Part shown: piece after piece, positions 1-40,446 of the stretch
How the letters are laid out: each line of letters opens with the position of its first letter
How positions within the stretch are numbered: position 1 is the first letter of the stretch
DNA from: an uncultured Clostridia bacterium
GTDB lineage: Bacteria > Bacillota > Clostridia > Oscillospirales > Oscillospiraceae
Assembly (NCBI GenBank): GCA_945873695.1
Contig: CAMCDX010000004.1
Span: forward strand, 1-40,446
DNA length: 40,446 nt
Direction of reading: 5' to 3'
The notes under the pieces: generated by a model
Database searches by the model: none
Told to the model about the DNA's origin: nothing
The model's input: the letters and a program-made list of their open reading frames with translations, nothing else
Position numbers and translations under genes: made by a program

Positions 1-5
1 TCCCC

Positions 6-54
6 CTGCAAAATGCAACCCAGTTGCTTTAAGCAGTGGTTTTTCGACAAGCTG
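6..54 (+). repeat. 49-bp dispersed repeat, left copy
   Basis: This 49-bp stretch is the exact reverse complement of 40398-40446 at the other end of the window. It contains a small hairpin (GCAAC-CCA-GTTGC) and ends in CGACAAGCTG directly before a terminator hairpin. The right copy sits in the same position and orientation relative to its own terminator. It is probably a multi-copy intergenic element at which the assembly stopped, rather than a terminal repeat of a linear replicon. That reading is inference. Confidence 0.85.
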
Positions 55-55
55 T

Positions 56-92
56 AAGGACGCTCTGCGGATTTCCGCAGAGCGTCCTTTTT
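56..92. terminator. Strong intrinsic terminator
   Basis: A perfect 15-bp stem (56-70 with 75-89, loop ATTT) is followed by a run of T on the plus strand. It would end a transcript entering from the left of the window. Its GGACGC...GCGTCC base is shared with the terminator at the right end of the window. Confidence 0.8.
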
Positions 93-119
93 CCATCCGG
101 AAAAGACTGGCTGTCCGCC

Positions 120-148
120 TTGAAAACGCAGACTGACTATGTTAGAAT
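120..148 (+). promoter_or_regulatory. Promoter of the dhaL operon
   Basis: TTGAAA (120-125) and TAGAAT (143-148) are separated by 17 bp, a good housekeeping sigma-factor promoter. It lies between the upstream terminator and dhaL. An AGGAGG ribosome binding site is at 187-192, 9 bases before the dhaL ATG. Confidence 0.7.
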
Positions 149-201
149 GAATTACAACCCCAAAATTTGTTGATTCTGTCAAAAACAGGAGGCAGCAAAC
201 C

Positions 202-810
202 ATGACAAAAGCAGAATTCGCAGCACGCCTGAAACACGCCTGCGCGGCCGTCACCGCCGCGGAGGCCGAACTGACTGAGATCGACTCGAAATTTGGTGAC
301 GCGGATCACGGCCTGACCATGACCAAGATCGCCGGAGCTATCTCCGCCGCGGTGGATGATTCGGACGGCGGCATCCAGTCCATGCTGGACGACGCCGCCA
401 TGGCCGTCATGTCCCTGAACGGCGGCAGTGCCGTTCCCCTGTGGAACACTTGGCTGGACGGCATGCAGGAGGACGCCCCGGAGGGGGAGGAAATTGGCAT
501 CGACGGCATTAAGGCCATCTTCGCCCGGGCCTTTGAGGAGATCGACGACATGTCCGGCGCCAAGGTGGGGGACAAGACCATGATGGACGCTCTGATCCCC
601 GCCAGCGAGGCCATCGCCGCCTATGAGGGCGACAGCGCGGACGAGCTGTTCGCCGCCGCTGCCAAGGCCGCCGCTCAGGGTGCGGAGAACTCCAAAAACT
701 TCGTATCCAAATTCGGCCGGGCCAAGAGCTACGGCACCAAGACCATCGGCACCCCTGATGCCGGGGCTACCTCCATGTCCTATTTCTTCCAGGGGCTGGC
801 CCAGGCGTAA
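202..810 (+). CDS. dhaL: Dihydroxyacetone kinase-like subunit DhaL (ADP/ATP-binding)
   Basis: 202 aa, close to the usual 210. DhaL binds the nucleotide and phosphorylates the ketose held on DhaK. The three magnesium aspartates are visible as D28, D33 and D35 in DSKFGDADHG. The GDKTMMD block and the C-terminal GRAKSYGTKTIGTPDAGATS block are also typical of the family. The loop that usually reads GGASGPLFGT is here GGSAVPLWNT, so the active-site loop is altered. AGGAGG lies 9 bases before the ATG. It is the first gene of a four-gene operon and precedes dhaK, the reverse of the usual order. No DhaM/PTS partner is present, so an ATP-dependent reaction is likely. The substrate may be dihydroxyacetone or another small ketose. 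Confidence 0.85.
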   Translation: MTKAEFAARLKHACAAVTAAEAELTEIDSKFGDADHGLTMTKIAGAISAAVDDSDGGIQSMLDDAAMAVMSLNGGSAVPLWNTWLDGMQEDAPEGEEIGIDGIKAIFARAFEEIDDMSGAKVGDKTMMDALIPASEAIAAYEGDSADELFAAAAKAAAQGAENSKNFVSKFGRAKSYGTKTIGTPDAGATSMSYFFQGLAQA

Positions 811-877
811 CACTTGTTTTCTTCCCCGAAGCAGTGGGGTTTTGCGGACACTCAAATTTTGACTGGAGGAATGCTGT

Positions 878-1876
878 ATGAAAATGAAGAAGTTTATGAA
901 TGCCCCCGAGACCGTCACCGATGAGGAGCTGACCGGTCTGGGCCTGGCTTATCCTGACATCCTGGACGTGGATGGCCACCTGGTCATCAGCAAGGACCTG
1001 GCCGCCGCCGACCGCGTCACCATCGTTACCTACGGCGGCTCCGGTCATGAACCCGCCCAGGCGGGCTTTGTAGGCAAGGGCATGTTGGATATCCAGGCGG
1101 TGGGCGATATCTTCGCCGCTCCCAACGGCCAGCTGGTGTTCGACGCCATGAAGATGGCCGACAAGGGCCACGGTGTCCTGCTGCTGACGTTGAACTACGC
1201 CGGCGACCAGCTGGCCGGCAAGCAGGCCATGAAGCTGGCCAAGAAGGCCGGTCTCAACGTCCGCCAGGTGGTTACCGGCGAGGAAATCCAGTTCGACCCC
1301 AACGGCGAGGACAACAAGCGTGGCCTGGCCGGCGCGGTGGCCCTGTACCACATCGCCGCCGCTGCCGCCCGGGAGGGCAAGAGCCTGGACGAGGTGGCCG
1401 ACATCGCCCAGCACTACGCCGACAACATGGCTTCCATCACTGTCAAGTCCACCGACGCCACCCACCCCCAGAACGGCATGTCCTTCGGCGACCTGGGCGA
1501 GACCGACCTCATGGAGATCGGCGCCGGCCAGCACGGCGAGGGCGGCGGCGTCCGGGTGCCGATGGCTTCCTCCAAGGAGACCGTAGCCACTGTGGCGGAG
1601 GCCCTGTGCAAGAACCTGGACCTGAAGGCGGGGGACAAGGCCTTCGTCATGATCAACGGCTGCGGTGCCACCACCATGATGGAGATGCTGGTGCTGTTCA
1701 AGGACACCGTGGAGTTCCTGAAGGCCAAGGGCGTGGAGGTCGTGGCCAGCATGGTGGGCGAGATCCTCACCGTACAGGAGGCCGCCGGCTTCCAGATGAA
1801 CATCGCCAAGTGGGACGACGAGACGCTCCGCCTGTGGAACACGCCCTGCCACACCCCCGCGTACAGTAAGGAGTAA
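878..1876 (+). CDS. dhaK: Dihydroxyacetone kinase-like subunit DhaK (substrate-binding)
   Basis: 332 aa, the full length of the family. DhaK binds its ketose covalently through a histidine as a hemiaminal. The key residues are visible: H57 in YGGSGHEPA, D110 in NYAGDQ, and the covalent H219 in GAGQHGEGGG. A GGAGG site lies just upstream, 68 bases after dhaL. Together with DhaL it should form the kinase. The stop is 5 bases before the next gene, which encodes an LsrF-type aldolase. The substrate could therefore be a larger deoxyketose such as an autoinducer-2-type pentanedione or erythrulose rather than dihydroxyacetone itself. The kinase call is firm; the substrate is open. Confidence 0.88.
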   Translation: MKMKKFMNAPETVTDEELTGLGLAYPDILDVDGHLVISKDLAAADRVTIVTYGGSGHEPAQAGFVGKGMLDIQAVGDIFAAPNGQLVFDAMKMADKGHGVLLLTLNYAGDQLAGKQAMKLAKKAGLNVRQVVTGEEIQFDPNGEDNKRGLAGAVALYHIAAAAAREGKSLDEVADIAQHYADNMASITVKSTDATHPQNGMSFGDLGETDLMEIGAGQHGEGGGVRVPMASSKETVATVAEALCKNLDLKAGDKAFVMINGCGATTMMEMLVLFKDTVEFLKAKGVEVVASMVGEILTVQEAAGFQMNIAKWDDETLRLWNTPCHTPAYSKE

Positions 1877-1881
1877 CGGCT

Positions 1882-2769
1882 ATGGCAGACGCAATCGGAA
1901 ACAAGGCCGCAAAGGACTACCACCTGGACGTGCCTGCCCCCGAGCAGGGCTTTTTCGCCAAGGGATTGGGCCACGGCGACTGGGGCACCAAGAACCGTCT
2001 CTCCCGGCTGTTCAACCCCAAGAGCGGCAACACCGTCATGCTGGCCTTTGACCACGGCTACATCATGGGCTCTACCGCGGGCCTGGAGCGTATGGACGTG
2101 ACCATCGCCCCCCTGTGCCAGTACGCCGACGTGCTGATGGGCACCCGGGGTGCCATCCGCTCCTGCATCCCCCCTACGGTTCATAATGCCATCTGCCTGC
2201 GGGCCACTCACGACGCCAGCGTCCTCATCGACGACATGAGTACCGGCAACGGCATCGGCGCTGACATAGAGGCCGCCATCCGCATGAACGCCTCCGCCGT
2301 GGCCATGCAGTGCTTCATCGGCGGCGCCGGTGAGGCCCAGTCTCTGGAGACCCTCTGCCGGGCGGTGGACGCCGGAGAGCGGTACGGCATCCCCGTTCTG
2401 GGCGTCACCGCCGTGGGCAAGGAGATGGCCCGCACCACCCAGTATTTCCTGCTGGCTACCCGCATCCTGGCGGAGCTGGGTGCCTCCTTCGTCAAGACCT
2501 ACTACTGCGACGACTTTGAGAAGGTTGTCGCCGCCTGTCCCGTGCCCATCGTCATCGCCGGAGGCAAGAAGCTTCCGGAGGACGAGGCCCTGACCATGGC
2601 CTACCGGGCCATCTCCGACGGCGCCCGGGGCGTGGACATGGGCCGCAACATCTTCCAGAGCGAGCACCCCGCCGCCATGTGCCAGGCGGTGGCCAAGATC
2701 GTGCACGAGAAGTTCACCGACAAGGAGGCTTATCAGTTCTATCAGGAGCTGGCTTCCAAACAACAATGA
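1882..2769 (+). CDS. LsrF-like 3-hydroxy-5-phosphonooxypentane-2,4-dione thiolase / class I aldolase
   Basis: 295 aa, matching the length and flow of enterobacterial LsrF, which transfers the acetyl group of phosphorylated autoinducer-2 product to CoA and releases dihydroxyacetone phosphate. Landmarks are DWGTKNRLSRLFNPKSGNTV, MLAFDHGY, the Schiff-base lysine K205 in FVKTYYCDD, and the phosphate-binding blocks PIVIAGGKKLP and GVDMGRNIFQS. The family also holds archaeal-type fructose-bisphosphate aldolases, so another phosphoketose is possible. It begins 5 bases after dhaK and is surely co-transcribed. No lsrK, lsrG or lsr transporter gene is in the window. The LsrF-like call rests on recalled similarity over the whole length. 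Confidence 0.85.
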   Translation: MADAIGNKAAKDYHLDVPAPEQGFFAKGLGHGDWGTKNRLSRLFNPKSGNTVMLAFDHGYIMGSTAGLERMDVTIAPLCQYADVLMGTRGAIRSCIPPTVHNAICLRATHDASVLIDDMSTGNGIGADIEAAIRMNASAVAMQCFIGGAGEAQSLETLCRAVDAGERYGIPVLGVTAVGKEMARTTQYFLLATRILAELGASFVKTYYCDDFEKVVAACPVPIVIAGGKKLPEDEALTMAYRAISDGARGVDMGRNIFQSEHPAAMCQAVAKIVHEKFTDKEAYQFYQELASKQQ

Positions 2770-2784
2770 CAGGAGGATTTCCTC

Positions 2785-3108
2785 ATGGCAGCTGCATACA
2801 TGCACATCGGCATCCCCGTTCTCAACAAGAAGCCCAACATGGTCTACAACGAGTGGGGCAAGTTCTGGGTGAATGAAAGCGTGGACGCCTACGATTATAA
2901 GATCGAATACCTGAAATTCGAGGAGGGCACCCGCTTCCCGGAGATCCTCTCCAAGCAGCCCCATGTGGCCTACAAGGTGGACGACATGGGCCCCTACATC
3001 GCCCAGGCCCAGCAGGTCATCTTCGGGCCGGAGGTGCTGAGCGATACCGTCCGGCTGGCCTTTGTCATCCAGGATGACGCCATCATCGAGCTTTACGAGG
3101 AAAAATAA
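2785..3108 (+). CDS. Small single-domain VOC-like protein (possible isomerase)
   Basis: 107 aa and not a recognised named family. The layout suggests one vicinal-oxygen-chelate (glyoxalase-fold) domain: HIGIPV at the start (H7), PHVAYKVDDM in the middle (H60) and IELYEE at the end (E102). This is the usual H/H/E spacing of metal ligands. AGGAGG lies about 10 bases before the ATG, and the gene is 15 bases after the aldolase. It is the last gene before a strong terminator. In the enterobacterial Lsr pathway an isomerase (LsrG, a different fold) acts between the kinase and LsrF. By position this protein is a candidate for such a step. That role is inference. Confidence 0.65.
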   Translation: MAAAYMHIGIPVLNKKPNMVYNEWGKFWVNESVDAYDYKIEYLKFEEGTRFPEILSKQPHVAYKVDDMGPYIAQAQQVIFGPEVLSDTVRLAFVIQDDAIIELYEEK

Positions 3109-3124
3109 GGCGCTTTCAAATCAT

Positions 3125-3162
3125 AAAAAGATCTCCGGCCCCAGGGGGCCGGAGATCTTTTT
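3125..3162. terminator. Bidirectional terminator between convergent genes
   Basis: A long GC-rich stem (AAAGATCTCCGGCCCC pairing with GGGGCCGGAGATCTTT) is flanked by A and T runs. It closes the dhaL operon on the plus strand and the membrane protein gene on the minus strand. Confidence 0.85.
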
Positions 3163-3169
3163 CATATCA

Positions 3170-3721
3170 TCATACATCGTCCTTGATACCCACGCGCAGG
3201 TAAAAGCGGTGCATAAAGCCGAAGGTGAAGCCGCCGGGCAGCATCCCGTTCACGAACAAGGCCGCCAGCACACCGATGCCGGTATCCAAAATCCGCCCCA
3301 GCGCATAGGAGATATACGTATCCACAGGCGTGTTGAACAGGATGATGCACAGTACCACGCCGCCGGGCTGCACGCCGCCCACCCAGATATACTGGCAGAC
3401 CACGATCAAGATCACCACGCCGACGAAGGTCAACGGGATCAAAAACCAGCGGTTGCTTCCGTCCGGGAACAGGAACACGTAAAAGGCGAACAGGCCCATG
3501 CCGATAAAGCCTCCCACCAGCGTGCCGAAAAAGCGGTTGCCGCCGTGGAGCTTGCTCATGCCGTAGTCGCTGCCCATGCCGAAGATGGCACCGATGCAGG
3601 CGAAGGCGGGGCTGCGGTCAAAAAAATAATAGACCAGAGCGCACAAGGTAGCCGCCAGGGCGGTCTTGATGTTCCGCATACCTATCCTGGGTCGCTGGAT
3701 CGGTTTGCTCTTGTTCTCCAT
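3170..3721 (-). CDS. FUSC / aromatic acid exporter-like membrane protein
   Basis: 183 aa from the chosen start. The first ATG of the frame is at 3742, but a clear AGGAGAG site lies between it and the ATG at 3721, so translation should begin at MENKSK. The protein has about four hydrophobic segments. The opening RIGMRNIKTALAATLCALVYY and the internal GNRFFGTLVGGFIG recall the N-terminal membrane half of FUSC/ArAE (aromatic acid exporter) proteins. The soluble C-terminal half of longer members is missing, which is normal for short versions. It stands alone with its own promoter and terminator. The transported substrate, if any, is unknown. Confidence 0.6.
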   Translation of the reverse strand: MENKSKPIQRPRIGMRNIKTALAATLCALVYYFFDRSPAFACIGAIFGMGSDYGMSKLHGGNRFFGTLVGGFIGMGLFAFYVFLFPDGSNRWFLIPLTFVGVVILIVVCQYIWVGGVQPGGVVLCIILFNTPVDTYISYALGRILDTGIGVLAALFVNGMLPGGFTFGFMHRFYLRVGIKDDV

Positions 3722-3784
3722 GATAGATCTCTCCTGTTTCATCGGTAGCGGCCCAAAGCGGCCGCCTGTTAAAATCCTGTAAAA

Positions 3785-3813
3785 ATTTTAACATAAGGAA
3801 ATCCGCGTGAAAA
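3785..3813 (-). promoter_or_regulatory. Promoter of the FUSC-like gene
   Basis: On the minus strand TTTTCA (3813-3808) and TAAAAT (3790-3785) are separated by 17 bp. This lies about 65 bases upstream of the start at 3721. Confidence 0.5.
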
Positions 3814-3850
3814 GTCATTTCCGCAAATTTTGCGAATTTTCTGCTATAAG

Positions 3851-3882
3851 AACACTCCGGCAGCAATGCCGCCGGAGTGTTT
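3851..3882 (-). terminator. Hairpin after carB-dapF
   Basis: Arms AACACTCCGGC and GCCGGAGTGTT form an 11-bp stem just past the stop of the carB-dapF gene. The following minus-strand bases (TCTTAT) are only weakly T-rich, so termination strength is uncertain. Confidence 0.5.
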
Positions 3883-3888
3883 TGACGC

Positions 3889-7925
<4,037 letters not shown>

Positions 7926-7926
<1 letters not shown>

Positions 7927-8990
7927 TACCGGTCACCACCTTTCATGAGCTCCACAAATCTGTCGAAGAGGAAGGACGTGTCCTTCGGCCCGGTGCAGGC
8001 CTCGGGATGGAACTGCACAGTAAAGGCCTTCAAGTCGGGGTAGTCGATGCCCTCGCAGGTGCCGTCGTTGGCGTTGGCAAAGGAGATCTTTCCCACCTTC
8101 ACGGAATCGCTGTCCACGGCGTAGCCGTGGTTCTGGCTGGTGATGTAGGTGCGGACGCCATTCACGTCCCGGACCGGCTGGTTCACGCCCCGGTGGCCGT
8201 ATTTCAGCTTGTAGGTCTGTCCGCCCACCGCCAGGGCCGTCAGCTGGTGACCCAGGCAGATGCCGAACATGGGGACCTTGCCCAGGAGCTTTTTGATCTG
8301 CTGGATCTGATAGACGTTCTCCGCCGGGTCGCCGGGACCGTTGGACAGCATGACGCCGTCCGGGGCCGACGCCAGGATGTCCTCGGCAGAGGTGGCGGCG
8401 GGCCGAACGGTGACGGTGCAGCCCCGCTTCTGAAGCTCCCGGATGATGTTGGTTTTGGCGCCGTAGTCCAGGAGGTCGACCTTAAACCGCTCCTCCCCCA
8501 CCGCCGGATAGACGGCAGGTTCCCTGCAGGTGACGGCCTCTACCACGCCGGTGACGGCGTAAGTGGCCACCGGCGTCAGGTCGGCGGGCACCTCATCGCA
8601 GATCGCGGCGTTCATGACACCGTGTTCCCGGATGATGCGGGTCAGCTCCCGGGTGTCCACGCCGTACAGGCCCGGCACGTTCTGCTCTTTCAGGAAGGTG
8701 TCCAGGTCGCAGTCAGTACGGAAGTTGGAGGGCGCGTCGCACCACTCCCGGACTACGTAGCCCTTCACGTGGCAGCCGCCCTCAAAGTCCTCCCGTATGA
8801 TACCGTAATTGCCGATGAGGGGGTAGGTCTGCATCACGATCTGACCGGCGTAGCTGGGGTCGGTCAGTGTTTCGATGTAGCCGCACATGCCGGTGGTGAA
8901 CACCAGTTCCCCTACGGTGTCCCCCGTGCCGCCGAACTGGATGCCCTCGAACACCCGGCCGTCCTGCAGCACCAAAAATCCCTTTTTCAT
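7926..8990 (-). CDS. carA: Carbamoyl-phosphate synthase small chain (glutaminase)
   Basis: 354 aa, full length. CarA hydrolyses glutamine and passes ammonia through a tunnel to CarB to make carbamoyl phosphate for arginine and pyrimidines. The N-terminal CarA domain (ETLTDPSYAGQIV) is followed by a class I glutamine amidotransferase domain. The nucleophile cysteine is in FGICLGHQLTALA and the oxyanion block is in MLSNGPGDP. A GGAGG site precedes the ATG. It is the first gene of the carA-carB/dapF operon. No arginine or pyrimidine genes are adjacent, so the pathway it mainly serves cannot be told from context. Confidence 0.96.
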
Positions 8991-9042
8991 GGTTTCCTCC
9001 CATTTCAGACCGCAGTCCGTCGATTTTACCGTATTTTATGAC

Positions 9043-9071
9043 ATTATGATGTTTTTTCACCCAACAGTCAA
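9043..9071 (-). promoter_or_regulatory. Promoter of carA
   Basis: On the minus strand TTGACT (9071-9066) and CATAAT (9048-9043) are 17 bp apart. The start of transcription would fall near 9036, giving a leader of about 45 bases. That is too short for a classical pyrimidine attenuator, and none is seen. Confidence 0.6.
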
Positions 9072-9184
9072 TTCCTTCCGCCCCATTTTGCAGGTAGAGT
9101 TTTTGGCCGGAAAGGTAATACTTTTTGTGCATTTTCGCAAAGGTGGACCTATTTCGTCATTTTTTGCTGGTTTTGGCGTTCCGG

Positions 9185-9213
9185 TTGCAAGAGGCTGGGG
9201 TTTTGTCTATAAT
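9185..9213 (+). promoter_or_regulatory. Promoter of the PAS protein gene
   Basis: TTGCAA (9185-9190), a 17-bp spacer and a perfect TATAAT (9208-9213), followed by AAGGGGAGG (9228-9236) and the ATG at 9244. It is divergent from the carA promoter. The bases between the two promoters show no further structure. Confidence 0.7.
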
Positions 9214-9243
9214 GGTGTCATCATTCCAAGGGGAGGTCCCGCC

Positions 9244-11517
9244 ATGGCCAAGCATCTGGACAAGTTCACAAAACCCTTCCAGGACAGCCGCATCCCCTTT
9301 CTGCTGACGGAGGTCATCACCAACGGCGCCGGGGAGATGGTGGATATCGTGTTCCGCTATCTCAACTCGCCTGCCGCCGCCCTGCTGAACAGCTCGGCCG
9401 AGAGCCTCCGAAACCAGCGGTTCACCCGCCTGTTCCCGGCGGAGCGGCTGGTCCAGTTCGCCCCGCTGCACACGGTGGCCTTCTCCGGCTCCGCCGCCTC
9501 CTTCCTCTATGCCACGCCTCTGGGCCAGGAGCTGACCGTCACCTGCTACCAGCCCATGTACGGCATGGCAGCCTGCATCCTGGAGTCCCGGCGCGGCGCC
9601 CCCCGGGACCCCGGCGAAATGCTGGCGGAGACCCTGCCCGGCGCGGTGGCGGTGCTGGAGCTGAGCCGGGAGGGCGTCCGCTGCCTGTCCTTCAACCAGC
9701 ACCTGTGTGACCTGTCCCACCGAAGCCGGCGGGAGCTGCTGGACCTGGCCGCCGGAGACTTCTCCGTCCTGGTGGAACCCGCGGACTGGCCCGGCCTGCT
9801 GCAGGAGCTGCTGGACGCCGCCCGGGACGGCCGGGGCATTGACTGGGAATTCCGTCTGTGCCGCAAGGACGGCGCCGCCCTGTGGGTGAACCTGCGCGCC
9901 TCTATCGTGTCCTCCCGGACAGGCGTCACCTCATTTTACGCCATGCTGCTGGATATCGACCAGCGGCGGCGGGTCCTGGAGCAGCTCCGGTCCGCTGACT
10001 CCCGGCTGGAGACCGCTCAGGCCCAGATTCAGCAGCTGTTCCGCTGCCTGCCCGGCGGCTACGCCCTGTTCCAGACCTCCGGCGGCGAAAAGCCGCCGGA
10101 GCCGCTGTACCTCAGCCAGGGCCTTGCCGACCTGCTGGGATACACGGAAGCGGATCTCCGGGAGCAGGTCAGCGACGACCTCTTCCGCCAAGTAATGCCG
10201 GAGGACCGGGAGCGCCTGGCGGCGGCCGCCGCCCAGGCCCGCTCCACCGGGTGCCTGGCTCCCCAGCTATGCCGGATCCAAAGCCGGGACGGCAGCCTGC
10301 TGTGGCTGGGGGTGGAGGGTGTCTGGCTGCCCCGTGAGACCGGCGGTCTCCTCTACGTATCCTTTATTGACAGGACCCGGGAGCAGAAACTGGAGACAAG
10401 GACGCGGGTCCAGGGCCAGCTCCGGGACCTGCTGCTGGACCACTCCCGGACTATTATTCTGGATTATGATCCCTCTTCAGGTGCCGCTCACGTGGAGCGG
10501 TACGACGCCGCCGGCCACCGCTTTTCCCAGGACATCCCCGGGTATCTGGAGCACATAAAAGCCGCCGGGACTATCCACCCTGATGACCGCCATTTCCTTA
10601 CCGCCGTTCTCCGACGGGCCTCTGCCCGGCCCATCTCCGAAACGCTGGAGTACCGGGGCGATTACGACGGCCAGGGCTGGCGGTGGTACCGGGCCTCCTG
10701 GGCCAGCCTGTTCGATGAGCGGGGAGACGTGTACCGCCTGGTAGCCAAGGCGGAGGACATTACCCAGCAAAGGGCCGCCCAGGAGCGGTTCCGGGAGCTG
10801 ATTGCACGCTACCGCAAGGGCGCGAAGACCGCTTTGGCCTCCGCCCGGCTGGACCTGACCGCGAACCGTATCCTGGACATCAAAAGCCCGGACCGTCACC
10901 TGACCCAGGTGTTGTTCGGCAACACCGCCGAGGCCTGCCTCCGCCACCTGGGAAGCGGCATTCCCAACGGGGATCAGCGGGACCAGTTCCAGCGGCAGTT
11001 CACCCCGGAGGCCCTGGCAGACGCCTTCCGCCAGGGAAACGCCCACTTTGGTCTGGAGCACCGGCTGGCCCTGGACGGCGGCGCGGTACTGTGGGTCCGG
11101 TCCATGCTGGAGCTGGCGGAAAATCCCGAAACCCGCCATCTGGAAGTCTTTCTCCGGGTGGCGAACGTGGACGGCACCCACCGGCAGACCCAGGTTCTGA
11201 GCCTGCTGGCGGCGGATTGCGAGTTCGTGCTGACGGTGGATGCCGCCACCGGCTTCTGCCGTTTATATGGTGACCGGCCACCCCTGCCCGACCGCACCAC
11301 TTATCGGGCCCTGGCGGCAGCATACATCCAGGCCCAGGCCCCCTCCCACCAGCGGACCGCCCTAAGAAAGGCCGCCCGGCTGGACACGGTGCTGGCAGCC
11401 CTGGAAAATGGAAGTGACTACCGCCTCCCCCTCCCCGGTGATCCCCGGGGGCGGGCGGTCCGCTGGCGCTGGCTGGACCGGGAGGACGGTGTGGTACTGG
11501 TAACGCTGGAAGCGTAA
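9244..11517 (+). CDS. Multi-PAS domain sensory protein without a recognised output domain
   Basis: 757 aa from the ATG that follows AAGGGGAGG. A longer frame upstream lacks a ribosome site and covers the promoter. The protein is soluble, with no membrane segments. At least three PAS-like repeats are visible: about 140-240 (CLSFNQHLCDLSHRSRREL, then FYAMLLDIDQRRR), about 260-390 (LADLLGYTEADLREQ, then YVSFIDRTREQK), and about 400-530 (IHPDDRHF, then AKAEDITQQRAAQERF). A less clear repeat follows to the end. The ITQQRAAQ-type linkers are what normally precede a GGDEF or kinase domain, but the protein ends without one. The next gene, an ATPase, starts 12 bases later and may be its partner. The signal sensed is unknown. 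Confidence 0.75.
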   Translation: MAKHLDKFTKPFQDSRIPFLLTEVITNGAGEMVDIVFRYLNSPAAALLNSSAESLRNQRFTRLFPAERLVQFAPLHTVAFSGSAASFLYATPLGQELTVTCYQPMYGMAACILESRRGAPRDPGEMLAETLPGAVAVLELSREGVRCLSFNQHLCDLSHRSRRELLDLAAGDFSVLVEPADWPGLLQELLDAARDGRGIDWEFRLCRKDGAALWVNLRASIVSSRTGVTSFYAMLLDIDQRRRVLEQLRSADSRLETAQAQIQQLFRCLPGGYALFQTSGGEKPPEPLYLSQGLADLLGYTEADLREQVSDDLFRQVMPEDRERLAAAAAQARSTGCLAPQLCRIQSRDGSLLWLGVEGVWLPRETGGLLYVSFIDRTREQKLETRTRVQGQLRDLLLDHSRTIILDYDPSSGAAHVERYDAAGHRFSQDIPGYLEHIKAAGTIHPDDRHFLTAVLRRASARPISETLEYRGDYDGQGWRWYRASWASLFDERGDVYRLVAKAEDITQQRAAQERFRELIARYRKGAKTALASARLDLTANRILDIKSPDRHLTQVLFGNTAEACLRHLGSGIPNGDQRDQFQRQFTPEALADAFRQGNAHFGLEHRLALDGGAVLWVRSMLELAENPETRHLEVFLRVANVDGTHRQTQVLSLLAADCEFVLTVDAATGFCRLYGDRPPLPDRTTYRALAAAYIQAQAPSHQRTALRKAARLDTVLAALENGSDYRLPLPGDPRGRAVRWRWLDREDGVVLVTLEA

Positions 11518-11529
11518 GGAGGGGCACCC

Positions 11530-12399
11530 ATGATCTACCTGCAAACCTTCCGCATGCCCGCCCGGGAAGATGAGGAGGCCTTTTTCTCCAATGCCGCGGA
11601 CCCCCGGAACCAGCGGACCTGCTACACCACCAAATACCCCTTCCACGTGTTCCGCTATCGCCAACTGCCGGAGTTCACCTTTAAACCGGTGACCATCTTT
11701 TACGGCGGCAACGGCAGCGGGAAGTCCACCATTCTCAACGTCATGGCCGAGGCCCTCCGCCTCCGGCGGGGCGCGGTGTACAACCGCAGCGACTTCTTTG
11801 AGGATTACATTGCTCTCTACCGCTGTCATCACCGTCCCATCCCCCAGGGAAGCCGCATCATCACCAGCGACGATGTGTTCGACCGCCTGCTGGACATCCG
11901 ATGCGTCAACGAGGGCATCGACACCGCCAGGGTCCGGCTTCTGGACCAGTACATAACGGACCGCCATGAGCGGTATCCCTTAAAGTCCCTGGACGACTAT
12001 GAGGCATGGCGCCGCCACGCCGACGCCCAATCCATGTCCCAGTGCCGCTTTCTCCGGGAGCACCTGATCAAGAACGTGGAGGAACGGTCCAACGGAGAGA
12101 GTGCTCTGGCATATTTCACGGAATGCATTGGAGAAAACGCCCTGTACCTCCTGGACGAGCCGGAAAACAGCCTGTCCGCCGCCCTCCAGCTGAAGCTGAA
12201 GGGGTTTCTGGAGGACTCCGTCCGCTTCTTCGGCTGCCAGCTGGTCATCTCCACCCACTCGCCCTTCCTGCTGTCCATGCAGGGGGCGAAAATCTACGAC
12301 CTGGACCAGACGCCGCCCCAACCCCGGCCCTGGACAGAGCTGGAGAACGTGCGGGTCTACCGGGACTTCTTCTGGGAGCATGAGGAAGAATTTCAGTAA
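11530..12399 (+). CDS. AAA family ATPase (COG3910-like)
   Basis: 289 aa. An ABC/SMC-type ATP-binding fold is shown by Walker A GGNGSGKST near residue 60, Walker B ALYLLDEPENSLS near 210, and the switch histidine in VISTHSPFLLS near 242. No membrane or DNA-binding part is seen. The protein resembles small stand-alone predicted ATPases of the COG3910 group, whose function is not settled. An AAGGAGGGG site overlaps the end of the PAS gene and the spacing is 12 bases, so the two are co-transcribed and likely coupled. A regulatory or stress role with the PAS protein is possible but unproven. Confidence 0.85.
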   Translation: MIYLQTFRMPAREDEEAFFSNAADPRNQRTCYTTKYPFHVFRYRQLPEFTFKPVTIFYGGNGSGKSTILNVMAEALRLRRGAVYNRSDFFEDYIALYRCHHRPIPQGSRIITSDDVFDRLLDIRCVNEGIDTARVRLLDQYITDRHERYPLKSLDDYEAWRRHADAQSMSQCRFLREHLIKNVEERSNGESALAYFTECIGENALYLLDEPENSLSAALQLKLKGFLEDSVRFFGCQLVISTHSPFLLSMQGAKIYDLDQTPPQPRPWTELENVRVYRDFFWEHEEEFQ

Positions 12400-12404
12400 A
12401 ACGT

Positions 12405-12445
12405 AAAAAACCTGGAGAAAGGTGTCCCTTTCTCCAGATTTTCTT
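12405..12445. terminator. Bidirectional terminator between the ATPase gene and lepA
   Basis: An 11-bp stem (12412-12422 with 12427-12437) is flanked by A6 on the left and a T-rich stretch on the right. It serves both convergent genes. Confidence 0.8.
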
Positions 12446-12447
12446 TC

Positions 12448-14253
12448 TTATTCGTCCAGCTTGAGCACCGCCAGGAACGCCTCCGTGGGGACCTGTACCG
12501 TGCCAAGGCTCCGCATCCGTTTTTTGCCCTCTTTCTGCTTTTCCAGCAGCTTCTTCTTCCGGGTGACATCGCCGCCGTAGCACTTGGCCAGCACGTCCTT
12601 CCGCATCGCCTTGACGGTCTCCCGGGCAATGACCCGGCCGCCGATGGCCGCCTGGATAGGGACCTCGAACAGCTGGCGGGGGATGTTTTCCTTCAGCTTC
12701 TCACACAGCTTCCGGGCCCGGGGATAAGCCTTATCCCTGTGGGCGATGAAGCTCAGGGCGTCCACCTTGTCGCCGTTCAAGAGCAGGTCCACCTTCACCA
12801 GCTCGCTGGGCCGGTAGTCGGACAGCTCGTAGTCCAGAGAGGCGTAGCCCTTGGTGTTGGCCTTCAGCGTGTCGAAGAAATCGTAGATGATCTCGTTCAG
12901 AGGCATCTGGTAATGGAGCTCCACCAGATTGGTGTCCAGGTACTGCATATCCTTGAACTCGCCCCGGCGGGTCTGGCACAGGGGCATGATGTTGCCCACA
13001 TACTCATTGGGGGAGATGATGGAGACCTTGACGTAGGGCTCCTCGGCGCGCTCAATGGAGGCGGGGTCCGGGTAGTTATGGGGGTTGTCCACCCGCACCA
13101 GTGTGCCGTCGGTCTTGTAAACGTTGTAGATGACGGAGGGCAGGGTGGTCACCAGGTCCAGATCGAATTCCCGCTCCAGCCGCTCCTGGATGACCTCCAT
13201 GTGGAGCATGCCCAAAAAGCCGCAGCGGAAGCCGAAGCCCAGGGCCACGGAGCTCTCCGGCTCAAAGCTGAGGGAGGCGTCGTTCAGCCGGAGCTTCTCC
13301 AGGGCGTCCCGCAGGTCGGGGTACTTGGAGCCGTCCTCGGTGTAGATGCCGCAGTAGACCATGGGCTGCACCGGGCGGTAGCCGGGCAGGGGCTCCGCGG
13401 TGGGGACGGCGGCGTCAGTGACAGTGTCGCCCACCCGGGTGTCCTGGACGTTCTTGATGGAGGCGGTGAAGTAGCCTACCTCGCCGGCCTCCAGCGCCTC
13501 GCAGGGCTCCAGGCCCAGGGGCAGCAGGTGGCCGCACTCCACCACCTGGTAGGTGGCGCCGGAGGCCATCAGTTTCACCTGCTGGCCGGTGCGGATGGTA
13601 CCCTCCATCAGCCGCATATAGACGATAACGCCCCGGTAGCTGTCGTACTGGCTGTCGAAGATCAGGGCCTTCAGGGGGGCATTTACATCGCCGGTGGGAG
13701 CGGGCACGTTGGCTACGATGTCCTCCAGCACCGCGTCGATGTTGATGCCCATTTTGGCGGAGATCTCCGGCGCGTCCATGGCGGGCAGTCCGATGATGTC
13801 CTCCACCTCGTGCTTGGCCTTTTCCGGGTTGGCAGCGGGCAGGTCGATCTTGTTGAACACCGGCAGGATCTCCAGGTCGTGCTCCATGGCCAGATACGTG
13901 TTGGCCAGGGTCTGGGCCTCCACGCCCTGGGTGGAATCCACCACCAGCACAGCCCCCTCGCAGGCCGCCAGGGACCGGGAGACCTCGTAGTTGAAGTCCA
14001 CATGGCCCGGGGTGTCGATGAGGTTCAGCTCATAGGTCTCCCCGTCCTTTGCCTTGTAGTTCAGACGGACGGCACGGGCCTTGATGGTGATGCCCCGCTC
14101 CCGCTCCAGGTCCATGTTGTCCAGCAGCTGGCTCTCCATCTGCCGTTGGCTGACGGCCTCGCACTTCTCCAGCAGCCGGTCCGCCAGCGTGGACTTGCCG
14201 TGGTCAATGTGGGCGATGATGGAAAAGTTTCGGATGTTGCTTTGCTTTGTCAT
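12448..14253 (-). CDS. lepA: Elongation factor 4 (LepA GTPase)
   Basis: 601 aa, full length. LepA is a ribosome-bound GTPase that back-translocates or remodels stalled ribosomes and aids 30S assembly. The G1 motif is [15 protein letters not shown], switch II is [14 protein letters not shown], and G4 is NKIDLP. The LepA-specific C-terminal domain ends in [19 protein letters not shown]. Its GGAGG site (14264-14268), 10 bases before the ATG, lies inside an inserted sequence. A second copy of the first 53 bases of this region lies upstream at 14443-14495. The gene itself is intact. Confidence 0.97.
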
Positions 14254-14254
14254 A
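14202..14254 (-). repeat. 53-bp direct repeat, copy A (5' end of intact lepA)
   Basis: The first 17 codons of lepA plus one upstream base. It is repeated at 14443-14495 with a single mismatch, 241 bp away in the same orientation. The two copies exactly bound the 188-bp insertion 14255-14442. Confidence 0.9.
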
Positions 14255-14442
14255 GATCAATGTCCTCCATAGGCAAGTCCACGCGGGGCCCCGCACAGCG
14301 GGGCGGCGCGAAGCGCCGTAACTTCAAATCAAAATCTGGGGTCCCCGAAAACTGCCCGCAGTTTTTGGGGAGAGGAGCAGCAGCGCAGTGAGCGAGCTTT
14401 GCCGTCAGGCAGAAGCGAGGGATACGGAGCTTGCGGCGACAA
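14255..14442. mobile_element. 188-bp hairpin-rich insertion next to lepA (MITE-like candidate)
   Basis: It holds three inverted repeats in a row: GCGGGGCCCCGC (14283-14294), CGGCGC-GAA-GCGCCG (14304-14318), and a long hairpin from CCCC (14343) to GGGG (14370). The last has inner arms AAAACTGC and GCAGTTTT. There is no coding potential. It is bounded on both sides by the 53-bp duplication of the lepA start. It resembles the insertion at 22058-22215 in structure and in short shared motifs (AAAATCTGGGGTCCCCG here, AAAATGCGGGGTCCCCG on the minus strand there). It also supplies the ribosome binding site now used by lepA. Confidence 0.65.
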
Positions 14443-14494
14443 GGTCAATGTGAGCGATGATGGAAAAGTTTCGGATGTTGCTTTGCTTTGTCAT
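14405..14494 (-). pseudogene. Truncated duplicate of the lepA start
   Basis: Reading from the ATG at 14494, the duplicated segment encodes [17 protein letters not shown]. It then runs into the insertion and stops after 29 codons at 14405. A GAGGT site stands before this ATG, so it may still be translated as a short peptide. It is probably the original lepA start, cut off when the element inserted. Confidence 0.75.
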
Positions 14495-14495
14495 A
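14443..14495 (-). repeat. 53-bp direct repeat, copy B (detached lepA start)
   Basis: Second copy of 14202-14254, with 52 of 53 bases identical. It lies just downstream of the SGNH-like gene. Confidence 0.9.
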
Positions 14496-14508
14496 TCGGA
14501 TACCTCAC

Positions 14509-15591
14509 TCAAGTGATGGGGTGCTGGGCGTTCCACGCGATCCAGAAGGATTCTTCCCAGAATTTTTCATAGTCATAGTCTACCACAAAGGTCTGCCAGT
14601 TGGCCAGGGTCTCCCGGTAATTTTCCTCGGTCAGCCGGTCCTCCCCGGCGGCGACTTTTGCCAGTACCTGGCCGCACACATCGCCGGAGTGATGGACGTA
14701 GTCGCAGTACTGGTCCAGGTTCTCCACGATCTCCCGGTCCATCAGAAAGCCGTAGAGCTTTACGTTCTCATAAGGCAGCAGTACCTCGCAGGTCCGCTCC
14801 AGAGCAGCGAACATGGCGTCGGTCTCCCCCAGCCGGGCGGTCTTGTCCCAGAAGAGGATACTGTACGGCGGCAGGAAGAGGTCGAACTCCGTATCCGGAT
14901 GGGCCCGGAGCCACCCCTCCACCACCGCCAGGTTCTCGTCCACGTGCTGGAGATAGGCGTCGGCAGGTACGGTCTCCGGGACAGGCTCCGGCCGGTTGTA
15001 GTTGGCCAGGGCCGTGGCGTGGTTCCACCAGATGCCCTGGTCCCAGGTAAAGCCCTCGTCCAGGGTCTCTCCCCCGCCCCAGCCGTTGGCCATGAGGACG
15101 TAGCCGCTATAATACAGGGTGTCCTTGTTCAGCAGGTACTTGATGTCATCCAGGGGATTTTCGTTGTAAAGGTAGTCTGGCATGGCGGTGGTGACGCCGC
15201 TCTCGTCCCGGACCAGAATGTTCAGGTCCAAGCCGAACAGCACCCGCTCCGGCGTCTGGCTGCGGAACAGCACACTCATGGCCTTGTCAAACTCGCTGAG
15301 GTAGCCGTCGGGGATGGTGACGCGGACAGCGGTGGTGCCGAAGGTCTCCGCCACCTCATTGGCCCGGTAGTTGGCGGCCATGGAGGTGCCCATGACCACT
15401 GTGTCCGCCGGGACGTTTTTGGCAAGGCCGGCGGCCTGGTACCGCTCGCTGAAGAACACCGGATGCCACTTGTCCGGGACGCGGTAATAAAGGCAGGGGT
15501 CCACCATGTACACCACCGCGGCGCAGGCCGCCAGCAGCACCAGCACCCCTGCCAGGAGGCCCAGGACCCAATTTTGGTATGCTCGTTTCAT
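14509..15591 (-). CDS. Membrane-anchored SGNH-like protein, MBOAT partner
   Basis: 360 aa. One N-terminal membrane helix (about 8-30) anchors an extracellular domain. GTSMAANY (S70) fits the nucleophile block of SGNH/DltD/AlgJ-like proteins. DYVHHSGD (D297, H300/H301) fits the catalytic Asp-His block near the C-terminus. It starts 10 bases after the MBOAT gene. Such pairs commonly act together: the MBOAT protein moves an acyl group across the membrane, and the SGNH-like partner transfers it onto a cell-wall or surface polymer. The polymer and acyl group are unknown here, and no dlt genes for D-alanylation are present. It ends just before the detached lepA fragment. Confidence 0.75.
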   Translation of the reverse strand: MKRAYQNWVLGLLAGVLVLLAACAAVVYMVDPCLYYRVPDKWHPVFFSERYQAAGLAKNVPADTVVMGTSMAANYRANEVAETFGTTAVRVTIPDGYLSEFDKAMSVLFRSQTPERVLFGLDLNILVRDESGVTTAMPDYLYNENPLDDIKYLLNKDTLYYSGYVLMANGWGGGETLDEGFTWDQGIWWNHATALANYNRPEPVPETVPADAYLQHVDENLAVVEGWLRAHPDTEFDLFLPPYSILFWDKTARLGETDAMFAALERTCEVLLPYENVKLYGFLMDREIVENLDQYCDYVHHSGDVCGQVLAKVAAGEDRLTEENYRETLANWQTFVVDYDYEKFWEESFWIAWNAQHPIT

Positions 15592-15601
15592 GGGCGCCTC
15601 C

Positions 15602-17029
15602 TCAGAAGTTGGAATAGATGAAGGTGGTGATGCCGGTGAAGGACAGGACGGACCAGGCGGTGAGCACCGCTAGCCCCAGCCCCCGCCAGAAGGTGGGGCG
15701 GAAGGCGTCCATCCGGTCGATCACGGTCCGGGGCCACAGGACGGCGATCATACCGATGCCGTACAGCCCCGCCACCCGGAGGATGTTCAGCCAGGGCTTC
15801 AAAGCCGGCAGCAGGATCTGCAGCGCGCCGGTCTCCTTGGAGAAGAGCCCCGCCAGCAGCCAGGGCTCCGGCTTGGAAAGCCCGCCGGTGACAGCATTGC
15901 TTAACAGCTGCCAGGCGGAGGACAGGTCCGGCGCCCGGAAAAACACCCAGGCCAGGTTCACAAAAGCGAAGGTCAGACACCACCGGACCAGGGCCGGCAG
16001 CTTCTCCCGCCGGGGTCCCCACAGCCGCTCCGCCACCTGAGCCAGGCCGTGGAGGGCGCCCCAGACGATAAACGTCCACCCGGCGCCGTGCCAGAAGCCG
16101 CTGACCAGGAAGATGACCATGATGTTCCAATACGTCCGGGCGGCGCCCTTTTTGCTGCCGCCCAGGGGGAAGTACAGGCACTCCCGGAGGAAGGTGGTCA
16201 GGGTAATGTGCCACCGCTTCCAGAACTCCCCGATGGACAGCGAGCGGTAGGGAGAGTTGAAGTTCTTCGGCAGCCGCAGGCCCAGCAGCCGGGCGCAGCC
16301 GGCGGCGATGTCACAGTAGCCGGAGAAGTCGAAGTACAGCTGAAGGGTATAGCCCAGGATCACCAGCCAGGCGGCGGGGGCGGACAGGTCCGCCAGCCGC
16401 TCCCAGCCGTTGTCCACCACCGCGCCGAAGGAGTCCGCCAGCAGCACCTTCTTGATGGTGCCGCAGCAGATGGCGTACAGTCCGGCGGCAATATCCTCCC
16501 AGCATGGGCGCAGAAAGCCCTCTCCCTTCAGCTGGGGAAAGAAGGCACCGGGCCGCAGAATGGGGCCGGAGGTGACAGTGGGGAAGAAAAAGGCGTGGAG
16601 GAACAGGTCTTCCGTGGTGTCCGGCCGGAACTGGCCGGTGTAGACCTCCTTCAGCAGCCACAGCTGCTGGAAGGTGAAGAAACTGAGGCCCAGGGGCGCC
16701 CAGCCCACGGACAGGGCGCCGCCGGTGAGAAAGCCGGTGTACTTGAACACCACCAGCACACCGATGTGCCAGGCGGCGGCCAGCCACACCACCCGCCGGC
16801 GGCCCGTCCGGGGCTTGCCGGAGGTGAGGTAACGAACCGCCCCAGCGGAAACCACGGCGCCGATGGCCAGCGCCGCAAAGCCCCGGAAACCGGCCCCCGC
16901 CAGGTAGAACACCAGGCAGGCCGCCTCCAGACAGGCTCTCGCCGCCGGCCGGTGGCGGCGGCCAAGAGGCAGGCACACCGCCAGGGTCAGGGCCAGGAAG
17001 GCTAGGAAGTCAAAGGATTGAAAGCTCAT
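15602..17029 (-). CDS. MBOAT family membrane-bound O-acyltransferase
   Basis: 475 aa with about ten membrane segments. MBOAT landmarks are LYFDFSGYCDIAAGCARLLG (about 231-250), FWKRWHITLTTFLRECLYFP (H274) and SGFWHGAGWTFIVWGALHG with the invariant H314. This is the AlgI/DltB/PatA-type group that O-acetylates or otherwise acylates exported polymers. It begins one base after the stop of the XRE gene, and the SGNH-like partner follows 10 bases later, so all three form one operon. A role in acylating a surface polysaccharide or teichoic acid is inferred from the family. Confidence 0.88.
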   Translation of the reverse strand: MSFQSFDFLAFLALTLAVCLPLGRRHRPAARACLEAACLVFYLAGAGFRGFAALAIGAVVSAGAVRYLTSGKPRTGRRRVVWLAAAWHIGVLVVFKYTGFLTGGALSVGWAPLGLSFFTFQQLWLLKEVYTGQFRPDTTEDLFLHAFFFPTVTSGPILRPGAFFPQLKGEGFLRPCWEDIAAGLYAICCGTIKKVLLADSFGAVVDNGWERLADLSAPAAWLVILGYTLQLYFDFSGYCDIAAGCARLLGLRLPKNFNSPYRSLSIGEFWKRWHITLTTFLRECLYFPLGGSKKGAARTYWNIMVIFLVSGFWHGAGWTFIVWGALHGLAQVAERLWGPRREKLPALVRWCLTFAFVNLAWVFFRAPDLSSAWQLLSNAVTGGLSKPEPWLLAGLFSKETGALQILLPALKPWLNILRVAGLYGIGMIAVLWPRTVIDRMDAFRPTFWRGLGLAVLTAWSVLSFTGITTFIYSNF

Positions 17030-17030
17030 C

Positions 17031-17714
17031 TCACTTCTCCGTCAGGGCGTTCAGCCGGGCGTCGGCGGTGCTGAGGACCTGGGTCAGGCTCTGGCACCGG
17101 CCGGGATAGGCGGCGGCCAGGGCCTCCGGGGTCAGGTCCGGGAACTCCGCCTTCTGGGACACCTGGGCCCGGAGGCAGCGGGCATAGCGGTTCTCCGCCA
17201 GCTTCATGTCCGCGTCGGCGGCGCCCATGGTGCAGGCGGCGGGGTCCAGAGCGAAGTAGGCCTCATTGGCCCCGGCGGCGCGGTATAGGTGGCGGTACAG
17301 CTGGTACACGGCGCTGCCCAGATAGGCGGCCGCCGCGTTGATGGCGCCCTTGTCCCCCAGCTTGCCCAGCAGGCCGAACAGCACGCCGACGGCGCCGGAG
17401 AGGAGCTTACTCTGGAGGGTGGCCATGACGCTGCCCTGGAGGATGTTGCCGGGCTCAGCGGTGTTCAGTACCTCCTCGCTGGTGAGCATGCTGCCGTCCC
17501 GGGACAGGGTGCGGCCCAGGATGAAGTCGGCGGAGACGTGGTAGTAGTCACAGGCCTTCACCACGAAGGCCAGCCCCGGTTCCCGGATGCCGTTCTCGTA
17601 GTGGCTCAGCAGGGCCTGGGAGATGCCCAGGTCCTTGGCGGCGGTGCGCTGGGACACGCCTCGCTCCTGCCGCAGCAGGGACAGAGTGCGGGAAAATTCA
17701 GATGTGGAAGCCAT
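17031..17714 (-). CDS. XRE-family regulator with a C-terminal extension
   Basis: 227 aa. A helix-turn-helix of the XRE (Cro/cI) type spans about residues 8-65 (GVSQRTAAKDLGISQALLSH, then YENGIREPGLAFVVKACDYY). The C-terminal 150 residues include a glycine- and alanine-rich helical part (about 105-140) that is not a recognised domain and may bind a ligand or form dimers. It is the first gene of the XRE-MBOAT-SGNH operon. A perfect palindrome lies over its promoter, which suggests autoregulation and control of the acylation genes. The HTH call is firm; the regulated signal is unknown. Confidence 0.85.
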   Translation of the reverse strand: MASTSEFSRTLSLLRQERGVSQRTAAKDLGISQALLSHYENGIREPGLAFVVKACDYYHVSADFILGRTLSRDGSMLTSEEVLNTAEPGNILQGSVMATLQSKLLSGAVGVLFGLLGKLGDKGAINAAAAYLGSAVYQLYRHLYRAAGANEAYFALDPAACTMGAADADMKLAENRYARCLRAQVSQKAEFPDLTPEALAAAYPGRCQSLTQVLSTADARLNALTEK

Positions 17715-17738
17715 AGTCTCTCTCCTTGTTTTTATAAA

Positions 17739-17779
17739 TACACGCCGTATAGTTTAGCAGAAACTATACGGCGTGTAAA
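17739..17779 (-). promoter_or_regulatory. Palindromic operator over the promoter of the XRE-MBOAT operon
   Basis: A perfect inverted repeat with 17-bp arms (17739-17755 and 17761-17777) and a 5-base centre AGCAG. On the minus strand a promoter fits inside it: TTTACA (17779-17774), a 17-bp spacer, TAAACT (17756-17751). The palindrome covers both promoter boxes, so a bound regulator would block transcription. A T-run follows on the plus strand, but no plus-strand gene ends here, so a terminator role is less likely. Confidence 0.65.
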
Positions 17780-17809
17780 GATTTTTTATGTAACTTCCCG
17801 GGTTTTCTT

Positions 17810-18691
17810 TCAAAACAGCCCCACCTGGTCCGGCAGCACATCGCCACCGATGGAGCGCAGCTGCTGGGCGTTCTCCGTCCCCAGCTGGTCGGTAATGGCC
17901 ATTTTCCGAATGATGTTCTTCACCGTCAGGTCCAGAGCCGTGCCCTCGGAGTAGTCCGCCGGGAAGATGAAGTCCACCCGGCCCTTGGCCAGCAGGTCCT
18001 CCACGCCCAGGCGGTTGCTCTCCTGGTACACGGCGATGGCCTGGCCGCCGTAGGCCCGCATCATCTTCATGCAGGGCACATCGGAGAGGCCGTCGCCGAT
18101 ATAGACCATGTTGGTGAAGGGCACCCGTTTGCTGTCGTCGGGCATGGAGTCGTTGAGGGTCTTGTCGTCAGACACATCCAGCACGCCCTTGTTGATGCGG
18201 TAGACGAACTGGGTCTTGGCGGTGAAGTTGACCGTCAGCTTGGGCCAGACGGGGCGGCCCGCCTCGTCGTAGTAAAACTCGCTGGCGTAGATCTCCTTGA
18301 ACGCCTGACTGATGCCGGAACCCTCGATGATCTCCCGCAGGCCGGAGGAGATGACATAGTGCTCCACCTGCACGCCCTGCTGTGCGCCGAAGTCGTTGAT
18401 GCGCCGGAACCAGTCCCTCACACCGGGAAACAGCACGATGTCCCGCCCCATCTCCCGCAGGCTCTCCCGGGTGAAGGGCAGGTGCCGCTTTTCCGACTCC
18501 TGAATCATGGTGTACATATAGGCCAGGATGCCGTCCATCCGGTTGGCGTGGCCGAATCCGTTGGCCAGGGACCAGAACTCCCGGGGTGTCATGCCAAGAC
18601 TGGGGATGAAGGCATAATCCTCCATATCCGTGGTGCACAGGGTCTTGTCGAAATCGTAGAGAAAGGCCACGATGGGCCGCTGTTTATCCAT
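17810..18691 (-). CDS. HAD-superfamily phosphatase
   Basis: 293 aa from the ATG at 18691, which follows GGAGG. An earlier ATG at 18742 would lie inside the terminator of the preceding gene and is rejected. HAD motifs are visible: motif I FLYDFDKTLCTTD, motif II VISSG, a motif III lysine region, and motif IV YIGDGLSDVPCMK. The insert between motifs I and II (about residues 35-105) forms a helical cap. The layout resembles phosphoserine-phosphatase-like (subfamily IB) HADs. The substrate is unknown. It stands alone after the divIVA terminator. Confidence 0.85.
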   Translation of the reverse strand: MDKQRPIVAFLYDFDKTLCTTDMEDYAFIPSLGMTPREFWSLANGFGHANRMDGILAYMYTMIQESEKRHLPFTRESLREMGRDIVLFPGVRDWFRRINDFGAQQGVQVEHYVISSGLREIIEGSGISQAFKEIYASEFYYDEAGRPVWPKLTVNFTAKTQFVYRINKGVLDVSDDKTLNDSMPDDSKRVPFTNMVYIGDGLSDVPCMKMMRAYGGQAIAVYQESNRLGVEDLLAKGRVDFIFPADYSEGTALDLTVKNIIRKMAITDQLGTENAQQLRSIGGDVLPDQVGLF

Positions 18692-18711
18692 AAGCAGTTC
18701 CTCCGGTGCGG

Positions 18712-18738
18712 AAAAAAGCGGCTCACTGAGCCGCTTTT
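18712..18738 (-). terminator. Terminator after divIVA
   Basis: An 11-bp stem (18714-18724 with 18728-18738, loop ACT) is followed on the minus strand by six T. It lies 5 bases past the divIVA stop and ends the division cluster. Confidence 0.85.
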
Positions 18739-18742
18739 CCAT

Positions 18743-19450
18743 TCAGTCCTCGCCGTTGTAGTTACGGCCGAACTTCAGATCATTGAGATTGATGCGGCGG
18801 GTGGGCTCGGAGGCCTCCTCCGTAGCGAAGGGATCTCCCTCGGGATAGTTGTCCGCCGGGGCGGGCGCTTCCTCCTCCGGCGCTTCCTCCTCCGCCGGCT
18901 CCTCCGGCGCTTTCTCCTCCTCCTGGGGGGCGAAAGCAGCCATTACCTTTTCCTCGATCTCCTCCACGGGGGCCTCCTGGGCGGGAGCCGCCGTCTCCAC
19001 AGGCAGCTGGGGCAGCTGATCCAGGAAGCTCAGCTCCCGGTTGCAGACCTCCCGGCTGGCGGCGATGAACCGGGCCAGTTCCTGCTGGCCCTGGCGCAGC
19101 CGCTCCTCCGCCTCCTCAGCCTCCCGGCGCAGCTGGGCAATACGGTCCCTGGCCTCCGTCTCCGCCTGGGCCAGCAGAGCGTCCCGCTTGGCCTCCGCCT
19201 CGTGGACGATGGAGTCCGCCATCTTCTGGGCGGTGAGCAGGGTGGCCCGCATGGAGTCCTCCGTGGCCCGGTAGTCCTCCACCTTCTCCACCAAAACCTT
19301 CATCTTGGACTTCAGCGCCGCGTTTTCCTTGTACAGCGCCGTGTAATCGTCTGTGAGCTCGTCCAGGAACTCATCGACCATGGCCATATTATAGCCACCC
19401 ATCACCGCCTTGGTGAAGGCGTGGGTGGAAACTTCCTGCGGTGTCAGCAT
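18743..19450 (-). CDS. divIVA: DivIVA-domain cell division / polarity protein
   Basis: 235 aa. The N-terminal DivIVA domain (MLTPQEVSTHAFTKAVMGGY, then VDEFLDELTDDY) binds curved membrane. A long coiled coil follows from about 35 to 140, then an acidic tail rich in proline, glutamate and alanine (about 150-215). The last part (INLNDLKFGRNY) is a short conserved-looking end. DivIVA marks division sites and poles in Gram-positive cells. It follows sepF, the usual order in the Gram-positive division cluster, though ftsZ is not in the window. Confidence 0.92.
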   Translation of the reverse strand: MLTPQEVSTHAFTKAVMGGYNMAMVDEFLDELTDDYTALYKENAALKSKMKVLVEKVEDYRATEDSMRATLLTAQKMADSIVHEAEAKRDALLAQAETEARDRIAQLRREAEEAEERLRQGQQELARFIAASREVCNRELSFLDQLPQLPVETAAPAQEAPVEEIEEKVMAAFAPQEEEKAPEEPAEEEAPEEEAPAPADNYPEGDPFATEEASEPTRRINLNDLKFGRNYNGED

Positions 19451-19483
19451 AGCGGCTTCTTACCCCCCGTATGTATTTCTCTA

Positions 19484-19918
19484 TCAGAAATAGAGCCCGT
19501 TATTTTCCAGTTCGTCAATCAGGTCGCCTTCGATATCTACGTGGTAGGGCGTAATGATATACGTGTTCGCGGCCACCTTTTTGATCTTGCCCTCGCCGGC
19601 ATAGGCCACGCCGGAGAGAAAGTCGATCAGGCGGCGGGCGATGTCCTTGTTGGTGGACTCCAGGTTCAGTACCACCGTCCGCTTGTCCCGCAGGTGGTCG
19701 GCGATCTCCGAGGCGTTCTCAAACCGCTCCGGCTTCACCAGCACCACCTTCAGCTGGGTGGTAGCGTGGATGTTCACCACCTTGTTGCGGCGGTCCTCCA
19801 CCTTGCTCTTCCGGTCCTCAAACGCCGGCTGGCGGCTGGGTTCCTCGAAGTCGTCGTACTCCTCATCCTCATCCTCGTAGGGGTGGGTCCATTTCTTCAG
19901 TTCATCAATGATACTCAT
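19484..19918 (-). CDS. sepF: Cell division protein SepF
   Basis: 144 aa, typical length. SepF links FtsZ filaments to the membrane and bundles them. The N-terminal amphipathic helix (MSIIDELKKWTHPY) is followed by an acidic linker. The core domain runs from about 60 (VVLVKPERFENASEIADHLR, then VVLNLESTNKDIARRLIDFL) and ends in ANTYIITPYHVDI. It lies between the YggS-like gene and divIVA in one operon, as in many Firmicutes. Confidence 0.95.
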   Translation of the reverse strand: MSIIDELKKWTHPYEDEDEEYDDFEEPSRQPAFEDRKSKVEDRRNKVVNIHATTQLKVVLVKPERFENASEIADHLRDKRTVVLNLESTNKDIARRLIDFLSGVAYAGEGKIKKVAANTYIITPYHVDIEGDLIDELENNGLYF

Positions 19919-19953
19919 GATACAAGCCTCCCAACGGAGCCAGGCTCCGGCAT

Positions 19954-20649
19954 TTACAGGTTGTAATGGCGGGCGCCGAAAATGGCGGTGCCTACCCGGA
20001 CCATGGTGGCGCCGCAGGCAATGGCGTCCGCATAGTCGCCGCTCATGCCCATGGACAGGTATTTCAATTCATTATGGAACAATTTTGCATTGATGTCAAC
20101 ATAAAGCGCCCGAACTTCCTGAAAATACCGCATATTCGTCTCCCGGTCGGCATCCGCGGGGGGAATGGTCATCAATCCCCGAACCCGGACGTGGGGGCGC
20201 TCCTTCGCCGCCTCCGCCGCGGCAAAGACCTCCGCCGGGGCAAAGCCGCTCTTGGCCTCCTCTTCCCCGATGTTGACCTCCAGCAGGATGTCCTGCACCA
20301 GGTTCCTGGCGGCGGCCACCTTTTCGATCTCGTCCAGCAGCTCCAGGGAGCCCACCGACTGGATCAGGTCCACATGGCCCACCACCTGCTTCACCTTGTT
20401 CCGCTGCAGATGGCCGATGAAGTGAAGGGGGGCGCCGTCGTAGGCGTTCTCCGCCAGCTTCTGGGTCATCTCCTGGACCCGGTTCTCCCCCAGCACATCA
20501 ATGCCGGCGGCGATGGCCTCCCGGCAGGCAGCGGCGTCATTCATCTTGCTGGCACCCACCAGAATGACCTCAGACGGGTCCCGGCCCGCCGCTTGGCAGG
20601 CCTGGGCGATATTGGCCCGGACCTGAGCGATATTTTCCGCAATGGACAT
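19954..20649 (-). CDS. PLP homeostasis protein (YggS/PROSC family)
   Basis: 231 aa from the second ATG (20649), which has a better distance to GGAAGGAAG than the ATG at 20658. It is a single-domain alanine-racemase-like barrel that binds pyridoxal phosphate and keeps its level steady; no enzyme activity is known for the family. The PLP lysine is in ILVGASKMNDA. Other family blocks are LGENRVQEM, LHFIGHLQRNKVK and YLSMGMSGDYADAI. It sits directly before sepF, a widely conserved link. Confidence 0.92.
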   Translation of the reverse strand: MSIAENIAQVRANIAQACQAAGRDPSEVILVGASKMNDAAACREAIAAGIDVLGENRVQEMTQKLAENAYDGAPLHFIGHLQRNKVKQVVGHVDLIQSVGSLELLDEIEKVAAARNLVQDILLEVNIGEEEAKSGFAPAEVFAAAEAAKERPHVRVRGLMTIPPADADRETNMRYFQEVRALYVDINAKLFHNELKYLSMGMSGDYADAIACGATMVRVGTAIFGARHYNL

Positions 20650-20682
20650 ACGTTCCATCTTCCTTCCGAATGTTTTCTATAT

Positions 20683-21930
20683 TTATCCCACGACTTTTCG
20701 GTCGTACAGATCGTTTGCGGTGATGATGATCTCATCGCCGTCCCGCAGGCGGGTCTTTTCCTCCTCCGTGTCCGCCCGGACCAGCACGAAGCCGTCTCCG
20801 CTGTACAGCACCTTCACCGGCTTGAAGCGGGCCTCCATGCCCACCACACAGTAGACGCCGGTGCCCTCGGTAACGGTGCGATCCCCCTCCTTGTCCACGG
20901 TGACCTTCTCCGCCCGCAGCGCCTCCGTAGGCACCCGGATACCGCTGACGCTCCGCCGGATGATTTCCGCGCTCTGCTGGCGCAGCATGGTCAGCTGGGC
21001 CAGATAGGTGTTCCCCCGAAAGGTCACCGCGGCCTTGCCGCTCTCCTCCGGGCCAATGGCATCCACGGTGACGTCCAGGTCCCGGTCCGCGCTCTTGGAA
21101 AAGCGCAATGTCAGGCTGCCGCTCTCCCGCAGTTCCTTCGCCTTCTCGGCGTCCATGACGGCCACGTAGTACCAGCTGTCCCCCAGGATCAGCTTGCCCA
21201 CCTGGGACCGAACGCTGTCGTCGGGCTTTACCGTTTTCAGGGCGGAGGGCGTCAGGTCCCTCAGTCCCTCCGGCGTCAGCACCGTCTCATAGCCGTCCAC
21301 CACGGCGGAGTACAGCCCCGACGCCGGTGCGGTGATGCGCCGGGTGGAGGAAGCCGCCTGGGATCTCAGGGTCTTCAGCTGGGCCTCCAGGGTCTCGATC
21401 TGGCTCGCCAGATCCTCAGTGTCGGAATCGGTGTAGTCCCGCTTCAGCACCAGGCTCCGCAGTTCCCTCCCCTGCTCCTCGGCCTCCGCCAGCCGGTCCG
21501 ACGCCAGGGCGGACCGGACCGCCAGCAGGTCCCGCAGGATCTGGTCGTCCAGCTTCATGGACACATCGGCGCCCAACGCCGCCTCCTGGGCGTACTCCAG
21601 CTGCTCGATCCGGGCCTCCAAGCCATCGATCTCGTTCTGCCGGTCCAGGGAGGCCTGGTCGGCGTAAGCCGTGGCCACGGTGCCGCCCTTGCTGACCCGT
21701 TCCCCCTCGCTCCGCTGCAGGCGGAGAAGGCCGTCATCTTCCTGCAGCACCTGCTCCTCCCGCACCACATAGCCGGAAAGGGCGGTCTTCTCCTCCACCT
21801 GGTAGGTGTAGGCCAGGGTGGTGGTCAGCGGGTCTCCAAAGTACCGGGCCGCCTGGAAGCCGAAATAGGCCAGGACCCCCAGGGTGACCGCCGCCAACAG
21901 TATTTTCATTCCGAGAGAGCTGTTTTTCAT
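20683..21930 (-). CDS. HlyD-like membrane-anchored adaptor protein
   Basis: 415 aa. One N-terminal membrane segment (about 8-27) is followed by a barrel-sandwich (lipoyl-like) half (LSGYVVREEQVL, GERVSKGGTVATAY). A coiled coil spans about 95-200, and the second lipoyl half begins RRITAPASGLYSAVVDGYE. A beta-barrel end follows. This is the layout of HlyD/RND adaptor proteins, but no ABC or RND pump gene is adjacent. In this cluster it sits between hfq and the YggS-sepF-divIVA genes, so a cell-envelope role tied to division is possible. RBS AAGAGGT precedes the ATG. Confidence 0.72.
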   Translation of the reverse strand: MKNSSLGMKILLAAVTLGVLAYFGFQAARYFGDPLTTTLAYTYQVEEKTALSGYVVREEQVLQEDDGLLRLQRSEGERVSKGGTVATAYADQASLDRQNEIDGLEARIEQLEYAQEAALGADVSMKLDDQILRDLLAVRSALASDRLAEAEEQGRELRSLVLKRDYTDSDTEDLASQIETLEAQLKTLRSQAASSTRRITAPASGLYSAVVDGYETVLTPEGLRDLTPSALKTVKPDDSVRSQVGKLILGDSWYYVAVMDAEKAKELRESGSLTLRFSKSADRDLDVTVDAIGPEESGKAAVTFRGNTYLAQLTMLRQQSAEIIRRSVSGIRVPTEALRAEKVTVDKEGDRTVTEGTGVYCVVGMEARFKPVKVLYSGDGFVLVRADTEEEKTRLRDGDEIIITANDLYDRKVVG

Positions 21931-21978
21931 GGTTACCTCTTATGTATCCGCCGTATCTGCCGCCTGGCAGGCAGAGCG

Positions 21979-22057
21979 TTACTCCCCCGCCAGGTCCACC
22001 GTCCGCATAGGCGCGATGGTGGAGATCGCGTGCTTATAAATGATCTGCTGCTTGCCG
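21979..22057 (-). pseudogene. Detached duplicate of the hfq 3' end
   Basis: On the minus strand this segment encodes [20 protein letters not shown], then DLAGE and a stop at 21979. It repeats the C-terminal part of the intact Hfq (22204-22428) but lacks any start. It is probably the original 3' end of hfq, separated by the insertion 22058-22215. Confidence 0.8.
21991..22057 (-). repeat. 67-bp direct repeat, copy B of the hfq 3' end
   Basis: It matches 22216-22282 at 64 of 67 positions in the same orientation, 225 bp apart. The slightly higher divergence than at lepA (3 versus 1 mismatch) suggests an older event. Confidence 0.88.
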
Positions 22058-22215
22058 CCCCACAGGATGCTCCCCATCCTGCGGGGACCCCGCATTTTAC
22101 TCAAATGGGCAGGCGAAGCCCGCCCATTTCAAGGTTTTCCCTCCGGCAAAACCCTTGACGCCGCTTTCGCGGCGGCTCGTTGACGCTCCCGCGACGGCAA
22201 GCCTCATTCGCTTGT
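22058..22215. mobile_element. 158-bp hairpin-rich insertion next to hfq (MITE-like candidate)
   Basis: Inverted repeats follow one another: CAGGATG...CATCCTG (22063-22081), GCGGGG-A-CCCCGC (22081-22093), and AAATGGGC...GCCCATTT (22103-22129). It has no coding potential of its own. It is bounded by the 67-bp duplication of the hfq end. It shares motifs with the lepA-side insertion, including GGGGTCCCCG and a GACGGCAA-CTC element. Its last 12 bases (22204-22215) encode the final three codons and stop of the intact Hfq. Confidence 0.65.
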
Positions 22216-22428
22216 CAGATCCACCGTCCGCATGGGCGCGATGGTGGAGATCGCGTGCTTATAGATGATCTGCTGCTTGCCGTCGCTGTCCAGGGTGACG
22301 ACGAAGGCGTCGAAGCCGGTGATGACGCCCCGCATCTGGAAACCATTCATCAGGAACAGCGTCACCGGCACCCGGTCCCGCTTGGCCCGAAGAAGAAAAA
22401 TGTCCTGTAAATTCGCTTTTGTCTGCAT
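22204..22428 (-). CDS. hfq: RNA chaperone Hfq
   Basis: 74 aa, a normal length for Gram-positive Hfq. It forms a ring that binds small RNAs and A- or U-rich RNA. The Sm1 motif is [20 protein letters not shown] and the Sm2 motif is IYKHAIST, the latter being the Hfq signature. It lies after miaA, the classic miaA-hfq order. The C-terminal residues TSE and the stop come from an inserted element, while the detached old end reads AGE. The protein core is untouched. An AAAGGAG site precedes the ATG. Confidence 0.96.
22216..22282 (-). repeat. 67-bp direct repeat, copy A (inside intact hfq)
   Basis: The 3' coding part of hfq that is duplicated at 21991-22057. It directly abuts the insertion. Confidence 0.88.
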
Positions 22429-22492
22429 GCTCGTCCGCTCCTTTTTTCTTTATCGGTCGGACGATCTTCCAGTTTTTCCCGTCCGCCTGCCG

Positions 22493-23437
22493 TTAGCATA
22501 CGCCCGCGGCGGTCAGGATTTCCGTCGAAACTTGCAGGGCCCGGGCAAAATCACGGTCTTTTTCCCAGAAGATCCAGTGAATGTCCGAATTTTTCCGCAG
22601 CCAGGTCAGCTGGCGCTTGGCGTACTGCCGGGAGCGGAGCTTCACCTCCGCCAGGGCCTCCTCCACGGTGGCGGTGCCCTCCGCCACAGCCAAAAACTCC
22701 TTGTAGCCGATGGCCTGGAGGGCGGTGGCATCCCGGGGGACGCCGCTTCGCAGCAGCCGGCGCACTTCCTCCACCAGGCCCTCCTCCGCCATCTTGTCCA
22801 CCCGGCGGTCGATGAGGTCCTTCATGTCCTGCCGGTCCCGGAACTGAAGGCCGATCCAGACGGCGTCGTACCGGGGCGGCAGAGCCTTCGTCTCCGCGTT
22901 GTGGGCGGTGATGGTCTTTCCTGTCTCCCGCCAGACCTCCAGGGCCCGGAGGACCCGCTTCTCGTCCGAGGGGTGGAGCCGGGCGGCGGATTCCGGGTCC
23001 ACCTGCCGCAGTTCCTCCAGCAGGGGCTCGATGCCCTCCTCTTTCAGGCGCTTTTGCAGCTCCTTCCGCACTTCGCCGCCGGTATGGCCGCCGGCAAAGC
23101 CATGGCCCTTCACCACCGCGTCCAGCCACAGTCCGGTGCCTCCCACCAGGATGGGTACCTTTCCCCGGGCCAGAATGTCGTCCACGATGGGAATGGCCGC
23201 CTGGGCGTACCGGGCCACGGACCACTGTTCCGCCGGGTCCGCCACGGCGATCATGTGGTGGGGCACGCCGTCCATCTCCGCCTCTGTGGGAGCGGCGGTA
23301 CCGATGGTCATGCCCTTGTAGATCTGCATGGAGTCGGCGGAGACCACTTCACCGCCCAGCCTTTTCGCCAGCAGCACGCCCAGAGTGGTCTTGCCGCAGG
23401 CCGTGGGGCCCACCACGCAGACAATCTTCGGCGTCAT
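22493..23437 (-). CDS. miaA: tRNA dimethylallyltransferase
   Basis: 314 aa, full length. MiaA adds a dimethylallyl group to A37 of tRNAs reading UNN codons; MiaB, also in this window, then methylthiolates the product. The P-loop is VVGPTACGKTTLG. Substrate blocks are SADSMQIYKGMTIGTAAPT, VGGTGLWLDAVV and SRQYAKRQLTWLR. It is co-transcribed with hfq 64 bases downstream. Confidence 0.96.
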   Translation of the reverse strand: MTPKIVCVVGPTACGKTTLGVLLAKRLGGEVVSADSMQIYKGMTIGTAAPTEAEMDGVPHHMIAVADPAEQWSVARYAQAAIPIVDDILARGKVPILVGGTGLWLDAVVKGHGFAGGHTGGEVRKELQKRLKEEGIEPLLEELRQVDPESAARLHPSDEKRVLRALEVWRETGKTITAHNAETKALPPRYDAVWIGLQFRDRQDMKDLIDRRVDKMAEEGLVEEVRRLLRSGVPRDATALQAIGYKEFLAVAEGTATVEEALAEVKLRSRQYAKRQLTWLRKNSDIHWIFWEKDRDFARALQVSTEILTAAGVC

Positions 23438-23488
23438 GGTCTCCCTCCTCCCTTCAACTCAAACATACGCAACGCGGTCCGCCGGCGC

Positions 23489-24082
23489 TCATTTCTCCTC
23501 CGCCAGGCGGCGGGCCAGGGCGCAGGACGCGGTCAGAATTTCCTCCGCCGTGTCCGGACGGGCGTCCAGCCCTCCGGCAAACACGTAGTCGAACCGGGGG
23601 ATGCCGAACATGGCCGTCAGCTGCCGCCAGTACGCCACGCCCACGCTGTCCTCCCGCTCAAAGTCACCGCCGGAGGTGAGATACACCAGGCGGTCCGCCC
23701 GGCAGTCGCCGTGGCAGCCGTTTTCGTCATAGTGGTAGGCCAGCCCGTTGGCGGAGATATGCTCGATATAGGTCCGCAGGGCAGCGGGAAAGCTCAGGTC
23801 CCAGAAGGGCGCGGCCACCACGATCCGGTCCGCTTCCCGGAACTGCCGCGCCAGGCCGAACACCGGCGCGTCGAAGGCCCTCACAGAGGCCAGGGCGTCC
23901 CGCTCATTGAGCATCTCCACGTCAAAGGGCCGCAGTGCCAGCAGCGTCTCCGGCGGCACAGTCTCGATCTCCGCTTCAGCGTGGGATGCCCGGAAAGCCG
24001 TCACATATGCTTCCGCCAGCCGTCTTGTCCGGGAGTTCGCCCCCCGCTGGCTGACGCAGCAGTCCACAATTAAGAGTTTCAT
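23489..24082 (-). CDS. Flavodoxin-fold NAD(P)H-dependent oxidoreductase
   Basis: 197 aa. A Flavodoxin_2-type fold (NQO/azoreductase group) is indicated by the opening MKLLIVDCCVSQRGANSRTR, which contains the FMN phosphate loop. Further blocks are ADRIVVAAPFWDLSFPAALR, a typical FMN-binding stretch, and LTSGGDF. Such enzymes reduce quinones, azo dyes or other substrates using FMN and NAD(P)H. It lies between mutL and miaA, separated from mutL by a hairpin array. The native substrate is unknown. Confidence 0.85.
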   Translation of the reverse strand: MKLLIVDCCVSQRGANSRTRRLAEAYVTAFRASHAEAEIETVPPETLLALRPFDVEMLNERDALASVRAFDAPVFGLARQFREADRIVVAAPFWDLSFPAALRTYIEHISANGLAYHYDENGCHGDCRADRLVYLTSGGDFEREDSVGVAYWRQLTAMFGIPRFDYVFAGGLDARPDTAEEILTASCALARRLAEEK

Positions 24083-24106
24083 GGCATATCCCCTTGTCTC
24101 ACAGAG

Positions 24107-24260
24107 TTTTGCCGCGGCGCGGCAAAATCAAATGCAATCATTTTCGCCGCAGCATGTATGTGGCGAAAATCCCCCGATTCAGCCGCCCTGGGCGGCGCTC
24201 ACCAGTGAACCAGGTTCACTGGTGGTGGGGGTCCTCAAGGGGGAGCCGGCTCCCCCTTGA
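24107..24260. repeat. Array of five inverted repeats between mutL and the reductase gene
   Basis: Five separate palindromes are packed into 154 bases. They are TTTTGCCGC-GGC-GCGGCAAAA (24107-24127), ATTTTCGCC...GGCGAAAAT (24140-24170), GCCGCCC-T-GGGCGGC (24182-24196), a 25-bp palindrome with 12-bp arms CACCAGTGAACC (24200-24224), and a perfect 26-bp palindrome TCAAGGGGGAGCC/GGCTCCCCCTTGA (24235-24260). The last ends 7 bases after the mutL stop codon and could end its transcript. No coding potential is seen. Confidence 0.75.
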
Positions 24261-24266
24261 ATGATA

Positions 24267-26240
24267 TTATGCCCGCTTGAACATCTTTTCCAGCTCGTAT
24301 TTCGTCAGCTTCACCGCCACAGGCCGCCCGTGGGGACAGAAGCGGACCTGGCCGCTCTGGACCTTGTCCACCAGCACCCGCAGCTCCGCCGGGTCGCTGG
24401 TCCAGCCGCCCTTGATGGCCGCCTTGCAGGCCATGGTGTGGAGCAGGCCCTCCCGCCGCTCCGCCGGGGAGCGGCCAGTGCGGAGCTTCTCCGCGAATTC
24501 CTCCAGGGTGGGCACCGTGTCCTCGGCGTTGATGTCCGCCGGGACCTCCCGCACCAGGATGGCGCCGTCACCAAAGTCCTCGCAGGCGAAGCCGAACTGC
24601 TCCAGCAGGGGCAGGTTCTCCAGCAGCAGGGCACCGTCCTCTCGTCCCAGCTCCGCTGCGATGGGTTGGAGCAGCGTCTGACGCATAGGCGGCTCCAGAG
24701 ACGCCTGAAGGCGGTCAAAGTTCACCCGCTCATGGGCGGCGTGCTTGTCGATGAGCCAGACGCAGCCGTCCTCGCTCTCGCAGACGATGTAGGTGTGGAG
24801 CACCTCTCCGGCGATGCGCCAGGGCGCCTCCTTGGGCGGCTCGATGGTCTGCTGCTCCGGCAGTTCCATGGTCTGCTGGGCCGGAATGGCCGGGACAAAG
24901 GGCCGCTTGGGCGGCTCCGGCTTCACGGCGGGCTCTGTCCTTGAGACGAACACCGATTCCTTCACCGGCGCCGGCCGGGCCGTCACCGAGGGCGGCGGGG
25001 CGGACAGGGCGCCGCCGGCAGGCTTTTTTCTGGGTTCGTAGGCAAAGGGCTCCGGCTTCCGGTCCGCCACTCTTGCCGTGGTCTTCCACTCCGTGTTCCA
25101 GGCGGGGCGAACATGCGTCGGCTGGACTGGCTGGGGCTTGGACGCCGGAGCGGCGGCCTTCTCCCGGAAGGTTTTGGCGTCCATGGTCTGGAAAAAGTCC
25201 TGCCGGGGATTGACCGTCTCCGCCGCGGGTCTTGGCTCCGGCCTGGGGGCGCTGTCCGCCGCCAGGCAGTCCAGCACCGTGTGGTACACCGCGTCGAAAA
25301 CCTCCCGCTCCCGGGCGAACTTCACCGTGGTCTTGGCGGGGTGGACGTTCACATCCACCGCCGTCACCGGTACCGTGACGGCCAGGACGCAGCCGGGGAA
25401 CTTCCCCTTCATGATCTGGTTGCGGTAGCCCTCCTCCAGGGCCGCCGTCAGCAGCTGGGACTTGATGAACCGGCCGTTGACGAAAAACACCTGCATGGAC
25501 CGGGAGCCCCGGCCCATGAGGGGCTTGGTGACGAAGCCACTGACCTCCACCTCGCCGCCCCGGCCCTTCACCGCCGTCAGGCTCCGGGCAAAGTCCCGGC
25601 CCAGGGCCGCGTAGACGGCGGACTCCAGCTTTCCGTCGCCGGGGGTGTGGAGGGCTTCGACGCCGTCCTTGATGAATTTGAAGGAGATATCCGGGTGGCT
25701 GAGAGCCAGATGCTGCATAAGCCCCGCCACGGCGGCGGTCTCGGCGCTGTCCTTCTTCATGAATTTTAACCGGGCGGGAGTGTTGTAAAACAGGTCCCGG
25801 ACGATGATGGTGGTGCCCTCCGGGGCGCCGGCCTCCTCCACGGCGCCGGCCACGCCTCCCTCCAGGTGCAGGGACGCGCCTGCGGCGGCGCCCTTCTGCC
25901 GGGTCAGGATCTCGGTGCGGCTGACGGCAGAGATGGCCGCCAGGGCCTCGCCCCGGAAGCCCAGGGTGCCGATCTTCCCAAGGTCCTCGGCAAAGCGCAT
26001 CTTGCTGGTGGCGTGGCGGAGGAAGGCGGTTGGCAGCTCTCCGGGAGCGATGCCGCAGCCGTTGTCCGTCACCCGGATGAGGCCCATACCGCCCCGCTGG
26101 ACCTCCACCGCCACGGCGGAGGCGCCGGCATCAATGGCGTTTTCCACCAGCTCCTTCACCACGCTGGCCGGCCGCTCGACGACTTCGCCGGCGGCAATGA
26201 GGTCGGCCACATGGGAATCTAATTGTCGGATATGGGGCAT
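24267..26240 (-). CDS. mutL: DNA mismatch repair protein MutL
   Basis: 657 aa. MutL links mismatch recognition by MutS to strand incision. The GHKL ATPase motifs are clear: VKELVENAIDAGA, TDNGCGI and GTLGFRGEALAAIS. A proline-rich linker spans about 330-460. The C-terminal domain carries the endonuclease site in the slightly unusual form DKHAAHERVNFD (usual DQHA..E....E), plus ACKAAIKGG and CPHGRP, so nicking activity is likely retained. It lies in the same minus-strand run as mutS, with three other genes between them. Confidence 0.96.
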   Translation of the reverse strand: MPHIRQLDSHVADLIAAGEVVERPASVVKELVENAIDAGASAVAVEVQRGGMGLIRVTDNGCGIAPGELPTAFLRHATSKMRFAEDLGKIGTLGFRGEALAAISAVSRTEILTRQKGAAAGASLHLEGGVAGAVEEAGAPEGTTIIVRDLFYNTPARLKFMKKDSAETAAVAGLMQHLALSHPDISFKFIKDGVEALHTPGDGKLESAVYAALGRDFARSLTAVKGRGGEVEVSGFVTKPLMGRGSRSMQVFFVNGRFIKSQLLTAALEEGYRNQIMKGKFPGCVLAVTVPVTAVDVNVHPAKTTVKFAREREVFDAVYHTVLDCLAADSAPRPEPRPAAETVNPRQDFFQTMDAKTFREKAAAPASKPQPVQPTHVRPAWNTEWKTTARVADRKPEPFAYEPRKKPAGGALSAPPPSVTARPAPVKESVFVSRTEPAVKPEPPKRPFVPAIPAQQTMELPEQQTIEPPKEAPWRIAGEVLHTYIVCESEDGCVWLIDKHAAHERVNFDRLQASLEPPMRQTLLQPIAAELGREDGALLLENLPLLEQFGFACEDFGDGAILVREVPADINAEDTVPTLEEFAEKLRTGRSPAERREGLLHTMACKAAIKGGWTSDPAELRVLVDKVQSGQVRFCPHGRPVAVKLTKYELEKMFKRA

Positions 26241-26266
26241 GGGAGACCCTCCTTACGGAACAGAAA

Positions 26267-27181
26267 TCAAAGCAGCACCGCCGCCAGCAGCGGGATGGTC
26301 ACGATAGAGACCAGGGTGGTCAGGAAGGTGGTCTGGGCCATGGCTTGGATGTCGCCGCCGTACTCCATGCACAGCAGGGAGCCGTTGACGGCCACCGGCA
26401 TCCCCATCTGCACCACGGCGATGCCCATGACCATGGGATCCGCGATCTTGATGGCCCCCAGGATGACATACAGCACCAGGGGCATGACGATCAGCCGCAC
26501 TCCCGCCAGCGCCCAGACCCGGAAAGAGCCCAGCATCTCCCGGGCGGACTGGCCCGCCAGGATGGAGCCCACCAGCACCAGGGACAGGGGGATGGTGATA
26601 TTCCCCAGGAAGTCCAGGGACTCCGTGATCACCGCCGGAGCCCGGAGGCGGGTCACCGCCAGGACCAGGCTGAGGATGGACGCCACCACGCAGGGGGAAA
26701 ACATCTGCCGCCACCGAAAGCGGACGCCGCCGCCCAGCATCAGCGGTCCCAGGGTGAAGGACAGCAGATTGAAGGGCAGCACCAGCATCACCGCGTAGAA
26801 CAGCGCCTCCGGGCCGTACAGGGCCACCGCCACCGGGTAGCCGATAAAGCCCACGTTGGAAAAAGCCATGGCGTACCGCCAGACCCCGATCTGCTCCCGG
26901 GTCCCGCCCAGAAGCCCGGGCACCGCCAGCACGAACAGAAAAGCCATGGCGTAATAGATCGCCGCCACACCCAGCACGGACAGGATCTCCGCCACGCTGG
27001 GCAGGTCGTCGTTGGTCAGTACGGAGGCCACGATCATGGCGGGCATGACCAGATTCAAAAGAAGGCTGGAGATCCTGTGGTTCGTCTCGCTGTTCAAATA
27101 GCCAAGCTTGTTGGCCGCGTAGCCGGCGGCAATGGCGAAGAGGAGCACCAGCATCTCCTCAAAGGTATCGATAAAACTCAT
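26267..27181 (-). CDS. AEC-family (auxin efflux carrier) transporter
   Basis: 304 aa with about ten membrane segments in two similar halves. N-terminal features are GYAANKLGYLNSETNHRISS and LLNLVMPAMIVASVL. The second half includes PLSLVLVGSILAGQS and ends in VQMGMPVAVNGSLLCMEYGG, typical of AEC proteins that export or import small organic acids. It lies between the small membrane protein gene and mutL, with 26 bases to mutL. The substrate is unknown. Confidence 0.88.
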   Translation of the reverse strand: MSFIDTFEEMLVLLFAIAAGYAANKLGYLNSETNHRISSLLLNLVMPAMIVASVLTNDDLPSVAEILSVLGVAAIYYAMAFLFVLAVPGLLGGTREQIGVWRYAMAFSNVGFIGYPVAVALYGPEALFYAVMLVLPFNLLSFTLGPLMLGGGVRFRWRQMFSPCVVASILSLVLAVTRLRAPAVITESLDFLGNITIPLSLVLVGSILAGQSAREMLGSFRVWALAGVRLIVMPLVLYVILGAIKIADPMVMGIAVVQMGMPVAVNGSLLCMEYGGDIQAMAQTTFLTTLVSIVTIPLLAAVLL

Positions 27182-27226
27182 GGGTCTCTTCTTTCTCTCT
27201 TGATGACCGTATTTGCTTTCGCCGGC

Positions 27227-27715
27227 TCAGCTCTCCCGCCACTGGGCGCCGTAGCCCAGGGCCACCACCAGGGCCCGCAGCTGGCGGACGGAGCGCTCCG
27301 CCTCCTCCCCGCTCGTCAGGGAGCGGAGCAGCTGGTTTTTGCCGGTGGTCTCGATGTTGATGGTCCATCCGGCGCAGTCATGGCCCAGGGCGTCCCGGTT
27401 GGGCCAGCAATGGACCATTTTGATGGTGCTCCGGGGAATGGCCACGTCGTTCAGGTACAGGGTGTCCGGCGTCACACGCCAGGTACCGGCCCCTTCCGTA
27501 CCCTTCGGGGCGAACAGCCCGGCAAGGGCCGGGTACAGCGCCCGGAACAGCACATACACCAGCAGCGCGGCGGTAATGGTCAGCCCGATCCCCTCCAGGG
27601 GCAGGTAGCGGAGACACAGAAACGTCACGCCGCCGGCCAGCAGACAGGTCAGCAGCAGGGCCGGCACGGTCCGCTTCCACTGCCCCGTGTTTTCCAAAAG
27701 CAGTTCACCTGACAT
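27227..27715 (-). CDS. Small membrane protein with a PH-like C-terminal part
   Basis: 162 aa from the ATG at 27715, which follows AAAGGAG; the upstream extension lacks a ribosome site and overlaps the CPBP gene. Two membrane segments (about 15-32 and 38-58) are followed by a soluble part. WRVTPDTLYLNDVAIPRSTI, then INIETTGKNQLLRSL recalls bacterial PH-like domains. No named family is recognised. It starts 13 bases after the CPBP gene and probably belongs to the same transcript. Confidence 0.7.
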   Translation of the reverse strand: MSGELLLENTGQWKRTVPALLLTCLLAGGVTFLCLRYLPLEGIGLTITAALLVYVLFRALYPALAGLFAPKGTEGAGTWRVTPDTLYLNDVAIPRSTIKMVHCWPNRDALGHDCAGWTINIETTGKNQLLRSLTSGEEAERSVRQLRALVVALGYGAQWRES

Positions 27716-27728
27716 CTCATTTCTCCTT

Positions 27729-28436
27729 TCACAGCATGGCCCAGACGCTGAGGGCGTTGGCCGCCGCGTGGACGGCGATGGAGGTCCAAAGCGTCCCGGT
27801 GCGGTCATAGACCCAGGCCAGCACCAGGCCGGGAACCAGATACTGGAGCATCAGCACAAAATAGGTAACGTCCTGCTGCACCACCGCGAACTGCCACACA
27901 TGGAGCAGGGCGAACAGGGCACAGGAGACGATGTAGGCCACTGCCGGGCTCTTGCTCCGCAGGTTGCCGAAGACCAGGCCCCGGAACAGTACCTCTTCCA
28001 CGAAGGGCGCCAGGAAGATGACGATGAGCATGGTCATGTGGGGCGCGTCGTCGATCTGGGCGGAGATGGTGGTGTCGTTCAGGTTGGTGCGGTTGGTGAT
28101 GATGAGGTTGCTGAGCCGGTACACCAGTTCATTGAGACCGTACAGCGCCACCAGCCCCACCCCCACCGTCTGGCAGGCCAGGCCCAGGTTGTCCGCGAAG
28201 CGGCGGGAGGTCCTGGCCAGGAAGCCGTGGAAGATGATGAGGGTGACGGCAAACAGGATGTAGTAGTACAGCACGTTTTGAAGACCCTGGGAGATGGTGA
28301 CTCCCAGCAGTCGTCCCGCCAAGCGGAACAGCGGCCCTGTCACAAAGGGCAGCACCACCAGGTAGATGACGAAAAAGGCCGTACCGGCGATCTGCTCCCC
28401 GGCGGACATATACGGCGCGGATTTGCGTTTTGCCAT
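27729..28436 (-). CDS. CPBP-family intramembrane metalloprotease
   Basis: 235 aa with about seven membrane segments. The Abi/CPBP motifs are present: EEVLFRG (E147, E148, R152), FALLHV (H179) and HAAAN (H222, N226). In other bacteria such proteases mature or protect against small peptides, or act in surface protein handling. It lies between mutS and the PH-like membrane protein, 16 bases after mutS. No bacteriocin or pheromone gene is seen nearby, so its target is unknown. Confidence 0.9.
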   Translation of the reverse strand: MAKRKSAPYMSAGEQIAGTAFFVIYLVVLPFVTGPLFRLAGRLLGVTISQGLQNVLYYYILFAVTLIIFHGFLARTSRRFADNLGLACQTVGVGLVALYGLNELVYRLSNLIITNRTNLNDTTISAQIDDAPHMTMLIVIFLAPFVEEVLFRGLVFGNLRSKSPAVAYIVSCALFALLHVWQFAVVQQDVTYFVLMLQYLVPGLVLAWVYDRTGTLWTSIAVHAAANALSVWAML

Positions 28437-28452
28437 TGCGATGGACCCCTTA

Positions 28453-31059
28453 TTACTGTAATTTCTGCTTCAGCTCGTACAAGAGCGTCATGGCCTCGAT
28501 GGGCGTCAGGGTGTCAGGCTGGCACCGCCGCAAAGCGTCCAGCACCTCTCCCTCCCCGATGGCCTCCAGGGAGACCTGGTCCGCCTCCCGCCGGGGCGCC
28601 GTGTACTGGACGCCGTTCTCGGCCTCCAGTTCCGCCAGCACCGTTTTGGCCCGCTGGACCACCTTGTCCGGCAGGCCCGCCAGCTTGGCCACCTCAATGC
28701 CGTAGCTGCGGTCGGCGCCGCCGGGGAGGATCTTCCGCAGGAAGATGATATCCTCCCCCCGGGCCTTCACGGCGATGTTGTAGTTCACGGTGCCGGGGAG
28801 GGTGTTCTCCAGCTCCGTCAATTCGTGGTAATGGGTAGCGAACAGCGTCTTGGCCCCCAGCAGCTTCTTGTCGGCGCAGTACTCCAGCACCGCCCGGGCA
28901 ATGGACATGCCGTCAAAGGTGCTGGTGCCCCGGCCGATCTCGTCCAGGATCAGCAGGGAGTTCTTGGTCGCCTGGTGAAGGATGTCGGACACCTCCGTCA
29001 TCTCCACCATGAAGGTGGACTGGCCGGCGGAGAGGTCGTCGCTGGCGCCGATGCGGGTGAAGATGCGGTCCACCACGCCGATATGGGCGTGGGCCGCCGG
29101 GACGAAGGAGCCCATCTGGGCCATGAGGACGATCAGCGCCACCTGGCGCATATAGGTGGACTTGCCCGCCATGTTGGGGCCGGTGATAATGGCCACCCGC
29201 TCCTCCTTCTGGCCCATGAAGGTGTCATTGGGGACGAACAGGCTGTCTTTCAGCATCCGCTCCACCACCGGGTGGCGCCCCTCCCTGATCTCGATGACGC
29301 CGGATTCGTCCACGTCGGGGCGGCAGTAGTTGTTCCGCACCGCCACCACGGCAAAGGAGGTGAGGGCGTCGATCTCCGCCACCGCCGCGGCGGTCTTCTG
29401 GATGCGGGCGGCCTGGGCGGAGATCCGCTGGCGCAGCTGGGTGAACAGCTCGTACTCCAGGGCCACCACCCGGTCCGAGGCGGTCAAAATCTCCTGCTCC
29501 AGGTCCTTCAGTTCCTGGGTGATGTACCGCTCGCCGTTCACCAGGGTCTGCTTACGGATGTAGGTGTCCGGCACCTGGTCCTTAAAGGAGTTGGAGACCT
29601 CGATATAGTAGCCGAAGACCTTGTTGTAGCCGATCTTCAGCGTTCGGATGCCGGTGCGCTCCTTTTCCCGGGCCTCGATCTCAGTGATGACGCCCTTGCC
29701 GCCCTTGAGAATATGCCGCAGGCGGTCCACCTCTTCATGGTAGCCGTCCCGGATGAAGCCGCCCTCCCGGACGGAAAACGGCGGCTCGTCGCAGATGGCG
29801 GCGGCAATGTCGGCCCCCAGGTCATCCAAGGTGTCCAGCTCCTCCCGCAGCTCCGTCAGCCGCCGGTCGGAGAAACCGTCCAGTTGGGCCCGGATGTCGG
29901 GCAGCCTTTCGATGGCCCCGCGGAGGGAGGCCATGTCCCGGCCGCCGGCGGTGCCATAGACGATACGGCCGATGAGCCGCTCCATGTCCCCCAGTCCCGT
30001 CATGGCGGCGGCCAGCTCTTCCCGCTGGATGGTGCTGTCCACCAGCGCCGCCACGGCGGAATTGCGCTTGCAGATGGCGGTGACGCTGAGCAGCGGCCGT
30101 TCCAGCCAACTGCGGAGCATCCGGCCGCCCATGGGGGTCCGGGTCTTGTCCAGCACCCACAGGAGGCTCCCCCTTTTCTCCTTGCCCCGGAGGGTCTCCG
30201 TCAGCTCCAGATTCCGCCGGGCCGTCAGGTCCAGCTCCATGAACCGGCCCTGCTCGTAGTAGTCCAGGTCGTTGATGTGGCTCAGGTCCGTCTTCTGGGT
30301 CTCATATAAGTAGTTCAGCAGCCCCCCCAGGGCCATGGCCGCCGCCGGGTTGCCGGCGGGCAGGCGGGAAAAGGCCTCGTCGCCGAACTGGCGGCGGATG
30401 TTCTTCTCCGCCTCGTTCAGCAGAAACCGCCGCTCTCCGCCGTTTTCCACCCGGCAGGAGAATTTCTCCGTCAGGGCGTTCACCAGGGCCTTTTCCGAAT
30501 AGGCCCCGTCGTTTACGATGGCCTCCGCCGGAGAGAAGCGGCCCAGCTCGTTGATGACATGCTCCACCCGCTCCCTGCCGGTGAAGGCGGTCAGGTGGGT
30601 CTTTCCGGTGGAGATGTCGCAGAAGGCCGCGCCGGCGGAGCGGGAATCCAGGTAGATGCCGCAGAGGAAGTTACTGGACTTGTCCTCCAGGCAAGCGGCG
30701 TCAATGACGGTGCCGGGGGTGACCACCCGGATGATGTCCCGCTTCACCAGGCCCTTGGCCGTGGCGGGGTCCTCCATCTGCTCGCAGATGGCCACCTTGT
30801 AGCCCTTGGCGATGAGCCGGGCGATGTAGGCCTCGCTGGCGTGGTAGGGGATGCCGCACATGGGCACCCGCTCCTCCTCCGGCTTTAAGTGCTTGCCGTG
30901 GTCCCGGGAGGTCAGTGTCAGGTCCAGCTCTTTTGACGCCAGTTTGGCATCATCGGCAAACATCTCGTAGAAGTCGCCCAGGCGGAAAAACAGGATGGAA
31001 TCCGGGTTGTCCTTTTTGATCTCCAGGTATTGCTTCATCATGGGGGTCAGCTCCGCCAT
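28453..31059 (-). CDS. mutS: DNA mismatch repair protein MutS
   Basis: 868 aa, full length. MutS recognises mismatches as a clamp-forming dimer. The N-terminal mismatch-binding domain shows FFRLGDFYEMF (the Phe-x-Glu wedge). The ATPase has Walker A GPNMAGKSTYMRQ, the Walker B/signature region LILDEIGRGTSTFDG, and ATHYHEL. The C-terminus is a short helix pair. AAGGAG lies 8 bases before the ATG. miaB-mutS neighbourhood is common in Firmicutes; here an XRE cassette and repeats have come between them. Confidence 0.98.
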   Translation of the reverse strand: MAELTPMMKQYLEIKKDNPDSILFFRLGDFYEMFADDAKLASKELDLTLTSRDHGKHLKPEEERVPMCGIPYHASEAYIARLIAKGYKVAICEQMEDPATAKGLVKRDIIRVVTPGTVIDAACLEDKSSNFLCGIYLDSRSAGAAFCDISTGKTHLTAFTGRERVEHVINELGRFSPAEAIVNDGAYSEKALVNALTEKFSCRVENGGERRFLLNEAEKNIRRQFGDEAFSRLPAGNPAAAMALGGLLNYLYETQKTDLSHINDLDYYEQGRFMELDLTARRNLELTETLRGKEKRGSLLWVLDKTRTPMGGRMLRSWLERPLLSVTAICKRNSAVAALVDSTIQREELAAAMTGLGDMERLIGRIVYGTAGGRDMASLRGAIERLPDIRAQLDGFSDRRLTELREELDTLDDLGADIAAAICDEPPFSVREGGFIRDGYHEEVDRLRHILKGGKGVITEIEAREKERTGIRTLKIGYNKVFGYYIEVSNSFKDQVPDTYIRKQTLVNGERYITQELKDLEQEILTASDRVVALEYELFTQLRQRISAQAARIQKTAAAVAEIDALTSFAVVAVRNNYCRPDVDESGVIEIREGRHPVVERMLKDSLFVPNDTFMGQKEERVAIITGPNMAGKSTYMRQVALIVLMAQMGSFVPAAHAHIGVVDRIFTRIGASDDLSAGQSTFMVEMTEVSDILHQATKNSLLILDEIGRGTSTFDGMSIARAVLEYCADKKLLGAKTLFATHYHELTELENTLPGTVNYNIAVKARGEDIIFLRKILPGGADRSYGIEVAKLAGLPDKVVQRAKTVLAELEAENGVQYTAPRREADQVSLEAIGEGEVLDALRRCQPDTLTPIEAMTLLYELKQKLQ

Positions 31060-31115
31060 GGTCTCAACTCCTTGTTCGGTTTGTCCCCCTCAGAGGGAGG
31101 GTAAGATGCACCCCC

Positions 31116-31146
31116 CCATTTTCTTTGGTCTTGCCAAAGAAAATGG
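31116..31146. repeat. 13-bp-arm hairpin, probable dispersed intergenic repeat
   Basis: CCATTTTCTTTGG and CCAAAGAAAATGG flank the loop TCTTG. Together with the palindrome that follows it has the look of a multi-copy intergenic element. Other genome copies cannot be seen here. Confidence 0.65.
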
Positions 31147-31183
31147 GCCGTGCACGGTCCAAAAGAAAAACGCCGGCGGCCGG

Positions 31184-31207
31184 AATTTTCCCCACTGGGG
31201 GAAAATT
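31184..31207. repeat. 10-bp-arm hairpin
   Basis: AATTTTCCCC and GGGGAAAATT flank ACTG. It lies in the same block as the hairpin at 31116. Confidence 0.6.
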
Positions 31208-31402
31208 TGGCCGAAAACGGGGGCGTGGCAATCGGTGCAGTGGGCATCGGGGGCTTCTACCGGGTACGCCGTTGGCCCTGAGGAACAGAGATGGTACCGT
31301 CCCGCATCCGGTGGCATGGGAGGGGCTTTCGGAGCGGTCATTGAATGGAATTGCCGCTCTTTCCGCTGCCGCTTCCCTGATGTGCCCCCTGACCGCTCCA
31401 TC

Positions 31403-31603
31403 TCACCGTTCCCGGCAGACCAGCTCGTCCAAGGAAATGTCGTAAAAATCCGCAAGAGCGACCAACGTGGACAACACGGGTTCCCGCTCCCCACGTTCAT
31501 ATGTCTGATAGGCACGCCAGCTGATGCCGATTTTCTCCGCAAGCTCTGTCTGCTTCAAGCCAGCCTCTTTTCTCAAGCGGCGCAGGTTCTCAGAAAAAGT
31601 CAT
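31403..31603 (-). CDS. Small XRE-family repressor
   Basis: 66 aa from the ATG at 31603, which follows AGAGGA. It is almost only a helix-turn-helix: LKQTELAEKIGISWRAYQTY, then ERGEREPVLSTLVALADFYD. Proteins of this kind are often phage-type or toxin-antitoxin-type regulators. It is divergent from the gene at 31702, and the 98-bp gap holds promoters and matching inverted repeats, so it likely represses both itself and its neighbour. It is part of a cassette between mutS and miaB. Confidence 0.88.
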   Translation of the reverse strand: MTFSENLRRLRKEAGLKQTELAEKIGISWRAYQTYERGEREPVLSTLVALADFYDISLDELVCRER

Positions 31604-31619
31604 AGTTCCTCTTTTTCTA

Positions 31620-31675
31620 TTGACAGACATTATTATGTCTGTTATGATATAGACTACAAAAGAACACTATCGTGT
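31620..31675. promoter_or_regulatory. Divergent promoter with two related operator sites
   Basis: On the plus strand TTGACA (31620-31625), 17 bp, TATGAT (31643-31648) is a near-perfect promoter for the gene at 31702. Its spacer is filled by the inverted repeat ACAGACAT-TATT-ATGTCTGT (31623-31642). A second related site, ACAC-TATC-GTGT followed by CTG, lies at 31664-31675. A weaker minus-strand promoter for the XRE gene (TTGTAG, 16 bp, CATAAT) overlaps the first repeat. This fits repression of both genes by the XRE protein. Confidence 0.75.
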
Positions 31676-31701
31676 CTGTCAATCTATTTCAGGAGATTTT
31701 T

Positions 31702-31947
31702 ATGGAAGATTATATCGATGTTCTGCTGGAAGCCCTGAGCGGTCAGCGTCTTTCATTCCTGGGGCATGAATACTTTATCCGCCAGGAACAGGAAAGCCTT
31801 GCCTGCCAGGCCCTGTCCCGCACCTTCACCGAAGAACAGAAAACGCTGTTCCTGGCCTACGAGGACGCCCACAACGCCTGTGCCAGCCTCAGCGAAGACG
31901 CCTATGCCCGTCAAGCCTTCCTTCTGGCAAAGGAGATCTACCGTTAG
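31702..31947 (+). CDS. Small protein of unknown function, divergent from an XRE gene
   Basis: 81 aa from the ATG at 31702, which follows AGGAGA. It is not recognised with confidence. It is soluble, helical in appearance and rather acidic, with LSRTFTEEQKTLFLAYEDAH and a final FLLAKEIYR. It faintly recalls short helical DUF6809-type proteins of Clostridia. Its strong promoter is overlapped by a probable operator of the neighbouring XRE repressor. Its last 4 bases overlap the end of the convergent miaB gene, so the cassette fits very tightly at this junction. An antitoxin or toxin role cannot be shown. Confidence 0.75.
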   Translation: MEDYIDVLLEALSGQRLSFLGHEYFIRQEQESLACQALSRTFTEEQKTLFLAYEDAHNACASLSEDAYARQAFLLAKEIYR

Positions 31948-33356
31948 ACCGCCTCGCCGTACAGGGCCCAGGTATTGCTGTCGGTGATCCTCACGTCGAT
32001 GAACTGCCCGATGAGGGCCTTGTCCCCTTTCAGCCGCACCAGGCGGTTGCCCTCGGTCCGGGCGGTCAGGGGGAAGGCCGGGTCGTCGCTCTCGCCGTCC
32101 ACCAGGGCCCGGACGGTCTTGCCAATGTAGGCGGCGTGGAGCTTGGCGGACATGGCGTTCTGGGTCTCCAGCAGCTTGTCGAACCACTTCTGCTTCTCCG
32201 CCCGGGTGGCGGGGTCCGGCATCTCCGCCGCCTTGGTGCCGGGGCGGGGGCTGTAAATAAAGGTGAACAGGGCGTCAAAGCCCACCTCCTCCACCAGGGA
32301 GACGGTGTCCATGGCCTCCTCCTCCGTCTCGCCGGGGAAGCCGATGATGATGTCGCTGGTCAGCACCAGGCCGGGCATGACGCTCTTGGCGTAGTTGATG
32401 AGCTCCAGATACTTCTCCCGGGTATAGCGGCGGTTCATCTCCTTCAGCACCCGGTCGTTGCCGGACTGGACCGGCAGGTGGAGCTGCTTGGCCACATGGG
32501 GACACCGGGCCATGGTGTCGAACAGCTTTTTCGTGGCGTCCTTGGGGTGGCTGGAGATAAAGCGGATCAGGTACTCGCCGGGGATCTTGTCCACGTCCGC
32601 CAGCAGGTCCGCGAAGTCGTAGCCGATACCCAGGTCGTTGCCGTAGGAGTTGACGTTCTGGCCCAGCAGGGTGATGTCCTTGTACCCCGCCTCCACCAGC
32701 TCCCGGACCTCCCGCAGGACGCACTGGGGGTCCCGGCTCCGCTCCCGGCCCCGGACGTAGGGCACGATGCAGTAAGCGCAGAAGTTGTTGCAGCCGTACA
32801 TGATGGACACCCAGGCCTTCACGCCCTTCTCCCGGACCACGGGGATGCCCTCGGCGATGGTGCCGTGCTCGTCGTCCACGGAGAACACCCGCTTGCGGCT
32901 CTCGTAGACCTGCCAGAGAAGCTCCGGGAACTTCCACAGGGCGTGGGGGCCGAACACCAGATTCACCAGGGGGTAGGACTTTTTGATGCGCTCGGACACC
33001 CGGCTCTCCTGGGCCATGCAGCCGCACAGGGCGATGACCATTTCCGGGTTTTCCTTTTTGGCGTGGGTCAGGGCACCCAGGTTGCCGAAGACCCGGTCCT
33101 CGGCGTGCTCCCGGACGGCGCAGGTGTTCAGGATCACCAGGTCCGCCTGGGCGGGCTCCTCCGTGAGGGTGAAGCCGCAGTCTTGCAGCATCCCCATCAG
33201 CTTCTGGCCGTCGGCCACGTTCTGCTGGCAGCCGAAGGTGTCCACGCAGGCCACGGGATGGGCCTGGCGGGCAGTGAACATGGCCCGGATCTTCTCCTCA
33301 AAGTCCCGCTGGCGGGCCAGGTCCGCCTCAGGGACCAGTACTTGCTTGCGTTCCAA
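31944..33356 (-). CDS. miaB: tRNA-2-methylthio-N6-dimethylallyladenosine synthase
   Basis: 470 aa. MiaB is a radical-SAM enzyme that adds a methylthio group to A37 of tRNA after MiaA has acted. The N-terminal cluster-binding domain begins VDTFGCQQNVADGQ. The radical-SAM cluster is in YGCNNFCAYCIVPYVRGRER. A C-terminal TRAM domain follows. The start codon is TTG, 8 bases after GGAGG. The gene has its own promoter. Confidence 0.96.
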   Translation of the reverse strand: MERKQVLVPEADLARQRDFEEKIRAMFTARQAHPVACVDTFGCQQNVADGQKLMGMLQDCGFTLTEEPAQADLVILNTCAVREHAEDRVFGNLGALTHAKKENPEMVIALCGCMAQESRVSERIKKSYPLVNLVFGPHALWKFPELLWQVYESRKRVFSVDDEHGTIAEGIPVVREKGVKAWVSIMYGCNNFCAYCIVPYVRGRERSRDPQCVLREVRELVEAGYKDITLLGQNVNSYGNDLGIGYDFADLLADVDKIPGEYLIRFISSHPKDATKKLFDTMARCPHVAKQLHLPVQSGNDRVLKEMNRRYTREKYLELINYAKSVMPGLVLTSDIIIGFPGETEEEAMDTVSLVEEVGFDALFTFIYSPRPGTKAAEMPDPATRAEKQKWFDKLLETQNAMSAKLHAAYIGKTVRALVDGESDDPAFPLTARTEGNRLVRLKGDKALIGQFIDVRITDSNTWALYGEAV

Positions 33357-33393
33357 TATGATTTCCTCCGTATACAGATACTTTAACTAAAAT

Positions 33394-33422
33394 ATCATAG
33401 CATAAAAGGCGGCAAAGCACAA
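33394..33422 (-). promoter_or_regulatory. Promoter of miaB
   Basis: Minus-strand TTGTGC (33422-33417), 17 bp, TATGAT (33399-33394), about 40 bases before the start codon. Confidence 0.6.
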
Positions 33423-33450
33423 GGCTGAAAACGCCCCTGGGCCGGAGGCA

Positions 33451-33489
33451 AAAAACAACAGGCGGCACAAGGTGCCGCCTGTTGTTTTT
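33451..33489 (-). terminator. Terminator of the HPr-like gene
   Basis: A long stem (33451-33468 with 33472-33489, three-base loop) carries a T-run on the minus strand. It begins within the stop codon of the gene and so is very tightly placed. It can also act on the opposite strand. Confidence 0.85.
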
Positions 33490-33713
33490 CATGAAGCCAT
33501 CTGGGAGACCAGCTTGCCGAAGCTCTTGGGGTCCACGTTGTCCTCGGCCACCACGTAGGTCTTCTTGCCGATGAGGGCGAACAGGCCCAGCAGGGAGCGG
33601 GCGTCCAGCATCAACGCGCCGGAGTTCAGCCAGATCTCATAGGGGGCCTTGCAGGCCAACTCGTTGATCTTCTCAACCTGCTCCTTGTTCTTTATATCGA
33701 TCACTTTTGTCAT
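33489..33713 (-). CDS. HPr-like protein lacking the phosphorylated histidine
   Basis: 74 aa from the ATG at 33713, which has AAGAAGGG just before it; the longer frame from 33803 would cover the promoter. The second half matches the HPr fold: LMLDARSLLGLFAL aligns with the regulatory-serine region of HPr (S40 corresponds to Ser46). The GLHARPA block with the phosphorylated histidine is absent, and the protein contains no histidine at all. It therefore cannot carry phosphate in sugar transport. A regulatory role like that of Crh in bacilli is possible. It has its own promoter and terminator. Confidence 0.78.
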   Translation of the reverse strand: MTKVIDIKNKEQVEKINELACKAPYEIWLNSGALMLDARSLLGLFALIGKKTYVVAEDNVDPKSFGKLVSQMAS

Positions 33714-33771
33714 AAAAGATCCCTTCTTGCTATCGAATGATTTCTTCCGCAACTCCCTTGCGGACGCCCTC

Positions 33772-33800
33772 ATTGTAGCAGTCGAACCCTCCAGCGTCAA
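33772..33800 (-). promoter_or_regulatory. Promoter of the HPr-like gene
   Basis: Minus-strand TTGACG (33800-33795), 17 bp, TACAAT (33777-33772). The leader holds a small hairpin, TCCGCAA...TTGCGGA (33745-33763). Confidence 0.7.
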
Positions 33801-33886
33801 CACTTGTTTTTATCAGTTTTGACGAAGGTAATCGATTAACATTTGTGCAAAACGTCAATTCTTCCTGGAGCCTGCTCAGGAACTTT

Positions 33887-34810
33887 CTAAATCCTGTCCC
33901 GGGTCTCCAGCTTCCGCAGCTGACGCTCAAATTCCTCCGGCAGGGGACATTCCAGCTCCACCATCGCCCCGGTGCGGGGGTGGAGGAACCGCAGGCCCAC
34001 GGCATGGAGACACTGGCCCTGGAGGCCGGGCACCGGCTTTTTTGCGCCGTAGACGGTATCCCCCAGGATGGGGTGACCGATATGGGCCATGTGGACCCGG
34101 ATCTGGTGGGTGCGGCCGGTCTCCAGCCGGCACTCCACGTAGGTGAAGCCCTGGAACCGCTCCAGCACGGCCCAGTGAGTGACGGCGGGGCGGCCGTTCG
34201 CCACCACCGCCATCTTCTTCCGGTCCACGGGATGGCGGCCGATGGGGGCGTCCACGGTGCCGCTGTCCTCCCGGAGGTTTCCCACCACAATGCAGCGGTA
34301 GATGCGGGCCAGGGTGTGGTCCTGGAGCTGGGCGGCCAATCTTTGATGGGCGAAGTCGTTTTTGGCGGCGATGATGAGGCCGGAGGTGTCCCGGTCGATG
34401 CGGTGGACAATGCCGGGACGCAACTCCCCGCCGATGCCGGAGAGGCTGTCGCCGCAGTGGTGGAGCAGGGCGTTGACCAATGTGCCGTCCGGGTGGCCGG
34501 GAGCGGGATGGACCACCATCCCCTTGGGCTTGTTCACCACGATCACGTCCCCGTCCTCGTACACGATGTCCAGAGGGATAGCCTGAGGCGCCACGTCCAC
34601 CGGCTCGGGGTCCGGCAGGGAGACCTCCAGGGTCTCCCACCCGGTGAGCTTGTAGTTTTTCGCCAGGGCCTTCCCGGCACAGGTCACCCGGCCCTCCTCC
34701 AGCAGCCGCGCCGCGGCGGAGCGGGTCAGGTCCTCCAGCTTCGCCGCCAGCCAGGCGTCGATACGCCGGCCGGCGTCCTCGTTATTCGGTTGGAGCGTCA
34801 GCTTCTCCAT
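33887..34810 (-). CDS. RluA-family (RluD-like) 23S rRNA pseudouridine synthase
   Basis: 307 aa from the ATG at 34810. An N-terminal S4 RNA-binding domain (RIDAWLAAKLEDLTRSAAAR) is followed by the catalytic domain with GIVHRIDRDTSGLIIAAK, which contains the catalytic aspartate, and RTHQIRVHMAHIGHPILGD. It makes pseudouridine in ribosomal or other RNA. Its start overlaps the end of lspA by 29 bases, a very common lspA-rluD pairing that implies coupling. A much longer frame upstream is only an lspA shadow. Confidence 0.94.
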   Translation of the reverse strand: MEKLTLQPNNEDAGRRIDAWLAAKLEDLTRSAAARLLEEGRVTCAGKALAKNYKLTGWETLEVSLPDPEPVDVAPQAIPLDIVYEDGDVIVVNKPKGMVVHPAPGHPDGTLVNALLHHCGDSLSGIGGELRPGIVHRIDRDTSGLIIAAKNDFAHQRLAAQLQDHTLARIYRCIVVGNLREDSGTVDAPIGRHPVDRKKMAVVANGRPAVTHWAVLERFQGFTYVECRLETGRTHQIRVHMAHIGHPILGDTVYGAKKPVPGLQGQCLHAVGLRFLHPRTGAMVELECPLPEEFERQLRKLETRDRI

Positions 34811-35282
34811 TGCCCTTGTCCTTTTTGTCGTATTTTTCGTAGAACCACAAATAGTAGATTGCCGCCAGCACCGCGCCGCAGACCACGGCAATGTCCGCCA
34901 CGTTGAACACCGGGTAGGTGATGAACTGGAAATCGAACATATCCACCACGTAGCCCAGCCGGACCCGGTCAATGATGTTGCCCAGGCCGCCGGAGAGGAT
35001 GAGGAAGCAGGCGGCCACCCCCAGGGGGTGCCGGACGATGCGGCGGACCAGCACATACGCCACCGCAATGACGATGACGGAGGTGACGGCCACCAGCAGC
35101 CACCGCATGCCGGAAAAGCTGGACCAGGCGGCGCCGTAGTTGTGAACGGCGCGGAGCTGCATAAAGCCCGGCAGCAGGGGCATAGACTCCCCCAGGGGGA
35201 GGTTCACGGTGATCCAGTGCTTCACCCACTGGTCCAGGGCCAAAATGGCCGCGGCGGCCAGGGCGCCGATCATGTACATCAT
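34782..35282 (-). CDS. lspA: Lipoprotein signal peptidase
   Basis: 166 aa with four membrane segments. It cuts the signal peptide from prolipoproteins after lipid attachment. The two catalytic aspartates are D114 (GYVVDMFDF) and D130 (FNVADIA). NYGAAWSSFSG (usually NxGAAFS) and GGLGNIIDRVRLG are also family blocks. AAGGAG precedes the ATG. It starts 12 bases after the acyltransferase gene. Confidence 0.96.
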   Translation of the reverse strand: MMYMIGALAAAAILALDQWVKHWITVNLPLGESMPLLPGFMQLRAVHNYGAAWSSFSGMRWLLVAVTSVIVIAVAYVLVRRIVRHPLGVAACFLILSGGLGNIIDRVRLGYVVDMFDFQFITYPVFNVADIAVVCGAVLAAIYYLWFYEKYDKKDKGNGEADAPTE

Positions 35283-35294
35283 AGGGTTCTCTCC

Positions 35295-36371
35295 TTATAT
35301 CAGATATCGGTTGACCACGGGGATCTTCCGCAGCACCAGCCACACCAGGAAGCCGGCGCAGAACAGCACTGCCGTCAACGCCGGCACCGCCCAAACAGAT
35401 GGATAAACGCCAGCGGACAGGCCCCGGCTGGTCAGAAAATCCAGGAAAAACAGATGGACCAGATAGACGCAGAAGGACGCCTTGGAAATGGTCTCTACTA
35501 CCGGCCAGCGGTCCTTGTGGGAAAAGGCGCTGACACAGAAGCCATAGATGCCTATCGCCTGGAGGCACACCCCAGGAGCAGTGCCCTGAAGGAATGTCAG
35601 TGCCAGGTCCCCCTTTTTGACCGACAGCACCCAGGTGGCGCCGAAGGTCAGAAGGAAGCCCGCCAGGTACAGCAGTGCGAAGGTCCGGGGGCGGTACCTC
35701 CCCGCCTCCTGCCGCAGGGCGTAGCCCAGCACGCCGTAGCCCACGGCGCCCCAGGTGAGATTGATGGCATACTGGGCCGGGATGCCTCCGATGAGGGACA
35801 GCGGTGGGAACTGCCGCGCCGTCGGCAGCACGCTCCCCAGCACGAACCACACGCCCAGGGCGTAAGCCATCAGGCGCCGGTCCGCCTTTTCCACAAACAG
35901 CCGCGTCAGCGGCAATGCAGCGTAGACCAGCAGGGTCATATGAAGGTAATAGAGATGCGACTTATGCCGGAACAGCAGCAGGTCCACCAAGGCTTGCCGG
36001 ACGGCCGCCGCCTCCAGGATACCGGCGCGGTGCTTCGCCAGCAGCAGGCTCCAGCCGCTGTAAGCCGCCGCCCAGAAAAACAGGGCGATGACGATGCGGG
36101 GGATATACTTCCTCCAGACGCTTCGAATGGTGACGGGCTTTTCCGGCGGCAGCAGCAGCGCGCCGCTGCAAAGGAGGAACAGGGGCACGGCACAGCGAAT
36201 GAGGCTGTTCCAGAACAGGGCCGAGGTCCAGCCAAAGCCTCCCACCTCTCCCGCGAAACCGCCGGAGGCGGAGGTGTGGATCAGGAGGGTGCCGAAGATC
36301 GCAACGGTCTTGGCGGCGTCAACAGGAATATTTCGCCGCAGCGTACCAACAGCATCAGAGGGCAGGACCAT
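35295..36371 (-). CDS. Acyltransferase-3 family membrane protein
   Basis: 358 aa from the ATG at 36371, with AAGAAGGG before it. About ten membrane segments are present. The opening NIPVDAAKTVAIFGTLLIHT matches the first helix of the family, in which the histidine is catalytic. SFCVYLVHLFFLDFL near the C-terminus is the other typical block. Members acetylate or succinylate sugars of the cell surface or secreted molecules. It has its own promoter and leads into lspA and rluD. Confidence 0.87.
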   Translation of the reverse strand: MVLPSDAVGTLRRNIPVDAAKTVAIFGTLLIHTSASGGFAGEVGGFGWTSALFWNSLIRCAVPLFLLCSGALLLPPEKPVTIRSVWRKYIPRIVIALFFWAAAYSGWSLLLAKHRAGILEAAAVRQALVDLLLFRHKSHLYYLHMTLLVYAALPLTRLFVEKADRRLMAYALGVWFVLGSVLPTARQFPPLSLIGGIPAQYAINLTWGAVGYGVLGYALRQEAGRYRPRTFALLYLAGFLLTFGATWVLSVKKGDLALTFLQGTAPGVCLQAIGIYGFCVSAFSHKDRWPVVETISKASFCVYLVHLFFLDFLTSRGLSAGVYPSVWAVPALTAVLFCAGFLVWLVLRKIPVVNRYLI

Positions 36372-36420
36372 CAAATCCCTTCTTTCTTTTCCCTCGGAGC
36401 AGGATTGAATATACCTTTTC

Positions 36421-36449
36421 AGTTTACATGGCTTTCCCGAAAATTGCAA
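36421..36449 (-). promoter_or_regulatory. Promoter of the acyltransferase-lspA-rluD operon
   Basis: Minus-strand TTGCAA (36449-36444), 17 bp, TAAACT (36426-36421), about 50 bases before the start. Confidence 0.5.
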
Positions 36450-36459
36450 CCCATAGCAG

Positions 36460-36487
36460 CAGCCCGGAAGCGGATGCTTCCGGGCTG
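36460..36487 (-). terminator. Hairpin after ileS
   Basis: A perfect 12-bp stem CAGCCCGGAAGC with a 4-base loop, 15 bases past the ileS stop. There is no T-run on the minus strand, so it may act as a weak terminator or RNA end protector. Confidence 0.5.
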
Positions 36488-36501
36488 TTCAGACAGACGT
36501 A

Positions 36502-39255
36502 TCAGAACTGAGGCAGCTTCGCCACCACGGCGGCGCAGCGGGGGCACAGACCGTTCTCGTCGGCCTGGGTAGAGTGCTTCCAGCAGCGGGGGCACTTGGT
36601 ACCGGCGGCGTTCTCCACGGAAGCGGCCAGCTCATTACCAACGGTGACATCCACATGGGAGACGATCAGCAGGTCGGCCAGCAGTTCGCCGTCCATCTCC
36701 GCCAGGAATGCGTCCTCGGCGGGAACGGTCAGCCGCACCTCGGCCTCCAGGGCCTTGCCGATCTTCTTCTCGGCACGGGCGGCCTCCAGCACGCTGTTGA
36801 CGGCGGTGCGGACCTCGATGATCTTGTCCCATTTGGCCATGGCGGCCTCGTCCAGCGCATAGTCGGCGAAGGGCTTGTTCATCTCGTTGAACACCACATT
36901 GCGGCCATCGTCACCGTCCCGGTGGGGCATGGCCTGCCAGATCTCGTCGCAGGTGAAAGCCAGGATGGGAGCCATGATCTTGGTCATGGTGTCCAGGATC
37001 AGGAACAGGGCGGTCTGGGCGCTGCGGCGCTTGGCGCCGTCGGTCTCGTCGCAGTACAGCCGGTCCTTGATGATATCCAGATAGAAGTTGGACATCTCCA
37101 CCACGCAGAAGTCGTTAACGGCGTGGGTGACGGCGTTGAACTCATACTCGTCGTAGGCCTTGAAGCACTTTTCGATCAGGTCGTTCAGGCGGGTGACGGC
37201 CCAGCGGTCCAGCTCCTCCATCTCAGCGGCGGGCGTCAGGGCGTTGGGATCGAAGCCGTCCAGGTTGCCCAGGCAGTACCGGGCGGTGTTGCGGAACTTC
37301 AGGTAGTTCTGGCTCAGCTGCTTGAAGATGGCATCGGAGCAGCGCATATCAGCGTGGTAATCGGCGCTGGCGGCCCACAGGCGCAGCAGATCGGCGCCGT
37401 ATTTGTCAAAGATCTCGGCGGGGTCCATGCCGTTGCCCAGGGACTTGTGCATGGCCTTGCCCTCGCCGTCCACGGTCCAGCCGTGGGTGACGCACTCCTT
37501 GAAGGGCGCGCCCTGGCCGAAGGCACCCACGGCGGTCAGCAGCGCGGACTGGAACCAGCCGCGGTACTGATCCAGGCCCTCCATATACATGGTGGCGGGC
37601 CAGAAGCCCTGATCCCGCTTCATGGCGGCAAAGTGGGTGGAGCCGGAGTCGAACCAGCCGTCCAGGGTATCGGTCTCCTTCTCGAAGCCGGTGCTGCCGC
37701 CGCAGTGGGGGCAGGTAAAGCCCTCCGGCAGGATGTCAGCGGCCTCCTTGGCGAACCAGGCGTTGGAGCCCTCCTTCTCGAACAGGGCGGAGATGGCGGC
37801 GATGGTCTCGTCGTTGCAGATGGGCTTGCCGCAATCCTTGCAGTAGACCACAGGGATAGGCAGGCCCCACTTGCGCTGACGGGAGATGCACCAGTCGGTG
37901 CGCTCCCGGATCATGGACTTCATGCGGTCGATGCCCCAGCCGGGCACCCACCGGACGTCATCGGCGGCGGCACAGGCCTCGTCCTTGAAGGACTCCACGG
38001 AGCAGAACCACTGGGGAGTGGCCCGGAAGATGATAGGGCTCTTGCAGCGCCAGCAGTGGGGATAGCTGTGGACGATGTCCTCGGAGGCGAAGAGCATGCC
38101 GCTCTCCTTCATGTCGTTCAGGATGACGGGGTTGGACTCGTCAGTGGACATGCCGGCGTACTTGCCGGCGTACTCGGTGTGGCGGCCCTGGTCGTTGACG
38201 GGCACCACCATGTCCATGCCGTAGCGCTTGCAGGTCTGGTAGTCGTCGGCGCCGAAGCCGGGGGCGGTGTGGACGCAGCCGGTACCGGAGTCCATGGTGA
38301 CGTAGTCCGCCAGCAGCAGACGGGAGGTCTTGGGCAGGAAGGGGTGGTCCGCCAGCATGTTCTCGAAGAAGGCGCCGGGATGGGTTTCCACGATCTCGTA
38401 GCTGTCATAGCCGCCGACGCGCATGACCTTGTCGGTCAGGGCCTCAGCCATGATGAACACGTCGCCGGAGGGGACCTTCACCAGGGCGTAGCTCTCGTCG
38501 GGATGCAGGGCGATGGCCAGGTTGCCGGGCAGGGTCCAGATGGTGGTGGTCCAAATGACGAAGAACAACTTGCTGTGGTCGTAATTACCCAGCTTGCCCA
38601 GGTCGTCGTGCATGGGGAACTTCACGTACACGGTGGTGCAGGGATCGTCCTGATACTCGATCTCGGCCTCAGCCAGGGCGGTCTCGTCGTGGGCGCACCA
38701 GTACACCGGCTTCAGACCCTTGTAGATATAGCCCTTCTTGTACATCTCGCCGAAGACCTTGACCTCCTCGGCCTCGAAGCCGGGGTTCATGGTGGCGTAG
38801 GGGTGCTCCCAGTCGCCCAGGACGCCCATCCGCTGGAAGCCCTCGCTCTGGACATCCATATAGTGCTTGGCGAAGTCATGGCAGGCAGAGCGGAAATCGG
38901 GGATGCTCATGGCCTTGTGGTTCAGCTTGTTCTGCTTGATGATGGCGGACTCGATGGGCATGCCGTGGTTGTCCCAGCCGGGGATATAGGGGGTGTAGTA
39001 GCCCCGCATGGCATAGGACCGGGTGATGAAGTCCTTGATGGACTTATTCAGGGCGTGGCCCATGTGGAGGCTGCCGTTGGAGAACGGAGGGCCGTCATGC
39101 AGGTTGAACAGGGGCTTGCCCTCGTTCTTCTTCAGCAGTTCGTTGTACACATCCTGCTCTTTCCAGCGCTTGAGCATCTCCGGCTCCCGCTTGGGCAGGC
39201 CCGCCCGCATGGGGAAGTCGGTCTTCGGCAGATTGATGGTCTTGTTGTAATCCAT
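36502..39255 (-). CDS. ileS: Isoleucyl-tRNA synthetase
   Basis: 917 aa from the ATG at 39255, which follows AGGAG by 8 bases; the frame extends further without a ribosome site. It is a class I synthetase: the HIGH motif appears as SLHMGH, the KMSKS motif as KAMHKSLGN, and the editing domain lies between. The C-terminus has a zinc-binding part with KCPRCWKH and CPRC. Upstream is an isoleucine T-box, with one small zinc-ribbon gene in between, so ileS expression should rise when isoleucine is scarce. Confidence 0.97.
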   Translation of the reverse strand: MDYNKTINLPKTDFPMRAGLPKREPEMLKRWKEQDVYNELLKKNEGKPLFNLHDGPPFSNGSLHMGHALNKSIKDFITRSYAMRGYYTPYIPGWDNHGMPIESAIIKQNKLNHKAMSIPDFRSACHDFAKHYMDVQSEGFQRMGVLGDWEHPYATMNPGFEAEEVKVFGEMYKKGYIYKGLKPVYWCAHDETALAEAEIEYQDDPCTTVYVKFPMHDDLGKLGNYDHSKLFFVIWTTTIWTLPGNLAIALHPDESYALVKVPSGDVFIMAEALTDKVMRVGGYDSYEIVETHPGAFFENMLADHPFLPKTSRLLLADYVTMDSGTGCVHTAPGFGADDYQTCKRYGMDMVVPVNDQGRHTEYAGKYAGMSTDESNPVILNDMKESGMLFASEDIVHSYPHCWRCKSPIIFRATPQWFCSVESFKDEACAAADDVRWVPGWGIDRMKSMIRERTDWCISRQRKWGLPIPVVYCKDCGKPICNDETIAAISALFEKEGSNAWFAKEAADILPEGFTCPHCGGSTGFEKETDTLDGWFDSGSTHFAAMKRDQGFWPATMYMEGLDQYRGWFQSALLTAVGAFGQGAPFKECVTHGWTVDGEGKAMHKSLGNGMDPAEIFDKYGADLLRLWAASADYHADMRCSDAIFKQLSQNYLKFRNTARYCLGNLDGFDPNALTPAAEMEELDRWAVTRLNDLIEKCFKAYDEYEFNAVTHAVNDFCVVEMSNFYLDIIKDRLYCDETDGAKRRSAQTALFLILDTMTKIMAPILAFTCDEIWQAMPHRDGDDGRNVVFNEMNKPFADYALDEAAMAKWDKIIEVRTAVNSVLEAARAEKKIGKALEAEVRLTVPAEDAFLAEMDGELLADLLIVSHVDVTVGNELAASVENAAGTKCPRCWKHSTQADENGLCPRCAAVVAKLPQF

Positions 39256-39296
39256 ATCTCTCGCTCCTATAAAATCAGTTTTCTGCGTCATGCTTT

Positions 39297-39509
39297 TCAA
39301 AAATTCACAATCAGTTTCCGGCATTTTCGGCAGCGCCATGCCACCGGGCGGCCCGTTTCATCCTTTGGCAGGCGGACATCGTCCGCGCCCTCCAAAAAAC
39401 CGCCGCTCAAAAGTGCTATACCTCCGGACTGGTGGGACGTCCAGATGCACGGCATACCGCAGATCAGCCACCCTTGCTCCATAGGCGCACCGCAGCCAGG
39501 GCACTCCAT
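39297..39509 (-). CDS. Small zinc-ribbon protein (PF20097/DUF6487-like)
   Basis: 70 aa from the ATG at 39509, 6 bases after AGGAGGT; the ATG at 39515 abuts that site and is too close. Two cysteine pairs, CPGC at the start and CRKC near the end, suggest a zinc ribbon. The opening CPGCGAPMEQGWL fits small DUF6487-type proteins common in Clostridia, whose function is unknown. It lies between the T-box and ileS, 41 bases before ileS, so it should share isoleucine-dependent control. Confidence 0.8.
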   Translation of the reverse strand: MECPGCGAPMEQGWLICGMPCIWTSHQSGGIALLSGGFLEGADDVRLPKDETGRPVAWRCRKCRKLIVNF

Positions 39510-39526
39510 AAGCATACCTCCTCGCA

Positions 39527-39812
39527 AAAATAAAAACGCCTTGTCTCCATCAAGAGACAAAGCGTTTGGAAAAACACTCTGCGGTACCACTCTCGGTTGC
39601 CGTGGCCTTGCGGACACGACCGCTCAGCGCCTGCGAACACAGGCCGACGGAATAACGCCCGTCACACGTCCACGCTTACTCGCGTCGTCTTTCAGCAGGA
39701 GGCTCCAAGGGGATATTCGCCCTCCGCGCCCGTCCGCCTCGCACCAAACGGCGGCTCTCTTCGCGGGAACCAAAGGGGTACTCGTCCTTATCTACGCCAA
39801 AATGTTCAATTA
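39527..39812 (-). ncRNA. T-box leader responding to isoleucine tRNA
   Basis: On the minus strand the T-box core GAGTGGTACCGCAGAGTG (39593-39576) is followed by a terminator. The upstream part has stem I features, including GGTGCGAGGCGG and a specifier region GCGAATATCCCC. The specifier codon reads as AUC (39714-39712), for isoleucine. Uncharged tRNA-Ile binding should stabilise the antiterminator and allow transcription of the zinc-ribbon gene and ileS. The 5' end is estimated from the promoter. Confidence 0.9.
39532..39568 (-). terminator. T-box-controlled terminator
   Basis: Arms AACGCTTTGTCTC and GAGACAAGGCGTT form a stem that allows a G-U pair and is followed by a T-run on the minus strand. 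It competes with the antiterminator that contains the T-box core. Confidence 0.85.
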
Positions 39813-40042
39813 CTGGATTATCATATCACGTTTTTGCTGTTTGTCAACGGGAAATTTGGCCGATTTTTCTTCTCGATTTCTCCACCACTGATACCGGTAC
39901 CGCTTCTTCGCGCACTCGTCCACACAGTGAATGAACATCTCCCAGCTGCGGAACTGCTTCCCTCCTCCTCGTGAAAGGACACCACCCGCCGCCGGGTGTC
40001 CACCCAGATACGCCACACCGGTGCCTGCTCCTGTTCCTCCAC
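39810..40042 (-). pseudogene. Frameshifted small gene upstream of the T-box
   Basis: AAGGAGGG stands before a GTG at 40042, and the frame opens VEEQEQAPVWRIWVDTRRR then VVSFHEEEG. Near 39960 the sensible reading moves to another frame: KQFRSWEMFIHCVDECAKKR then YRYQWWRN, ending at 39810. The total, 233 bases, is one short of a multiple of three, as expected for a single-base loss in the GAGGAGGAGGG run. Similar small proteins of unknown function seem familiar from this bacterial group. A sequencing error or programmed slip is also possible. The promoter of the T-box lies within its 3' end. Confidence 0.55.
39820..39847 (-). promoter_or_regulatory. Promoter of the T-box / ileS transcript
   Basis: Minus-strand TTGACA (39847-39842), 16 bp, TATGAT (39825-39820). 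It directly precedes the T-box leader. Confidence 0.7.
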
Positions 40043-40069
40043 CGAATATCCCTCCTTCCCTTCTCCATC

Positions 40070-40088
40070 TTATGCGATTTTCGCATAA
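40070..40088. promoter_or_regulatory. Inverted repeat, probable operator of the XRE gene
   Basis: TTATGCGA-TTT-TCGCATAA is a perfect repeat with 8-bp arms. It lies between the divergent XRE gene (40152) and the frameshifted gene (40042), the usual place for an XRE operator. Confidence 0.5.
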
Positions 40089-40151
40089 AAACCGAACTGA
40101 TGGTTTTGTGCGCAGTAAAATAGGACAAGCATTTTGAAAGGAGGTCTGCAT

Positions 40152-40370
40152 ATGTACCAACGGATTCGGGAGCTTCGGGAAGCACATCATCTGACAAAAA
40201 AGGCTGTTGCGGAGATCCTGCATATATCTGTTTCCACCTATGCGAACTATGAAGCCGGGAAGGTGCGCCTCCGCGCGCTTGTCATCGCACGGCTGGCAGA
40301 CCTGTATGACACCAGCGTCGACTATCTACTAGAGCGCACGGATGATCCCTCCCCCGCCCGGCACAAATAA
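40152..40370 (+). CDS. Small XRE-family regulator
   Basis: 72 aa from the ATG at 40152, 7 bases after AAAGGAGGT; an upstream in-frame ATG at 40134 precedes that site and is rejected. The helix-turn-helix covers nearly all of it: HLTKKAVAEILHISVSTYAN, then YEAGKVRLRALVIARLADLY. It ends with a short charged tail. A palindrome upstream suggests self-control. It is divergent from the frameshifted small gene and followed by a strong terminator. The regulated genes are unknown. Confidence 0.88.
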   Translation: MYQRIRELREAHHLTKKAVAEILHISVSTYANYEAGKVRLRALVIARLADLYDTSVDYLLERTDDPSPARHK

Positions 40371-40397
40371 AAAGGACGCCCTGTGGGCGTCCTTTTT
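40369..40397 (+). terminator. Strong intrinsic terminator
   Basis: Stem AAGGACGCCC with GGGCGTCCTT and loop TGT, followed by a T-run. It overlaps the stop codon of the XRE gene and leads directly into the end repeat. Confidence 0.85.
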
Positions 40398-40446
40398 CAG
40401 CTTGTCGAAAAACCACTGCTTAAAGCAACTGGGTTGCATTTTGCAG
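40398..40446 (-). repeat. 49-bp dispersed repeat, right copy
   Basis: Exact reverse complement of 6-54. As on the left, the CAGCTTGTCG end is next to a GGACGC-type terminator hairpin, so repeat plus hairpin may form one composite element. Confidence 0.85.

Follow-up and report, generated by a model that had tools for sequence, protein, structure and literature searches.

Some integrative elements and prophages bring a replacement gene end with them, and the old end remains downstream as a direct repeat while the gene stays intact. Diversity-generating retroelements combine a copy of a gene 3' end with a downstream hairpin, and IS110 elements use bridge RNAs with split guides. IS608 carries a 4-nt guide 5' of its hairpin, has TTAC as its left flank and has been engineered to 12- and 17-nt targets, according to PMC5934647. 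REPs are given as 20–40 bp in PMC3733652.

We analyzed a window of 40,446 nucleotides from an uncultured Clostridia bacterium (contig CAMCDX010000004.1), in which two inserts lie at lepA and hfq. These belong to two families, A and B, of palindromic non-coding elements found in one genus of Oscillospiraceae-type gut bacteria.

Two inserts and their families

Insert 1 lies at the start of lepA (12448..14253, minus strand; TIGR01393 match), which its 53-bp direct repeats span. These repeats (14202-14254 and 14443-14495) are 98% identical and enclose 188 bp. On the plus strand, the insertion junction, p, falls at about 14199/14202, the left edge of gene-tail copy 1 (14202..14254), which comprises the beginning of the intact lepA gene, antisense relative to the unit. 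Just left of p, inside lepA, is a target-side arm, GCGTGGACTTGCC (14187..14199), an inverted match to the guide GGCAAGTCCACGC (14272..14284), which is antisense to the p junction with 13/13 bases complementary. The guide is followed by the 5' palindromes of the lepA-type A element (GGGGCCCCGC..GCGGGGC and GGCGCGAAGCGCC; 14285..14337), common to loci L064, L099, and L123. The core hairpin, GGGGTCCCC..GGGGA (14338..14371), was located by pattern search and has compensatory changes in its stem; the second hairpin and right-end stem of the A module (14372..14442) were recognized by nhmmer family and covariation. The module terminates in CGACAA, the usual form of the family being CGACGA, and abuts gene-tail copy 2 (14443..14495), where the lepA start recurs in displaced form. 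Guide and target co-vary in the lepA element of L123. Divergence among lepA elements is approximately in step with that of lepA itself, so some copies are old and inherited.

Insert 2, of about 142 bp, lies at the 3' end of hfq (22204..22428, minus strand; TIGR02383 match) and reads on the minus strand. Its repeats, 21975-22057 and 22200-22282, align at 88% over 83 bp, including a better 67-bp core. The junction p lies between 22283 and 22282 (on the unit strand, GCGA before p and CGGCAAGC after it), within a segment (22275..22286) that is a 100% inverted match to the guide GCTTGCCGTCGC (22191..22202; 12/12 complementary). Gene-tail copy 1 (22200..22282) is, from the repeat and its translation, the functional hfq 3' end through the stop codon at 22204-22206. 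The B module (22058..22186), recognized by sequence family and covariation, comprises three hairpins and then the core GGGGTCCCC..GTGGGG at its 3' end, while gene-tail copy 2 (21975..22057) is the displaced hfq 3' end, which includes a stop codon of its own. Among relatives (21 of 30 retrieved hfq loci parsed), hfq sites without a displaced copy exist. The inverted junction copies of both inserts (14187-14199 / 14272-14284 and 22275-22286 / 22191-22202) had gone unremarked in the preliminary description.

That description had presented the inserts as small, non-coding, palindromic, and flanked by long copies of gene ends, and we recovered both repeat pairs. It had also placed them in a single family with two shared motifs; instead, there are two sequence families together with a third palindromic type at pgk. 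One motif, GGGGTCCCCG, is indeed common to both inserts when each follows its own reading direction, which for insert 2 is the minus strand. The other, GACGGCAA-CTC, is a coincidence: it belongs to an A-module hairpin in insert 1 and to the hfq-specific antisense guide in insert 2. The expectation of many copies was correct, as A and B are each multi-copy across the genome and genus (143 A and 75 B copies with flanks).

A repeat score of at least 20 was reached by 37/143 A copies vs 6/851 re-paired (mismatched) flanks, and by 69/75 B copies vs 11/368. Long gene-end copies are thus real, but they are not a constant feature, since 106/143 A copies have no repeat scoring at least 20. Real gene tails number about 30 among the 37 A repeats: three coincide in part with another A copy (two at L048, one at L081), and four were discounted by eye as element-like sequence (L145, L112, L077) or a simple repeat (L027). 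Overlap with a further B copy affects two of the 69 B repeats (L274, L266). The A sample derives from 165 hits among the A matches listed, of which 158 were unique and 15 lacked enough flank; for B, 75 of 80 copies had flanks. Retrieved loci were hand-picked from the matches listed, mostly away from contig ends. In genome G014, where 11 A copies were checked, the only one scoring at least 20 is a repeat between neighboring elements.

The right repeat begins exactly 1–2 nt past the A profile end in 18/37 cases, and B repeats vary in length (median 70 nt, 65 loci). Targets include the ends of pgk, hfq, prfB, lepA, a tRNA-Leu, and others. Tandem units occur at L274, L277, L245, L082, and L215, and element-free orthologous sites exist.

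Secondary structure is conserved in both families. At least one two-sided compensatory change was found for 24/31 predicted pairs in A and 15/29 in B, each from 28 sequences (of 65 and 37 eligible, respectively). In the stem linking the A 3' end to sequence 5' of the second hairpin, 7/9 pairs have compensatory changes. Neither insert matched Rfam 15 above gathering score, a relaxed threshold giving weak matches far below it, and a Pfam search of the longest open frames across two A copies lacking repeats found no match. A search for phage carriage with two exact patterns returned 0 stretches from viral contigs. The core pattern alone is unspecific, with 16 matches in the window's own genome vs 11 for a reversed control, and several fall within ordinary genes.

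Antisense guides and gene tails

A short antisense guide of about 9–16 nt lies directly 5' of the element hairpins and is complementary to sequence across the insertion junction. For B, a guide score of at least 9 was found at 33/65 loci, vs 13/1300 shuffled and 3/193 neighboring windows; these guides reach mainly 6 nt to either side of p, and all 33 include the last base before p and the first three bases after it. For A, 16/38 repeat-bearing loci scored at least 10, vs 0/1140 shuffles. Guides above threshold are therefore absent from 22/38 A and 32/65 B loci. The A count used 38 of 41 repeats scoring at least 16 and retained L052, a false repeat formed by two neighboring tRNA-Ser genes that was also kept in the codon table below; the B count left out four of the 69 repeat-bearing copies that were arrays or lay at contig edges.

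Guides tend to accompany repeats. Among the 123/143 A copies kept for this comparison, a guide scoring at least 10 accompanies 12/33 repeat-bearing copies (shuffled 6/330; right flank 0/31) vs 2/90 copies without a repeat (shuffled 9/900; right flank 1/87), the last two being L026, a tail locus, and L048, an array.

Judged from their mismatches, the repeats resemble gene tails that travel with the element more than they resemble target duplications, with many pairs too similar to tell. Across 76 loci, mismatches between tail copies fall at codon positions 1/2/3 in the ratio 61/39/174. The third-position share (174/274) exceeds the roughly 50% expected at most if one copy were neutral (p=4.6e-6 against 50%), and at L062 all 14/14 mismatches are third-position and synonymous. 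At the 51/76 loci with four or fewer tail mismatches, third positions account for 43/74 (p=0.10). The table comprises the sense loci among 101 scored (16 were antisense and 9 neither). Uncertain frames were kept (L028, L038, L059, L060; L099, L257, and L285 in the 76-locus table), which should dilute the third-position bias. Indels are few (8 gap openings in 6/76 loci), under an alignment that penalizes gaps.

Because the copies differ mainly at third codon positions, we read the tail as probably carried rather than duplicated. The preliminary description had taken the repeats for target duplications; they are probably not ordinary ones, as clearly differing copies differ like coding sequence, though most pairs are too similar to judge. 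Classical target duplication is thus displaced as the favorite and becomes a lesser possibility. Comparisons among relatives give a mixed picture. Set against single-copy relatives, the displaced pgk tail is closer at some loci and the functional copy at others. In prfB of L244/L276, divergence rises from 0.5% to 11-15% at p, with only three close occupied pairs available, and the tail likewise diverges further than the gene body in 10/11 close control pairs lacking elements. Tail copies resemble each other more closely within a genome than across genomes, a pattern equally well explained by local duplication or gene conversion.

Candidate machinery and mode of movement

Y1 transposases co-occur with A. 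Among the A matches listed, any Y1 transposase is present in 15/24 genus genomes with A vs 1/13 without (Fisher p=0.0016), and RAYT-type genes in 8/24 vs 0/13 (p=0.03), in statistics that ignore phylogeny and genome completeness. A RAYT match exceeds the curated cut-off in 1/60 genomes only, and several counted Y1 hits are fragments. There is no Y1 hit in G008 (95% complete, 16 B matches) or G014 (100% complete, 13 A matches). Outside the genus, and again among the A matches listed, 10/23 genomes have a Y1 hit, none of them with A, and the two A-bearing ones (G048, G050) gave no Y1 hit. No transposase gene lies within the element. The preliminary description had proposed looking for a transposase or reverse transcriptase with matching ends, and no such autonomous partner appeared in the loci inspected.

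By the same comparison, RVT_1 occurs in 10/24 genomes with A vs 5/13 without (p=1) and IS110-type genes above the model cut-off in 10/24 vs 2/13 (p=0.15), likewise among the A matches listed. Neither co-occurrence is significant, and reverse transcriptase and IS110 were set aside as drivers. RVT_1 was not found in the element-rich draft genomes G014, G018, G024, G028, and G029; an IS110 match is absent from the window's own genome (78% complete), G006, G007, G015, and G036.

The best model, to which we assign a probability of about one half, is single-strand transposition resembling that of IS200/IS605 or RAYT/REP, with the enzyme only a candidate. The mobile unit would be non-autonomous, about 150–290 bp long, and composed of the gene tail from junction p, an antisense guide of about 12 nt, and hairpin module A or B; inclusion of the tail is what the codon positions support. 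A Y1/HUH transposase acting in trans (RAYT or IS200-like) may move this unit as single-stranded DNA. The guide, 5' of the left hairpin, would pair with the target across p and so set the left cut, and similar pairing at the A right end would set the 3' cut. This follows IS200/IS605 logic, with natural guides of about 12 nt in place of 4 nt. Insertion at p would swap the gene end for an equivalent one; the old end, left downstream, would form the second copy, and the long guide would home the unit to the same gene end in other strains or species. The tandem units fit re-use of a regenerated p site.

Other routes to the same arrangement are less probable. An ordinary A or B insertion near a gene end might have been followed by tandem duplication or by template switching at the hairpins, an established process at palindromes, yielding both the repeat and the inverted junction copy, with conversion keeping the copies alike. 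Such local rearrangement would explain why tails are alike within genomes and diverge between them, and unequal exchange is visible in the arrays. It is nevertheless unlikely, as p joins the element 3' end at an identical or nearly identical profile position across many different genes and every one of the 33 passing B guides crosses p, whereas random switching should scatter both ends. The preliminary description had also offered target-primed insertion. In a version driven by a reverse transcriptase, a guide-bearing RNA would pair with the target, the opposite strand nicked at p would prime reverse transcription from a fixed 3' end, and a second nick 40–100 bp away would produce the long duplication. 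A fixed A 3' end with variable repeat length does resemble LINE-type products, many repeat pairs are identical, and the conserved structure is RNA-like. However, RVT_1 does not track the elements and was not found in the five drafts named above, and the coding-like differences between copies also count against this route, which we consider quite improbable.

Some other guided machinery, such as an IS110-type bridge RNA or an unknown nuclease, might instead move the units. The guide spans both sides of the cut, and we know of no HUH guide that does so; IS110-type genes also occur in G014 and G008, which gave no Y1 hit. Against this stand a single contiguous guide pairing with one strand only, unlike split bridge-RNA guides, and the genomes without an IS110 match listed above, so that such machinery has only a slim chance of being responsible.

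With somewhat less than even odds, the elements may be a naturally programmed, guide-directed class of mobile element. Each would carry its own guide of about 12 nt and a replacement tail, enter essential genes harmlessly in many species, and gain new targets by capturing a tail and guide. A guide that directs insertion would make this a natural version of engineered IS608, finding a site of about 12 nt by base pairing with no double-strand break. It would offer a model for programmable seamless insertion at essential-gene ends and account for the way in which small repeats colonize dense bacterial genomes. Even under another mechanism, a gene-end repeat family bearing its own antisense junction copy poses a sharply testable question.

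Relationship to described elements

The combination of gene-end elements, a gene kept intact by a second copy of its end, and often an antisense copy of the insertion spot appears to be new; the titles and abstract openings of an open-access subset of the literature yielded no earlier description of tail-flanked elements with an antisense junction copy. Diversity-generating retroelements share the gene 3'-end copy and downstream hairpin; here, the targets are housekeeping genes, no reverse transcriptase tracks the elements, and the mismatch table between the two copies has no adenine bias, which led us to reject that class. A LINE-like, target-primed retroelement is disfavored, with RVT_1 uncorrelated with the elements and not found in several element-rich drafts. 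The 3'-end-restoring integrative elements and prophages also provide a replacement gene end and leave the old one as a downstream repeat, whereas these units are under 300 bp, have no integrase, use dozens of gene targets, and match their sites through an antisense guide, not a recombinase site.

REP/BIME sequences and their RAYTs resemble the elements as short palindromic repeats mostly at gene ends, and RAYT-type matches occur in eight genomes of the genus, one above the curated cut-off. The A terminus CGACGA contains the reverse complement of the CGTC tag given in PMC3733652. Unlike REPs, which are 20–40 bp palindromes tagged GTAG or CGTC, the elements span about 100–190 bp, contain several hairpins, and come with a target guide and long gene-tail repeats; only the A terminus is CGTC-like. 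RAYT genes are flanked by repeat copies; no A, core, or B match was found within about 1.5 kb on each side of 12 RAYT-type loci, some of which overlap, giving about 10 distinct places.

The IS200/IS605 family (IS608, ISDra2, and non-autonomous derivatives) shares hairpin ends and a guide 5' of the hairpin that pairs with the cleavage site. Here, subterminal hairpins with a guide 5' of the foot are found at 16/38 A and 33/65 B loci, and the 3' terminus of A is paired in a right-end stem. The guides differ in being gene-specific and about 9–16 nt long, approximately three times the 4 nt of IS608, and in spanning both sides of the cut, whereas the IS608 guide pairs with bases 5' of it; the units also carry a gene tail and no transposase gene. 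IS200/IS605 insertion occurs without target duplication, which would not fit if the tail were a duplication but does fit if the tail is carried by the unit.

Two families of palindromic elements

Both inserts and their flanking repeats lie in the window sequence where the preliminary description had placed them. Family matches name the two genes concerned: lepA, with insert 1 (14255-14442) at its start, and hfq, whose 3' end holds insert 2 (about 22058-22199). The window is contig 4 of a 1.77-Mb draft genome, 78% complete. When this genome was searched, insert 1 returned four places and insert 2 six, the inserts themselves counted; at 7 of these 10 places, exact direct repeats 35-77 bp long span the element. 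The expectation of further cases in the genome was thus borne out; the supposed single family resolves into two, A (insert 1) and B (insert 2).

Both families share a core: GGGG-N-CCCC, a variable hairpin, and GGGGA. This core forms the 5' end of A, followed by a conserved module ending in CGACGA, and the 3' end of B, preceded by three hairpins. Since the core pattern by itself is not specific (16 matches vs 11 for a reversed control), the families were defined by profile searches. With 28 sequences per family, compensatory changes back 24 of the 31 pairs predicted for A and 15 of the 29 for B. A and B elements carry no gene.

Across the source genome and its relatives, A is present in 26 of 60 genomes and B in 13; within the genus (37 genomes), the counts are 24 and 13. 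An A-family pattern matched 35 stretches in 84,980 species genomes. Judging by database names, the carriers are Oscillospiraceae-type gut bacteria (Oscillibacter, Lawsonibacter, Pseudoflavonifractor, Candidatus Enterenecus, and relatives), some being named only “uncultured bacterium”, “Bacillota”, or “Clostridiales”. Elsewhere in the window, a T-box leader (RF00230, 96.9 bits) occupies 39550-39803 on the minus strand.

Gene tails, targets, and antisense guides

With duplicates and contig-end copies removed, 37 of 143 copies of A and 69 of 75 of B are spanned by a direct repeat with a score of 20 or more, vs 6 of 851 and 11 of 368, respectively, when flanks are taken from different loci. Gene tails make up about 30 of the 37 A repeats, and neighbouring-element or simple repeats the remainder; B tails have a median length of 70 nt (65 loci). 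We scored orientation at 101 distinct A and B tails, counting open frames of 240 nt or more. A sense frame runs across 76 of them and terminates within the tail or close to it; another 16, the lepA start among them, are antisense to such a frame, and 9 show neither. The right-hand repeat copy of A starts exactly 1-2 nt past the last position of the family profile in 18 of 37 cases; that of B, whose variable last hairpin lies outside the profile, mostly starts 13-35 nt past it. The 3' terminus is therefore roughly fixed, and the 5' side meets the gene's own downstream region at varying distance. Five loci (L082, L274, L277, L245, and L010) hold two or three tail-plus-element units in tandem. 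At another (L007, contig C17:15775 of the source genome), the second tail copy of a B unit is broken, by eye, by A-like sequence, perhaps a nested insertion.

Recurrent targets across species, each with at least two loci, are the lepA start, the lepA end, pgk, hfq, prfB, and tRNA-Leu; others, uvrA among them, have one locus each. Family matches back the names lepA, hfq, and pgk, and ARAGORN the tRNA; prfB, uvrA, and the remaining names are our reading. At pgk, different genomes carry A-type elements, one B copy, or a third palindromic type; in many relatives the gene is element-free, its stop codon being followed by the next gene's leader. The third type, set apart from A and B by eye, occupies the 3' end of pgk and has a tail copy of its own (L215 in genome G004, L207 in G024, and L059), and L215 has two such units in tandem. 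For hfq, loci were fetched for 30 of 43 matching genomes and parsed for 21; a second tail copy is present in 5 of the 21 parsed genomes and absent from 16. The two tail copies at tRNA-Leu (L075, L107) hold terminator-like hairpins that differ but share a layout, as though both had been working terminators. Two repeat-less A elements of the source genome lie within long open frames, of 642 aa (L013, C1:66914) and 453 aa (L016, C17:14382), and may be in-frame inserts. One of these frames resembles a phage terminase by eye; a Pfam scan of both gave no match.

The sequence at the junction p, the left edge of the left tail copy, recurs in inverted form in the stretch that separates this tail copy from the first hairpin. 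At lepA this antisense guide, 14272-14284, is the inverted match of 14187-14199; at hfq it is 22191-22202, matching 22275-22286. Guides scoring at least 10 occur at 16 of 38 repeat-bearing A loci vs 0 of 1140 shuffled guides; paired with other loci's junctions, same-gene loci included, 33 of 1406 reach this score. For B, 33 of 65 loci score at least 9; the controls gave 13 of 1300 for shuffled guides, 101 of 4156 for the junctions of other loci, and 3 of 193 for same-gene windows lying upstream. Each of the 33 B guides spans the base before p and the three bases after it, and coverage drops off by about 7 nt on either side. No clear guide was found at 32 of 65 B and 22 of 38 A loci. Among A copies, guides accompany repeats (12 of 33 with repeats vs 2 of 90 without). 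A lepA element (L123) shows complementary changes in target and guide, an anecdote of co-variation; at hfq in genome G013, some bases of the guide do not match the target. Most A copies have neither repeat nor guide, which suggests a second, simpler route of insertion for A; the form with guide and carried tail may be derived and homing.

Target duplication or carried tail

The preliminary description took the flanks for very long target duplications. Direct repeats do flank many of the elements; on balance we favour, at about two to one, a gene tail carried by the unit over a duplicated target. After target duplication, no more than about half of the mismatches would be expected at third codon positions, since a useless copy mutates evenly. 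At the 76 sense loci, mismatches at positions 1, 2, and 3 number 61, 39, and 174, placing 64% at third positions (p=4.6e-6 against 50%), with few indels (eight in six loci) under an alignment that penalises indels. The excess stems from 25 loci with at least 5 mismatches, where third positions take 131 of 200; at the other 51, with at most 4 each, they take 43 of 74 (p=0.10), which points neither way. At one locus (L062), all 14 mismatches are at third positions. At the more diverged loci, therefore, both copies seem, from this bias, to have served as working gene ends in the past, which is what a unit bringing its tail from another lineage would give. Contrary to this, tails of orthologous elements are often more alike within genomes than between them, which fits local duplication, within-species spread, or gene conversion.

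Candidate transposases and comparison with known systems

Within the genus, reverse transcriptase (RVT_1) genes occur in 10 of the 24 genomes that have A and in 5 of the 13 that lack it, IS110 genes in 10 of 24 and 2 of 13, and Y1 HUH transposases (RAYT or IS200, fragments counted) in 15 of 24 and 1 of 13 (p=0.0016), all uncorrected for phylogeny or completeness. RVT_1 was not found in element-rich genomes G014, G018, G024, G028, and G029. RAYT-type genes, told from IS200 by the better-scoring model per hit, occur in 8 of 24 genomes with A and 0 of 13 without (p=0.03), and the RAYT model's curated cut-off is passed in one genome only; the hit in the source genome is split between frames. Against a Y1 link, two near-complete, element-rich genomes (G008 and G014) gave no Y1 hit, and Y1 and A do not co-occur outside the genus. 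None of 11 A copies examined in G014 has a clear gene tail; Y1 might, speculatively, be needed only for the tail-bearing form. No element lies within about 1.5 kb on either side of the 12 RAYT-type loci fetched. RAYT-type genes immediately follow a gyrB/parE-type gene (L168, L170) or uvrB (L169), the neighbours at L168 and L169 being identified by family match; at these two loci, the gene start overlaps the preceding stop codon.

In guide length, the lack of a linked transposase, and size, these elements depart from the known IS200/IS605 and REP definitions, and we therefore claim membership in neither. Three sources (PMC5934647, PMC8266576, PMC6006769) describe for IS200/IS605 the order seen here: cut site, linker, guide, and hairpin at the left end and, at the right end of A, a 5' pairing segment, hairpin, and paired 3' terminus. 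IS608 natively recognises 4 nt, and its pairing has been extended by engineering to 12/17 nt (PMC5934647). These parallels lead us to propose that the unit would move by single-strand transposition with a long natural guide. We observe the anatomy, a guide at roughly half of the loci, sites lacking an element, and arrays; in the proposal, the unit would pass through a single-stranded intermediate, a transposase of inferred identity would cut as directed by the guide, and the gene tail would be carried along.
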